Below, one piece after another: positions 1 through 44,760 of a DNA stretch of 44,760 bases. The notes below the pieces were generated by a model. It made no database searches. It had not been told where the DNA came from and saw only the letters and a program-made list of their open reading frames with translations. The translations under genes were made by a program, and so were the position numbers. How positions within the stretch are numbered: position 1 is the first letter of the stretch; every line of letters begins with the position of its first letter. This stretch comes from a virus: positions 1 to 44,760 of IMG/VR virus record IMGVR_UViG_3300047469_000263, one strand, 5' to 3'.

Positions 1-55
1 TTGAAAACCGTCGACTGTAACAGGTCCATGAGTTCGAATCCCATCGCCTCCGCCA
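1..55 (+). tRNA. tRNA-Ser (anticodon TGA), 3' part only
   Basis: The window starts in the anticodon loop (TTGAAA, anticodon TGA) and runs through the anticodon stem 3' side, a long variable arm typical of class II tRNAs, a T arm containing GTTCGAATC, and an acceptor end finishing in CCA at 53-55. The 5' half must lie to the left of the window. This is the attachment gene of the prophage. The functional tRNA is presumably rebuilt here, because the second copy at 43024 lacks a pairing 5' half. Confidence 0.85.
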
Positions 56-66
56 TCTTTATACGA
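1..66 (+). repeat. attL core: 66-bp direct repeat with 43024-43089
   Basis: Bases 1-66 are identical to 43024-43089. The first difference is at 67 (C versus A), and similarity continues with three mismatches to about 102. The repeat covers the tRNA-Ser 3' half and flanks a complete phage gene set with an integrase at the opposite end, which is the normal layout of a tRNA-integrated prophage. Confidence 0.92.
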
Positions 67-67
67 C

Positions 68-91
68 AAAGCCCTGATTATTCAGGGCTTT
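68..91 (+). terminator. Intrinsic terminator after tRNA-Ser (phage-side copy)
   Basis: A 10-bp perfect stem (AAAGCCCTGA / TCAGGGCTTT) with a 4-nt loop lies 12 bases after the tRNA CCA. The chromosomal counterpart at 43091-43114 has the same arms. The phage DNA therefore appears to carry its own copy of the tRNA terminator along with the att core. Confidence 0.75.
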
Positions 92-131
92 GTCGTTTCC
101 GGCGTTCAAAGATCGAAGCGATTTCATAGAG

Positions 132-166
132 GCGTTACAAAACTATTTGGTAACCGTTACAAAACT
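132..166 (+). promoter_or_regulatory. Left arm-type integrase binding sites (two direct repeats)
   Basis: GCGTTACAAAACT (132-144) and CCGTTACAAAACT (154-166) are direct repeats 22 bp apart, about 70-100 bp inside attL. The same word occurs just inside attR at 42904-42916, with a degenerate copy at 42952-42964. Repeated short words on both phage arms of an att site are the expected arm-type sites of a lambda-like tyrosine integrase. Confidence 0.65.
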
Positions 167-260
167 TTCCTGTTTCGCCTCCTTCTCCGGCGTCCTGCTG
201 ACCGTTAAAAATCCTTCATGAAACTCAGTGCTACGCTGACCTCATAACCGAGGATTTGCG

Positions 261-470
261 ATGCCAAACTCAGACCTGCTCCCTTCCCTGCTCTTCAAGA
301 TCAATGAAAACCAGCTCGCCTTGGAGGCCGCCATCCTGGAGCTTTCCAACTGGGTTGAGCAACGCGGTGCCGCCGAGGTCGCCGATAACGTCCGCGGCGC
401 CTTGGACACCATCGATAAAAATGAAGAATTCATCAAGCTAACGCTCGCAGTGCTGATGACCCCGGAATGA
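261..470 (+). CDS. Small unknown protein, prophage left end
   Basis: A 69-residue, mostly helical-looking acidic protein with no membrane segment or signal. The ATG at 261 is preceded by GAGG at a suitable distance. It is the first gene inside attL, and I do not recognise its family. Small orphan genes of this kind are common next to att sites in Pseudomonas prophages. A cargo or accessory role is only inferred from position. Confidence 0.55.
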   Translation: MPNSDLLPSLLFKINENQLALEAAILELSNWVEQRGAAEVADNVRGALDTIDKNEEFIKLTLAVLMTPE

Positions 471-584
471 CTCCGGACCGGCGATAAGCGCCCATTTGCG
501 AAGCGCTGCTATGGGTCGGCTACTGCTAACTCGACAGGCAGAAACTGGCCAAAAAGGCCAGTAACATCGCTAAAATTCAATGCG

Positions 585-800
585 CTACGCTGAAAGGTCT
601 GCTACCGATCGCGCATAGGCCGCCGTTGCAATTCCGATCAATGTGTTGCGCTCCGATCTATCAATAATCCCTCGGCATCGATACTCGTCAGCGAGCTTCA
701 GCAACTCGTCATAGCGCTCTTCCGCATCCATCAAAATTTCGGAATCCGTCAACAGTTCGTGCCATTTGGCATAAGCCAGCATTTTCGCTTCGCTATACAT
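585..800 (-). CDS. Small unknown protein
   Basis: A 71-residue soluble protein rich in Ala, Glu and Arg. The frame could be opened 10 codons earlier at a TTG (830), but the ATG at 800 has an AGAGG Shine-Dalgarno sequence 8-9 bases upstream, so I chose it. It is transcribed away from the Nudix gene. An inverted repeat CTGGCC-AAAAA-GGCCAG at 545-561 lies just past its stop and may act as its terminator. No family recognised. Confidence 0.5.
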   Translation of the reverse strand: MYSEAKMLAYAKWHELLTDSEILMDAEERYDELLKLADEYRCRGIIDRSERNTLIGIATAAYARSVADLSA

Positions 801-994
801 GACCGCATACCTCTGTCGCCTTTTATTCAATAGAGGTCACCGGCGAAGGGTTGTTCACTGCGGTGGACATATGGCGTTGCTTTTGCCCTGATCGGCACGC
901 CATTTTTCTCGGAATTTTTTGTGAAGCCGCCCAGTCATTAGCTTATAAGAAGGTAAAAGGCGTAAAGCTACAGAACGATCCCGGCGACCTCACA

Positions 995-1357
995 ATGAAG
1001 ATCCGAGCTACAGTCATTTGCGAGAGAGATAGGCAGGTTTTGCTGGTTCGCAAGCCGGCGTCAAAATGGGCGTTGCCTGGCGGCAAAGTAGAGCTTGGCG
1101 AAGCCATTGTCGGAGCAGCTGCTCGAGAACTCCAAGAAGAAACGGGGCTTAACGCTGAACAGCTTCTGTACATGTTTGAGTTTGAAACGGATCGTACCCT
1201 TCACCACGTTTTTGAAGCCTTCGTCCTCCACGCCGAAAACGCTACACCTCAAAACGAGATTGCCGAGTGTTCCTGGCATTCGCTGAGCATGCTGCATGAC
1301 CTGGACATTAGCGCTGCTACGCAAGCAATCCTGCGGTCATTCATACGTCGTCTTTGA
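995..1357 (+). CDS. Nudix hydrolase
   Basis: A 120-residue protein with a clear Nudix box, GKVELGE followed seven residues later by RELQEETGL, matching GX5EX7REUXEEXGU with all the metal-binding glutamates present. Nudix enzymes cleave nucleoside diphosphates linked to another moiety; the substrate cannot be told from the sequence. The frame is open back to a TTG at 851, but the extra 48 residues do not look like Nudix sequence, and the ATG at 995 gives the usual compact domain beginning with a beta strand (KIRATVICE). It lies in the left-end cargo region and may be a lysogenic-conversion gene. Confidence 0.75.
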   Translation: MKIRATVICERDRQVLLVRKPASKWALPGGKVELGEAIVGAAARELQEETGLNAEQLLYMFEFETDRTLHHVFEAFVLHAENATPQNEIAECSWHSLSMLHDLDISAATQAILRSFIRRL

Positions 1358-1537
1358 CCGCTGAAAAAGTGATTTCATTGCTCATTTTCAGTGCCAAATG
1401 ATCGATTTTTTAAATAGAACCTTTTTGATAACCCCTGTCGATCCTACGGTCTGAATTGTAGAGAACCGCAACCGATGCTCATTATAGGATTTGGGCGATC
1501 AGCTAAATGACAGGGATGATTTGAAGGTAGAACCGTC

Positions 1538-1843
1538 ATGTCGAACTATTCAGCCGACCAGATTATTGCCTGCCGCCGCGTCGCAATGGAGCAAAACCAA
1601 AAGCTTTTCGAGGAGGCCAACGCCCTCAATCGGTCAGCACTTGACCTCCTGGAACGTAGTGACTTCGACAGTGAAATGTTTTTGGTTTATCTGCAGGTTA
1701 AAAAAAGGGCAGAAAACCGGTTTAGCGAAGCGCTAGAACATGCCATTTTACTGAATGAGCATTTCCCCTCACCGAAGCTCCAAAATACCCACAGATGGGA
1801 ACAATCGGAAGTAAGAGCGGAAGAGCTGGTAAATCAGACTTAG
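1538..1843 (+). CDS. Unknown helical protein
   Basis: A 101-residue hydrophilic protein, predicted to be almost entirely helical, with no signal peptide or membrane segment. It is plus-strand, between the Nudix gene and the large CheB/CheR kinase, with about 160 bp of apparently non-coding DNA on either side. I do not recognise the family. Shared orientation and position in the cargo slot suggest an accessory gene rather than a virion component. Confidence 0.5.
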   Translation: MSNYSADQIIACRRVAMEQNQKLFEEANALNRSALDLLERSDFDSEMFLVYLQVKKRAENRFSEALEHAILLNEHFPSPKLQNTHRWEQSEVRAEELVNQT

Positions 1844-2006
1844 CCAATTCATAGAGTAAAGCGACATGATTCGAGGCTAGGAACTTCTCTGCCATCGCAG
1901 GCAGCAACTGGCGTAGCTAGTCATTCACCGCTCACCTGAAAACATGGGGTAGTATGGCTGGACGGCACAACGATTTGACTGCAGCATTGCATTAAGGCCT
2001 TTGATC

Positions 2007-5000
2007 ATGACGTCTTCCGTGAAGCGCTCCCCCAATGTCCCGCAGCGCAAGGAGCTGATACCTAGCACCTTGCCTTTTCCTGTGGTCGGCATCGGGGCTT
2101 CCGCTGGCGGCCTCCAGGCGGTTAAGTCATTTTTCGAGCACATGCCCAATGACAACGGCATGGCCTTTGTCATTATTTTTCACTTGTCGCCCGATTATCC
2201 CAGCCAAGTCGATCGGATCATTCAGGAAGTCACCAAAATGCCGGTGCGGCAGGTGACCGAGACTATCTCCATCGAAAAGAACACCGTGTATGTCATCTCG
2301 CCGGCGCACAACCTGATGATGAACGATGGTTATCTGTCGGTGGCGCCATCGGATCGGCCGCCCGGCATGCATGTGGCCATTGACCTGTTCTTCCGAGACC
2401 TGGCGGATGTGCACAAGGAACGTGCCTTCTGCCTGATACTGTCCGGCACTGGCTCTGACGGTGCGGTAGGGCTTTCACGGATCAAGGAACAAGGCGGCAT
2501 CACCTTGGTGCAGACTCCGGAAGATGCCGAATACGATGGCATGCCCCGGGCTGCCATCAATACGCAGATGGTCGATCTGGTATTGCCCGTGGTCGAGATG
2601 CCGCAAAAACTGCTGGAGCTCTGGCGTAATTCGAAGTCCATCACACTACCGACCGCCAACGATCCGGAAATCAAGACCACCCCTCCTGCTTCCGAACGTG
2701 ATGCCGCCTTGGCCGAGCAGCAACTGCAAGACATCTTGCTTCAGCTGCGCAATGGAACCGGTCACGATTTCAAACACTACAAGCGGGCCACCGTGCTGCG
2801 CCGCATCGAGCGTCGCCTGCAGGTGACCGCACAGCCGGATTTGGGCGCCTACTACGACTATCTGCAAGCCCACCCCGAAGAAACCAAGGCGTTGCTGGGG
2901 GACATGTTGATCGGCGTGACCAATTTCTTTCGCGACCGCGAAGCCTTCGAAGCATTGGAACGCAATGTCATTCCCGATCTGGTTAAATCGTTGCAGGACA
3001 CCCTGCCGCGCCGGGATGAAATCCGTGTCTGGTCAGCGGGCTGCTCTACTGGCGAAGAGTCCTACAGCTTGGCCATCCTGTTGACCGAGCAGATGACCTT
3101 GGAGTCCAGCCCGGCCAAGCTGCAGGTGTTTGCCACCGACATCGATGATCGCGCGATTGCCTTTGGTCGAAGTGGCGTCTATCCCGAGGCAATCATTACC
3201 GACGTTCCGCCGCCGCGCATGCGCCAATATTTCACCCTGGAAAACCATCATTACCGCGTGCGCAAGGAAATTCGCGAGAAAGTGCTGTTCGCCAAGCACA
3301 GCCTGTTGCTCGACCCGCCTTTCTCGCAACTCGACTTGATCGTCTGTCGTAACCTACTGATCTACCTCGACCGCGAGGTGCAGCGTGACATCATGCAGAT
3401 GTTCCACTTTGCCTTGCGCCCGGGCGGTTACCTATTCCTCGGTTCCTCGGAATCCGCCGATGGCTGCCTGGATCTGTTTACGCCGGTGGACAAACGCAAC
3501 CGCATCTTCCGCGCCAAGAGCGTGTCCAGCAGTCCCCGACGCGCACCCACCCTGCCGCGCGGTGGTTATGCACGCACCACTGTCGCCACCCGCCCCCTGC
3601 AACCAGCAGTGGCACGCAAGGTGTCGTTTGCCGACACCCACCTGCGGGCGCTGGACAAGGCCGCGCCGCCGAGTATCATCGTCGACGCCAGCGCCAACAT
3701 ACTGCACATGAGCGAAGGCGCCGGGCGTTTTCTGCGCTACGTGGCCGGAGAGATATCACGCAACCTGTTGACCCTGGCCCACCCGGATCTGCGTCTGGAC
3801 ATTCGCACCACGTTGTACCAAGTACAGCAGAGCGGACTGCCGGTCACCTCGCGCAAAATCCGCATCGAGCGTGAGCAGCGCAGTTACCTGGTCGACCTGA
3901 ACGTGCATCCTTACAAGGATGACGAGACTGACAGCGAATACACCCTGGTGATCTTCGAGGAACGCGAGGTCGATCCTCAAGAGTTGCTCGATATCAGCGC
4001 CAGCCAGACCGAAAACCAGATGTTGGCCAACCTGGAGCATGAACTGCAGCGCACCAAGCTACAGTTGCAGGAGACCGTCGAACAATCGGAAGTCTCCAGC
4101 GAAGAGCTCAAGGCCTCCAATGAAGAAATGCACGCTATCAACGAAGAACTGCGCTCAGCCACCGAAGAACTGGAAACCAGCAAGGAAGAATTGCAATCGA
4201 TCAATGAAGAGCTGCTGACCGTTAATGCCGAACTCAAGGCTAAGGTCGAAGAAACCGATAAGGTTAACGACTACCTGACCAACCTGATTGCCTCCACCGA
4301 CATTGCCACCGTGTTTGTCGATCGCAACATGCGCATCCGCTGGTTTACCCCACGGGCCACCGAGATCTTCAGCATGTTGCCGGTCGACACCGGGCGCTCG
4401 CTAATGGACATCACCCACCGCCTGGACTACCCGGAGATAGCCGAGGATGCGGCAACAGTCTTCGAGTCGCTGAACATGATCGAACGCGAAGTCTGCAGCA
4501 GCGACCAGCGCTGGTACATCGCCCGTCTATTGCCTTACCGCTCCAGCGAGGATCACATCGACGGCACGGTGCTGACCTTCATCGATATCTCCAAGCGCCG
4601 TGCCGCCGAGGAGGAGTTGCGCATCAGTGAAGAGCGCATGCGCCTGGTGGCCGAGAGCACCCATGACTTCGCCATTATTATCCTCGATGATAACGGCGTA
4701 ATCACCGACTGGAACACCGGGGCCAAGTTGATTTTTGGCTACAGCAAAGAGGAAGTGCTCGGCGCCTATTACGACCTGATCTTCACACCGGAAGAACGCA
4801 GCTCAGGCGCACCGGAAATTGAGCTGTGCGCCGCGCGCGAACACGGTCGCGGTGAAGACGAACGCTGGCACCTACGTAAGGACGGCAGTCGTTTCTACTG
4901 TAGCGGTGAAGTCATCCGCCTGGTAGGCGATAGCCTCAAAGGCTATGTGAAGATCGCTCGCGACCTCACCGGTCACAAGCGCCTGCAGGACGAACAAACT

Positions 5001-6155
5001 CAACGGCTGGCCGAAACCCAAACCAGCAGCCATCTCAAAGACGAGTTTTTCGCGGTGATGTCCCATGAGCTCAAGCACCCGCTCAACCTCATCCAACTCA
5101 ATGCCGAACTGCTGCGTCGCCTGCCGATGACCAAAAGCGTCAGCCCGGCCATGAAGGCGGTCAATACCATTTGCGACGCGGTGTCGAGTCAGGCGCGGAT
5201 CATCGACGACCTGTTGGATGTTGCCCGGGTGCGCACTGGCAAACTCAAGCTGAAAAAACAGGCAGTGGATCTGGGACGGATTCTGCAGGACATCCACACG
5301 GTGGTGGTCAACGATCAACACCCTTGCGAAATCATCCTGCAGGTACCCCAGCCGCCGGAGCCACCGCTGGTGGTCGATGCTGATAGCACGCGCCTGGAAC
5401 AGATCATCTGGAACCTGGTGAACAATGCCCTGAAGTTCACCCCCAAGGATGGTCGCATTAAGCTGATCGCCCGGCGCGTCGAGGATGTAGCGCAATTGGA
5501 CGTCATCGACAGCGGCATTGGCCTTGAAGAGGATAACCTGCACAAGGTGTTCGACCTGTTCACCCAGGCGGAAAACCAGCATGCCACCCATCAGCGCGAG
5601 GGCCTGGGCATTGGCCTGTCACTGGTGCGGCAACTGGTGGAAGCCCACGGTGGCTCGGTGGATGTGCGCTCCGAAGGCATTGGCTGCGGTTGCACGTTCT
5701 CCATCCGCCTGCCGCTGTGCCACCCCCATCAAACTGCGCCTGATCAAGCCCAGAACGCGGCTGAATCCGGGCGCCTGCTTGGCCAGAAAGTGCTCTTGGT
5801 GGATGACTCTCGAGACGTGATGGAAGTGCTGCAAATGCTGCTGGAGATGGAGGACGCGCACGTGGAAGCTTTCAGCGATCCGCTACTGGCCCTGAAAGCT
5901 GCGAAAGAAGGCAACTACGACGTGATCATTTCCGACATTGGTATGCCAGTCATGGATGGCCACAAGCTGATTCAGGCCATTCGCCAGATCACCCATCACA
6001 AATACACTCCGGCCATTGCCCTTACGGGTTACGCCACCAGCATTGACCAGCAAAAAACCAGACAGTCGGGGTTCAACTACCACGTGAGCAAGCCGGTCGC
6101 CCATGATGACTTCATCGACATTATTGACGAGGCTTGCAAAACTCGGCCGTATTAA
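2007..6155 (+). CDS. CheB-CheR-PAS-histidine kinase-receiver hybrid protein
   Basis: A 1382-residue multidomain signalling protein. Order: CheB methylesterase (about 25-200, with catalytic signatures GASAGG, HLSPDY and GTGSDG); CheR methyltransferase (about 225-490, SAM loop AGCSTGEESYS); a long Glu-rich coiled coil (about 668-755); two PAS domains (about 760-990); HisKA with the phospho-acceptor His in SHELKHPL (about 1019); HATPase_c (N box NLVNNALKFTP, GLGIGLS); and a receiver with phospho-acceptor Asp in ISDIGMP (about 1308). All catalytic residues I looked for are present. There is no transmembrane segment, so it should be cytoplasmic. I chose the ATG at 2007 because AAGG sits about 9 bases upstream; the in-frame TTG at 2001 is too close. 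It is an unusually large cargo gene between the tail/lysis block and attL, on the opposite strand to the late genes, and should be transcribed independently of them. Confidence 0.93.
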   Translation: MTSSVKRSPNVPQRKELIPSTLPFPVVGIGASAGGLQAVKSFFEHMPNDNGMAFVIIFHLSPDYPSQVDRIIQEVTKMPVRQVTETISIEKNTVYVISPAHNLMMNDGYLSVAPSDRPPGMHVAIDLFFRDLADVHKERAFCLILSGTGSDGAVGLSRIKEQGGITLVQTPEDAEYDGMPRAAINTQMVDLVLPVVEMPQKLLELWRNSKSITLPTANDPEIKTTPPASERDAALAEQQLQDILLQLRNGTGHDFKHYKRATVLRRIERRLQVTAQPDLGAYYDYLQAHPEETKALLGDMLIGVTNFFRDREAFEALERNVIPDLVKSLQDTLPRRDEIRVWSAGCSTGEESYSLAILLTEQMTLESSPAKLQVFATDIDDRAIAFGRSGVYPEAIITDVPPPRMRQYFTLENHHYRVRKEIREKVLFAKHSLLLDPPFSQLDLIVCRNLLIYLDREVQRDIMQMFHFALRPGGYLFLGSSESADGCLDLFTPVDKRNRIFRAKSVSSSPRRAPTLPRGGYARTTVATRPLQPAVARKVSFADTHLRALDKAAPPSIIVDASANILHMSEGAGRFLRYVAGEISRNLLTLAHPDLRLDIRTTLYQVQQSGLPVTSRKIRIEREQRSYLVDLNVHPYKDDETDSEYTLVIFEEREVDPQELLDISASQTENQMLANLEHELQRTKLQLQETVEQSEVSSEELKASNEEMHAINEELRSATEELETSKEELQSINEELLTVNAELKAKVEETDKVNDYLTNLIASTDIATVFVDRNMRIRWFTPRATEIFSMLPVDTGRSLMDITHRLDYPEIAEDAATVFESLNMIEREVCSSDQRWYIARLLPYRSSEDHIDGTVLTFIDISKRRAAEEELRISEERMRLVAESTHDFAIIILDDNGVITDWNTGAKLIFGYSKEEVLGAYYDLIFTPEERSSGAPEIELCAAREHGRGEDERWHLRKDGSRFYCSGEVIRLVGDSLKGYVKIARDLTGHKRLQDEQTQRLAETQTSSHLKDEFFAVMSHELKHPLNLIQLNAELLRRLPMTKSVSPAMKAVNTICDAVSSQARIIDDLLDVARVRTGKLKLKKQAVDLGRILQDIHTVVVNDQHPCEIILQVPQPPEPPLVVDADSTRLEQIIWNLVNNALKFTPKDGRIKLIARRVEDVAQLDVIDSGIGLEEDNLHKVFDLFTQAENQHATHQREGLGIGLSLVRQLVEAHGGSVDVRSEGIGCGCTFSIRLPLCHPHQTAPDQAQNAAESGRLLGQKVLLVDDSRDVMEVLQMLLEMEDAHVEAFSDPLLALKAAKEGNYDVIISDIGMPVMDGHKLIQAIRQITHHKYTPAIALTGYATSIDQQKTRQSGFNYHVSKPVAHDDFIDIIDEACKTRPY

Positions 6156-6195
6156 CCCCGCGAGGTCTTGCTCTGAGCGGTCATTTGCCATCGTC

Positions 6196-6227
6196 GAAGG
6201 GCTACTATTCGTCGACTAAAGCCCTTC
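6196..6227. terminator. Inverted repeat between convergent genes
   Basis: GAAGGGCT (6196-6203) and AGCCCTTC (6220-6227) form an 8-bp stem with a large loop in the 76-bp gap between the stop of the CheB/CheR kinase gene and the stop of the spanin gene. Convergent gene ends and a hairpin suggest a two-way terminator, although a long U tract is absent. Confidence 0.45.
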
Positions 6228-6231
6228 AACT

Positions 6232-6765
6232 TCAGCGCATAACTTCACCCACGTATGACTGGCACGCGGCCAATGCAATCAGTCCTTGGTCGCCGGCGTC
6301 AGTGATGGCGACAATTCGTTGAGCATGCGCTGGGTCAAGTTCGGCTCTCGTGACTCCATGAACCACGCCGCCGGCGCTGGCAGTGGCTGACACCCTGGCA
6401 TCGCCAAGGGGGCCGGTGGTGAGTAGGACTGACAACCGCACATCAGCAGTGGCAAGGCGATCAGACAGAAGTTGCTGAGTTTTCTTTGCATCAGACAGTT
6501 CCTTGTAGTGGGTTTCATCATTGGCCTGCAGGCGGCGCTCCAGGGCGGCGCGCTTGTCCTTCTCGATCGCCAGCGCGGCCAGGGCATCCTCGGCGCGCTT
6601 GCGGGCCGCTTGATCGACCTTGCCGGCCTGCTCGGCCAGTTCCTTGCCGTAACGCCAGTCTTGCGCCACCCAGGCGCCGCCAGTGGCTGCGCCGGCGATC
6701 GCCAGCAGCACCAGGCCCACCGCCCAAGGGCGCAGCGCCGGCGGTATTAGATCGATCAGGCGCAT
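6232..6765 (-). CDS. Rz-like inner-membrane spanin subunit
   Basis: A 177-residue protein with one N-terminal membrane anchor (about residues 14-32, Ala/Leu/Gly-rich) followed by a long charged coiled-coil region rich in Ala, Lys and Glu. This is the Rz (i-spanin) layout, needed to disrupt the outer membrane at lysis. The ATG at 6765 is inside the 3' end of the lysozyme gene (10-bp overlap), which suggests translational coupling. A shorter lipoprotein frame, Rz1, is nested inside it, as in lambda. Confidence 0.82.
   Translation of the reverse strand: MRLIDLIPPALRPWAVGLVLLAIAGAATGGAWVAQDWRYGKELAEQAGKVDQAARKRAEDALAALAIEKDKRAALERRLQANDETHYKELSDAKKTQQLLSDRLATADVRLSVLLTTGPLGDARVSATASAGGVVHGVTRAELDPAHAQRIVAITDAGDQGLIALAACQSYVGEVMR
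6279..6491 (-). CDS. Rz1-like outer-membrane spanin lipoprotein, nested in Rz
   Basis: A 70-residue protein in a different frame, wholly inside the Rz gene. It starts at ATG 6491 with AAGGA about 9 bases upstream. A short basic N-terminus and hydrophobic core lead to LLMCGC, a lipobox whose second Cys (residue 20) would be acylated. The mature part is Pro-rich (PPAPLAMPG, PLPAPA), as usual for Rz1. Together with Rz it would bridge inner and outer membranes during lysis. The nested arrangement, lipobox and Pro content make this a firm call despite its size. Confidence 0.8.
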   Translation of the reverse strand: MQRKLSNFCLIALPLLMCGCQSYSPPAPLAMPGCQPLPAPAAWFMESREPNLTQRMLNELSPSLTPATKD

Positions 6766-7406
6766 AGCACCGCCTTGGCCGTGGCCCACAGCTCGCGCCG
6801 CTCTGCCCGGCCATTGCTGCCGCCGTTGATCACACTGCTGATGCCATCGAACAGCCCGAGGTCGGCCTTGTCGTTCAAGCCGCGATCCCACCAGAACCAG
6901 GCCGCCGACAGCGCGGCATATTCGGGCTGCGCCAGCAGCTCGGGTTGCTCGACCAGGGGCACGCCCAGGGCCTTGCCGCACAAGCGGTAGTTGTCGCGAA
7001 AGGTGATACCGATCAGGCCGCGCGCGCGGTACTTGTAGCCGTCGCCGGACGCCTCGGGACCGTTACCGTAACGGCCGCCATAGACCCGGTTGGCCAGCTT
7101 TTCCGAGTTGCGCAAATAGCCCTTGGCAAACTCGACCTCGGCCGGATCGACGCGGCCGTTATGGTTCAGATCAAAGCCGTACTTGAACATCTGCGCGACC
7201 CGCTCGGCGTCCTTGTAGTACAGGCTTTCGCTCAGCGATCGGAGCTGCCCCGACTCGTGCCCGACCTGCGCCAGAAAAGCCGCCTGGCGCGCCGGGGTGG
7301 TGATGCCGAATCGCGCCATGGCGCGATTCAGGGCCGGCACAAAAATGCCCGCGACGGGGCGGGCATTGGGGAGAATGCGCAGCAACTGCGCCTCGGTGAT
7401 TGGCAT
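6756..7406 (-). CDS. Endolysin, GH19 chitinase-like lysozyme
   Basis: A 216-residue glycoside hydrolase family 19 type protein, used by many phages to cut peptidoglycan glycan strands. Likely catalytic glutamates are in GHESG (Glu51) and SESLYY (Glu60), and the C-terminal part carries the conserved FAWFWW-like and INGG segments (AWFWW, SSVINGGSNG). The start at 7406 is supported by GGAG 8-10 bases upstream; the open frame extends farther back but without protein-like sequence. There is no signal peptide, so export would depend on the holin, which is encoded about 22 kb away at 29205-29549. Confidence 0.88.
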   Translation of the reverse strand: MPITEAQLLRILPNARPVAGIFVPALNRAMARFGITTPARQAAFLAQVGHESGQLRSLSESLYYKDAERVAQMFKYGFDLNHNGRVDPAEVEFAKGYLRNSEKLANRVYGGRYGNGPEASGDGYKYRARGLIGITFRDNYRLCGKALGVPLVEQPELLAQPEYAALSAAWFWWDRGLNDKADLGLFDGISSVINGGSNGRAERRELWATAKAVLCA

Positions 7407-7423
7407 GGGTGAAACTCCAGACA

Positions 7424-7447
7424 AAAAACGGCCGCTCGATGGCGGCC
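7424..7447 (-). terminator. Intrinsic terminator between tail gene D and lysozyme
   Basis: On the minus strand GGCCGC-loop-GCGGCC (7447-7430) is followed by GTTTTTT (to 7424) and directly by CTGGAG, the Shine-Dalgarno of the lysozyme gene. It would stop or attenuate late transcription unless Q-type antitermination is active. The same layout recurs at several late-gene junctions. Confidence 0.7.
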
Positions 7448-7461
7448 TGGGGAATGGGGGG

Positions 7462-8505
7462 TTACAGCTGCTCGACCCTGAGCGGCTTGTCTTCTTTCTG
7501 CTTCTTGCCGGCGGCCTTCGCCTTGCCCTTCTTGCCGCCGTTGCATTCCACCGTGGTGTTCCACCCGGCCGCCGTGAACACCTGCTCCACACTGTCCACC
7601 AGGTACTCGCCGTCAAGCCCGGGCTTGAAGCCCTGAGCGCTGATCGAGCGCTCAGCGAACAGATCGGTACGGCCGGGCATTTCCAGGCGCACCGCTGCCG
7701 TGCTGCGATTGAACGCCGCCAACCGGGCCTTGGCCGCCTGCTGGGCGGCGGTCTTGTTGGGGTAGATATGGCGGTCGGTGTGGACCGGGGGCAAGCCGGA
7801 TGGGGAATCAGCGTTGGCCACCTCGACCACCTGCAGCTCGCCGGTTTGCTTGTCCTGATGCTGGGTTTTCACCGCCTTTTGCGTGCTGCGATCGCTCAGC
7901 CGGAACTCATAGCGGGTGACGTCCGTTTTGCTGAGGGTGACCACCCCAAGCGTTTTGCCGGTCACGCTCTGCCCTGCCTGCCGAGGCATGACCAGCAACT
8001 TGCCCTCGGCCACCTTCGCGGTGCTGTCGTACTGCCTGGCCAGGCGCGTGACAAAGTTAAAATCCGACTCGTTGCGCTGATCGATCCGCTCGACCTTGGT
8101 GGTGACCGGGCACACCGCCTCCCAGCCATTGCGCTTGGCGATATCAGTGACGATGTCAGACAGCGGCACGTTCTCCCAGCTGCCGCTGCGAATGGTCTTG
8201 CCGCTTCCGCGCATGTCGCTGGCCTTGCCGCGTATCACCAAGGTGTCAGGCGGCCCGCTCAATTGCACCTCATCGACCGTATAGGCCCCCATGCGCGTGA
8301 GCGCTTGCCCTTCATAGCCTAGCAAGACCTCGACCCGCCCCCCGCGCGCGGGCAGTGCAACGGCTTGGTCGCGGTCGTCAATGCGCAATTCGAATTCGTC
8401 CGACTCCATGCCGGGCTTGTCCGATATCCGCAACATCAAAAGGCGGTCATTGATCAGCGCGGTAATGTCCGTGCCATCCGCGATGATTCGATAAGTAGGT
8501 TTCAT
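7462..8505 (-). CDS. P2 gpD-like tail protein (late control / baseplate hub)
   Basis: A 347-residue protein of the phage late control D family, the P2 gpD / T4 gp27-like hub that joins tail tube and spike. The N-terminal half begins with a typical strand (PTYRIIADGTDIT) and the middle carries a LARQYDSTAKVAEGKLLVMP-type segment characteristic of the family. A Lys/Gly-rich tail follows. ATG 8505 is chosen because GGAGCAAGG precedes it. Despite the name, a direct role in transcription control is not implied. It is the last structural gene before lysis, as in P2. Confidence 0.88.
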   Translation of the reverse strand: MKPTYRIIADGTDITALINDRLLMLRISDKPGMESDEFELRIDDRDQAVALPARGGRVEVLLGYEGQALTRMGAYTVDEVQLSGPPDTLVIRGKASDMRGSGKTIRSGSWENVPLSDIVTDIAKRNGWEAVCPVTTKVERIDQRNESDFNFVTRLARQYDSTAKVAEGKLLVMPRQAGQSVTGKTLGVVTLSKTDVTRYEFRLSDRSTQKAVKTQHQDKQTGELQVVEVANADSPSGLPPVHTDRHIYPNKTAAQQAAKARLAAFNRSTAAVRLEMPGRTDLFAERSISAQGFKPGLDGEYLVDSVEQVFTAAGWNTTVECNGGKKGKAKAAGKKQKEDKPLRVEQL

Positions 8506-8527
8506 GCCTTGCTCCAGAAACGAGAAA

Positions 8528-8544
8528 CCCCGCACATGGCGGGG
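8528..8544 (-). terminator. Hairpin between tail genes X and D
   Basis: CCCCGC-5 nt-GCGGGG, followed on the minus strand by a T-rich stretch (TTTCTCGTTT) and then CTGGAG ahead of gene D. It is a weak intrinsic terminator or an RNA processing hairpin. Confidence 0.5.
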
Positions 8545-8564
8545 CTTCGTTACGCGTAACGCGA

Positions 8565-8771
8565 TTAGCCAAACAGCTGCAGCAGCTCGACCGCCGGCGC
8601 CGACAGCTCCGGCAAACGGATCAGCAGGCCGGCGCGGTAGGGCTGCGCCTCCCGGGCCAGATCCGGATTGGCATCAAGCACGGCCTCGACGGTGCCGTTG
8701 AGGTGCCCGTAATGGTGCTGACAGATCACGTCCAGCAGATCCCCGTCAGACGTTCTGCAGGTCGTTGCCAT
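8565..8771 (-). CDS. P2 gpX-like tail protein
   Basis: A 68-residue protein of the tail protein X family: the N-terminal half (TSDGDLLDVICQHHYG) has the LysM-like pattern of this group, which binds near the baseplate hub and helps tail completion. Length matches P2 gpX. It overlaps the end of gene U by 26 bases and precedes gene D, the P2 order U-X-D. Confidence 0.85.
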   Translation of the reverse strand: MATTCRTSDGDLLDVICQHHYGHLNGTVEAVLDANPDLAREAQPYRAGLLIRLPELSAPAVELLQLFG

Positions 8772-9591
8772 AGCTCACAAACTCCAGTGAAAAGCCTTGT
8801 TTGCGCGGAATGCCGCCCGCCAGCAAATGGCTCTGCTCTTCCTCGATATTGACCAGGCACCAATTGCCGAGGACCTCGCCGTAACCCGTGACCAGGTTCA
8901 ACGGCTGAAGGTTGCGGCCGATACTGCGCAGCGTGTTTAGCTGCTTGATCCCGCCCTTGTGCCCGGGAAAGATCGCCCCCTTGAGGGTGATCTTTTCTTC
9001 CCTCAGGCCAACAGCTTGTTGCGCCACGCTACGGCGCAGGCGCTCCTGGCCAGCCCAGCGAAACGACGTTTGCCGACGCAGCTCGTCAAAGGCCGCCGTG
9101 TCCAGGTTGAAGTAATACGGCTGGGCGTTGGGGTGATGTGGCTGGATGATCAGCAGATGCGGATAAGGCGCGACCGCCTCAGCCGCCGGCGTGGCCGAGC
9201 CCACCAGACCACCCGATGGCAGGATGTTGGACAGCGACGGGCTGACCATGCCCGCCACCCGCCCGGCCTCCGACGTGACTTTGCTTGCCATCTGCTTGAA
9301 CGTACCCAGCCTTTCCTGCACCTGGCCAGCGGCCGATACAGCCCGGCCATAAGTCGACGCCACTTGCCCAACGCGGGACTGCGCCACGCTGATACTGCGC
9401 ACAATGCGCCCCAGCTTGGCCCCGACCTCCGGCGGCACAAACGGTATGTTTTCCAGCTCCGAAGCGGCGCCGGTGATACTGCCAATCGCGCCGTTAAGCG
9501 GTCCTAGCATGCCGTCAGCACTCTTACGCCCAGCCTCCCCGGCTGCCACCAGCCCCGTGAGGGCCGATTGCAGCTGTTCCATGTAGGCCAT
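8746..9591 (-). CDS. P2 gpU-like tail terminator protein with N-terminal extension
   Basis: A 281-residue protein. The C-terminal 130-140 residues are of the phage P2 gpU family (tail tube terminator), with the conserved pattern around the FNLDTAAFDELRRQ and FSLEFVSYG segments. The first 140 residues, Ala/Gly/Ser-rich and probably helical, are an extension not found in P2 gpU itself. It lies 9 bp downstream of the tape measure gene and overlaps gene X. It should cap the growing tube and sheath. Confidence 0.8.
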   Translation of the reverse strand: MAYMEQLQSALTGLVAAGEAGRKSADGMLGPLNGAIGSITGAASELENIPFVPPEVGAKLGRIVRSISVAQSRVGQVASTYGRAVSAAGQVQERLGTFKQMASKVTSEAGRVAGMVSPSLSNILPSGGLVGSATPAAEAVAPYPHLLIIQPHHPNAQPYYFNLDTAAFDELRRQTSFRWAGQERLRRSVAQQAVGLREEKITLKGAIFPGHKGGIKQLNTLRSIGRNLQPLNLVTGYGEVLGNWCLVNIEEEQSHLLAGGIPRKQGFSLEFVSYGNDLQNV

Positions 9592-9600
9592 AGACCCTCC

Positions 9601-12600
9601 TTAGACGTGTGGTTGATCGAACAGCTGGGCCGAAGTCATGCGCGCCGACGTTTCACGCAACCAGCCCTCAAACAGCTGCTTAACGCCCGATTCCAGCTCG
9701 CGCAGCAGCTGACCGGGCTCCTTCACATCGCCCTGCACGGTGATCGGGATATTCGGCGAGAACGTAAACGACTGATCCACCTTCGGCGCCGGTGCCGGCG
9801 CAGCCTTGGCGGGCTTGGCCAGTTCGGGCATCCGAGGCGCCGGCGCTGCAGACTTGGCCACCATGTCGCGCACCACGTCGCCCAGCCCGGCCGGCAGGGT
9901 CGCCGGCTGGGGAAAGGCTTGAGGCGCTACGACTGCGGCCGCTGGCTGACGCTCTCGGTTGTCGACCACCATAGGCGCCACAGCAGGCGCCTTGGACGGT
10001 TGAGCTTGCGGCCGTACCAGGTCCGCACCCGGGAATCGCACCTTGTTGGCCGTCAGCGCCGGCACCCGGAACGGGTCCTTTTCCTCCGGCACAGACGCCA
10101 CTGCAGGCTCCACCGGCGCCGGGGTGGCCACGGCTCGCACCGTGTCGCCCAGCTTCGGCGGCTCCTGTAGGGCCGGCACTGGCTCGGCCGCCGGCTCAGG
10201 TTGAACCGGCGGACGCACCAGCGGCGCACCCGGGAATCGCACCTTGCTGGCCGTCAGCGCCGGCACCTGGAACGGGGCCTTTTCCTCGGGGGCAGACGAC
10301 ACCGCAGGCGCCACCGGCGCCGGGGTGGCCACGGCTCGCACCGTGTCGCCCAGCTTCGGCGGCTCCTGCAGGGCCAGCATTGGCTCGGCCGCCGGCTCGG
10401 GTTGAACCGGCGGACGCACCAGCGGCGCACCCGGGAATCGCACCTTGCTGGCCGTCAGCGCCGGCACCTGGAACGGGTCCTTTTCCTCGGGGGCAGGCGC
10501 CACCGGCGCCGGGGTGGCCACGGCTCGCACCGTGCCGCCCAGCTTCGGCGGCTCCTGCAGGGCCGGCACTGGCTCGGCCGCCGGCTCGGGTTGAACCGGC
10601 GGACGCACCAGCGGCGCATCCGGGAATCGCACCTTGTTGGCCGTCAGCGCCGGCACCCGGAACGGGTCCTTTTCCTCCGGGGCAGGCGACACCCCAGGCT
10701 CTACCGGCGCCGGGGTGGCCACGGCTCGCACCGTCTCGCCCAGTTTCGGCGGCTCCTGCAGGGCCTGCACTGGTTCGGCCGCCGGCGCCGGTTTAGCCTC
10801 GGCGGTCGGCTTGTCCTCCGGAACCGGGGGCAGCGTTACGCGTAACGTTTCTCCCGGTGCCGGCGGCAGGCTTTCCGCCTCCGGCCTGGCCTTCTCTTCG
10901 GTCTTCTCGTCGGCCTTCTCTTCGGGCTGCTCTTCGCCGAACCACTGCTTACCCAGCCAGCTGCCCAGCGATTCACCGCCCAACCCGCCCAACATGGCGC
11001 CGACGGCACCGCCAACGGCAGTGCCAATGACTGGCACGACCGAGCCAATAGCAGCCCCGGCCGCAGCCCCCGCGAGCGTACCCGCGAGACTGCCGGCGGC
11101 GCCGCCGTAACCCTCGGCCTTTTCGTCTTGGGTCTTGGCATTCACCGCCACATCGAGCGCGTTCGCGCCAGCGTCCATCAGGTTGCCGCCGGGCAGGCGC
11201 TTGGCGAGGCGTGTCACGCCACGCACATAGCGCACTGCCTTGCCCAGCTCATCCGCCCCGGTCAGCGCAGCCGACGCTGCAGGCAGCGACTTGGGCCTGG
11301 CTGCCGGCGCCTTGGGGGCCTCGACCGCTGCTGCAGGCTGAACCGTGACGCCCTGTTTCGTCGCGCGCCGGCGCTCCCGGCGGCGACTTCTGCGACTCCC
11401 CTTAGCAGGCTCTGCAGGGGCCCTATTTGCAACGCTACCGCCAACCCCGCCGAACGCATCGGCGTTAACCACGAACACGCGCTGCGGACCGCTGCCGGTC
11501 GCCTCGCTGTCGTTGGCCGGGGCCGATTCGGCCGAGCGGGCAGAAAACACCTTACCCAGCGCGCCAAGGCCGGTGTCGACCACCTTGTTGCCGGTCTTGG
11601 GCAGCTCGATGGGCGCACGATTACCACGGCCGGCCATATGCTCCAGGCCGCGACCGCGCGTAATGTTGAGCACCCCGCGCCCGATTCTCACAGCACTGGA
11701 CGCGGTCTTGAACGCCATCACCCCCGCCGTGATGGCGGCGATGCCCAGGACCACCGACTGGAAGTTGTCCGTCAGCGAGGTGATGCCACGGGCCAGCTTG
11801 GTCAGCCCCTTGGCGGCCAGGTCAGTGGCCGGGCGGATGGCATCGCCGATGCTGCGCATCGAGTCGTCCACCGCCTGGCCCAGCTCGGCCCACTGCTGCG
11901 CCGAACTCTCGCGACGCTCGGCCAGGTTCTTGTCGAGAATCCCCGAGGCCTTTTGCGAGTCGGCTTTCAGTTCCTCATACAAGCCCCGGTTTTGCCCATA
12001 GGCCGTGAGCGCGGCCTTGACCTGCATGTCGGCAAAGATATCGCCGGTGCGCAGGGTCTTCTCCAAGGCCTCTAGTGCGACTTTGGCCTTCTCCGGGTCC
12101 ACCTCCTTGTCGATCTTGGCCTTAGCGTCCTCGATCTTTTTGGCCTTCGCGGGGTCGGTCGCCTCGACGTACTTCATGGCCAGGGCCATGGACGACTCGA
12201 TAACGCTCATGCCCTTCTGCAGACCGGTGTTCAGCGAGGCTTGATAGTCAATCCCTACGTCGCTGTAGGCCTTGACCACGTCGCCGGAGCCGATCTTTTC
12301 CATCCAGTTCTTGAAGTTGTTCGCGGCTTCGTCCGAGCTGCCAGCGGTCTTCATTTGAACCTGCAGCATCGCGCTCAGGGACGTGACCGACTCCAAGCCG
12401 GTGATGCCGTTCTTCTCCATGCCGGCCAGCAGCTGCGGGAACCACTTGGCCATGTCACTGGCCTCAAAGCTGCCCGCCTGGCCTTGGTAGGCGATAGCCT
12501 CCAGAGCCTGCTGCATCACCTTCGGATCGCTGATCTTGGCGTTTTGCTGCAGCGCCATGATCATCGACGCGGTGTCGACGCCCGAGGCGCCTTGGCCCAC

Positions 12601-13242
12601 GGCGAACTTGGCCGCTACCGGCGCATACGACAGCGCCTTGTCCAGCTCCATGCCGGCGCCGACCAACTGGTTGACCAGATCCGCCACGTCATTGCGCGAC
12701 ATGCCGGTGTCTTTCGACGTGTCGATCACCGTCCGGGTTAGCTGGGCTTCCTCTGGCTTGTTGACGATATCGGCCTTGATCGCAATGTCACGGATCACCG
12801 CCTGATAGTTCGCGCTGATCATCGTCGGCACAGCGGCCATGCCCGTGGCAACCACGGCCTGGCCGATGTTCGACTTCATCGACTCTTTGCCCGCCTGCAG
12901 CTGCTGGTGACCCTTTAGCTGCAGATCGGCGGCCTTAGCCTGCTGCCCCAGGCGCTGATACTCGCGACTGAGGCGGCCGACCTCGACGCCCTGCTTGCGC
13001 AAGGACTCCAGGTTGCTGTCGAGCTTTTTTAACAGCTTGTCGGCGCCGGCGGCGCCGCTATCGTGCGCGCGCTTCCATTCCTCGCGCAACTTGATGGTTT
13101 CGCCAATGGTGCTTTTGAGCACCTTGGCCTTGTTGCCCTTGGCCTCCAGTTTCTGGATGCCGTTTTCGACGGTTTTGAACGCGGAGCCGACCGATGAGGC
13201 GACGGCGCCACCAATGACCAGCATCAAAGGCTTTAGTGCCAT
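9601..13242 (-). CDS. Tail tape measure protein (P2 gpT-like)
   Basis: A 1213-residue tape measure protein of the TP901/P2 gpT class, the ruler for tail length. The N-terminal third is helical and Lys/Glu-rich, with the family's motif around VADLVNQLVGAGM and VAAKFAVGQGAS. Hydrophobic Gly/Ala segments follow (AGTLAGAAAGAAIGSVVPVIG region), then about 270 residues of Pro/Ala-rich tandem repeats before a C-terminal helical segment. AGGGGG lies 6 bases before ATG 13242. It follows the E/E' chaperone frame, as is usual because the chaperone coats it. The four-unit repeat insert is unusual (see the repeat entry). Confidence 0.92.
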   Translation of the reverse strand: MALKPLMLVIGGAVASSVGSAFKTVENGIQKLEAKGNKAKVLKSTIGETIKLREEWKRAHDSGAAGADKLLKKLDSNLESLRKQGVEVGRLSREYQRLGQQAKAADLQLKGHQQLQAGKESMKSNIGQAVVATGMAAVPTMISANYQAVIRDIAIKADIVNKPEEAQLTRTVIDTSKDTGMSRNDVADLVNQLVGAGMELDKALSYAPVAAKFAVGQGASGVDTASMIMALQQNAKISDPKVMQQALEAIAYQGQAGSFEASDMAKWFPQLLAGMEKNGITGLESVTSLSAMLQVQMKTAGSSDEAANNFKNWMEKIGSGDVVKAYSDVGIDYQASLNTGLQKGMSVIESSMALAMKYVEATDPAKAKKIEDAKAKIDKEVDPEKAKVALEALEKTLRTGDIFADMQVKAALTAYGQNRGLYEELKADSQKASGILDKNLAERRESSAQQWAELGQAVDDSMRSIGDAIRPATDLAAKGLTKLARGITSLTDNFQSVVLGIAAITAGVMAFKTASSAVRIGRGVLNITRGRGLEHMAGRGNRAPIELPKTGNKVVDTGLGALGKVFSARSAESAPANDSEATGSGPQRVFVVNADAFGGVGGSVANRAPAEPAKGSRRSRRRERRRATKQGVTVQPAAAVEAPKAPAARPKSLPAASAALTGADELGKAVRYVRGVTRLAKRLPGGNLMDAGANALDVAVNAKTQDEKAEGYGGAAGSLAGTLAGAAAGAAIGSVVPVIGTAVGGAVGAMLGGLGGESLGSWLGKQWFGEEQPEEKADEKTEEKARPEAESLPPAPGETLRVTLPPVPEDKPTAEAKPAPAAEPVQALQEPPKLGETVRAVATPAPVEPGVSPAPEEKDPFRVPALTANKVRFPDAPLVRPPVQPEPAAEPVPALQEPPKLGGTVRAVATPAPVAPAPEEKDPFQVPALTASKVRFPGAPLVRPPVQPEPAAEPMLALQEPPKLGDTVRAVATPAPVAPAVSSAPEEKAPFQVPALTASKVRFPGAPLVRPPVQPEPAAEPVPALQEPPKLGDTVRAVATPAPVEPAVASVPEEKDPFRVPALTANKVRFPGADLVRPQAQPSKAPAVAPMVVDNRERQPAAAVVAPQAFPQPATLPAGLGDVVRDMVAKSAAPAPRMPELAKPAKAAPAPAPKVDQSFTFSPNIPITVQGDVKEPGQLLRELESGVKQLFEGWLRETSARMTSAQLFDQPHV
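10031..10800 (-). repeat. Four tandem 201/189-bp repeats inside tape measure gene
   Basis: The phrase GGGAATCGCACCTT recurs at 10031, 10232, 10433 and 10622, and GGCTCCTG at 10160, 10361, 10550 and 10751, giving units of 201, 201, 189 and about 180 bp. The units are nearly identical at the DNA level. Each encodes about 67 residues rich in Pro, Ala and Glu, with EEKDPF, VPALTA and KVRFP motifs. All unit lengths are multiples of three, so copy-number change would keep the frame. Confidence 0.9.
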
Positions 13243-13261
13243 TGCCTACCCCCTTGCCGGC

Positions 13262-13670
13262 TCAATCCGTGAGCCACCAGACCATGTCCGCGTAGGTCAT
13301 GGTCATGATTTCCTCAGACGAGAAATTGAACTCAGCCGCTAGACGCTTGGCCGCTTGCTTTTGCGTGGCGGGATCAAAGCTCGTCGTCTCGCACCAGAAA
13401 CGTGTAACCGACCGCCAGGCGGTTGTAGTCCTTGTAGGTCAGGCCCTCCAGGTCCTTCACGCCGACCTCGGCCAGGGAGGCGAACAGGTTCAGCTCACGC
13501 TGCTCATCATCGCCGCCAGAGGTCTGGGTCGAGATGCGGATATCGCGCACGGTCGGCGCGCGCAGGGTGATTTGATCCAGGGTGACGCCGTTCAGCTCGG
13601 ACGGCTTGGTCAGGGTTACGGTAACGCGGTCAGCTTCCAGCTTGATGTACTTCGGCAGTGGCTTGCTCAT
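13262..13670 (-). CDS. Tail assembly chaperone long form E+E' (putative +1 frameshift)
   Basis: Gene E ends with GAG CTT TGA. Skipping one base at CTT-T continues in an open frame of 37 codons (DPATQKQAAKRLAAEF ... VWWLTD) to a TGA at 13262-13264, giving a protein of about 135 residues. The extension has no ATG, GTG or TTG start except two ATGs near its end, so it can only be made as a fusion. Long/short pairs from frameshifting immediately upstream of the tape measure gene are a near-universal feature of phages with long tails. CTT TGA is the slip site used for +1 frameshifting in prfB. The frameshift itself is inferred. Confidence 0.65.
13374..13670 (-). CDS. Tail assembly chaperone, short form (gpE-like)
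   Basis: A 98-residue protein in the position of P2 gpE, between the tail tube and the tape measure genes. It contains the family's patterns PTVRDIR and DLEGLTYKDYNRL and is predicted to bind the tape measure protein during tail assembly. It resembles the Mu gp41 / phage tail assembly chaperone group. It has its own start (ATG 13670). The last codons, CTT TGA, are the suggested frameshift point to the long form. Confidence 0.82.
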   Translation of the reverse strand: MSKPLPKYIKLEADRVTVTLTKPSELNGVTLDQITLRAPTVRDIRISTQTSGGDDEQRELNLFASLAEVGVKDLEGLTYKDYNRLAVGYTFLVRDDEL

Positions 13671-13715
13671 GACAGGGTGTCCTTGATTTGAAAAGGTGTG
13701 CGAAAGGGTTGGGGG

Positions 13716-14225
13716 TTACAGGCCGAGGTCGCGGCGCTGGTCAGCCAGCTGGTCGACGCCGTTAATCACGCGCTTCATACCCGTCGGGTCGATCTCGTAG
13801 ATCATTTCGCCGCCGACTTCGAGCTTGTAATAGGTCACGGCAATGGCGTGCTTGATTTCAGCCTTGTCGCCCGCCTTCCAATCGCCCATATCGATCTCTT
13901 TCAGGGTGCCGCGCAGGGTGACGACAACCGATTTGGTTTGTCCCTTCTGGATCTTGTAAGACCCACGGAACGTGCCGTTGAAGGCGTTACCGTCGGCCAG
14001 GCCGAAGAACTTCAACGAGTCCTTACGCACCCCGGTGGTGGTGAAGTTGGACTCCATTTTTTCCATGCCCATATCCAGCTCGATCGGCATGTCCATGCCG
14101 CCGGCGCGGTGCTCTTCGGTCTTGAGCGTGAGCTTGGGCAAGGTCAGGCTGGGCACGTCGCCCTGAAAACTCGTGCCGTCGACGAACAAGTTAAGGTTGG
14201 CCAGTGTTTCGGGAATCATTGCCAT
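13716..14225 (-). CDS. Major tail tube protein (P2 gpFII-like)
   Basis: A 169-residue protein of the phage major tail tube family: the N-terminus NLNLFVDGTSFQG, a central DMPIELDMGMEKME segment and a C-terminal part with EIDMGDWKAG match the gpFII pattern. It polymerises into the inner tube through which DNA passes. It lies 14 bp after the sheath gene, an arrangement shared with P2 (FI-FII). Confidence 0.92.
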   Translation of the reverse strand: MAMIPETLANLNLFVDGTSFQGDVPSLTLPKLTLKTEEHRAGGMDMPIELDMGMEKMESNFTTTGVRKDSLKFFGLADGNAFNGTFRGSYKIQKGQTKSVVVTLRGTLKEIDMGDWKAGDKAEIKHAIAVTYYKLEVGGEMIYEIDPTGMKRVINGVDQLADQRRDLGL

Positions 14226-14239
14226 GGGTCATGCGCTCC

Positions 14240-15412
14240 TTATGCGACTTGATCGAGGACTTCGGTCAGCCATTGATTGGTGATTTCGATGCGGAAATTC
14301 GGGTTCTCAGCCGGCGGAACGTCGGTGAAGCGAATGTTCCAAAACACCTTGCCCTGCTCCAGCTGGCTGGCCGTGTTGAGCGCGGGGTCGGCATAGACCT
14401 CAAAGTTGATGATTGCGCCCTGCGATTTCAGGTCGCGCATAAAGGCCTGCAGGCCTTCGGTGACGTCGCGGATGTAGGTCGAGGTAATCGCGCGGTCGAC
14501 CGCCCACTTGTGCCCGTACAAGATGGCGTCCATGACCATATCCATGGTGCGCACGCGGGTCACAAACGACCACTTAGCATCACTCGACAGGGTGCGGTTG
14601 CCCCACAGGCGGAACCCGTCATCGCGAATGATCGTCGCGATATTGGCGTTGTTCAGCAGGTTGGCCCGGCAGCTCTCGTCGCCGTCCAGGTACTCGACCG
14701 CGCGCGTGGTACCGGTGATGCCGACAAACTCCTTGTTCGACGGCGAGGCCCAAAAGCCGTATTCGCGGTCGGTGTAGGCGAACAGACCCGCCGCCCAGGC
14801 TGACGCCGGCGCATCGACGGTCTTGCTGGTCACGGTGTCCCACACCTGCACGCCGGGATCGACCATAAACAAGCGCTTGGAGCCGAAAAGTTTGGCGTAG
14901 GTGGTGGCCGCTTCGTCGGTCGTGCCGGGCCCGTCAATGATGCCGATCGCGCGCAGCTTGCCGGCCAGCGCATCGATCGCGGTGGCCACCGCCTGTGTAG
15001 CGCTGTGCTTGGGCGCGATGATCAGCCGCGGCTGGGCGTTGAAACGGCTCTTGCCATCGAGCAGCGCCTGCAGGCCGGTACGTTTGCCACCGACCTGAAC
15101 GCCGCCAACGATCGAGGACGTCTGCGCGGCCGCGTCGACGGCCTTGGCCACGCCCGATGCAACAATCACCGCTTTGGAACGGGTGTAGATCGCCAGGCAA
15201 GACTTGGTCATCGCCGAGTCAGGACCGAAGGCGGCAATCGCCTCGCGCTCGTTGGTGATCAGCACCAAGTCGCCGGCCTTGGCCGTGGCGTTCACGCCCT
15301 CGGTGAAGGTGTCGACCAAGCCAATGATCGAAGAGGAAGGCAGCGCGATGTTGCGCGCGCCGCTGTCGACGTTCGTTACGGTAACGCCGTGAAAAAAACC
15401 AGATGAGGCCAT
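14240..15412 (-). CDS. Tail sheath protein (P2 gpFI-like)
   Basis: A 390-residue contractile sheath protein. Typical features are an N-terminal handshake segment (GVTVTNVDSGARNIALPSSS), an internal ITGTTRAVEYLDGD region, and the C-terminal FWNIRFTDVPPAENPNFRIE stretch ending in LTEVLDQVA. Its presence makes the virion a myophage. ATG 15412 is preceded by CTGGAG; the longer open frame upstream lacks sheath-like sequence. It shares a late operon with the tube gene. Confidence 0.93.
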   Translation of the reverse strand: MASSGFFHGVTVTNVDSGARNIALPSSSIIGLVDTFTEGVNATAKAGDLVLITNEREAIAAFGPDSAMTKSCLAIYTRSKAVIVASGVAKAVDAAAQTSSIVGGVQVGGKRTGLQALLDGKSRFNAQPRLIIAPKHSATQAVATAIDALAGKLRAIGIIDGPGTTDEAATTYAKLFGSKRLFMVDPGVQVWDTVTSKTVDAPASAWAAGLFAYTDREYGFWASPSNKEFVGITGTTRAVEYLDGDESCRANLLNNANIATIIRDDGFRLWGNRTLSSDAKWSFVTRVRTMDMVMDAILYGHKWAVDRAITSTYIRDVTEGLQAFMRDLKSQGAIINFEVYADPALNTASQLEQGKVFWNIRFTDVPPAENPNFRIEITNQWLTEVLDQVA

Positions 15413-15433
15413 TTGAAACTCCAGAAAGCACAA

Positions 15434-15485
15434 GGCCGCGACAGACGCGGCCAAATGAAAACGAAAACGCCCCGACTAGTGGGGC
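15434..15485 (-). terminator. Two hairpins upstream of the sheath gene
   Basis: GCCCC-7 nt-GGGGC (15485-15469), followed on the minus strand by GTTTTCGTTTTC, and GGCCGCG-5 nt-CGCGGCC (15452-15434), followed by TTGTGCTTTCTGGAG, stand in series between the small membrane protein gene and the sheath gene. They are likely attenuating or processing elements in the late operon. Confidence 0.55.
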
Positions 15486-15511
15486 GAATGGTGGGGTTGT
15501 TCGGGTTCGGG

Positions 15512-15823
15512 TCAGAGCAACAGCGGCGCCAGGCAGGCCAGTGCCAGGCATGACACCACCGGGAACAGCAGATCGAGCTGGCCGTCTCGCGACCATGTTC
15601 GAATGTCCAGGGCGCTGTACCAGGGCAGTTCGGTCAGCGTCACGCCTTGCGCCTTGGCGATGGTGCGCTGGGCTTGGGTGAACTCACGACCAGCAAAGAA
15701 GGTGATGCCGGCAGCAGCACCCACCCATTGCCCACTGGGCACGCCCAGCAGGAAGAAGGCCGCCCACAGCACGGCCATGATCAGCACAGCGCACAGCGCG
15801 TGCTCAAGGTTGGTTCGATTCAA
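15512..15823 (-). CDS. Small membrane protein in tail module
   Basis: A 103-residue protein with a hydrophobic segment near the N-terminus (about 8-30), a second Gly/Ala-rich one (about 35-50), and a hydrophobic C-terminal tail (about 85-103). Start choice: TTG at 15823 has GGAG 8 bases upstream, whereas the only ATG nearby is out of frame and closes at once. It sits between the fibre assembly gene and the sheath gene, where P2 has no equivalent. It could be a second holin/antiholin or an exclusion protein; nothing in the sequence decides this. Confidence 0.6.
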   Translation of the reverse strand: MNRTNLEHALCAVLIMAVLWAAFFLLGVPSGQWVGAAAGITFFAGREFTQAQRTIAKAQGVTLTELPWYSALDIRTWSRDGQLDLLFPVVSCLALACLAPLLL

Positions 15824-15848
15824 AGCATTTTCTCCAGGCACAAAAAAA

Positions 15849-15861
15849 CCGCTCAAGGCGG
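15849..15861 (-). terminator. Hairpin with T7 tract before small membrane protein gene
   Basis: On the minus strand CCGC-5 nt-GCGG is followed by seven T and then GTGCCTGGAG, the ribosome binding site of the next gene. This is a short stem but a good U tract, with the same terminator-then-CTGGAG layout as at other late junctions. Confidence 0.55.
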
Positions 15862-15886
15862 CTCGGGGGATGTGAAGGGACGAGGA

Positions 15887-16351
15887 TCAAACGGCGTTGC
15901 CGACCCCGGCAATGCTTTCGTGGATTTGCGCGATCGCGGTGTCAGCCAGCGCCTCGGCGGCGGCGTGACTGGAGGCCTTGAGCACCCGTTGCTTGCCCTT
16001 CAAGCGAGCGGCGCGGATGGCATACAGCGCCGCCTGCCAGGCATCAGCCTCGACAATAATGCTGTCGGCCGCCGCTTGCGGACCCAGCTCGGCGGCGTCG
16101 GCCCAAGCTTGCACCGAGGGCGGCATGACGCCGACGTAACCGCCAGCGGCAAAGGCCTTGGCCTCAGCCGCCGCACGCTCGTACTCCAGGGCGCGCAGCG
16201 AATCACCCAATACCGCACGGCGAGCCACGTCGGCCGTTTGGTCAATCTGCTGACAGGCCGCCACCAGCGCCGCCGCCAGAGGCAGTTGAGAAAACTCGTA
16301 GCCAACATAAAGCTGGCCTTGGTAGGAGAAATTCAGGTCGGTCAATTTCAT
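15887..16351 (-). CDS. Probable tail fibre assembly / chaperone-like protein
   Basis: A 154-residue, Ala-rich helical protein. The middle part (EAKAFAAGGYVG, PPSVQAWADA) has the pattern of the Ala-rich domain that follows short tail proteins in many Pseudomonas phages and is usually annotated as tail or fibre-assembly associated. It is placed directly after the fibre/spike gene, the usual site of a fibre chaperone. AAGGAT precedes ATG 16351. The function is inferred from position and general resemblance only. Confidence 0.6.
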   Translation of the reverse strand: MKLTDLNFSYQGQLYVGYEFSQLPLAAALVAACQQIDQTADVARRAVLGDSLRALEYERAAAEAKAFAAGGYVGVMPPSVQAWADAAELGPQAAADSIIVEADAWQAALYAIRAARLKGKQRVLKASSHAAAEALADTAIAQIHESIAGVGNAV

Positions 16352-16363
16352 AACTGCAGATCC

Positions 16364-17119
16364 TTACAAAGTGGCCAGGTTGGTAACCAGGCGAGGGACA
16401 GATTTAGAGTCAGTACCGGCAGCAACGCCGTCGATATAGAACCCGCCAAAATCACTCGGGAAGCTCACCCCACCACAACCCAGCGCAACGCAAGACGCAC
16501 CACCGCCGATCAGTGCCCCGAGATACCCCGCTTCTTTGGTCACCGTAACGGTGTTCATCTGCACCGCCATGATCGGCGGTACCGAATAACTGCCGTAGGT
16601 TCGCAACAGACTATTGAGTCGGCTGTTAGCCGGAGCCGGTGTTACGCCAACCGCTGTCGGGAAATGAATGTTCATCTCGCGGATTTCCATGCTCGCGCCT
16701 TGGCGCTGGAACGTGAAACCGCCCAGGCGATTATCCGAGAACACACCCAGCGCATCGACCGCCGCGTAATACTTAGGCCGCAGCGTTCGGGTGCCGCCTT
16801 CGCCCTTCATAATCAATAGCGAACAGTTGATGCTGACTTGCGAATCCAGAATGTAATCAGACAACAACACGATGCCGCACACCCCGCTATTCGGGGTCGC
16901 GGCGATGGCCTTGTTGACCGTCTTGAACGGGGCCGCCTGGGTGCCTGCGTTGGTGTCCAGGCCGTTGACCTGATCCACATACCAATTTCGAGTTGTCTCA
17001 GGCGCCGCAGCAATGGCCGCAGCCACAGCGGACTCAATGCCGGCTTTTCTGGTGTTGAAGGTGGCGATCAGGCTATTGGTGGCCGTTACCAGATCAGCAA
17101 TTTGTGATTCGAGACTCAT
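16364..17119 (-). CDS. Tail fibre/spike protein, beta-helix-like
   Basis: A 251-residue protein. A short helical N-terminus is followed by the phrase NWYVDQVNGLDTNAG ... APFKTVNKAI, typical of the start of right-handed parallel beta-helix proteins, and then by strands rich in Val, Ile, Asn and Gly. Located 2 bp after the collar-domain fibre gene, it probably forms the distal receptor-binding part that is split off from the short gpH-like protein. The catalytic activity, if any, cannot be assigned. Confidence 0.68.
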   Translation of the reverse strand: MSLESQIADLVTATNSLIATFNTRKAGIESAVAAAIAAAPETTRNWYVDQVNGLDTNAGTQAAPFKTVNKAIAATPNSGVCGIVLLSDYILDSQVSINCSLLIMKGEGGTRTLRPKYYAAVDALGVFSDNRLGGFTFQRQGASMEIREMNIHFPTAVGVTPAPANSRLNSLLRTYGSYSVPPIMAVQMNTVTVTKEAGYLGALIGGGASCVALGCGGVSFPSDFGGFYIDGVAAGTDSKSVPRLVTNLATL

Positions 17120-17121
17120 TA

Positions 17122-17808
17122 TCAGACTCCGAGGGTTGTTTTAGCGAAGAGAGTTTGCAGCCCGACCAGCGCCGTCGCGTTGGCGGCAATGGCGGTTAAC
17201 AGCCCGTCATGGTCGGACTCCTGTCGCTGCTCGACCGCCAGCATCCGCTCCATCAAGTGGGCAATTTGCTGGCCTTCGATTTGGTTGCGTTTGGCCTGAT
17301 CGTCCAGCGTGTCTTGATATTTGACGCCGCGTAGCATTCCGGCGATCTGCGCCGACGCGAGGGCCGCCAATTGCTCCGACAGGGTCAGGTTGAGCCCGGC
17401 CCCGGTCGAATTGATGGTGACGCTATTGGCGGGCAATGCCGCCAGCGACAAGTCATAGGCCAGCAGCAACTGCGCATTGGGCGACTTGTAGGCCAAGGCT
17501 TGCGTGGGGTCCGACCAGACCGCCAACAGGGTGCCGTCGGAGAGCAAAAAGCCCACCTCCCGCACCCAGTATTCGGCGGCATCGTCAGCCACCGCCGTCA
17601 GGTGAATCTGTGTACTGCTCAGCTTCTGCCCATCCGAGATTGGATAGGTGCCTTTCTTGCTGCGCAGCGCCGTTTGTGTCTGCACCGGCGTATAGCCGGA
17701 GCTGCCCAGGACGACATGGGTGATTTGCGCAGACAGACCATCGTTGGTCGCCCGGAAAATGGCGGCCAAACCTGCCTGCGTAATCACAGGTTGCAACGGG
17801 GTACTCAT
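17122..17808 (-). CDS. Tail fibre protein gpH-like, N-terminal collar domain
   Basis: A 228-residue protein with the phage tail-collar fibre N-terminal domain of P2 gpH (DUF3751-like): TQAGLAAIFRATNDGL, ITHVVLGSSGY and the EYWVREVGFLLSDGTLLAVW region. It is far shorter than P2 gpH (about 670 residues). It probably attaches a fibre, with the distal specificity supplied by the adjacent beta-helix gene. Its start overlaps the end of gene I by 4 bases. Confidence 0.85.
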   Translation of the reverse strand: MSTPLQPVITQAGLAAIFRATNDGLSAQITHVVLGSSGYTPVQTQTALRSKKGTYPISDGQKLSSTQIHLTAVADDAAEYWVREVGFLLSDGTLLAVWSDPTQALAYKSPNAQLLLAYDLSLAALPANSVTINSTGAGLNLTLSEQLAALASAQIAGMLRGVKYQDTLDDQAKRNQIEGQQIAHLMERMLAVEQRQESDHDGLLTAIAANATALVGLQTLFAKTTLGV

Positions 17809-18533
17809 AGGCTTATCGCCTCCATGGTGACGCGCACGACACTGCGCGTGGTTAATGCGTTGCCCGCCGTACAGCCGCCGGCCGCATCAAGGGGCACGCC
17901 TTGAGCATCGAGCACCGCCCGATGAACACTGCGCAGATCCACCGCCCCCGCCAGCCCTAGATCCTGCAAGGCGCCATCCGGCTGGACCGGCAAAGGCTCG
18001 ACCGTGCGGCGATCCAGATGGCGCGCGCCCACGGCGCTGCCTAAGCGCCATCCGCCATCGAACCGTGCGCCGATCTTGAGCGCGTAGTGGCTGCGCTCGT
18101 TCTTGGTCGCATCGACCAGGGCACGCAGACGCTGGAACAGTTGCGGGGACAGAATCGACCCCTCGCCGGCGCGGTTGTCGTTCGCCCAGGCCGTCAGCTC
18201 AAAGCTGTACGGCACAGCCCCCGGTATTTGCGTCCATTCCTTGTAATCCGCTGTCACCCCGACAGCCTTCAGCACCCGGCGGATCGCACCGACCGTGCCC
18301 TTATGCTTGTGAATCGGGATCGACTGCCGGATCAGTGCCCGCTGCTGGTCTTCCGTCTCGGCGGCATCCCAGCCTTCGACCGACATGGCCCACGCCAGCC
18401 AGGGCAGAAAGCCGACCGGACAACGCGCCGAGTCGGCCACCCCGCGAATAATCTCGGGATCGACCCCAAGATCACCGGCGGTGGCCAGCGCCCTTTCCAA
18501 CGGGGTGCTGTTATGGGGCAATAGTTGGCTCAT
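17805..18533 (-). CDS. Baseplate/tail protein I (P2 gpI-like)
   Basis: A 242-residue protein. The first 110 residues are the conserved tail protein I domain (LLPHNSTPLERAL, FLPWLAWAMSVEGWD, HKHKGTVGAIRRVLKAVG). The C-terminal part is variable, as in other members. It is a baseplate component in the wedge. It overlaps gene J by 4 bp, matching the P2 order J-I-H. Confidence 0.92.
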   Translation of the reverse strand: MSQLLPHNSTPLERALATAGDLGVDPEIIRGVADSARCPVGFLPWLAWAMSVEGWDAAETEDQQRALIRQSIPIHKHKGTVGAIRRVLKAVGVTADYKEWTQIPGAVPYSFELTAWANDNRAGEGSILSPQLFQRLRALVDATKNERSHYALKIGARFDGGWRLGSAVGARHLDRRTVEPLPVQPDGALQDLGLAGAVDLRSVHRAVLDAQGVPLDAAGGCTAGNALTTRSVVRVTMEAISL

Positions 18534-19510
18534 GTGACCACCACCCCCTTAACGTCGATGCCAACGCAGCTCGGGTAATGGCGTTTGTCGCTGAGCACAT
18601 CGGCCGTCGGAGCCTGAAGCACCACACGCCGCACGCCCGAGACGTGCAACGCGCCGTAGATCGCCGACAGCGACAGCTCCCCCTCCAGATCCCGGGCCGC
18701 CAAAATCACCGTTGCCAATCTGGCCTTGGCCGCCGCCACCACCAACGGCAACGACGGGCCATCCAGCACCTCAAGTTTGGCGATGACGTGATACTCATCC
18801 GGTTGCCCCAATAGACTGCGGGGGCGGTCTGTGATGGGCCTGACATCCTCGTTTGAGGCGGCCTTTTGCACGGCCGCCACCAGGGCCGTCGGATCAGCTG
18901 TACTGCCCACAATCGGCAGCACCGCCAGCGACACGTCACCCGGCAAGGGATTGCTCAGACCGGCCGCGTAAACGCACACCAGGACGATCGCCCCGGGCGG
19001 CAACAGCGCCCGAACCGAAGCGCTGACCTCGGCCGCCTTGAAGGTCGGAGAGTCCACCGACACGCTGGCTACGTCGGCCGAGGCCGTTAACGCGTGATAC
19101 TCATAGGCACCACGGCCGCCGGCCACTGAAAGACGCTCCAGGGAAAGCCGCGTGCGGTACAGAAAGTCATCGTCTTTTTCCATGACCGCCGCCACCGGCG
19201 GCACTGCGTTCGGGTCTGCGGGCACCAGGACCAAACGCTGCACATCGAAGTCGGCCGCGCGGTTGTCCAGGTCCGCACCCCGGGCATAAGCCAGCAAGCT
19301 GGACTTGGCTGCGTCATTGATTCGGGCACGGCCGAGCATTTTTTGATAGGCCGCCACCTCCAGCAGTTTAACGACGGGGTCGGACTCCAACACCGCCGTC
19401 CACTGGTCGCCCATGTGCGCGCGAAAGTCGCCAAGGATCTGCTGATACAGCGTCTCAAATTCCAGCGTTTCCACGACATCGGGCGGGGGCAGCAAAGAAA
19501 GATCGATCAT
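18530..19510 (-). CDS. Baseplate assembly protein J (P2 gpJ-like)
   Basis: A 326-residue baseplate J family protein, beginning IDLSLLPPPDVVETLEFE and containing the AYQKMLGRARINDAAKSSLLAYARGADLDN region that is hallmark for the family. The start at 19510 overlaps the stop of gene W by 4 bp; the open frame continues upstream without family sequence. It forms the wedge ring with W and I. Confidence 0.93.
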   Translation of the reverse strand: MIDLSLLPPPDVVETLEFETLYQQILGDFRAHMGDQWTAVLESDPVVKLLEVAAYQKMLGRARINDAAKSSLLAYARGADLDNRAADFDVQRLVLVPADPNAVPPVAAVMEKDDDFLYRTRLSLERLSVAGGRGAYEYHALTASADVASVSVDSPTFKAAEVSASVRALLPPGAIVLVCVYAAGLSNPLPGDVSLAVLPIVGSTADPTALVAAVQKAASNEDVRPITDRPRSLLGQPDEYHVIAKLEVLDGPSLPLVVAAAKARLATVILAARDLEGELSLSAIYGALHVSGVRRVVLQAPTADVLSDKRHYPSCVGIDVKGVVVT

Positions 19511-19833
19511 GCGCTTACCTCCACTACGGCAGCATTGCCCAGGTATTCGCCGGTTAACTCCAAGCTGATCTGACCGCCGACAACGGCTGTCACACGCACC
19601 CGATCTAGCTTCAAACGCGGCTCCCAACGCCCCAGAGAGCGCGCAACCTCGGCCTGTACAGCGCTTTTCCAACCCTCGTTAACCGGCAAGTCGACGTAAC
19701 GACGCAGCTTGCTGCCGTATTCCGGCCGCATGCGCCGGCTGCCGATCGGCGTGGTCAAAATGTCCTCAATCGACTGCCGCAAATGATCAAGGTCCGAGAT
19801 GGGTTTTCCGGTTCGGCGATCCAGGCCAATCAT
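19507..19833 (-). CDS. Baseplate wedge protein W (P2 gpW / T4 gp25-like)
   Basis: A 108-residue protein of the gp25-like lysozyme-fold family, with IGLDRRTGKPIS, SIEDILTTPIGSRRMRPEYGS and the EPRLKLDRVRV segment. It nucleates sheath assembly at the baseplate. ATG 19833 starts 2 bp after the stop of the preceding small gene. Confidence 0.93.
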   Translation of the reverse strand: MIGLDRRTGKPISDLDHLRQSIEDILTTPIGSRRMRPEYGSKLRRYVDLPVNEGWKSAVQAEVARSLGRWEPRLKLDRVRVTAVVGGQISLELTGEYLGNAAVVEVSA

Positions 19834-19835
19834 GG

Positions 19836-20045
19836 CTAGCCTTCCAGGCGCTGCAGCTCGGCATGGCCGGCCAAGTACTCCAGCGCCTCGGCGTCGTCGC
19901 CCTGGACCGTCACGCGGTGACCCACCACCTTTAATTCGCGCAGCCCCTCGCCGCTCGCCAGGAACAGCGAACGCGAGGCGTACAGGCTGTCGGCAAAGGT
20001 CACGTCCGCCGGCGCACCAGGCGCAGCGAGTTTCTTGGTACTCAT
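19836..20045 (-). CDS. Small unknown protein between baseplate genes V and W
   Basis: A 69-residue acidic protein. GGAG lies about 8 bases upstream of ATG 20045 and the stop is only 2 bp from gene W, so it is clearly part of the baseplate operon. P2 has no gene here. The fold is not recognisable to me; it may be an accessory baseplate or assembly factor, inferred from position only. Confidence 0.6.
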   Translation of the reverse strand: MSTKKLAAPGAPADVTFADSLYASRSLFLASGEGLRELKVVGHRVTVQGDDAEALEYLAGHAELQRLEG

Positions 20046-20068
20046 AAGGATTCTCCAGAAAAGACAAA

Positions 20069-20084
20069 GCCCGCCGAGGCGGGC
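20069..20084 (-). terminator. Terminator-like hairpin after spike gene V
   Basis: GCCCGCC-GA-GGCGGGC forms a strong 7-bp stem, followed on the minus strand by TTTGTCTTTT and then CTGGAG ahead of the small gene at 20045. It is a likely attenuator in the late operon. Confidence 0.65.
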
Positions 20085-20086
20085 TG

Positions 20087-20668
20087 TCAGTGCTTGTGAT
20101 TAGGCGTGTTACCCGTCGTATCAATGATCGAGCCATCGCCGCGGATGTTGCCCGTTACGCGTAACGCGCCGTCAATCAACACCGACCCTTTCAAGGTGAT
20201 GTTCGACGCCTCGACCGTGGCGTTAGTCGTCTTGGCGGTGATCGCGCTGTCAGTTGCCACCACTTCGGTACCGCCGACCTTGACCGCCACCGTGCCGCTG
20301 GGGAGCGTGATGGTGTAGCTCTTGGCCGCCCAGTCGTAGACCAGCGAGCCGCCATCATCGAAACGCCACACCTCGACATGATCGCGATTGTCCGGCTGCG
20401 CGCCGGCAGCGCCATACAACCCCGGAATAAACGTGCCCTGAGCGGGATCACCGCTTGGGCTGATTAATGCGCCCTGCTCGCCCAAGCTCGGCGCACGCCA
20501 GTGGCGGGCCTTGCCGGCGGCCTGGGCATGCCAGCGCACCCAGGCGCTGGTCCAGTTGCCGCCGTCGGATACCCGCACCAGGGCGGCCACCAGATCCACC
20601 GCCACAACCCGACAGGGGATCACCAGGCCGGCCAGCATGCGGTCATGCTCGGCGGACGCATAGCTCAT
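20087..20668 (-). CDS. Baseplate spike protein V (P2 gpV-like)
   Basis: A 193-residue central spike. The N-terminal OB-like domain (IPCRVVAVDLVAALVRV ... PSLGEQGALISPSG) and a C-terminal beta-helical stem end in the NHKH tip. The H-x-H pattern at the end is the metal-binding apex of P2-type spikes. The gene starts inside the end of the preceding gene (4-bp overlap) and begins the baseplate cluster, as in P2. Confidence 0.92.
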   Translation of the reverse strand: MSYASAEHDRMLAGLVIPCRVVAVDLVAALVRVSDGGNWTSAWVRWHAQAAGKARHWRAPSLGEQGALISPSGDPAQGTFIPGLYGAAGAQPDNRDHVEVWRFDDGGSLVYDWAAKSYTITLPSGTVAVKVGGTEVVATDSAITAKTTNATVEASNITLKGSVLIDGALRVTGNIRGDGSIIDTTGNTPNHKH

Positions 20669-21228
20669 GCCATGGCCTCCGGGGTTTGGTAGTGCTGTTC
20701 GCTACCAGGTCCTGTATCAGGATCAAACGCAAACAGTAGCGAGCCGGGCGGTTCGTCCTCCCAAGGCCAAGCGGTGTCACCCAGAAAAATATCTTGGTGC
20801 CACAGCACCGACCAGCCCGTGCAGCGCGCCAGCTCAGGAATGATTTCCGACGGCATGGCCTGCACATCCCGCACCTGATCGACAAAGTCGACGTTCCAAT
20901 ATTGCTCATCCAGCAACTGCATCAGCTTGGCCGCCAGAACGGCCGCCTGCAGGGGCGCCATCTTGCGTTTCGACTCGACCAGAATGCAGGCCTCAAACGT
21001 CGCTCTGACGCACAACCGGCCATCCCCGGGCTTGGTCGCCGGCGCTACGCCTGTCATCGCGTACAGCAGCGCCGGCAGCTTCATGCCCTCTTTGAGGACC
21101 GGATACGCCTCGACGTGCTCGATCTGCGGCAGCGCCGCTTTCATGGCGGCCGTGATCGCGTCATGCAACACACTCAGCTCAGTCGGCACAGGGACCGGCT
21201 CGCTAGAAGATGTCTGCTGTTCGCTCAT
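20665..21228 (-). CDS. Probable tail completion / neck protein
   Basis: A 187-residue protein between the head-tail joining gene and spike V. It contains a mixed alpha/beta region (AYPVLKEGMKLPALLYAMTG, CVRATFEACILVESK), reminiscent of minor tail proteins of the Mu gp37 / DUF1834 type, and an acidic C-terminus (PWEDEPPGSLLFAFDPD). The overlaps of 26 bp upstream and 4 bp downstream show it belongs to the structural operon. The exact role is inferred from its position at the head-tail boundary. Confidence 0.6.
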   Translation of the reverse strand: MSEQQTSSSEPVPVPTELSVLHDAITAAMKAALPQIEHVEAYPVLKEGMKLPALLYAMTGVAPATKPGDGRLCVRATFEACILVESKRKMAPLQAAVLAAKLMQLLDEQYWNVDFVDQVRDVQAMPSEIIPELARCTGWSVLWHQDIFLGDTAWPWEDEPPGSLLFAFDPDTGPGSEQHYQTPEAMA

Positions 21229-21580
21229 GGTCTACCTCCAGCACCAGGGCAACCATGCCGTCGCCGGTAGGCTCAGGCCGGACCACCCGATAACGCCCGC
21301 CACCCTCAGCAGGCGGCAGCTCAATGGTCAGCACCGTTTCATTGGCCAAGCGCGCCGCGTCTGCAGCCAGCACAGAGAAACGCGGCTCGCCCAGTTCCGC
21401 GGCGTCGACCGCCGTGGCCAGACCCTTGCCACTCTTGCCACCCACCTGAGGGTCAAGGAATGGGTTTTCAAAGGTCCCCATAACCTCGGTACCGTCCTCG
21501 AGCGTGGCGCGGTCGCCCACGCGCTGCAGAATGCGCGTGCTCAATACCGCCATGCGCTCGCGAAAGCTCGGGCGGGCCAT
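21203..21580 (-). CDS. Head-tail joining protein (lambda gpFII-like)
   Basis: A 125-residue protein with a small beta-rich fold typical of lambda gpFII-type head-tail attachment proteins (RVGDRATLEDGTEVMG, TVLTIELPPAEGGGRYRVV). The stop/start arrangement with the neighbouring decoration gene (ATG at 21580, sharing a base with the previous stop) supports tight coupling. The position after capsid and decoration genes is what lambda-like heads show. Confidence 0.68.
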   Translation of the reverse strand: MARPSFRERMAVLSTRILQRVGDRATLEDGTEVMGTFENPFLDPQVGGKSGKGLATAVDAAELGEPRFSVLAADAARLANETVLTIELPPAEGGGRYRVVRPEPTGDGMVALVLEVDHERTADIF

Positions 21581-21894
21581 TACTGAACGATCAGCACTTC
21601 GGCAAAGCCATTGAGCGTATCGCTCAGCAACTTGCCGTAGGGCGCCGAATCGGCAGTACCGGCGGCGACCAGGGCGCCATTGAGCACGCTGACATTGGCG
21701 CCGGCCTTGAGGCCCGCGGCCGCCGGCACGCTCCAGGCGTCACAGGTGCGATAGGTGATCACCGTCCCCTTCGGGCCGGACTGCAGCGGCATGACCGCCA
21801 GATCACCGATAACCTGCGGCACACCAGCGACGGAGCCGCCGGTAGGAGCCGGCAAGCTGATGCTGCCGCCGGCACTAACGTAGTTCTTGGCCAT
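21580..21894 (-). CDS. DUF2190-like capsid decoration protein
   Basis: A 104-residue protein resembling DUF2190 / RecA-fold-free decoration proteins found after the capsid gene in many siphophage-type heads (KNYVSAGGSISLPAP, VIGDLAVMPLQSG). ATG 21894 lies 9 bases after AGGAG; an ATG two codons earlier (21900) is too close to it. It probably stabilises the expanded head. Confidence 0.75.
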   Translation of the reverse strand: MAKNYVSAGGSISLPAPTGGSVAGVPQVIGDLAVMPLQSGPKGTVITYRTCDAWSVPAAAGLKAGANVSVLNGALVAAGTADSAPYGKLLSDTLNGFAEVLIVQ

Positions 21895-21924
21895 GGCCAT
21901 TTTCTCCTATCCAGAAACAACAAA

Positions 21925-21940
21925 CCCCGCGTAAGCGGGG
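21925..21940 (-). terminator. Hairpin between capsid and decoration genes
   Basis: CCCCGC-4 nt-GCGGGG, then TTTGTTGTTT on the minus strand, directly before the CTGGATAGGAG ribosome binding region of the decoration gene. It is a weak terminator or processing site that could set the capsid to decoration ratio. Confidence 0.5.
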
Positions 21941-21960
21941 TGTTTGGGTGGGGCCTGCGG

Positions 21961-24036
21961 TTACGCGCCGACAGACTTGTTGAGGCCGCGCGAGTCCAGC
22001 GCCGCAACGCCGGCGTCGATCCGCACCTTGGTAGCCACGCCGTCGACGGTGAAGCCCTCTTGCTGCTCCATGTACGGTTTATCGACGCCATCCAGATAAG
22101 AGACTTCGATAGTGTCGCGACCTTGCGCGGCGGCCAGATACCAGGACTTCGCAGAATCGTCGTCCAGACGCGGCTCGGCGATCACCTCGGCGAAGTTGCG
22201 AATCGGGTTATCGATGCCGGCGTTTACGTCAGCGCCTGGCACCGAGGCCGAACGGATTAGCTGCTTGGCCTTATCTTCCAGGGCCACCGGGCACAGCAGG
22301 AAGGCCGGGCGAATGTTCAGGGTTCGACCCTTACCGCCTTCAACCTGGGACTTCTGCAGCGCCATGGCGTTCTTGGCGGCAATCATCGCCTCAATCGACA
22401 AGGCCGAGCCGGCACCGGTGAACAGGTTCTTGCGCGAGACATCGAACAGGGCCTTTTTATCGCTCATCTGGGCGTTGGTGGTCAGTACCGCGTAGACCAG
22501 GTCGCCGACGGTGCCGCGCGCCGCCAAACCCATGTTGTAAGGAATGGCACTGAGCAGATCGAGGTCATCGTTGATGATTGCCTGACGGGTGATCGAGAAC
22601 AGCTCGCCATAGGTGGCCAGGCTGATGGTCTCGCCACGGTCACCGGTGGTGATGTACTTGTAGTCGGCACCTGGGCGCACTTCACGCAGGGCCGGGAAGG
22701 CCCCCATGCCGACACGTTTGGCAACGCGGAAGTCGCTCAGGCGACCGCGACGAGTCCACTGGTCGAACGTCTCGGGCGCCTCATCCCAGCCGGCCAGAAC
22801 CGACACAGCGGCGGTGTCGATCAGGATGTTGCCGAAGTCGCTGGTGTCGTGCGTGAAGGCCAGGCCGACCATCTGCATTGGGTTGAGCGAGGCAGTCAGA
22901 ATGCCGCGATCATTCAGCGAGGCGCGGGCCAGCCCGCGCAGGCTCATGTGGTTATAGGCGTTGTCGGCCTCGTTGGCCGCGTGACCGACACGCCCTGCCA
23001 GGGATGCCCGCACAGAGTCACCCACAATGTTGCCGTTGCTGATGTGCCCGTGCTGGCCTGGGGCCTGGCTGCCGGTCGGCGTGGTCGCCTTGCCCATGTG
23101 AGCCAGCAGTTTGGCGTTTGCCGACTCGACGGTGCATCTGGTGTCATTCAAGCACTCGTCACGCAGGGTGGCAGAGCCCTCCAGGGTGGCGAACATGGCA
23201 AACGCGGCAGTGATCGCGGTACGGCGAGTGCCATCAGCCAGCAGCACGCGCGCCTGAATCTGTTCGGGGGTTTCGTTCGCCGGCGGCTGGTTAACCGGCG
23301 GGGCCGGCTGATTGACCGGCGTCGGCGGCTGGGTTTGGCCGCGCGGGCCGAACATCGGTTGTGCAGCGGTAGGCATGTTGGTGAACTCCTGCATGCGTTG
23401 AGAGTTGAGTGCGGCGAAGGCTTCCAGCGCCCCCACCAATTCATCGGCAAAGCCCAGCTCGACGGCCTCGGCGCCGGTCATCCACGTTTCAGCGGCGAGC
23501 AGCGCCTTGATTTCGTCGACGGTCTTGCTGGTCTTGTTGGTGTACGCTGCCACCAGGGAACCCTCGACCTTGTCGAGTAGATCGGCGTAACGGCGCATTT
23601 CGTCCGCGTCACCGCCCTGAATGCCCCAGGGCTTATGCACCATGATCATGGCGTTTTCAGGGATGCGGATTACGTCGGCAGCCATCAAAATCACGCTGCC
23701 CATCGAAGCCGCCAGACCATCTACCGTGCCCTCTACCCGGGCTGGGTGATTGCGCAGCAGGTTGTACATGGCCATCCCCTCGAACACGTCGCCGCCGGGG
23801 GAATGCACATGCAAATTGATCTGTGACACGTCACCGAGGGTTTTCAGATCGCGGGCAAACTGGTTGGCCGAGATACCCCAGGCGCCAATCTCGCCGTACA
23901 ACATCAGATCGACCACGCCACGCTGACTGGATGCGCGCAACGTGTACCAAGTCTGCGCGGCCGGGTCAGTCGTCGTCGCCACCGCCGCGCGTGGACCCAG
24001 CACGGGCGGACTTGCCCGTGGTTTTCGTTTGCTCAT
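21961..24036 (-). CDS. ClpP-like prohead protease / major capsid protein fusion
   Basis: A 691-residue fusion. Residues about 30-210 are a ClpP/SppA-type serine protease with Ser111 in GLAASMGS and His134 in MVHKP, the usual catalytic positions. Residues about 225-260 are a Pro-rich linker (PTPVNQPAPPVNQPP). The rest is a helical scaffold-like segment and an HK97-fold capsid of the Mu/lambda-type (NIRPAFLLCPVALEDKAKQL). The protease is expected to cleave itself and the scaffold from the capsid during maturation. ATG 24036 lies within the end of the portal gene (71-bp overlap), as in the lambda B-C arrangement. Such fusions are known in other phages. Confidence 0.92.
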   Translation of the reverse strand: MSKRKPRASPPVLGPRAAVATTTDPAAQTWYTLRASSQRGVVDLMLYGEIGAWGISANQFARDLKTLGDVSQINLHVHSPGGDVFEGMAMYNLLRNHPARVEGTVDGLAASMGSVILMAADVIRIPENAMIMVHKPWGIQGGDADEMRRYADLLDKVEGSLVAAYTNKTSKTVDEIKALLAAETWMTGAEAVELGFADELVGALEAFAALNSQRMQEFTNMPTAAQPMFGPRGQTQPPTPVNQPAPPVNQPPANETPEQIQARVLLADGTRRTAITAAFAMFATLEGSATLRDECLNDTRCTVESANAKLLAHMGKATTPTGSQAPGQHGHISNGNIVGDSVRASLAGRVGHAANEADNAYNHMSLRGLARASLNDRGILTASLNPMQMVGLAFTHDTSDFGNILIDTAAVSVLAGWDEAPETFDQWTRRGRLSDFRVAKRVGMGAFPALREVRPGADYKYITTGDRGETISLATYGELFSITRQAIINDDLDLLSAIPYNMGLAARGTVGDLVYAVLTTNAQMSDKKALFDVSRKNLFTGAGSALSIEAMIAAKNAMALQKSQVEGGKGRTLNIRPAFLLCPVALEDKAKQLIRSASVPGADVNAGIDNPIRNFAEVIAEPRLDDDSAKSWYLAAAQGRDTIEVSYLDGVDKPYMEQQEGFTVDGVATKVRIDAGVAALDSRGLNKSVGA

Positions 24037-25510
24037 TGGGTTGGATTCTCCCGTAATACTCGTGGTAGGCATCCGAACTGAACACCAGATCGTCTGCCCG
24101 GTTGGCGGCAATCTCAGACTTGCGAGACGCCTTAAGCTCTGACGGGTTGCGGCCACGCGAGCGAGCCATTTCTGCCTCGTCTCCGCCGCCGGCCTTGATG
24201 ATCTTTTCCCAGGCGTCGGCCTCATGGACCGGGTTAATCCACGGCATCACTGGCCCTTGGTAAAAGGCGCCGTAGATGGTCCGTTGATCCACGTCCGCCG
24301 GCACTTTGAGCTGACCACTCAAAATCGCCATGCTCAGCCAGTTGCGGTACACGCGGCGGCACCAGTAGTCGATGAACTCATGCTGCAGCTGGTCGTAACC
24401 CAGCTGGCCCTCGACCAGCTCCTGGCGTTGCGCCGAGTAGGTGCCGTCGTAGCTGCGCGCCACGCTGGAATAGGTGCTGCGCGTACCGGCGGCCACCGCC
24501 TTGAGTTGTCCATTGCGGAACCCCTCAAGGAACGGGTTAGGCCGGTTACTTTCGATCATGCCCACGTCTTCACCCGGCAACAGGGTGTCGACCACGATGC
24601 CAGGGGCAATGGGAAAGGTCCGTTCTGCGCGCGTCTCGCCCGGTCCGGCCGGCACGTAGTCGTCGGGCGTGCCCTTCTTGATGTACATGGCCAGCGCCGC
24701 ACTGATCCGCGCTGCCACCCGCTCGCTTTCCTCGTAGTCCTTGATATCTGCTAGGCGCATCAGGACCGCATGCAACAGCGGCTGGCCACGGCTCTGACCA
24801 ATGCGCTTGCGGTAGGCAATGTGAATCACCTGCTCGGCCGGCACGCGCTTGGTGTTCTGCGCCAAGCTGCCGCGAAGGCCAGCCGGGTGCGCTTTGTACA
24901 GGTGGTAAGCCAACACGCGGCGCCACCCGTTACGCTCGATGCCCTGGACAATGCCCTTGGAGTCGTTGGTGTACTCGATCGGCAGATAGTCCGCCTCCAG
25001 CAGCTCCAGCGCATACGGCACGCCGTGCAGGTACTGATAGTTCGGCACCTTGCCCATTAGTTCCTGGGCTAAGGCCTCGCCATCGCGCAACCAGCTGCGC
25101 ACCACCAGGCGCTCCATCTGCGGCCGGCTCAGTTCGCCCGAAGCCTCGGGCTTAAGCGACCACTCCCCCCACAGCGCGTTAATGGCGGCGGCAAACTCGC
25201 GGTGCACCGTGCCATCCAGGTGCAGCGGGATCGGCTCAACGGCAATGCCCGCGCCACCAACCACGCGCTCCTCCAGGCGGTCAAACACCCCGGTGACAAT
25301 GTCGTGGTCTTCGTCCAGCTTGCGGCTCTGCTCGCGCATCGACTTGAGCGTGTGATTTAGCGCGCGATCCGCGTTACCGGTCTGTTTCTTGGCCTTATGG
25401 GTCCGTGAAGGCTTGGCGGCCTCAAACGCCATGATCACGTTACGCGCCCGCAGGCGCTCGGCGACCATGCCCGGGAACATGGGCGCAAGCGCCCTATCCA
25501 GCAGGTTCAT
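23966..25510 (-). CDS. Portal protein (lambda gpB-like)
   Basis: A 514-residue lambda-family portal. The N-terminal RARNVIMAFEAAKPSR, the central EVLEADYLP-like segment (ALELLEADYLPIEYTND) and GEDVGMIESNRPNPFLEGF are characteristic. It forms the dodecameric ring for DNA entry. I chose ATG 25510; a TTG three codons earlier overlaps the previous stop. It is followed by the overlapping protease-capsid gene. Confidence 0.93.
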   Translation of the reverse strand: MNLLDRALAPMFPGMVAERLRARNVIMAFEAAKPSRTHKAKKQTGNADRALNHTLKSMREQSRKLDEDHDIVTGVFDRLEERVVGGAGIAVEPIPLHLDGTVHREFAAAINALWGEWSLKPEASGELSRPQMERLVVRSWLRDGEALAQELMGKVPNYQYLHGVPYALELLEADYLPIEYTNDSKGIVQGIERNGWRRVLAYHLYKAHPAGLRGSLAQNTKRVPAEQVIHIAYRKRIGQSRGQPLLHAVLMRLADIKDYEESERVAARISAALAMYIKKGTPDDYVPAGPGETRAERTFPIAPGIVVDTLLPGEDVGMIESNRPNPFLEGFRNGQLKAVAAGTRSTYSSVARSYDGTYSAQRQELVEGQLGYDQLQHEFIDYWCRRVYRNWLSMAILSGQLKVPADVDQRTIYGAFYQGPVMPWINPVHEADAWEKIIKAGGGDEAEMARSRGRNPSELKASRKSEIAANRADDLVFSSDAYHEYYGRIQPNEQTKTTGKSARAGSTRGGGDDD

Positions 25511-25515
25511 GCCGC

Positions 25516-25743
25516 TCAATCAAAACTCGCCAGGGCAAAGCCCGGGCGACCCCCGCGCGCTTGAGCCGCCACTCGGCGCTCCCAGTACACGCGACCATCA
25601 CGGATCTGGTTCAGCTCGGCATACACAAAGCGCCGACCGTTTAAGGTCACGTCCTTGCCGCCGGCCACCAGATCCGCCTCGGCCTGCATGTACAGCGCGA
25701 CCATTTGCTGGGGGGTCAAGGCTTCTTGGGCTTCTATAGCCAT
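25516..25743 (-). CDS. Head-tail joining/completion protein (lambda gpW-like)
   Basis: A 75-residue protein of the lambda gpW family, with EALTPQQMVALYMQAEADL and the LNGRRFVYAEL strand. It plugs the connector after packaging and allows tail joining. It lies between terminase and portal exactly as in lambda, overlapping the terminase end by 10 bp. Confidence 0.88.
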   Translation of the reverse strand: MAIEAQEALTPQQMVALYMQAEADLVAGGKDVTLNGRRFVYAELNQIRDGRVYWERRVAAQARGGRPGFALASFD

Positions 25744-27770
25744 CCGTTTGCTCCTGTCTCAATCCAACCGCCGGCGGCTGGCTGGTGATCTGGTGGCGGC
25801 GCCACAGGCGCCGGCGGCGGTACTTCGGCCGGCGCTTCTGGCTCGTCCGGCTCGGCCGCTGGTGGTGGTTCTGCCGGCACCTCCCACACCCCCGTTTCGG
25901 GGTTCTGGCTGGCCAACAGGTCGAGGTCTAAACCGAACTTTTCTTGACTGATCCGCAGCGCAGCCAAGGCATACACAAAGCAGTCGAGCGCTTCGTTGCG
26001 CTTCTTGCTGGCATCCCAACGCAACACGCGCCGACCTTTCGCCAAGATCCATTTCTTGGTTTCACTGGTCAGTTGCTTAAGTTCGTCGTCGTCACAGATC
26101 AGATCGTCGGCCGGGAAGTGAATCATCCCCGGCACCGGACGATTGCCGTCCGGCTGCAGCTTGAGGCGGTTGTAAATGACCTCTTTGGCGTTGTCGGTGC
26201 CTACCTCGGTCAGGTAGGTTTTGGACTTTTTCTCTTTCTTGCGCGGGAAGCTGGCAATCGGCTTGCCGTAGGTGCTGGCCCCGAAAATCGGGATCACCCA
26301 ATGCAAGCCATGCTTGCGGCTCTGAGCCCTGACAGTCTCCGAGTGGTGACCGCCGGAGTCCCAGCACCAACGCAGCACGCCCATTTTCGTGCCGTCGGCT
26401 CGGGTGAACTGCCTATACAGTTCCAAGCCAACTTGGCGCAACAGTTCCAGGCTGGCCGGGTCACCCGTCAAAATCCGGCGGTAGACCAGCCAGGCCTCTT
26501 CATCAGCACCAAAGCCCCACACCCGCAATTCGTAGCGGTCGTCCTGGGTGTCGATGCCACCCATAAGCGCAACGCAACGTGCCGGCACCTGGGCGGCGTA
26601 GACTTCGCGGCGATCACGCAGCTGCTCCCAGTCGACTTTTTCGGTTAGGTCTTCTTCCCAGGGCTCGCCCAGCGTCGTGTTGACGAAGGTTTTCAGCTTG
26701 CCCCGGTCCTTGCCGGCCTTGACGCGTTCGTCGGCGATCTTCACCCAGGTGGTGAAGGTCGAGTAAATGGTCCAGATATGGAACGTCAGGCGGCGCGGCG
26801 TGCGAATCGGCGCGTCATCCGCCCCAAACCACTCCATGCCGTTGCGGGTCCAGACGCCGGTTTTCTCGCAGATGTAGCGGCCCGATGGCCCCGCCTCGAT
26901 CATCTCGTGATGTTCGAAGGTGCAACCGTGGCCGGACTCGCACAGATACCAGGCCTTATACACTTCGCCGAGCGCATCCTTGGACCACTTGAGCCCAAAC
27001 GGCTCATCCGGCCCGCCCCACTTCAAGGTTTGTTCGGTGTGGCAATGCGGACAGCGGATATGGAAGCGCAACAGGTAGGCCGATTCCTCGGCCGCCCGCG
27101 TGATCTGGCAGCTACCCGCTAGCTTGGGGGTAGAACCGCGAATCGACTTGGGAAAGGTCGCCCCTTCCAGACGCTTGTCCCCCAGGAAGGTCGGCGAACC
27201 CTCATTGTTAATGTCCGCGTCGAAGCTCGACAGCTCGTCATAACCGACCTCGTCCGGGCTCTTTTCCCGATAGTTGCCAGCGGCCTTGCCGCCCAACCAC
27301 CACAGTACCTTGCGGTTTTCGAAGGTCTTTTGATCCTCGGTATTGTCCTTGTGCTTTTTCCCGAACCAGGGCGCCATAGCCTTGATCACCGGCACGTCGC
27401 GGATCATCGGATCGACGTGTTTTTTCATGATGCCTTTGGCGTCGTCGTCCGTCGGACTCCACATGCAGATACTGCGTTTTTTGTGCTTGAGCTTGTAGGC
27501 GATGTTCGCCATCAGCATCTTGGTGTAGCCGATCCGCGCCGACTTCGGCAGGTTCAGCTCATGCACCAGGTCGTTGCCCATGGCGTTGAGCAGTGCCACC
27601 TGAAAAAACTCGGTGGTCCATTTGCCCTCGCCATAGGACGACTCGGACGACATGTAGAAATATTTGTCGGCCCACTCCACGGCGGTCATGGGCGGATCGA
27701 CTTCAAGGTTTTTCAGCCCGCGCCGGACAGCCTCAACCAGATCCCTCATCCAGGGTGGTGATGTACTCAT
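25734..27770 (-). CDS. Terminase large subunit (lambda GpA family)
   Basis: A 678-residue packaging ATPase/nuclease. The N-terminal ATPase has a variant Walker A around KSARIGYTKML and the DEVGYDELSSFDADI Walker B region; the C-terminal nuclease has acidic MGGIDTQDDRYE. A Pro/Ala-rich tail follows. GpA-family terminases cut at cos, which agrees with the cos-like sequence upstream of the small subunit. The start at 27770 overlaps the small terminase gene by 38 bp. Confidence 0.93.
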   Translation of the reverse strand: MSTSPPWMRDLVEAVRRGLKNLEVDPPMTAVEWADKYFYMSSESSYGEGKWTTEFFQVALLNAMGNDLVHELNLPKSARIGYTKMLMANIAYKLKHKKRSICMWSPTDDDAKGIMKKHVDPMIRDVPVIKAMAPWFGKKHKDNTEDQKTFENRKVLWWLGGKAAGNYREKSPDEVGYDELSSFDADINNEGSPTFLGDKRLEGATFPKSIRGSTPKLAGSCQITRAAEESAYLLRFHIRCPHCHTEQTLKWGGPDEPFGLKWSKDALGEVYKAWYLCESGHGCTFEHHEMIEAGPSGRYICEKTGVWTRNGMEWFGADDAPIRTPRRLTFHIWTIYSTFTTWVKIADERVKAGKDRGKLKTFVNTTLGEPWEEDLTEKVDWEQLRDRREVYAAQVPARCVALMGGIDTQDDRYELRVWGFGADEEAWLVYRRILTGDPASLELLRQVGLELYRQFTRADGTKMGVLRWCWDSGGHHSETVRAQSRKHGLHWVIPIFGASTYGKPIASFPRKKEKKSKTYLTEVGTDNAKEVIYNRLKLQPDGNRPVPGMIHFPADDLICDDDELKQLTSETKKWILAKGRRVLRWDASKKRNEALDCFVYALAALRISQEKFGLDLDLLASQNPETGVWEVPAEPPPAAEPDEPEAPAEVPPPAPVAPPPDHQPAAGGWIETGANGWL

Positions 27771-28284
27771 CCAAAAGCTCCGGTATGCGATCAGCCAACC
27801 CGGCAGCCGCGTTACGCGTAACGGCAATCTCGCTCTCGACGGCCTCCAAGTGGCGCACGGCGATATCAGGATGTTTGCGCTTCACGTTTTTGTGAACGGT
27901 GTTGAGCGTTGAGGCCAACTGCGCGGACAAACTGGCCAGCGCAAACACCATGAATCCGACCGGGACCAGTTCCTTTTCACCGACCTTGTTTTTGCGTGCC
28001 TGGGCGTCGGCTTGCTCCTTGGTCAGGCGCCACCGCTCAAGATCGATCTTGTACCCAATGAGCGGATCGATCTCATCAGCACCAGGTTGTTGTTTGCCGC
28101 TCTGATGCTGCAGGCGGTTATCGAGCACCGACCGAACGTCGTAGAACGACTCGCGGCCGATCTTTGCAACCGACTGGATCCCCCATTTATCAAAGGCCTG
28201 CACCGTAATGCCGAGGCTATCGGCCATGTTCTTCTTGTTCAGCCAAAACGGCTGTCGCGTGATCGTGGTGATCTTCGAAGACAT
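27733..28284 (-). CDS. Terminase small subunit (Nu1-like)
   Basis: A 183-residue DNA-recognition subunit with an N-terminal winged helix-turn-helix (LNKKNMADSLGITVQAFDKW) and a helical C-terminus that should bind the large subunit. It recognises the cosB region in lambda-type phages. ATG 28284 is chosen over an upstream TTG that lacks a proper ribosome site. The region just before it contains the cos-like sequence. Confidence 0.9.
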   Translation of the reverse strand: MSSKITTITRQPFWLNKKNMADSLGITVQAFDKWGIQSVAKIGRESFYDVRSVLDNRLQHQSGKQQPGADEIDPLIGYKIDLERWRLTKEQADAQARKNKVGEKELVPVGFMVFALASLSAQLASTLNTVHKNVKRKHPDIAVRHLEAVESEIAVTRNAAAGLADRIPELLDEYITTLDEGSG

Positions 28285-28302
28285 AACAACAACCAACCCC
28301 TA

Positions 28303-28324
28303 GAAAAAGGTCATACATAGCGAA
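28303..28324 (-). other. cos-like site (lambda cosN right flank similarity)
   Basis: Read on the minus strand, the 22 bases from 28324 to 28303 begin TTCGCTATGTATGA and match the lambda left chromosome end (TTCGCTATTTATGA and following) at 18 of 22 positions. In lambda this stretch lies 20 bases from the cohesive-end start and upstream of nu1, and here too it precedes a nu1-like gene by about 20 bases. The staggered nicks would be expected at roughly 28325-28350. The site itself is inferred. Confidence 0.65.
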
Positions 28325-28468
28325 TGAGCGGGGCCCGAATTACCCCCTAGCCCCGGTGGGCCCGGGAGGACCCATAAGCCGGGGGGCGGGGGTGGGTCCG
28401 GGCTGGCCCGAGCCGCCTACCCGGCCGGATGGCCAGGGGCTGCCGGGGTGCCCGCGCCTTGCGCGACC
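28325..28468. other. Very GC-rich non-coding segment beside cos
   Basis: About 140 bp of runs of G and C with overlapping short inverted repeats (for example GGGCCC, CCCCGG, GGGCCCGGG), with no convincing coding frame. Lying between the cos-like site and the next gene, it may form part of the packaging region or a structured barrier to transcription. I see no standard terminator. Confidence 0.5.
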
Positions 28469-29200
28469 TCACTTCGCTGTCAGGATCGAGTCGCGCAGTG
28501 CGGTGGCCAGTTCGGACTGGCCATGCGCCTTTCCGATGTTCTCGCCGATCTTGTAGAACGGGAAAATGACGCGGTATTGCGGGGCACCGTCGGTGTAGAG
28601 AAACACCGGCTTGACCTGCTTGCGCGCCTTGCTCTCCCACACGCCAGACTCGTCGCCGATCGTGCCGGTGAAATAGCGCTGAGCATTGCCCTTGCGCTGG
28701 CTGCGCTTGCTGTTCGTGGCATTGGCTTGGTAGCCGCGCCCGGACTCGGCCGCACCCAGGCCCGACAAGATGCGTGTCATGGTGCCGCGTGCGACGTTGC
28801 CGTATTGGTTCAGGTAGTCTCCGCTCGGCACGGCGTATTGGCCGGACTTCATCAGCCCTTGAGCAATCAACGACTTCTCAAAGCGCTTATGCGGTCGCGG
28901 CCCGCCCTGCACTGCCTGTTGCAGATACGCATCAGCGGGAATGCCCGTGGTCCACGAATCCTTAAACCAGACCTTTGCAGGACGGGTCTTGGTGGCCGCC
29001 TGGGCAAACAGGCTGCGCATGGTGGTCGGCGTTGGCCGGTCCAGGCGCTGGCCCATGACCTTGAGAATCCCGGGCTTGATCCGATTGGTGGCCAGGCGCG
29101 TTTGCGCGAGGACCAGGGCAAAGGGGATCTGCTTTCGCTGAATGTCCGAGATTTCACGGGCCAGGGCCACGCTATCGATATCCAGTTTCAGGTCGAGCAT
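28469..29200 (-). CDS. Unknown phage protein at the right end of the virion genome
   Basis: A 243-residue basic protein. ATG 29200 starts 4 bp after the end of the holin gene, so the two are co-transcribed. The N-terminus (LDLKLDIDSVALAREISD) and many Lys/Arg residues resemble minor tail or head proteins such as lambda gpZ only loosely. If cos lies at about 28.3 kb, this is the last gene of the linear virion genome, past the holin. The function is not assigned. It has no membrane segment or signal. Confidence 0.7.
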   Translation of the reverse strand: MLDLKLDIDSVALAREISDIQRKQIPFALVLAQTRLATNRIKPGILKVMGQRLDRPTPTTMRSLFAQAATKTRPAKVWFKDSWTTGIPADAYLQQAVQGGPRPHKRFEKSLIAQGLMKSGQYAVPSGDYLNQYGNVARGTMTRILSGLGAAESGRGYQANATNSKRSQRKGNAQRYFTGTIGDESGVWESKARKQVKPVFLYTDGAPQYRVIFPFYKIGENIGKAHGQSELATALRDSILTAK

Positions 29201-29204
29201 ATAC

Positions 29205-29549
29205 CTACTCTCTGCCCGTCTTTTGCCCTGGCGATGGTTCGCTAACTCCTGCCCTCTTTGCCAAGAACTGCGTGTACAGACCACCAGCAACATCGGCACC
29301 GATGACCGCGATGACAATGCCTAAACCTGCAGCCAGATAGAGATTGCTCCACAGAGCCATAGCGAGCAGTAGCGTGGCCATACCCAATAGGCCAGACGCA
29401 AGAAAGCGCAGTGCTACGCGCTGCAGGATCTGCTGAAGCCCAAGGTCGGAGCCTGACGCTCTCAGCATCTCCCCGGACAAACCGGCCATGCTTAACAACA
29501 CCAACAGCCAAAGGGGCACGTCAGCAAGAGCCTGATGCTCAGTGTTCAT
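29205..29549 (-). CDS. Holin (LydA-like)
   Basis: A 114-residue membrane protein with three probable transmembrane segments (about residues 12-30, 46-64 and 70-90) and the C-terminal VAGGLYTQFLAKRAG motif of LydA-type phage holins. It should form the membrane lesions that release the endolysin. GAGG lies about 7 bases before ATG 29549. It is the first late gene after two strong terminators and is separated by about 22 kb from endolysin and spanins, so the lysis genes are split across both ends of the late operon. Confidence 0.83.
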   Translation of the reverse strand: MNTEHQALADVPLWLLVLLSMAGLSGEMLRASGSDLGLQQILQRVALRFLASGLLGMATLLLAMALWSNLYLAAGLGIVIAVIGADVAGGLYTQFLAKRAGVSEPSPGQKTGRE

Positions 29550-29633
29550 CTGTTGTCCTCGAATAGGTCCGGCCTCCATGTCACTGTCATCCGCTTGAAG
29601 CAAAGAGCCAGGCATGGGGCCGAAAAACGAAAA

Positions 29634-29695
29634 AGCCCTGCTCGACGGCAGGGCTTAAAAAATGGGTACAAAAAACCCGACTCGATGGCCGGGTT
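29634..29695 (-). terminator. Two tandem intrinsic terminators upstream of the holin
   Basis: On the minus strand AACCCG-loop-CGGGTT (29695-29674) is followed by TTTTTT, and AGCCCTGC-6 nt-GCAGGGCT (29655-29634) is followed by TTTTTC. Both face the late operon. Two terminators between the Q gene region and the first late gene match the lambda pR'-tR' logic: late transcription should need Q to read through. Confidence 0.75.
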
Positions 29696-29887
29696 CTTGA
29701 AAGCGTCTAGCTGCGTTCACAGCAATACACGCTGCTATGGAAACAGACTTATTCCGCGCGGAAAAGTGTTTTTTGCGGCGGCTAAAACCGGTAAATTCGT
29801 AGCTGCCAATGTAATTGAGAGGCGAATTGTACGCGCTCTTCTCCAAAAATTAGCGAACCCATACACTGAAAGCATGGACGTGATTGC

Positions 29888-31702
29888 ATGACAAGCCATA
29901 CAGACAAAAAAGGCAACGACTCGCCTCTCAACGAGCCTTCACACTTGAGAGAATATTTAGAGTATTACAAAACCCTTTCCAGTCCAGGCTACGGCATACT
30001 AGTAACTGGTGATTGGGGGTCAGGCAAAACATTTCAAGTAAACGAAATATTAAATCAAGATGAAATACACTACATAAGTTTATTCGGAGCACAAACCACA
30101 GAAGAAATATACTCCGCCGTGTATGCAAAAATGCATCCACTCAAGTCGTTAACAAAAGGAATCGCGAACTCGGCAAATGGTGCCGGAATTGGACCAGTTA
30201 ATGTTGGAGGATTGCTATCCGGAGTCGCAAATGCAATTATCCGAGAGCAGGTCAACAATGACAGAATTTTGGTTTTCGACGATTTAGAGCGAAGCAAAAT
30301 CGACCCCAACGATTTGCTAGGCGTATTTAACAAATACATAGAACATCATAACTGTAGAGTCGTCGTTCTCGCACACGACAAAGAAATCACTGAAGTCTTC
30401 AAAGGCATAAAAGAAAAAGTTTTCGGCCAGACAATTTCTATAGTGCCCCAAACATCGAAGGCCTTTGACAGCTTTACCAGCAAAATAAAAGACCCGACCA
30501 CCCTTAGAACAATAACCAAACTAAAGCCTGCAATACTAGACATATTCACCCAATCAGAAACCCACTCGCTTCGTATACTAAAACACTCTCTAGAGGACCT
30601 TATTAGGCTGTTCGGAGCTCTCACACCCGAGCACAAATCAAACGGAACTGCCATACTCGAATTGACAAGCCTATTCTTAGCATTGAGCTTAGAAGTTAGG
30701 GCCGGACGTATAGATGAATTATGCATCAAAGATAGAAGCGGCTCGATCATCCGGCATCAAATGAAAGTCGCTCGAAAGGAAAAAACTTCCGAGATACCAA
30801 AAATTTACAAAGCTTCAACCCGATATAAAAACATCGACATCAGCAATAAACTTCTGACCGATGAAGTATTAACAAGCATGCTATTTAAGGGGAGTTACTC
30901 AGATACAAGCATACAGGCGTCTTTAAACAAAAGCCTGTACTTCACCAGCCCTGAAGATCTTCCTGCGTGGCTAGTATTCATGAAATTCGATGAACTTAGC
31001 GATAAGGAATCACATGAGGCTGCGGAAAAACTGAAGATACAGTTCACTAACCGGGAGTTAATCGAACCTGGTGAAATGCTTCAGCTATTCTCACTTCGAT
31101 TTCTGCTTTCAGAAATGGGACTAATCTCACGTAATTTTTCCGAGACAGAAGAGGACTGCAAACAGTATATGGAGGATCTACTCAGCCAACATAAAATTAA
31201 ACCTTTTGCTGGATACCGAGACAACTTCACCACTGGATACGGAGGTTACGCGTTCTGGGTTGAAGAAAGCTATAACAAACACTTTTCTAGACTCAACAAC
31301 TATTTGAAAGATACGCAGATTAGAGCAGAAAAACAGCGCCACCCCGAAATAGCAAAAACGCTTCTTACATTGATCTCTACTGATGGCGATGAGTTCGCAG
31401 GAAAAATCAGCCACACAAATGGCGGAAAAAACGATTTTGCAACCACTGATGTCTTGGCCAGCATACAGCCAAGCGATTTCGTTCAGGAATGGATGGGGTC
31501 TCCTGCGAAAAACTGGAGACATATAAGCAGAGGATTAGAGCAAAGGTATTCTGCCGGACAACTTCAAACCACACTTAAAAGCGAAAAATCCTGGATGAAA
31601 GAAGTCATAATCCTGATTGATCGCGAAATAATTAAATCTAAAGGCATCAGAAAGAAACGGATCGAGCGTATTTTGCCATTGAGCTTAAGAAACATGGTCT
31701 AA
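29888..31702 (+). CDS. KAP-like P-loop NTPase, AT-rich cargo gene
   Basis: A 604-residue protein with Walker A GDWGSGKT (41-48), Walker B RILVFDDLER (about 126-135) and a following NCRVVVLAHDKE strand with a sensor-like position, the layout of KAP/STAND-related P-loop NTPases. The C-terminal 400 residues are helical with no domain I recognise, and there is no clear transmembrane segment. The gene is much more AT-rich than its neighbours and runs against the late operon, between Q and the holin, a common moron slot. KAP ATPases include the phage-exclusion protein PifA, so a defence role is plausible but only inferred. Confidence 0.82.
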   Translation: MTSHTDKKGNDSPLNEPSHLREYLEYYKTLSSPGYGILVTGDWGSGKTFQVNEILNQDEIHYISLFGAQTTEEIYSAVYAKMHPLKSLTKGIANSANGAGIGPVNVGGLLSGVANAIIREQVNNDRILVFDDLERSKIDPNDLLGVFNKYIEHHNCRVVVLAHDKEITEVFKGIKEKVFGQTISIVPQTSKAFDSFTSKIKDPTTLRTITKLKPAILDIFTQSETHSLRILKHSLEDLIRLFGALTPEHKSNGTAILELTSLFLALSLEVRAGRIDELCIKDRSGSIIRHQMKVARKEKTSEIPKIYKASTRYKNIDISNKLLTDEVLTSMLFKGSYSDTSIQASLNKSLYFTSPEDLPAWLVFMKFDELSDKESHEAAEKLKIQFTNRELIEPGEMLQLFSLRFLLSEMGLISRNFSETEEDCKQYMEDLLSQHKIKPFAGYRDNFTTGYGGYAFWVEESYNKHFSRLNNYLKDTQIRAEKQRHPEIAKTLLTLISTDGDEFAGKISHTNGGKNDFATTDVLASIQPSDFVQEWMGSPAKNWRHISRGLEQRYSAGQLQTTLKSEKSWMKEVIILIDREIIKSKGIRKKRIERILPLSLRNMV

Positions 31703-31728
31703 CAACGTTACCATGTCAATATCCAAGC

Positions 31729-31752
31729 AAGGCTGCTCGGCACGACAGCCTT
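31729..31752. terminator. Inverted repeat between convergent KAP and Q genes
   Basis: AAGGCTG (31729-31735) and CAGCCTT (31746-31752) form a 7-bp stem in the 63-bp gap between the two convergent stops. There is no long U tract, so this is a weak call for a shared terminator. Confidence 0.35.
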
Positions 31753-31765
31753 GGCCTGGATAGAA

Positions 31766-32458
31766 TTATGCTGCGTTGCGAATTACACTTACAGCGCAAT
31801 CAACCCATGCTGCACCTGCTCTGACTAATTCACGTGCTTTACCTTCGCTCATCCCGTAGTATTTTCCGACACGAACCATCGGCCATTTGGCTCCAAAATA
31901 CAGCCATACGACGTCCCCCATCTGCTGATCCCGAAGTGCGAGCTTGGCTACAGCATTGTCGATAGCAATAGCCCATTCATCAGTAATGCAGTAGTTCTTG
32001 CTTGCTACCGGCTGCACCACTGCTTGGCGCATCAGCGCTAAAGTCGGTGATGTGTAGCCTGGAACGCCCACTCCATCCATCCGCCACCATCCCCACTGCT
32101 CCAAAAGATACTCAGTGTCTCCCAGCGGTCGGCCAGCCGGCTTACGAATCATCATGCGCTCAATCCCCTGTGTAATTTGTGCCGCCCGCCCCCAGGCGGT
32201 TCGATTGCTTGTACTGTCGCTGGACTCCGGGCACGGTCCTTTCAGCGCCGCGATTTCGCGTTGAATCTCCTGCAATCTAAAGCTCAACTGAGTGACCAGT
32301 TCGTCTGAAGAAAGCACCAACTTGCTACCCCCAACAACCCAACCTGAGCCGTTGCAATCAGTGCAAACCAGCTCATAAAAAACCCCCTTGACTACTGTTT
32401 TCCCCTTGCAGATCGAGCATGGCTCCAGCTCGATCCGTTCCCGCTCAAAGCCAGGCAT
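31766..32458 (-). CDS. Putative late antiterminator Q
   Basis: A 230-residue protein with an N-terminal Cys cluster (CSICKGK, then CTDCNGSG), a DnaJ-like zinc-binding knuckle, and a C-terminal winged-helix-like part (VWLYFGAKWPMVRVGKYYGMS) close to the lambda Q / DUF1133 group. It lies last in the early operon and just before the late operon leader with two terminators, the classic Q position. AAGGAG lies 9 bases before ATG 32458. It overlaps the recombinase gene end by 14 bp. Confidence 0.72.
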   Translation of the reverse strand: MPGFERERIELEPCSICKGKTVVKGVFYELVCTDCNGSGWVVGGSKLVLSSDELVTQLSFRLQEIQREIAALKGPCPESSDSTSNRTAWGRAAQITQGIERMMIRKPAGRPLGDTEYLLEQWGWWRMDGVGVPGYTSPTLALMRQAVVQPVASKNYCITDEWAIAIDNAVAKLALRDQQMGDVVWLYFGAKWPMVRVGKYYGMSEGKARELVRAGAAWVDCAVSVIRNAA

Positions 32459-33773
32459 TGGTCTTTTCTCCTTGGTTTAAAACCTCGCCCTTAACAAATT
32501 GCGGAATTGACTCGCAGGCCACTCTATTCAAAGCATCTACGAGGTTTTGCGAATCTTCATATCTAGCGCCTGTCTGCTCATGGATCGCCTTGAAGCCACG
32601 CTCATCTAACCAGTTGTGCCACTTCACCAGAGCCAGCCGACGCTGCTCCTTGGCCTGGGTGTTGATGTACGTCGAAGCGATCTTGCCCAGCGAATGGTTC
32701 AACAGCATCTCGCCGATGTGGCCATCGACGCCGAGGTCAGTCCAGGCGGTACGCGCTACCTTGCGCAGGTCGTGGCTGGTCCAGGCGCCCTGCCCCAATC
32801 GACTGAACACGGCACTGGCCTGGTTATCGCTGAGCGGCTTACCTCGGCGAGAAGGGAACAGGAATGGTCCCTCGTACCCTTGGGCGGCCTGCCGATCCCG
32901 GTACCGGTGCAGTAACGCGCAGACCTGGTCGGTCAGTGGCACCCTCAGCTCGGTCTTGCTCTTGGTGTGTTCGGCCGGCAGGTACCACTCACGCTCAGCC
33001 ATCGCGATGGCGGCCCAACGGGACTGACGGGTTTCGCCAATGCGGGTGCCGTGGCACAGCATCATCAGGGCCAGCATGGCGTCACCGGGTGCAGTCTCGA
33101 ATCGCTCCGCCAGCTGTTCCACCAACTCGGGCACCTGCACATCGCGCAGGCGGGCTGGCTTGGGCAGGATGCGCGCCGTCGTGAAGTTGATGAACTTGAG
33201 CTCCGCCATCGGGTTAGCTGGGATCAGATCCAGCTTACGGGCCTGACGAAAGGCCACCGCGAGCAGACGGTACAGCTGCTGGACGTACGATAGCGACAAC
33301 TCGGCCTGAGCCGGCCACATCAACAGCTTGTCCAGGGTCTGGGCATTGACGTCGCGAATCAGCAGATCTCCCAGCCGCGGTTTGAGCTGGCAACTGATGG
33401 CTGATTTACCCGCAGAACGGCGCTTAGCGGACAGCGCGCGCGAGCGAGCCATGCGATCGCCATACCAGTCCAGCAGCTCGCCGACGGTCACCCAACCCGA
33501 AACGCTGGCAGCACCATCGGCCGCCACTCGCAAACGCACTGCCGGCAACGCTGCGACCACCTGTTTGGTACTCAGGTCCGGAAATCCGCCGATGCGGTGC
33601 CACTGGCGCTTGTTCAGCAGGTACCAAGAACCGCGGGTGCGATTTTTCGAATAACGGAAATGCAACGCAGGGTGACTGGCATCACGCAGATCGCGCACAT
33701 GCTCTAGCCGGGCATTGCGCTGAATCTCGGCGTCTGACAGTTTCACGGTCAGGGTCTTGATCAGGGTGCTCAA
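32445..33773 (-). CDS. Second tyrosine recombinase, in the replication region
   Basis: A 442-residue tyrosine recombinase with the whole catalytic set: Arg244 (CHGTRIGET), Lys271 (HTKSK), His334 and Arg337 (SHDLRK), His360 (LNHSLG) and Tyr369. The N-terminal 90 residues resemble the arm-binding / DUF4102-like domain of P4-type integrases. It lies within the early operon between DnaB and Q, 9 kb from attR and 32 kb from attL, so it is unlikely to be the integrase of this prophage. It overlaps the small gene before it by 4 bp. A role in dimer resolution or in a DNA inversion is possible but unproven. Confidence 0.85.
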   Translation of the reverse strand: MSTLIKTLTVKLSDAEIQRNARLEHVRDLRDASHPALHFRYSKNRTRGSWYLLNKRQWHRIGGFPDLSTKQVVAALPAVRLRVAADGAASVSGWVTVGELLDWYGDRMARSRALSAKRRSAGKSAISCQLKPRLGDLLIRDVNAQTLDKLLMWPAQAELSLSYVQQLYRLLAVAFRQARKLDLIPANPMAELKFINFTTARILPKPARLRDVQVPELVEQLAERFETAPGDAMLALMMLCHGTRIGETRQSRWAAIAMAEREWYLPAEHTKSKTELRVPLTDQVCALLHRYRDRQAAQGYEGPFLFPSRRGKPLSDNQASAVFSRLGQGAWTSHDLRKVARTAWTDLGVDGHIGEMLLNHSLGKIASTYINTQAKEQRRLALVKWHNWLDERGFKAIHEQTGARYEDSQNLVDALNRVACESIPQFVKGEVLNQGEKTNAWL

Positions 33774-33979
33774 TCGGTCGCCTCCGGTTGGGCGAGACGG
33801 TCCACCACCTCAAACGTTGAAGGCCACATCCACGCACCATAACGCGTGGCCATGGCCGCGTCGGCGAACAGGGCCAAGGCATGGTCCGGGGTGCTACCCA
33901 ACTCCATCTTGAAAGAGCAGCAGAACACCGCGAAGCGGTAGGTGGCTGGATCGGGAACAGCGAGTCGCTGAGAGTCCAT
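33770..33979 (-). CDS. Small unknown protein between DnaB and recombinase
   Basis: A 69-residue protein, translationally coupled both ways: ATG 33979 shares its first base with the DnaB stop, and its stop overlaps the recombinase start by 4 bp. The sequence has a YRFAVFCCSFKMELGS segment and then an Ala-rich helix. No family recognised. It could be an accessory factor for either neighbour. Confidence 0.6.
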   Translation of the reverse strand: MDSQRLAVPDPATYRFAVFCCSFKMELGSTPDHALALFADAAMATRYGAWMWPSTFEVVDRLAQPEATD

Positions 33980-35358
33980 CAGAAGGATTCCTTTTTTCGG
34001 TAACGGTTGGCCAGGCTGGTGACTTTCTCCGGCTGCTCGACGGCCTCTGGCTTCCACCCGGCAGCAAGGTTTTCAAAACGGTTGTACTGCCCGAGAAAGG
34101 CCGTGCGGACAGTGCCCATCTCGATGTCGCGACCCTTGCCAATGATGATTTCGGCAATGCCCTTGGCTTCGGTGTTTTCGTGATAGACCTCGTCGCGGTA
34201 CACAAACAGGATCACGTCGGCGTCTTGCTCGATGGCACCGGATTCCCTCAAATCCGAGGGGATTGGTCGCTTGTTTGGTCGTTCCTCGCATTTGCGGGAA
34301 AGCTGGCTCAACAGCACGACGGGAATGCCCAGCTCCTTGGCGAGCAACTTGCAGCCGCGACTAATGCTGCTGACCTCTTCGGTGCGATTGCCGCCCTCAC
34401 CTTCCAGCAATTGCAGGTAGTCGATCATCAGCAGGTCCAGGCCGTAACGCATCTTGTGACGGCGGGCCAGCGAGCGGATGCGGCCAATCGACGAGCCGGC
34501 GCGGTCGGCGATGTACAGCGGCGCGCGACGCAGCACGCCGGCGGCGGCAGAGAGCTCAGCGCCATGGCTCTGGCACGCCGTCCCGTTCTTCACCAAGGTG
34601 AGTGGAATACGACCCTCGGACGCCACCGCTCGATCCAGCAGCTGACCCTTGTTCATCTCCAGGCTGATGACGAGTGCTGATTTGCTCTGGCGCACCGCCG
34701 CCTCGACAACAAAGCCCATAGCCAGCGTGGTTTTGCCCATGGCAGGACGGCCGGCCACGATGTACAGGTGATCTGGCTGAAGGCCACCCAGCTTTTCATC
34801 CAAATCCCGCAGGCCGGTCGATAAGCCGATCAGCGTTTCACCGCGGGCGTGACGATCATGACGCTCCTGCCACACCTCCAGTTGGTCGACCAGTACGTCA
34901 CCCACTTTGACGATGTCGTCATCACCCGATCCGCAATCAATGGCCATGGCCGCAGCCTGGACGGCGGCGATTTTCGCCTGCACATCCTGATCGCTGTGCG
35001 CGATATCCATAGCCTGGCTGCCAAGGTCAAACAATGACCGCTCGATGGCCCTCTCTCGCACGATTCCCGCATACGTCTTGGCGCTGGCAACGCTGGGCGT
35101 GCCATTCACGATTTCGGCGCAGTAGGCAAACGCCGGGGAGCCACCCGGCAAGACGCCAACGTGGTCACCCACGGTGAGGAAGTCGACGGATTTGCCGGCC
35201 GCGCGAACCGCTAGGATTCCCCGGTACACCTCGGCGTTTTCCGGAAAGTAAAACGATTCGGGGGACAGGTCGTCGCTCAGGGAGTCGATCAGTTCAGGGC
35301 GCTGCATCATCGCGCCCAGCAGGCCGTGTTCAGCCTCGGTGTTGTAGGGATTACGCAT
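33979..35358 (-). CDS. Replicative DNA helicase, DnaB family
   Basis: A 459-residue DnaB-type hexameric helicase. The N-terminal domain (NTEAEHGLLGAMMQRPEL) is followed by a RecA-like ATPase with Walker A AGRPAMGKTTLA (about 202-213), SLEMNKGQL and LLMIDYLQLLEG (Walker B). It replaces the lambda P plus host DnaB strategy with its own helicase. ATG 35358 overlaps the end of the O-like gene by 8 bp. Confidence 0.93.
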   Translation of the reverse strand: MRNPYNTEAEHGLLGAMMQRPELIDSLSDDLSPESFYFPENAEVYRGILAVRAAGKSVDFLTVGDHVGVLPGGSPAFAYCAEIVNGTPSVASAKTYAGIVRERAIERSLFDLGSQAMDIAHSDQDVQAKIAAVQAAAMAIDCGSGDDDIVKVGDVLVDQLEVWQERHDRHARGETLIGLSTGLRDLDEKLGGLQPDHLYIVAGRPAMGKTTLAMGFVVEAAVRQSKSALVISLEMNKGQLLDRAVASEGRIPLTLVKNGTACQSHGAELSAAAGVLRRAPLYIADRAGSSIGRIRSLARRHKMRYGLDLLMIDYLQLLEGEGGNRTEEVSSISRGCKLLAKELGIPVVLLSQLSRKCEERPNKRPIPSDLRESGAIEQDADVILFVYRDEVYHENTEAKGIAEIIIGKGRDIEMGTVRTAFLGQYNRFENLAAGWKPEAVEQPEKVTSLANRYRKKESF

Positions 35359-36058
35359 TGTAATTGCCCTCCACAACCTTGACGAAGTTGCTCGGGGCGA
35401 TCAGCCAATCGAAGTTGCAACGGAATGGACTTCCACCAGAGGCGGCCACCTCTCCCATCAGGAACTTGCTCGAGCGCACCTGTGCGAAATACTCAGCCCA
35501 GAAGCCGAGGTCTTGGTGCACGTCGCTCTCGTTCCAGCGAGCATTGATCTTGGCGATCCGATCCTTGGTCAACATCACAACTCGAGGAAACTCCGGGATG
35601 GTCGCGTTGAACAAATCGACGATTGCCTGGGTTGGGCACTTCGGCTTCGAAATCTTCGATGGCGGTTCATCGTCAACAAGAGGTGACGTTTCACTTGATG
35701 GTTCTATTACGGTTCTGGGTGCGGCTGCTGCGGGGGTTTCTGTCGTGAGCTGCGGGGGTGATGGTGCAGCTGCTGCGGGGTGCGACTCATGCAGGGGTGC
35801 ATATGCTGCTGGGGTCAGGGTGTACATCGTCGAGCGGCCCATCCGTTCGCGGACAGTCAGCAATCCAACCTGACCCAGCCACTTGATGGCCGTTTGCACG
35901 GTCCTTTCAGCCAGGCAGGTGCGCTCTGAAATACGGGCAACCGATGGCCAGCAAACACCCTCATCGTTTGCGTTATCCGCCAACGAGATCAGCACAGCCT
36001 TTTGTGGCCCGCTCATCCCCTGAAGCGGCCAGCACAAGCTCATGATTATGGTGCTCAC
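35351..36058 (-). CDS. Replication initiator O-like winged-helix protein
   Basis: A 235-residue protein with an N-terminal winged helix-turn-helix (GPQKAVLISLADNANDEG, CWPSVARISERTCLAERTVQTAIKWL), a Pro/Ala-rich middle (about 90-130), and a C-terminal domain (FNATIPEFPRV and on) of the type that binds DnaB or loads it. It starts at GTG 36058, which overlaps the TGA of the 38-residue leader gene (GTGA), so the two are coupled. The middle region of the DNA carries iteron-like repeats, as the lambda O gene does. Confidence 0.78.
   Translation of the reverse strand: MSTIIMSLCWPLQGMSGPQKAVLISLADNANDEGVCWPSVARISERTCLAERTVQTAIKWLGQVGLLTVRERMGRSTMYTLTPAAYAPLHESHPAAAAPSPPQLTTETPAAAAPRTVIEPSSETSPLVDDEPPSKISKPKCPTQAIVDLFNATIPEFPRVVMLTKDRIAKINARWNESDVHQDLGFWAEYFAQVRSSKFLMGEVAASGGSPFRCNFDWLIAPSNFVKVVEGNYNA
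35728..35815 (-). repeat. Iteron-like repeats in the O-like gene (candidate origin)
   Basis: Five imperfect copies of CTGCGGGGGT (plus strand) start at 35728, 35750, 35773, 35789 and 35806. On the coding strand they sit in more than one reading frame (for example ACC CCC GCA and A CCC CCG CAG), so they do not look like a protein repeat. Lambda places its ori iterons at the same relative place inside gene O. Confidence 0.5.
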
Positions 36059-36171
36059 AGCTGATCTCCAGTCTCAGATTCAACCGTGACAATGAGCCGT
36101 AACACATCATTCGAATGCTCAGAAGGTTCCATTCCGCACCGGGTATTGCTTGAAGTAATGATCGTGTTCAT
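36055..36171 (-). CDS. Short upstream gene coupled to the O-like initiator
   Basis: A 38-residue frame starting at ATG 36171 with GAGGGG about 7 bases upstream, one of the best ribosome sites in the early region. Its TGA stop overlaps the GTG start of the initiator gene. It could be a small early protein or a leader that couples translation. No family recognised. Confidence 0.55.
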   Translation of the reverse strand: MNTIITSSNTRCGMEPSEHSNDVLRLIVTVESETGDQL

Positions 36172-36203
36172 AATGGCCCCTCAGTGTTTTGCGTTTTGAA
36201 AGA

Positions 36204-36227
36204 GCCGGGTTGCAGCCCGGCTTTTTT
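36204..36227 (+). terminator. Intrinsic terminator, plus direction
   Basis: GCCGGG-6 nt-CCCGGC (36204-36221) followed by TTTTTT. As it lies on the plus strand it would stop antisense transcription coming from the replication region. On the minus strand the same stem is followed by a weak CTCTTTC and could act as a tR1-like attenuator before the O gene. Confidence 0.65.
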
Positions 36228-36311
36228 GTGCCTGCGATTCAGGCGTTGTAGGTGTCCAGCGCATCCGTGGTAGCTTTTTGCTTCCCAACGAAAAGGCCTA
36301 GGAGGCAGGAC

Positions 36312-36563
36312 ATGAAAATCAATGGTGTTGTTTCAGGGGGGAATCGGGAGATTGGTCGCTGGGCGATTCGCACAGATCATGGCTTCGCCGTGGTGGACCT
36401 GATCGACGGGGAACTTCAATTTCATGACGCGGTAACTGGCGATCTTGAGAGTCCCGGTCCGGTCGTGTTGATAAACCGCACAACCGCAGAACCTGTCGAA
36501 GTTTGCGTCGAAGCAATTCACGCAACCCTAGAAGGCGCAAGAGCTCTACTTCGGAATAGATAA
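36312..36563 (+). CDS. Small unknown protein, antisense to early operon
   Basis: An 83-residue protein starting at ATG 36312 with AGGAGG 7 bases upstream. The composition (KINGVVSGGNREIGRWAI, beta-rich, Val- and Asp-rich) looks protein-like. It runs opposite to the early replication operon and downstream of a plus-strand terminator. It overlaps a minus-strand frame (36319-36630) almost completely, and I think this one is the likelier gene. No family recognised. Confidence 0.55.
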   Translation: MKINGVVSGGNREIGRWAIRTDHGFAVVDLIDGELQFHDAVTGDLESPGPVVLINRTTAEPVEVCVEAIHATLEGARALLRNR

Positions 36564-36630
36564 CCCCATCTTCAAAATGACCGCCAAGCCAGAGCCGCTT
36601 GGTGGCTGCCCATCGCTTCATCATTCCCAT
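36319..36630 (-). CDS. Tentative minus-strand gene opposite 36312-36563
   Basis: A 103-residue frame in the direction of the early operon, with AAGGAG about 7 bases before ATG 36630. The first 50 residues (MKRWAATKRLWLGGHFEDG and a Leu/Arg-rich helix) look plausible as a DNA-binding helix, but the C-terminal half is Arg/Pro/Ser-rich and looks like a shadow of the plus-strand gene. It may be real only in part, or be a remnant with a frameshift. Confidence 0.3.
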   Translation of the reverse strand: MGMMKRWAATKRLWLGGHFEDGVIYSEVELLRLLGLRELLRRKLRQVLRLCGLSTRPDRDSQDRQLPRHEIEVPRRSGPPRRSHDLCESPSDQSPDSPLKQHH

Positions 36631-36740
36631 GCGAATCTCCTTATTGGTCAACTCAACGCGAGCGGCATAACTGCCGGCTAAGCCTTCATTGCTCACCAGC
36701 CCCCGCCGATGCTGCTTCGTTTCGGTCGCGTACCTGCGTC

Positions 36741-37163
36741 TCAGGCAACCTTTACCGATTGCTCCATCACATCCAGGCTGTGCCGGACGTGTCCTAGCTC
36801 TCTGCGGATTGCCGCTTTCTCAAGCGGCGAAACGTGGTTGTCATCCAGCGCTTCGTGCACCGCGATGGTCAGATCGGCGACCTCTTTGCCCAGGTTGATC
36901 AACGAAGAAGTGAGTGCCTTTGGCTCTGGCGCGACCTTTGCCGTCAGTTCAAAACCGAACTCAGAGGCCAATGCCATCAAAGGGCGCATATCACCGGTGT
37001 GCAGCAAAATCCCAAACAGGTGCTCAATCGTCAGGTGATGTGCATCGTTGTCGGGATTAGCACGTTGCAGCAGGCTCACGTGGGGAACCCCCATCTGGCC
37101 GGCAAGTACTTTCGCTTCGTTGTCCAGGACCGAGCTTTGGCAAGCCCGCAGAAATTCGTCCAT
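36741..37163 (-). CDS. CII-like phage regulatory protein (Phage_CP76 type)
   Basis: A 140-residue regulator resembling the phage regulatory CII family: an N-terminal DNA-binding region (DEFLRACQSSVLDNEAKVLAGQMGV, read in two pieces; HVSLLQRANPDND) and a helical C-terminal part (THLFGILLHTGDMRPL-like). It follows cro in the early operon as cII does in lambda. It should influence the lysis-lysogeny choice, probably by activating repressor or integrase expression; the targets are not visible. Confidence 0.8.
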   Translation of the reverse strand: MDEFLRACQSSVLDNEAKVLAGQMGVPHVSLLQRANPDNDAHHLTIEHLFGILLHTGDMRPLMALASEFGFELTAKVAPEPKALTSSLINLGKEVADLTIAVHEALDDNHVSPLEKAAIRRELGHVRHSLDVMEQSVKVA

Positions 37164-37229
37164 CCGTAAAACCTCTGTTTTGTTTCAGTGGCTGCATGCC
37201 ACTACGGGTTGCAAAATGTTTTTCACCGG

Positions 37230-37442
37230 TTAAGCAGCGCTGACCGGTGGTTTAGATTCAGCGCAGAGCTCACGGGCAGTGATCAATCCATTGGTCTGCT
37301 CTTCTGCTTTGAATGCGGTTTTTGCGCTCATGGAACAGGCGCCGGTGACCCAGTAGGAAACAGCGGCTTGAGTTACCCCCAGCGCTAGCGCTGTTTTGGT
37401 TTGCCCGCCGAAGTGCTCGACGAGCCTTTCGATAGGGGTCAT
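37230..37442 (-). CDS. Cro-like repressor
   Basis: A 70-residue helix-turn-helix protein with the Cro/CI pattern: HFGGQTKTALALGVTQAAVSYW forms helices 2 and 3 with turn LGV. It is divergent from the S24 repressor gene, with three operator copies in between. AGGAGG precedes ATG 37442. It should bind the same ATAAGCNNGCTTAT sites and switch off repressor synthesis. Confidence 0.85.
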   Translation of the reverse strand: MTPIERLVEHFGGQTKTALALGVTQAAVSYWVTGACSMSAKTAFKAEEQTNGLITARELCAESKPPVSAA

Positions 37443-37456
37443 AGAGAGCCCTCCTG

Positions 37457-37517
37457 ATAAGCAGGCTTATATCGTATTAAGAAGGAGGCTTATTTGCAAG
37501 AGAATAAGGGAACTTAT
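37457..37517. promoter_or_regulatory. OR-like region: three operators between cro and cI
   Basis: ATAAGCAGGCTTAT (37457-37470) is a perfect palindrome. AGAAGGAGGCTTAT (37480-37493) and ATAAGGGAACTTAT (37504-37517) match 12 of 14 positions of the consensus ATAAGCNNGCTTAT. Centres are 23 and 24 bp apart, as in lambda OR. A cro promoter fits on the minus strand: TTGCAA (37499-37494), 17 bp, TACGAT (37476-37471). Toward cI, TATAAA (37515-37520) sits 9 bp before ATG 37530, overlapping the third operator. Confidence 0.75.
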
Positions 37518-37529
37518 AAATTTACGGGC

Positions 37530-38186
37530 ATGACGACATTAGCCGAACGCATGAAACTCGCACGCAAACATGCGAACCTGACCCAGAAAGCACTGGCCGA
37601 AAAGGCTGGTGTTGAGCAGCCCGTAATCTCTCAGCTGGAGACTGGCAAGAATCAGCAGAGCGCCCATCTCTCGAAATTTGCGCATCTCTGCGGCGTCAGC
37701 GCGATTTGGCTGTCTGACGGGATTGGATCTATGACCGATAAAACATCGGGTGACTCCAATGTGCGGATGGCACAGCAGCCCGCAACGCTTTACCGATATC
37801 CCGTTATCAGTTGGGTCTCTGCTGGATCGTGGGAGGAGGCGGTTCAGCCCTACCCCGACGGATTTTCAGACCGCTACGAGCTTTCTGATTATGACTCCAA
37901 AGGCCCGGCGTTTTGGCTTGAGGTAAAAGGTGACTCGATGACGGCACCAACCGGCACCAGCGTTCCCGAAGGAATGCTCATTCTGGTCGACACCGAAGCC
38001 GACGTTAAGCCTGGAAAGCTGGTAATCGCCAAGCTACCTGCCAGCAATGAAGCCACCTTCAAGAAGCTTGTAGACGATGGCGGAGTGAGATATTTGAAGC
38101 CGCTAAATCCGGCTTACAAGATGGTTGAGCTAGATGAGAACTGCAAAATCATAGGTGTTGCGGTGCGTATGACTGGAAAGCTGTAA
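37530..38186 (+). CDS. Phage repressor, S24/LexA-like (CI)
   Basis: A 218-residue repressor. An N-terminal helix-turn-helix (KALAEKAGVEQPVISQLE) is followed by an S24 peptidase domain: cleavage site Ala98-Gly99 in WVSAGSW, nucleophile Ser136 in KGDSM and general base Lys178/179 in TFKKLV. It should repress early promoters and cleave itself when RecA is active. The frame is open to a TTG at 37494 with AAGGAGG in front, but that would put an operator inside the gene. The ATG at 37530, only 9 bp past a -10 box, allows a leaderless mRNA as for lambda cI, so I prefer it. Confidence 0.9.
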   Translation: MTTLAERMKLARKHANLTQKALAEKAGVEQPVISQLETGKNQQSAHLSKFAHLCGVSAIWLSDGIGSMTDKTSGDSNVRMAQQPATLYRYPVISWVSAGSWEEAVQPYPDGFSDRYELSDYDSKGPAFWLEVKGDSMTAPTGTSVPEGMLILVDTEADVKPGKLVIAKLPASNEATFKKLVDDGGVRYLKPLNPAYKMVELDENCKIIGVAVRMTGKL

Positions 38187-38221
38187 AGGCCCGGTCTTAC
38201 TCAGCCAAGCAACAACGCAAG

Positions 38222-38245
38222 CCCGCCCAGCGCGGGTTTTTTTTT
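38222..38245 (+). terminator. Intrinsic terminator after cI
   Basis: CCCGC-5 nt-GCGGG followed by nine T, 35 bp after the repressor stop. Confidence 0.85.
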
Positions 38246-38257
38246 GCCCAGTGCACA

Positions 38258-38279
38258 AAAGAGTACAAATGTACTCTTT
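38258..38279. promoter_or_regulatory. Near-perfect 10-bp inverted repeat, unknown operator
   Basis: AAAGAGTACA-AA-TGTACTCTTT is a 22-bp palindrome with 10-bp perfect arms and a 2-bp centre, just upstream of the -35 (TTGCCG, 38285) of the DUF1654 promoter. It is unlike the CI-type operators and has no U tract, so it is a likely binding site of another regulator. Confidence 0.55.
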
Positions 38280-38309
38280 CCATATTGCCGTTTTACTACA
38301 GATGAAATA

Positions 38310-38325
38310 CTGTTTATTCATACAG
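38310..38325. promoter_or_regulatory. LexA (SOS) box in the DUF1654 promoter
   Basis: CTGTTTATTCATACAG matches CTGT-N8-ACAG exactly, with flanking TA and T as in the LexA consensus. It overlaps a possible -10 (TACTGT, 38308-38313) 17 bp after TTGCCG (38285-38290), and ends 19 bp before the ATG of the next gene. Confidence 0.75.
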
Positions 38326-38344
38326 TTAACTCATGGAAGACTAC

Positions 38345-38596
38345 ATGAACCAGAGCGCAACCAGCATCACCTTCGTACCCAATTCTTACGAGCACGTCGG
38401 CCGCCGAATTCAGAAAATGGTTTCCGACCCGAGAGTGCAGAAGCATCAGGCGGTCAGCATTACCAGGCGAGAAGATGAGGCGCCAGAAGCCTGGGAGCGA
38501 GTGCTCCAAGAACTCGATGAGACTCACGGAATCACAATTGATCGCTTGGATAAGGATTGCGTACGTATCGGCTGGAAGGGTTACATCGATTTTTGA
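38345..38596 (+). CDS. DUF1654 family protein, SOS-controlled
   Basis: An 83-residue protein of the Pseudomonas-typical DUF1654 family (SYEHVGRRIQKMV, QKHQAVSITRREDEAPEAWE, DCVRIGWKGY). Family function unknown to me. GGAAG lies 5 bases before ATG 38345; an ATG four codons earlier lacks a ribosome site. It has its own LexA-box promoter and terminator, so it forms a single-gene SOS unit between the two operator regions. It might act as an antirepressor or modulate induction, which is speculation from context. Confidence 0.82.
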   Translation: MNQSATSITFVPNSYEHVGRRIQKMVSDPRVQKHQAVSITRREDEAPEAWERVLQELDETHGITIDRLDKDCVRIGWKGYIDF

Positions 38597-38602
38597 AGGA
38601 AG

Positions 38603-38623
38603 CCCGCGCAATGCGGGTTTTTT
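38603..38623 (+). terminator. Intrinsic terminator after DUF1654 gene
   Basis: CCCGC-5 nt-GCGGG plus six T, starting 6 bp after the stop; arms identical to those of the cI terminator. Confidence 0.82.
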
Positions 38624-38642
38624 ATCACCCCACAGAAATTTT

Positions 38643-38684
38643 ATAAGCGTGCTTATTGACGCGGCACAATAAGCAAGCTTATAT
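38643..38684 (+). promoter_or_regulatory. OL-like promoter with two CI-type operators
   Basis: Perfect copies ATAAGCGTGCTTAT (38643-38656) and ATAAGCAAGCTTAT (38669-38682), 26 bp apart, overlap a strong promoter: TTGACG (38656-38661), 17 bp, TTATAT (38679-38684). It fires to the right, toward the int operon. Repressor bound here should silence integration/excision genes in the lysogen. Confidence 0.8.
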
Positions 38685-38962
38685 TTGTCTCAAGCCAACG
38701 TTATGCCGGCTCAGCAGCGAAAGCTGCGCCACTCTTTAACAGTCAGCGCAACAAACAACAGCCCGCATTGCTTCTACCGGCGAACGGCGAGAAGACAGCC
38801 CCGGAAGCCTGCCAACGTGCGGAACAACCTGGGCGGCTACTCGATGGTGAAACGCCTTAACCATGTAAGTGACCCGGCATGCAACGCGCCCCGCCATCCC
38901 GGCGGAAATGGGAAATAAATTGCACCCAAATGGAATAGTTTTTTCATTTCACACAGGAGGGT

Positions 38963-39300
38963 ATGCACCAATGCAGCACTAACCACTTCACCTTGGTAGC
39001 GTTGAAAGCCTGAAGGCTGAACCGCACTTCCAGACAAGCTGCGGACAATAGCGGCGTCGATGGCACCGTGCATCGGCCAGCCCTGAGCTGGTAGCCCGCC
39101 CAAACGCATATGGACCACCGCCGATGAAACAAACCCAGGCCGTCGCCAGTAGCGGGTCTGGGAGGCTGTCACGTAGGGAGGTCTTCGTGACACCAACAAA
39201 AGGCCGGTTTCGACCGGGCTTTTTTCCGCCTGCCTTTATCCGTCAGCACTCTCCCCTGCGCCTAACGGCAACCAGCGGGCGGCCGACTACTGACGAATAA
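38963..39300 (+). pseudogene. Frame-disrupted leader gene downstream of the OL-like promoter
   Basis: AGGAGG precedes an ATG at 38963 (HQCSTNHFTLVALKA), but the frame is closed by TGA and TAG. Protein-like sequence continues in the same frame (SGVDGTVHRPALSW) and then shifts (ARPNAYGPPPMKQTQAVASS ... LRLTATSGRPTTDE) to TAA 39300. I recall similar phrases in Pseudomonas phage proteins, so I read this as a decayed gene. It might instead be an untranslated leader. The rest of 38685-38962 shows no gene I can support; the frame there lacks a ribosome site. Confidence 0.4.
39202..39226 (+). terminator. Intrinsic terminator in the early right leader
   Basis: CCGGT-TTCG-ACCGG then GCTTTTTT, lying between the OL-like promoter and the next gene (ATG 39326). 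Transcription of the int operon would need read-through here, as in antitermination-controlled early leaders. Confidence 0.7.
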
Positions 39301-39325
39301 TCGCAACCCACACCGAGGATCAACA

Positions 39326-39640
39326 ATGCATCCATCATTTCAAGAGCGCGTCGATGAACTCGGTGTGCTGCTGCAAAAAACTCGAGCGGCACGGGCCGGT
39401 TTCTTCGACCGCACTGATCGGCGGATGCCACCGAAACCGGTTCGCTTTCAGGTAACCGGTGAGAGCGCCGGAATGTTCCAGGTTGTCGACCTGACCACCG
39501 GAAAGATCCGCGCCTTCCGCGAGGGCTACAAGGCCGCTCATGATCTTGCCATCCAGTTCGAAGAGAAAGTTAACCGCATGGCCGGAGTGCAGAGTTATCG
39601 GAGTACCAATTTCCAACTCGCGGGACTCGCTCATCGATGA
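39326..39640 (+). CDS. Unknown early protein
   Basis: A 104-residue basic protein (FQERVDELGVLLQKTRAARAG, then PPKPVRFQVTGE). GAGG lies about 9 bases before ATG 39326. It is the first intact gene of the plus-strand operon. The last 15 or so residues may be shifted: another frame carries a protein-like stretch (DSLIDDLNQHKFESVS) to a stop at about 39707, so a small frameshift or a second short gene is possible. No family recognised. Confidence 0.55.
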   Translation: MHPSFQERVDELGVLLQKTRAARAGFFDRTDRRMPPKPVRFQVTGESAGMFQVVDLTTGKIRAFREGYKAAHDLAIQFEEKVNRMAGVQSYRSTNFQLAGLAHR

Positions 39641-39717
39641 CCTGAACCAGCATAAATTCGAATCAGTCTCGAAGAACACCATCAAACACAACGCCCACAA
39701 GTTGTGAAGCCACACTT

Positions 39718-40395
39718 TTAGTCCAACTTCACCGGGGTGAATTTAATTCTAGCTAACGAACTGCCACGCTCTGAAACTGAAACATGCATTTCATATCGAT
39801 CAGATGCAAGTACATCCCCGCCATACCTATAATCTATCCGAATATTATACTTTTCATCAAGGACAGGGAGGGAAGTCTTAAAAAGTGTTTTCTGATTAGT
39901 CTCGAGACTAGAAGTACTCCCCACAAACCTGTCATCGCAATACAAGCTTATATCTTCCGCATTATTACCTTGATTACTTATATAAAAATTTACATTTAAG
40001 CTCCCATCAGCACTTGGGACATTAGCAATCAACCTTAAGCTTGGAAGCAGTGCGGCCTCCCTTTGCTCACGCTCGTAATTTGCTTTTAATAATTCAGCCT
40101 CCAACTGCCTTCCTGCGATACCAGCCATCTCTTTTTGCTGGTTTACTGAATTTCTCAACTCATCAGCCTGAAGCCTAAGAGCCTCATTGTTCTGCCGAAG
40201 CTCGTGCCCTTGCTGAAAAAAACCAAGGATCAGCCATAATATTGCGACGGGTCCAAACACACCCGCCAGAAAGTCGCCCATTTCGTTCAGTGGCATCCTT
40301 TCAAGTGCATCAATTTTGGAACCCGCAAGCTTGAAAATTAATGTTGCATAAGCTCCACTACCTATAATCCCCACCCATGCCAACCATCTATTCAT
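39718..40395 (-). CDS. Membrane protein, Abi-like candidate 1
   Basis: A 225-residue protein with two N-terminal transmembrane segments (about 5-25 and 45-65), then a coiled coil (HELRQNNEALRLQADELRNS) and a beta-rich C-terminal domain (NVNFYISNQGNNAED). The second segment carries GDFLAGVFGP, shared with the next minus-strand membrane protein (GSFFGGVFGP). This resembles the start of the putative phage abortive infection family putAbiC as I remember it. It is AT-rich and reverse to the int operon, so it looks acquired. Function inferred. Confidence 0.7.
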   Translation of the reverse strand: MNRWLAWVGIIGSGAYATLIFKLAGSKIDALERMPLNEMGDFLAGVFGPVAILWLILGFFQQGHELRQNNEALRLQADELRNSVNQQKEMAGIAGRQLEAELLKANYEREQREAALLPSLRLIANVPSADGSLNVNFYISNQGNNAEDISLYCDDRFVGSTSSLETNQKTLFKTSLPVLDEKYNIRIDYRYGGDVLASDRYEMHVSVSERGSSLARIKFTPVKLD

Positions 40396-40505
40396 TCTTC
40401 AACTCCACCTACTGAAGATGCGGATATACAGCACGCGAAACTAAATTGCCACCACCCCGCGCTGTAAATCCGACCTCGGAGGGTGACAACTGACTGGAAA
40501 TCACC

Positions 40506-40711
40506 ATGAGACCTGAAGAAATCAATGCTATCCAGCTCTGCCTGCTTTGGCAGCGGGCAGTGGCGCACACCCAGACATAAGCCAAGATCAGCTACATGGT
40601 TTCGTTCAAGAAGCAAAGTCCCGCAAGAAGCGATACAACCGCGACCCGATGTGCATTGGTAGTAACCAAACTGCCCCAACTCCACCTATTGCGCCAACGG
40701 ACATTGAGTAA
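40506..40711 (+). pseudogene. Frameshifted plus-strand gene relic
   Basis: MRPEEINAIQ begins at ATG 40506 but stops at 40580. Coding-like sequence then goes on in another frame (HPDISQDQLHGFVQEAKS, KKRYNRDPMCIGSNQTAP) to TAA 40711. This fits a gene of the plus-strand early operon that decayed, with the two minus-strand membrane genes on either side. It explains the otherwise empty 320-bp gap. Confidence 0.4.
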
Positions 40712-40715
40712 TTAT

Positions 40716-41354
40716 TCAAACATTGAAAAGATTTGGCTCGATGCTTTTCAGTTCTTTGTTCATCTTTAGACTTAGCTGCTCAACGCTCTCAAACTGGCCA
40801 AGAGATATTTCAACAGAAAGTTGTATGAGCATACCAACCTGCTCTTCTGTCGACTGAATGTTCCTATCAATTTCTATGAGCTTCTCGGTTCTTGGAACTC
40901 CCGACTTTCTGCCCAGCTCGAAAAGTCTAGCACCCTCGGCGTTGTACCTATCCAGCATTCGCTCAAACATTGTTATCTGTTGATCCAGCAACTGTAGTTG
41001 ATGTGACTTGTAATCCGATAGCTTTGAAAAATTAACCTGATCCACTTGCGCTTGATGAGTACGCATTTGTTGAGAGCTCAACTCTTCAAACTCGTTCTTT
41101 TGGATAACGAGGAGTTGCTTCTGCAGCTCTATAGTTCTCAATATTGCAAAAAGTGTTACTAAAGAAATGGCAGGGCCGAACACGCCACCAAAAAAGGATC
41201 CGAAAGCCGACCAACTTTCCGATGCACTTGACAGGCCAGCATTGAACACCTTCAAGTAGGTTCCTACAGTTATTACCAGCAAGCCAAGTATGAAAATCAG
41301 TCCATATTTCAACCCCCTATCCAAGGGGCTTTTTACTAAATCAATTTCTTTCAT
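40716..41354 (-). CDS. Membrane protein, Abi-like candidate 2
   Basis: A 212-residue protein with two N-terminal transmembrane segments (about 16-36 and 48-70) and then a long cytoplasmic coiled coil (ELQKQLLVIQKNEFEELSSQ and further). The GSFFGGVFGP motif at the second segment and the following helix with Gln/Glu repeats match the neighbouring protein at 39718-40395, so the two are probably distant paralogues. AGGAGGCGGG precedes ATG 41354. It is AT-rich and in reverse orientation within the int operon. A superinfection exclusion or abortive infection role is inferred. Confidence 0.7.
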   Translation of the reverse strand: MKEIDLVKSPLDRGLKYGLIFILGLLVITVGTYLKVFNAGLSSASESWSAFGSFFGGVFGPAISLVTLFAILRTIELQKQLLVIQKNEFEELSSQQMRTHQAQVDQVNFSKLSDYKSHQLQLLDQQITMFERMLDRYNAEGARLFELGRKSGVPRTEKLIEIDRNIQSTEEQVGMLIQLSVEISLGQFESVEQLSLKMNKELKSIEPNLFNV

Positions 41355-41398
41355 CCCGCCTCCTGATAATTTTTTCCTTCCGAGCGAAAGGATATCCC

Positions 41399-41518
41399 AT
41401 GTCCGCCCAACAGATCCTAGATCCGCAGGAAATCTTTGACGACTACAGCAACAAACGCGTCTCACGCATGAAACGGTCTGAGGATCACTTGGACTGCACA
41501 AAGATGTCGGCTGGGTAA
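41399..41518 (+). CDS. Short unknown protein before excisionase
   Basis: A 39-residue frame with AAAGGA 6 bases before ATG 41399 (SAQQILDPQEIFDDYSNKR). It is divergent from the membrane protein gene by 44 bp and followed by the DUF4224 gene. No family recognised, but good ribosome site and operon position support it as real. Confidence 0.5.
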   Translation: MSAQQILDPQEIFDDYSNKRVSRMKRSEDHLDCTKMSAG

Positions 41519-41600
41519 GTGTCGTAGCCCAACACCACCTCTCTCGAAAAGCGCTAGCCCCTCCCACCTTCTGCCGTCACGCCCGGCATGGAGCACAATC

Positions 41601-41843
41601 ATGGAAACCGAAATCCTCTCGGACGAAGAACTTGCGGTACTCACCGGCTACAAGGCCAGGGCCTATCAACGCCGGTGGCTGATTGATCGGCAGTGGGTGT
41701 TCGTAGAAAGCCGCGGTAAACGTCCTCTCGTTGGGCGAATGTATGCCCGCATGAAGTTGGGCATGATCACCCCAACTATCGCTGACCCCAACCCTCCCAC
41801 CGCGGCGCCGGCATGGACGCCCGATTTCTCGCGAGTGAATTGA
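41601..41843 (+). CDS. DUF4224 protein, probable excisionase
   Basis: An 80-residue small DNA-binding protein of the DUF4224 family (LSDEELAVLTGYKARAYQRR, WLIDRQWVFVESR), which is typically encoded directly upstream of tyrosine integrases and acts as an excisionase/directionality factor. It ends 1 bp before the integrase ATG (TGATATG), so the two are coupled. Confidence 0.82.
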   Translation: METEILSDEELAVLTGYKARAYQRRWLIDRQWVFVESRGKRPLVGRMYARMKLGMITPTIADPNPPTAAPAWTPDFSRVN

Positions 41844-41844
41844 T

Positions 41845-42894
41845 ATGCGCCCCCGCAATACTGAGACACGCAATTTACCGCCACGCATGTACCAATGGAC
41901 GCGGAAACGAAAGAGCGGAAAGGAGTGGATTGCCTATTACTATCTGGACCTTACCGGTAAGGCGATCCCATTGGGCAAAGATCTGGACCAGGCCAGAATC
42001 AAATGGGCGGAACTCGAAGCCAAGGAGAAACCGCTCGACCTACGCACCATGAAGGGCATCTTTGACCGATACATCCGAGACATTGTCCCAAAGAAAGCGG
42101 CGCGTACGCAGAAGGACAACCTGGCAGAGATCAAACAACTGCGCCCCATGTTCGACAGCGCCCCTATCGACTCAATCACACCAGCAACGATCGCGGGTTA
42201 CCGTGATGCACGAACGGCAAAGGTACGGGCAAACCGTGAGATTGCCATCCTCTCCCACGTGTTCAACATGGCCCGGGAGTGGGGTCTGACAACCAAAGAA
42301 AATCCTTGCCAGGGCGTACGCAAGAACAAGGAAACGCCAAGAGACTATTACGCAAATGATGCTATTTGGGATGCAGTTTACAAGAAGGCCGCTCAAGAGC
42401 TGAAAGACGCGATGGACCTGGCCTACCTAACCGGTCAGCGGCCGGCAGATGTCTTGGTTATGCGGAAGGATGACGTTGAGGGGGACTATCTGATGGTGCA
42501 GCAGAATAAAACCCACAAGAAGCTTCGAATCCAGATCAATACCGGCGGGTTGGCAAATACCCTGGGGCAACTGATCACAAAGATAACGGAGCGCAACGCT
42601 CACCACCTCTCGAGCTATTTGATCGTGAACCGGCACGGCAAGCGGATGACTGCGACGATGCTGAGAAAGCGTTGGGACCTGGCCAGAGAGAAAGCGAGGC
42701 TGCTAGCGATTGAGATGGGGGACACGCTACTGGCTGGCAGAATCGGCGAGTTTCAGTTTCGGGACATCAGGCCAAAAGCCGCATCGGAGATCATTGACGT
42801 CGGTGAGGCAAGTCTGCTGCTCGGGCACACCAAAGGCGACATTACCGAGCGGGTTTACCGCCGAGTCGGCGCCATTGCCAGGCCATCAAAATAA
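41845..42894 (+). CDS. int: Phage integrase, tyrosine recombinase
   Basis: A 349-residue lambda-type integrase. An N-terminal arm-binding domain (about 1-65) and core-binding SAM-like domain (about 68-160) precede the catalytic domain, with Arg199 (TGQRPADV), Lys222 (NKTHKK), Arg309 (FRDIRP), His328 (LGHTKG) and Tyr338. The usual His of the H-x-x-R motif is replaced by Arg306. The gene is 130 bp from attR and flanked by arm sites, so it is the integrase for tRNA-Ser. Start ATG 41845, coupled to the DUF4224 gene. Confidence 0.94.
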   Translation: MRPRNTETRNLPPRMYQWTRKRKSGKEWIAYYYLDLTGKAIPLGKDLDQARIKWAELEAKEKPLDLRTMKGIFDRYIRDIVPKKAARTQKDNLAEIKQLRPMFDSAPIDSITPATIAGYRDARTAKVRANREIAILSHVFNMAREWGLTTKENPCQGVRKNKETPRDYYANDAIWDAVYKKAAQELKDAMDLAYLTGQRPADVLVMRKDDVEGDYLMVQQNKTHKKLRIQINTGGLANTLGQLITKITERNAHHLSSYLIVNRHGKRMTATMLRKRWDLAREKARLLAIEMGDTLLAGRIGEFQFRDIRPKAASEIIDVGEASLLLGHTKGDITERVYRRVGAIARPSK

Positions 42895-42903
42895 GCCAAA
42901 AAA

Positions 42904-42964
42904 CCGTTACAAAACTCAAACAGCGCCCCTTGTAGAACGCGGCCTACAGAGGTGTTGCAAAACA
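42904..42964 (+). promoter_or_regulatory. Right arm-type integrase binding sites
   Basis: CCGTTACAAAACT (42904-42916) is identical to a left-arm site at 154-166. GTGTTGCAAAACA (42952-42964) is a degenerate copy. Both lie between the integrase stop and attR. Confidence 0.65.
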
Positions 42965-43023
42965 AAAGTATTGGAACGAAAAAAAGCTGCAAGTCACGGA
43001 TTTAGAGGACTTCTATAGCGGAC

Positions 43024-43089
43024 TTGAAAACCGTCGACTGTAACAGGTCCATGAGTTCGAATCCCATCGCCTCCGCCATCTTTATACGA
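43024..43089 (+). repeat. attR core: 66-bp direct repeat with 1-66
   Basis: Identical to 1-66. Upstream bases (CTATAGCGGA) do not give a complete tRNA 5' half, so this copy is a tRNA-Ser fragment marking the right prophage boundary. Confidence 0.92.
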
Positions 43090-43090
43090 A

Positions 43091-43114
43091 AAAGCCCTGA
43101 TTTTTCAGGGCTTT
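43091..43114 (+). terminator. Intrinsic terminator (chromosomal tRNA-Ser terminator)
   Basis: AAAGCCCTGA-4 nt-TCAGGGCTTT followed by TT; the original terminator of the tRNA gene, now after the attR fragment. Confidence 0.75.
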
Positions 43115-43170
43115 TTCGTTTCCGGGATTTGGATTTCCCTTTCGGTGCTTCTGTGAAACAAGGAGGTTGC

Positions 43171-43836
43171 ATGAACAACATGGACACGATAAAGCTGATG
43201 CTTGCGCTGCTGGCGATCACGACCAGTGGTGTTGTACTGGCCGCAGAAAAAACCTTTGCGCTGACCGCATTCAACAGCGTTGAGGCCCGACAGGGTGTGA
43301 ACCTGTCGATCAAATGCGCTGCAGCGTCATCAATGGTGGTCTCAGGCTCTGCCGATACGCTGAACAAGCTTCAAGTGACGTCAGACAATAAGGCGTTATT
43401 GCTGGTGAATGACGCAGCGGAAAATGTTCGCGTCGTCTCCCCTACCCTGGATATCACGCTATACACCAGCGCGCCACTGACGGGGTTGACGGGAAAAGCA
43501 GGGGTAAAAATCGTGGCACCTGCCTGTGCCGTCGATCCGTCCAGGCTGACGGTGGCAGGCACCAGGGGCACTGACATCCAGATCGAGGGCAAGACGGGTG
43601 AACTGGTCCTTGACCTGGCGATGGGCAGCACCTTCAACAAAAAACCGTTGCCCTTCATTGCGGATGTGGCGCATGTGCGCATGAGCATGGGGGCGGCCTC
43701 ATCCCTGTGCCATATCCCCCGGATCAACAGCAGCCTGTCTGCCGGCGCACGGATGTCTGTCAGTCCATCGGCTCAGGTCGACAACAGCGCCGCAGGCGCC
43801 TACGCCAGCGAAATTTCAACCTCCGAGTGTATGTAA
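43171..43836 (+). CDS. Exported GIN-domain-like protein (host)
   Basis: A 221-residue protein with a signal peptide (hydrophobic core LMLALLAITTSGVV, cleavage after VLA) and a repetitive beta-rich mature part. Phrases such as FNSVEARQGVNLSI and VSPTLDITLYTSAPLTGL match the head GIN domain (DUF2807). These proteins form beta-helix-like stacks, probably at the cell surface or periplasm. GGAGG precedes ATG 43171. It is the first chromosomal gene after attR, unrelated to the phage. Confidence 0.75.
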   Translation: MNNMDTIKLMLALLAITTSGVVLAAEKTFALTAFNSVEARQGVNLSIKCAAASSMVVSGSADTLNKLQVTSDNKALLLVNDAAENVRVVSPTLDITLYTSAPLTGLTGKAGVKIVAPACAVDPSRLTVAGTRGTDIQIEGKTGELVLDLAMGSTFNKKPLPFIADVAHVRMSMGAASSLCHIPRINSSLSAGARMSVSPSAQVDNSAAGAYASEISTSECM

Positions 43837-44106
43837 ACGACAGGAATGAACAGGTTACTCTCCGCTTGATGGAAAACGGGACGAATTGTTCCGTTTGTGG
43901 CCCCCCTGCCTTTACCTCCTTTTACACTCCTTTACACCCTTCACAGCCTTACATCTGTAAAAGTTCAACCGAGCGCTTTGGACGCGGGCCCCCTGCATCC
44001 CCGGCACCGTTAGTCTGGCGGTGGCGGATACGACGCCTGCCCGCAAACCCTCAAAGCAGCTACTCAATGGCAAAATCCGCTTACCCAGATCATTTCGGAG
44101 ATCACA

Positions 44107-44760
44107 ATGCTTCGCGTGTTTGAACGAAGGCTCGATCCATTCCCTCCCGACGAAGCACCGCCGCCGCCTGTCGGCCTGATGCGGTTCCTGTGGGCCTGCA
44201 CGCGCGGCGCCCGCGGTTACATCCTTCTGCTTGCGCTGCTCAGCGCCAGTGTGTCGATCTACGAAGCCTGGTTGTTTTCCTTTCTTGGGCAGGTCGTGGA
44301 CCTGCTCTCGACCTGGCAGGCCGGTGGCGATGCGAACGGGCAGGAAAGTTCTGTGCTGTGGGGTATCGCGATAGTGTTGCTCACCAGCATTGGGCTGGTG
44401 GCGCTTCGTACCATGGTGCAGCACCAGATATTGGCCATCAACCTGCCATTGCGGCTGCGCTGGGACTTCCATCGGATGATGCTGCGGCAAAGCCTTTCGT
44501 TCTTTTCCGATGAGTTCTCCGGTCGGGTCACCACCAAGGTGATGCAGACTGCACTGGGCGTGCGCGAAGTCTTGTTCACCCTCATCGAAATCGCGCCCGG
44601 CATCGGCGTTTATTTCATTGCGATCATCGCACTGGCCGGCGGCTTCGCCCTGAAACTCATGCTGCCTTTTATTGCCTGGGTCGCGTTGTTCGGGCTGGCC
44701 ATGCTGTACTTTGTGCCGCGCCTGGGGCGAGTCGGGCAGGAACAGGCCCATGCGCGATCG
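44107..44760 (+). CDS. ABC exporter, membrane domain, runs off the window
   Basis: The first 218 codons of an ABC transporter of the fused permease-ATPase type. Several transmembrane segments are visible (about 35-58, 85-105, 155-180, 185-205), and the motif HRMMLRQSLSFFSDEFSGRV is typical of the first intracellular loop of ABC type-1 exporters (usually ...FF...GR). The nucleotide-binding domain must lie to the right. Open to the last base. The 270 bp before it hold no gene I can support. Confidence 0.85.
   Translation, partial: MLRVFERRLDPFPPDEAPPPPVGLMRFLWACTRGARGYILLLALLSASVSIYEAWLFSFLGQVVDLLSTWQAGGDANGQESSVLWGIAIVLLTSIGLVALRTMVQHQILAINLPLRLRWDFHRMMLRQSLSFFSDEFSGRVTTKVMQTALGVREVLFTLIEIAPGIGVYFIAIIALAGGFALKLMLPFIAWVALFGLAMLYFVPRLGRVGQEQAHARS

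Follow-up and report, generated by a model that had tools for sequence, protein, structure and literature searches.

What does a large, AT-rich NTPase gene do when it lies between the late antiterminator gene Q and the holin gene of a phage, on the strand opposite to both? An earlier note on this DNA had proposed a superinfection-defence moron, with PifA as a KAP-type precedent. The window, meaning the whole stretch of DNA analysed, is a virus contig of 44,760 bases. The gene belongs to a candidate defence family, and its site is a recurrent cargo hotspot, a point absent from the earlier note.

The prophage

A 1384-residue CheB/CheR/PAS/histidine kinase/receiver protein is encoded at the left end of the window (2001-6155), which is probably a flank of the host chromosome. 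A lambda-type integrase gene is situated at 41845-42894. Because of the host-type left flank and this integrase, the record looks like an integrated prophage. The Pseudomonas host that had been assumed holds for the close relatives, and the window's own prophage is of Pseudomonas type as judged by those relatives. The probable host flank also contains a 168-residue open reading frame (851-1354, + strand) matching the PADLOC candidate PDC-S07 (1.6e-13). A second AT-rich stretch (39300-41600, GC about 44-48%) lies between the repressor gene (37494-38186) and the integrase gene. Its reading frames at 39718-40395 and 40716-41567 are without Pfam matches, and the stretch is possibly a second cargo site.

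The NTPase gene

The NTPase gene (29888..31702, + strand) is an intact reading frame with an ATG start, encoding 604 amino acids. It was identified as a cargo gene for a PDC-S49/KAP-type P-loop NTPase from the reading frame, from PADLOC, Pfam and PHROGs profile matches and from dN/dS. Its GC content is 41.7%, against a window mean of 58.7% (sd 6.0), and the lowest-GC 1815-bp window in the whole record falls on it, in agreement with the foreign composition noticed earlier. Q (31766..32458) and the holin gene (29205..29615 as listed, with a conserved start at about 29567) were recognised by Pfam matches to Phage_antitermQ (1.5e-7) and Phage_holin_3_5 (8.6e-24). Both are on the - strand, which confirms the reversed placement of the NTPase gene between them; the gene converges on Q.

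Upon pairwise comparison with the copy in locus L093, dN was found to be 0.16 and dS 1.17, giving a dN/dS of about 0.13. The ratio was taken from this pair, the synonymous sites in other pairs being saturated or nearly so. The gene is under purifying selection, and the reading frames are intact in 34 homologues. Since 11 distinct close copies occupy one site and dN/dS is 0.13, the insertion is not due to chance. Transposition was considered as its source; no direct repeats were found at the flanks of the gene, and it is not accompanied by a gene for a transposase or a homing endonuclease.

A promoter search upstream of the gene gave no clear match, and the Rfam search gave no match above threshold. 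A 16-nt inverted repeat (88%) at 29815-29830 / 29916-29931 brackets the start codon and could fold in the mRNA. A small reading frame at 29535-29891, whose stop codon overlaps the NTPase start (ATGA), was first taken for a translationally coupled partner. It is probably not a gene, because what is conserved in it is the opposite-strand late control element, which is present with any cargo.

The NTPase protein

The protein matches the PADLOC family PDC-S49 over nearly its full length (3.6e-144, residues 18-599 of 604) and phrog_4740, a PHROGs family of unknown function, over residues 18-596 (2.7e-85). The match to Pfam KAP_NTPase (PF07693) has an E-value of 4.5e-7 and scores 29.8 bits, against a gathering cut-off of 20, in an alignment confined to residues 25-56. 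All 34 homologues match both PDC-S49 and KAP_NTPase (best KAP_NTPase match 3.2e-16). By profile, the NTPase is thus a member of both families. It is a full-length, single-gene member of PDC-S49, and nothing was found that separates it from that family. PDC families are unvalidated candidates chosen by guilt-by-embedding (PMC12988326). A partial literature search found no phage tests of any PDC-S49 member.

Both Walker motifs are intact, as had been claimed. Walker A, GDWGSGKT, is formed by residues 41-48 (30008..30031, + strand) and includes Lys47; G41, W43, G44, G46, K47 and T48 are invariant in the 34 homologues. Walker B, ILVFDDLERS, is formed by residues 127-136 (30266..30295, + strand), with D131, D132, E134 and R135 likewise invariant. 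The protein shares with the KAP family Walker A, a Walker B of the DD[LI]xR type and a profile score above the gathering cut-off. It differs from that family in the short Pfam alignment and in having a weakly hydrophobic segment instead of a predicted transmembrane pair. Transmembrane inserts within the NTPase domain, between the Walker motifs, are common in KAP NTPases although not universal. The corresponding segment here, VNVGGLLSGVANAII, is glycine-rich and hydrophobic, spans residues ~96-121 (30173..30250, + strand) and contains the hydropathy maximum. The 19-residue Kyte-Doolittle profile peaks at 1.36 (residue 100), under the usual threshold of 1.6; no 19-residue window exceeds that threshold and no transmembrane pair is predicted, while the homologue in L001 reaches 1.67. 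This location, a frequent one for the membrane inserts of KAP proteins, hints at a possible action at the membrane.

Residues 213-604 (30524..31699, + strand) form a mainly helical C-terminal region in the AlphaFold model and are a putative sensor. The earlier note had found no known domain in these approximately 400 residues. This is correct with regard to Pfam, which gives no match; however, the PDC-S49 and phrog_4740 profiles cover the region. Because the PDC-S49 match spans the full length, this region falls within a family already on record; it is conserved in a broad family of proteobacterial proteins. No effector domain was recognised in the protein.

The AlphaFold model, for which nine sequences were used, is of poor overall quality (pLDDT 64). 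Its helices reach a pLDDT of about 75-93 at residues 371-440 and over most of 461-600, and the model is poor elsewhere. When the N-terminal domain of this model (residues ~14-292) was compared with the folds in the PDB, AAA+ proteins (TnsC, Orc/Cdc6) were at the top with Z of about 12-13, a middling value that is common for folds of the AAA+ type. A STAND protein and CED-4 ranked lower. No sequence relatives of the whole protein were found in the PDB.

The identity of homologues ranges from 73% (Pseudomonas sp. Irchel s3b2) down to about 22%. They occur in Pseudomonas, Halomonas, rhizobia, Sulfitobacter and Enterobacterales, and 7 of 298 Pseudomonas genomes carry one. Isolated phage records contain no full-length homologue; one 4.8-kb contig among them has a match to 37% of the query. 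A DNA search of complete E. coli genomes, made with the copy from Kosakonia, gave no relative.

The hotspot and its edges

The site was sampled independently of the NTPase by using the holin as query, which gave 80 loci; 68 of these have both Q and the holin in line. In the 68 loci the interval from Q to the holin ranges from 237 bp, which is an empty site, to 3136 bp (median 1.68 kb), and it is filled by cargo reading frames in either orientation. The cargo has a mean GC content of 45.0%, against 57.8% in the flanks, and is the lower of the two in 67 of 67 loci. It comprises about 50 unrelated AT-rich families; when reading frames of at least 118 residues were grouped by similarity, 58 clusters resulted, and some of these are probably not real genes. 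Some relatedness exists among the loci, and these counts are therefore not independent trials.

Both edges of the hotspot are sharp. On the Q side, conservation collapses directly after the Q stop codon (77 loci). On the holin side it begins abruptly at about 29777 and runs on to the holin. One locus (L034) has an empty allele, in which about 60 bp separate Q from the late control block. In the cultured phage PseuP_224, whose gene order is similar, a small reading frame is all that separates Q from the holin. The 11 distinct close PDC-S49 copies, including that of the window (relatives 54-73% identical), share the slot. The same Q protein adjoins the gene in all eight close viral homologues and in four Pseudomonas genome loci, and the late element is found on the other side in 10 of the 11 distinct copies. 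The NTPase gene is inserted at a hotspot that repeatedly takes up cargo, with Q on one side and the late control region on the other.

On its far side Q is adjoined by a second tyrosine recombinase gene (32445..33773, - strand; Pfam Phage_integrase, 1.4e-22), which was detected in 60 of the 68 loci. The window has accordingly two integrase-type genes, this one and the lambda-type integrase gene, and two integrases are likewise annotated in PseuP_224.

The holin-side edge is formed by a late-promoter-like element (29700..29777, - strand), presumably the target of Q, whose conservation in about 80 loci does not depend on the cargo they hold. It contains the 12-bp palindrome TTCCGCGCGGAA (29752..29763), exact in 44 of the 80 loci; most of the remaining loci with the element retain TTCCGCACGGAA. 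The palindrome is a possible Q-binding site. A TATAGC hexamer in the block reads toward the holin. Between the element and the holin there are two conserved tandem hairpins that resemble intrinsic terminators and the tR' arrangement (29633..29695, - strand); the second, at 29656-29633, was detected by a scan, and both appear in the fold of the leader. In phage lambda, Q-dependent late control has a promoter followed by terminators and then by the lysis genes. The block at 29633-29777 shows the same layout, and by this analogy it would be a Q-dependent late control region. As the late promoter would then start downstream of the cargo, the NTPase gene should be transcribable in the lysogen, outside the late operon.

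Cargo of the hotspot

The other cargo includes Dazbog (L063; DzbA 5.1e-139, DzbB 1.8e-27 by PADLOC), an OLD protein (L051; 3.3e-66), an OLD/Gabija-like ATPase (L089; 2.3e-38) and the candidates PDC-S31 (L014; 2.5e-31) and PDC-M25A (L071; 2.5e-84). Judged by these matches, PDC-S49 shares the slot with the validated defence genes DzbAB and OLD. NACHT, nSTAND1, ApeA-type HEPN, DUF4238 and other Pfam domains are also found in the cargo, as are MerR, NUDIX, astacin and MvaT-like domains; a few of the matches (MerR, NUDIX, astacin) look unrelated to defence. When 20 large cargo proteins were scanned singly against PADLOC, most gave no match at the chosen thresholds. A control scan of 32 other reading frames of the window gave weak PADLOC matches only (best 1.6e-13). 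Small cargo proteins at L052 878-1243 and L040 3406-3771 resemble xenogeneic silencers of the MvaT type; one cargo member matches Pfam MvaT_DBD (2.1e-18), and which one it is was judged by eye.

Small loci of high turnover that carry known defence systems between two conserved phage genes have been described in prophages and satellites by Rousset et al. 2022, beside cos in P2 and P4, between cI and the integrase gene in Vibrionaceae and near the integrase gene in Bacillus (PMC9122126). The present hotspot is of the same kind: it is a small high-turnover locus between two conserved genes, with known defence systems in its cargo. Its address is different: in prophages of Pseudomonas type, it extends from Q to the late control region. 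A partial literature search found no published description of a hotspot at this address; we make no claim to priority.

A second site of distant homologues

In prophages of the Enterobacterales type, a conserved integrase gene is followed, at a distance of between a few and some tens of bases, by a distant homologue (about 15 loci), and in nearly all of these loci a CI-type repressor gene directly precedes the integrase gene. A slot behind a repressor-integrase pair should be expressed in the lysogen. The prophage in one locus (L102) appears to be P2-like, because it holds homologues of the window tail genes 7462-8535 and 14240-15454. The family thus occupies two unrelated positions compatible with lysogeny, which argues for a role in the lysogen and not in virion production.

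In two of these prophages, integrase sequence is present on both sides of the NTPase gene, which may reflect the route of acquisition. Pieces at L094 8865-9091 that follow the gene are 85-91% identical to the upstream integrase gene, and the sequence at L098 9049-9873 is 65% identical to the integrase gene of L099.

Relation to known systems

PifA of plasmid F, which excludes T7, has in common with the window protein a KAP-type NTPase. As a precedent it is not a close one: at E<=1 no PADLOC PifA model was matched by the window protein, and only one of the 34 homologues has such a match (4e-4). Tmn is a single KAP-family NTPase with two transmembrane segments and is proven against phages (PMC11846954). 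The window protein is likewise a single KAP-family protein; however, no transmembrane pair like that of Tmn is predicted in it, and PDC-S49 is its sole PADLOC match. In the Campylobacter prophages CJIE1 and CJIE4, KAP P-loop morons are variable cargo for which superinfection immunity has been proposed (PMC3995785). Their likeness to the present gene is that of KAP genes in variable prophage cargo; host and insertion site differ.

Function of the NTPase

The superinfection-defence moron of the earlier note stands as the best reading, given the PDC-S49 match, the slot shared with DzbAB and OLD and the relatives in a slot that should be expressed in the lysogen; the function is what we infer from these. 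That the NTPase acts against phages can be proposed with good confidence. It is likely to be a single-gene anti-phage moron of the PDC-S49 family, carried as exchangeable cargo of the Q/late-control hotspot, whose product would be a sensor/effector, driven by ATP, that acts on superinfecting phages. Counted against a defence function are that most other cargo families match no defence model and a few look unrelated to defence, the presence of homologues in so few Pseudomonas genomes, the lack of a clear upstream promoter and of a recognised effector domain, the poor structural model and the weak PADLOC matches of other reading frames in the window.

The slot-mates can also be read differently. 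Astacin-like, MerR and NUDIX proteins without a defence annotation are housed in the same slot and KAP proteins are diverse, so that the gene could be a lysogenic-conversion moron with an effect on the physiology or the fitness of its host (stress, surface, metabolism) and no direct anti-phage role. This is unlikely in view of the full-length match to a candidate defence family, the validated systems sharing the slot and the second, lysogeny-compatible slot in unrelated prophages. The position of the gene between Q and the presumed late promoter, converging on Q, might alternatively suggest a regulator of its own phage, whose antisense transcription or product would damp Q and late expression and stabilise lysogeny. 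However, the site tolerates unrelated cargo in either orientation and can be empty, and the distant homologues are found at a quite different place, behind repressor and integrase genes, which makes such regulation very improbable.

The foreign composition and patchy distribution would also suit a functionless transient passenger or a selfish mobile gene. Frames intact in 34 homologues, invariant motifs, the low dN/dS and the absence of flanking direct repeats and of an accompanying transposase or homing endonuclease gene argue against it; there is very little probability left for this explanation.

Assuming that the NTPase is an anti-phage protein, its AAA+/KAP domain would be a switch that depends on ATP, and recognition of a product of the incoming phage would fall to the long, helical C-terminal region. 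Activation would lead to oligomerisation, and infection would then be halted. This sensor/switch arrangement is tentative, with even chances of being right. The halt would most likely be abortive infection, taking place at the membrane or close to it through the hydrophobic, glycine-rich segment that separates Walker A from Walker B, although such a membrane-linked mechanism is itself doubtful.

Implications

We regard the hotspot as a more valuable result than the NTPase gene. In a widespread group of Pseudomonas prophages, the interval from Q to the late promoter may be a site, so far undescribed, that is dedicated to the exchange of single-gene anti-phage systems, and new defence systems may be found in many of the dozens of unannotated AT-rich cargo families; the second tyrosine recombinase may take part in the exchange. 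This wider proposal is plausible, if somewhat short of probable. If the defence function is correct, PDC-S49 would be supported as a weapon of prophages against competing phages. The stretch between the stop codon of Q and the late control element would be a precise address at which many candidate anti-phage genes of Pseudomonas prophages could be listed for testing, and a temperate phage would be able to keep defence genes beside its late switch, outside the late operon.

Follow-up and report, generated by a model that had tools for sequence, protein, structure and literature searches.

Why would a temperate phage keep, inside its integrase operon, two AT-rich genes written against the direction of that operon? 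The question is raised by a viral record of 44,760 bases, analysed over its full length (“the window”), which judged by its relatives is a temperate phage of Pseudomonas type. A preliminary description had reported two paralogous membrane proteins inserted in reverse around a frameshifted gene, and had proposed an acquired two-gene module for abortive infection or superinfection exclusion. The two genes, called A and B here, are indeed found on the minus strand, AT-rich and opposite to the int operon (Table 1). Their placement within that operon is also right, with orf104 upstream on the plus strand and the DUF4224 gene (probably xis) and int downstream.

Table 1. Features at and around the integrase-proximal cargo of the phage, with positions in the window.
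Feature	Position	Strand	Basis or remark
cI-like repressor gene	37494-38186	+	right end of phage
orf104, 104-aa backbone gene, left border of the slot	39326-39640	+	homologues in many int-linked loci
Variable cargo slot, 1.9 kb, between conserved backbone	39653-41563		alignment to related prophages
Gene A, 225 aa	39718-40395	-	predicted: pair of TM helices, extended helical stalk, beta-sandwich at the C-terminus
Head of A (residues 120-222), predicted beta-sandwich, Ig/CARDB-like	39730-40038	-	AlphaFold2 model
A residues 40-49, GDFLAGVFGP, small-residue zipper, TM2 start	40249-40278	-	homologue alignment
Broken reading frame separating A from B	40506-40711	+	read from sequence
Gene B, 212 aa	40716-41354	-	predicted: pair of TM helices, helix of 107 residues, C-terminus also helical
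B residues 52-61, GSFFGGVFGP, GxxxGxxxGP, TM2 start	41172-41201	-	homologue alignment
Short ORF, 39 aa, MSAQQILDPQ...	41399-41518	+	starts divergently from B
DUF4224 gene (putative xis) at the right edge of the slot	41601-41843	+	PF13986, 2.3e-10
Tyrosine integrase (int), used for sampling the slot	41845-42894	+	PF00589, 1.2e-11

Gene A starts at the ATG at 40395, with GGTGGAG upstream, and gene B at the ATG at 41354, just downstream from AGGAGG; a longer GTG ORF for B is a read-in. GC content is 0.43 in A and 0.42 in B, as against 0.55-0.58 in int, xis and orf104, and a consensus scan for promoters of the two genes did no better than on shuffles. Both proteins fall into families of unknown function, A into PHROG 9267 (1e-31) and B into PHROG 8999 (7e-12), and neither matches a PADLOC-DB 2.0 or Pfam family at E up to 1. 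Among the fetched loci there are about 90 distinct homologues of A and 48 of B; phage and plasmid collections hold three partial matches each for A and no match for B. Both genes are rare outside Pseudomonas (399 genomes of the phylum). The two families appear to be uncharacterised, whereas the type of slot that holds them is known already. One contig from outside the genus, from Limnobacter litoralis (L208), encodes two B-like two-TM proteins with the same type of module, at 2934-3689 and 5974-6648, on the same strand and ~2.3 kb apart.

Between A and B, a plus-strand frame runs from its ATG to a stop at 40580 and carries on in another frame. The broken frame that had been described is thus present, but its status as a gene is unproven, and no relative was found in the fetched loci or the phage collection. 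Within the 39-aa ORF on the other side of B, positions 41438-41483 match loci L042 and L123.

The surroundings of the two genes were compared by scanning viral contigs with the integrase, which yielded 80 related prophages (int identity 84-96%). The DUF4224 gene adjoins int in nearly all 80 loci, and orf104 matches no Pfam family. When the window is aligned to related prophages, backbone similarity stops at 39652 and restarts at about 41555-41564. Between the same borders other loci hold 2.4-8.3 kb, and L017 only 503 bp; in this locus without cargo, an ordinary plus-strand phage gene stands alone between the borders. A and B are therefore cargo in a variable slot whose sharp borders are common to related prophages, in keeping with their description as acquired. 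Direction is biased as well: among the AT-rich ORFs that lie upstream of int and encode 150 aa or more, 83 of 91 lie opposite int, whereas 160 GC-rich ORFs in the region run with int and 43 against it.

What else occupies the slot can be read from 89 cargo ORFs, in which Pfam finds DUF2971 in six, PIN_12 in four, RelA_SpoT, putAbiC and HNH in three each, and further families including AAA_21, Fic and AbiGi. PADLOC adds AbiP, AbiLi, AriA (PARIS-AriA-like), PDC-S31, PDC-S33, PDC-M07A, HEC-01A and others, and in a sister prophage, L009 (int 95% identity), this slot encodes a putAbiC/AbiP protein. The rate of PADLOC matches was dropped as a test of enrichment, the control rate being identical: four of ten random cargo ORFs match, and so do four of ten random plus-strand ORFs, the latter through generic repressor, methyltransferase and HNH models. 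Because of this, the case for defence rests on the kinds of PADLOC matches and not on their number. As in a defence hotspot, conserved phage genes stand on both sides, the content varies, and the occupants include known defence genes. Since the same slot often holds anti-phage genes in sister prophages, A and B are most likely phage-defence genes. Another occupant, in L010 (3554-5358, minus strand), is a two-gene cargo in which a 170-aa protein overlaps a 431-aa protein whose beginning is AAA ATPase-like (MHYFRNFKNYSNAQIDLFSSFTLLIGKN).

In the related prophages L202, L204, L129, L162, L176 and L159, early phage genes on one strand (one for a dcm-like methyltransferase among them) alternate with single cargo genes on the reverse strand, often just upstream of the start of a backbone gene. 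This interleaving points to several insertion points rather than one. Conserved DNA upstream of cargo, such as GCCGCTATAGCGGC and TTTTCTGTGGGCAT, was considered as a cassette leader or recombination site and rejected: DNA of this type consists of the 5' ends of backbone genes by recurrent insertion points, and it is absent from the slot of the window. Elsewhere in the window, a KAP-type P-loop NTPase of 604 aa (29888-31702, plus strand, GC 0.417) runs opposite to its neighbours as a second cargo gene; it matches the PADLOC candidate defence family PDC-S49 at 3.6e-144, and PF07693 weakly. Because the same phage carries this close relative of PDC-S49, it probably has two cargo sites. A second tyrosine recombinase (32445-33773, minus strand; PF00589, 1.4e-22) lies between an antitermination-Q-like gene (PF06530) and DnaB.

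The proteins themselves were modelled with AlphaFold2 from family alignments (pLDDT 91.8 for A and 84.5 for B). In both models a pair of TM helices at the N-terminus leads into a long helix, and the C-termini differ, as had been described. In A, TM1 spans residues 2-26, a helix at 36-116 comprises TM2 and the long stalk, and eight strands follow at 120-222. In B, TM1 spans 10-36, the long helix 45-151 and another helix 156-185, before a short C-terminal helix. By the positive-inside rule, both ends of each protein are predicted to be cytoplasmic. A PDB search with the B model returned coiled-coil chance matches only. For the head of A, the best Foldseek matches are the CARDB domain 3idu (E 3.5e-3, prob 1.00, TM 0.44 by target) and SoxYZ 2oxg (E 4.9e-3), with none below 1e-3; by its model the head likely belongs to the Ig-like sandwich fold class, from which no family assignment follows.

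The G-[SD]-F-[FL]-[AG]-G-V-F-G-P motif that first drew attention to the pair is real, with little or no variation across 50 sequences of the A family and 36 of the B family. G40, D41, A44, G45 and P49 of A are kept in all 50 homologues and G48 in 48, and G52, G56, G57, G60 and P61 of B in all 36. The pattern common to both, in register, is G-x3-[G/A]-x3-G-P at the start of TM2, which resembles a glycine zipper. Glycine zippers are a mode of TM helix packing, and small-residue zippers are found also in membrane proteins that form no pores. The rate of the motif within the families (132/147) is partly circular, as the homologues were found via the motif region; the point free of circularity is that the motif stands in register in two families without BLAST similarity. 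Among 999 other TM-containing ORFs of the same loci the pattern occurs in six, mostly away from a TM helix.

How closely related, then, are A and B? BLASTP gives no alignment at all between them, so that paralogy finds no support at this level. In profile-profile comparison they align with Prob 87 and E 4e-6 over 21 columns, and with deeper alignments with Prob 64 and E 7e-5 over 94 columns. These alignments around the motif weakly support the word “paralogous” and suggest a homology that is distant at most and confined to the membrane module.

A closer relative of B is found among the putAbiC-type proteins. Their N-terminal TM1-TM2-coil module aligns with B by hhalign over 107 columns (Prob 98.5, E 2.2e-15), and with A in the motif region alone (E 7e-5). 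Among ~8,000 ORFs the B HMM matches L022, L065, L129, L176 and L202 at 41-63 bits, and an HMM built from the membrane module of B together with that of putAbiC picks up a few proteins of the A family (E 2e-4 to 7e-3). The N-terminal two-TM module with G-x-F-x-G-G, as in L009, L022 and L065, is present in B and weak in A. This module is an observed companion of putAbiC proteins and not what defines them in Pfam: PF16872 models the C-terminus (205-296 in L022), not the membrane module. True PF16872 proteins encoded in this slot reach 57-78 bits, whereas a search at E up to 1 finds no PF16872 match in A or B, which rules out calling either of them putAbiC by Pfam. The profile search against putAbiC that had been suggested thus has a divided outcome, homology for the membrane module of B but the PF16872 domain in neither protein. 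On profile evidence, B is clearly related to these proteins, carrying their type of membrane module without PF16872 membership, and A is a distant cousin at most. The putAbiC-type proteins (PF16872; PADLOC AbiP; L009 3820-4653 and L022 2746-3783) share the prophage slot and the B-like N-terminal module, but have a PF16872 C-terminal domain where A and B have none. The collection of papers searched contains nothing on putAbiC, and a search on glycine zippers in phage defence found nothing on the A and B proteins.

Whether A and B work as a pair can be judged from how often they meet. Of the 80 slots sampled by int, eight hold A, four hold B and none holds both; a fifth tblastn match to B, in L065, is a putAbiC-like relative and was left out of the count. 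Besides the gene of the window there are 47 distinct B genes, and for three of these an A lies no more than 4 kb away, which is no commoner than the 10% slot frequency of A. Among 300 Pseudomonas genomes (thresholds >130 bits for B and >100 bits for A), B is present in 12, A in 19 and both in five, which is above chance (P 3.5e-4). In two of these five the genes lie far apart, and the co-occurrence is explained by common use of the same prophage slots. Order is B then A in the window and in L204, and A then B in L234 and in L202, where a 681-aa methyltransferase-like gene lies between them on the opposite strand. Spacing varies as well, so that neither a fixed order nor a stable co-occurrence is seen. 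It is thus very unlikely that A and B were acquired as one two-gene system, whose shared membrane parts would form hetero-oligomers. Their adjacency on the same strand, the same zipper in register, the four linked pairs and the co-occurrence in five of the 12 B-bearing genomes speak for such a system; the empty count in the slots, the rarity and inconstancy of linkage and the plus-strand frame lying between A and B in the window speak against it. The two-gene module of the preliminary description finds no support here.

We favour, at about even confidence, a reading in which A and B are two independent single-gene lysogenic-conversion genes, whose membrane-anchored products abort infection through an effect of TM2 on the membrane. 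Written against the int operon, they would be expressed from the prophage, apart from the phage's own genes. The TM hairpin would anchor each protein in the inner membrane and leave the C-terminal part on the cytoplasmic side. The small-residue zipper of TM2, with its proline and the helix that continues into the cytoplasm, suggests an oligomer built by packing of the TM2 helices against one another. In the cytoplasm the variable part, an Ig/CARDB-like sandwich in A and a helical bundle in B, may sense a component of an infecting phage. Sensing would then shift the TM2 bundle and disturb the membrane, so that the infection would end before any progeny are produced. The functional part of the preliminary description, abortive infection or superinfection exclusion, therefore stands as the best guess, on account of the Abi-type occupants of the slot and the putAbiC module of B, but not as a joint system.

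The main rival to abortive infection is exclusion at the stage of DNA entry, in which A, B or both would block DNA injection by related phages from the inner membrane of the lysogen, without killing the cell. Classic exclusion proteins (P22 SieA, T4 Imm, lactococcal Sie2009) are small inner-membrane proteins encoded near the immunity region of temperate phages, and the location and lysogenic orientation of A and B are like theirs. Known exclusion proteins of this type, however, are usually small, with little outside the membrane, and the large cytoplasmic stalks and heads, together with the putAbiC-type module of B, point to intracellular sensing; exclusion is accordingly rather unlikely. Slightly less probable still is a lysogenic conversion unrelated to defence, by which A and B would alter the envelope or host physiology through receptor masking, a stress response or prophage maintenance. 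Morons of Pseudomonas phages can change surface phenotypes, and the head of A resembles CARDB/Ig adhesion-type folds, but this head is predicted by the positive-inside rule to be cytoplasmic, and most of the other genes in the slot that can be identified are of Abi, toxin or nuclease-like kinds. That A and B are structural, lysis or replication proteins of the phage is highly improbable. They are indeed encoded within a phage and, like holins, contain TM helices, but they are AT-rich, opposite to the operon, missing from most sister phages and replaced there by unrelated genes; moreover the apparent endolysin ORF (6756-7616) is far off, and the PHROG families are of unknown function.

Abortive infection is supported by the slot, the orientation, the zipper kept in register, the relation of B to putAbiC, the PDC-S49/KAP candidate defence gene of the same phage and two precedents. 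Counting against it are the absence of PADLOC and Pfam matches for A and B, the promoter scan that did no better than chance, the uninformative PDB matches of B and the occurrence of small-residue zippers in proteins that are not pores. PdpSau, from Staphylococcus aureus prophages, is an Abi protein anchored in the membrane, whose potential and permeability it changes (PMC10127798). Like A and B, it is a single prophage gene encoding an N-terminal membrane anchor and a cytoplasmic domain, and the abortive infection with membrane changes proposed for them is the one seen with PdpSau; unlike them, it has a single TM helix, its cytoplasmic domain is OB-like, and it belongs to the lysis module rather than sitting by the integrase (PMC10127798). 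In the RexAB-type system of a Pseudomonas putida prophage, the membrane effector RexB damages the membrane, a feature proposed for A and B, which are likewise prophage-encoded (PMC12894663). Unlike A and B, that system has two components, with a DNA-binding sensor. RexB is also a different kind of membrane protein. The slot has parallels in the antiviral hotspots of P2-like phages, P4 satellites and Vibrio K139-like phages, the Vibrio one lying between cI and the integrase (PMC9122126). Those hotspots are loci of 1-5 kb and high turnover, filled with defence genes and set between conserved phage genes (PMC9122126). The slot differs in its Pseudomonas phage group, its tyrosine integrase with a DUF4224 neighbour, and its cargo mainly reverse to the operon. 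The text of that study makes no mention of putAbiC, AbiC or AbiP.

A more speculative thought, which we hold as improbable, is that the glycine-zipper TM hairpin with its coiled stalk is a swappable membrane effector of phage-borne abortive infection, fitted with unrelated sensor heads: an AbiC/AbiP-type domain, the helical bundle of B or the Ig/CARDB sandwich of A. Lysogens with two such proteins may then mix oligomers and respond to two phage signals.

For Pseudomonas prophages, the slot supplies a rule for finding candidate anti-phage genes, which are to be sought as AT-rich ORFs on the strand opposite int, in the interval from orf104 to the DUF4224 gene and int. If the membrane module kills and the C-terminus senses, PHROG 9267, PHROG 8999 and the putAbiC-type proteins would share one mechanism.
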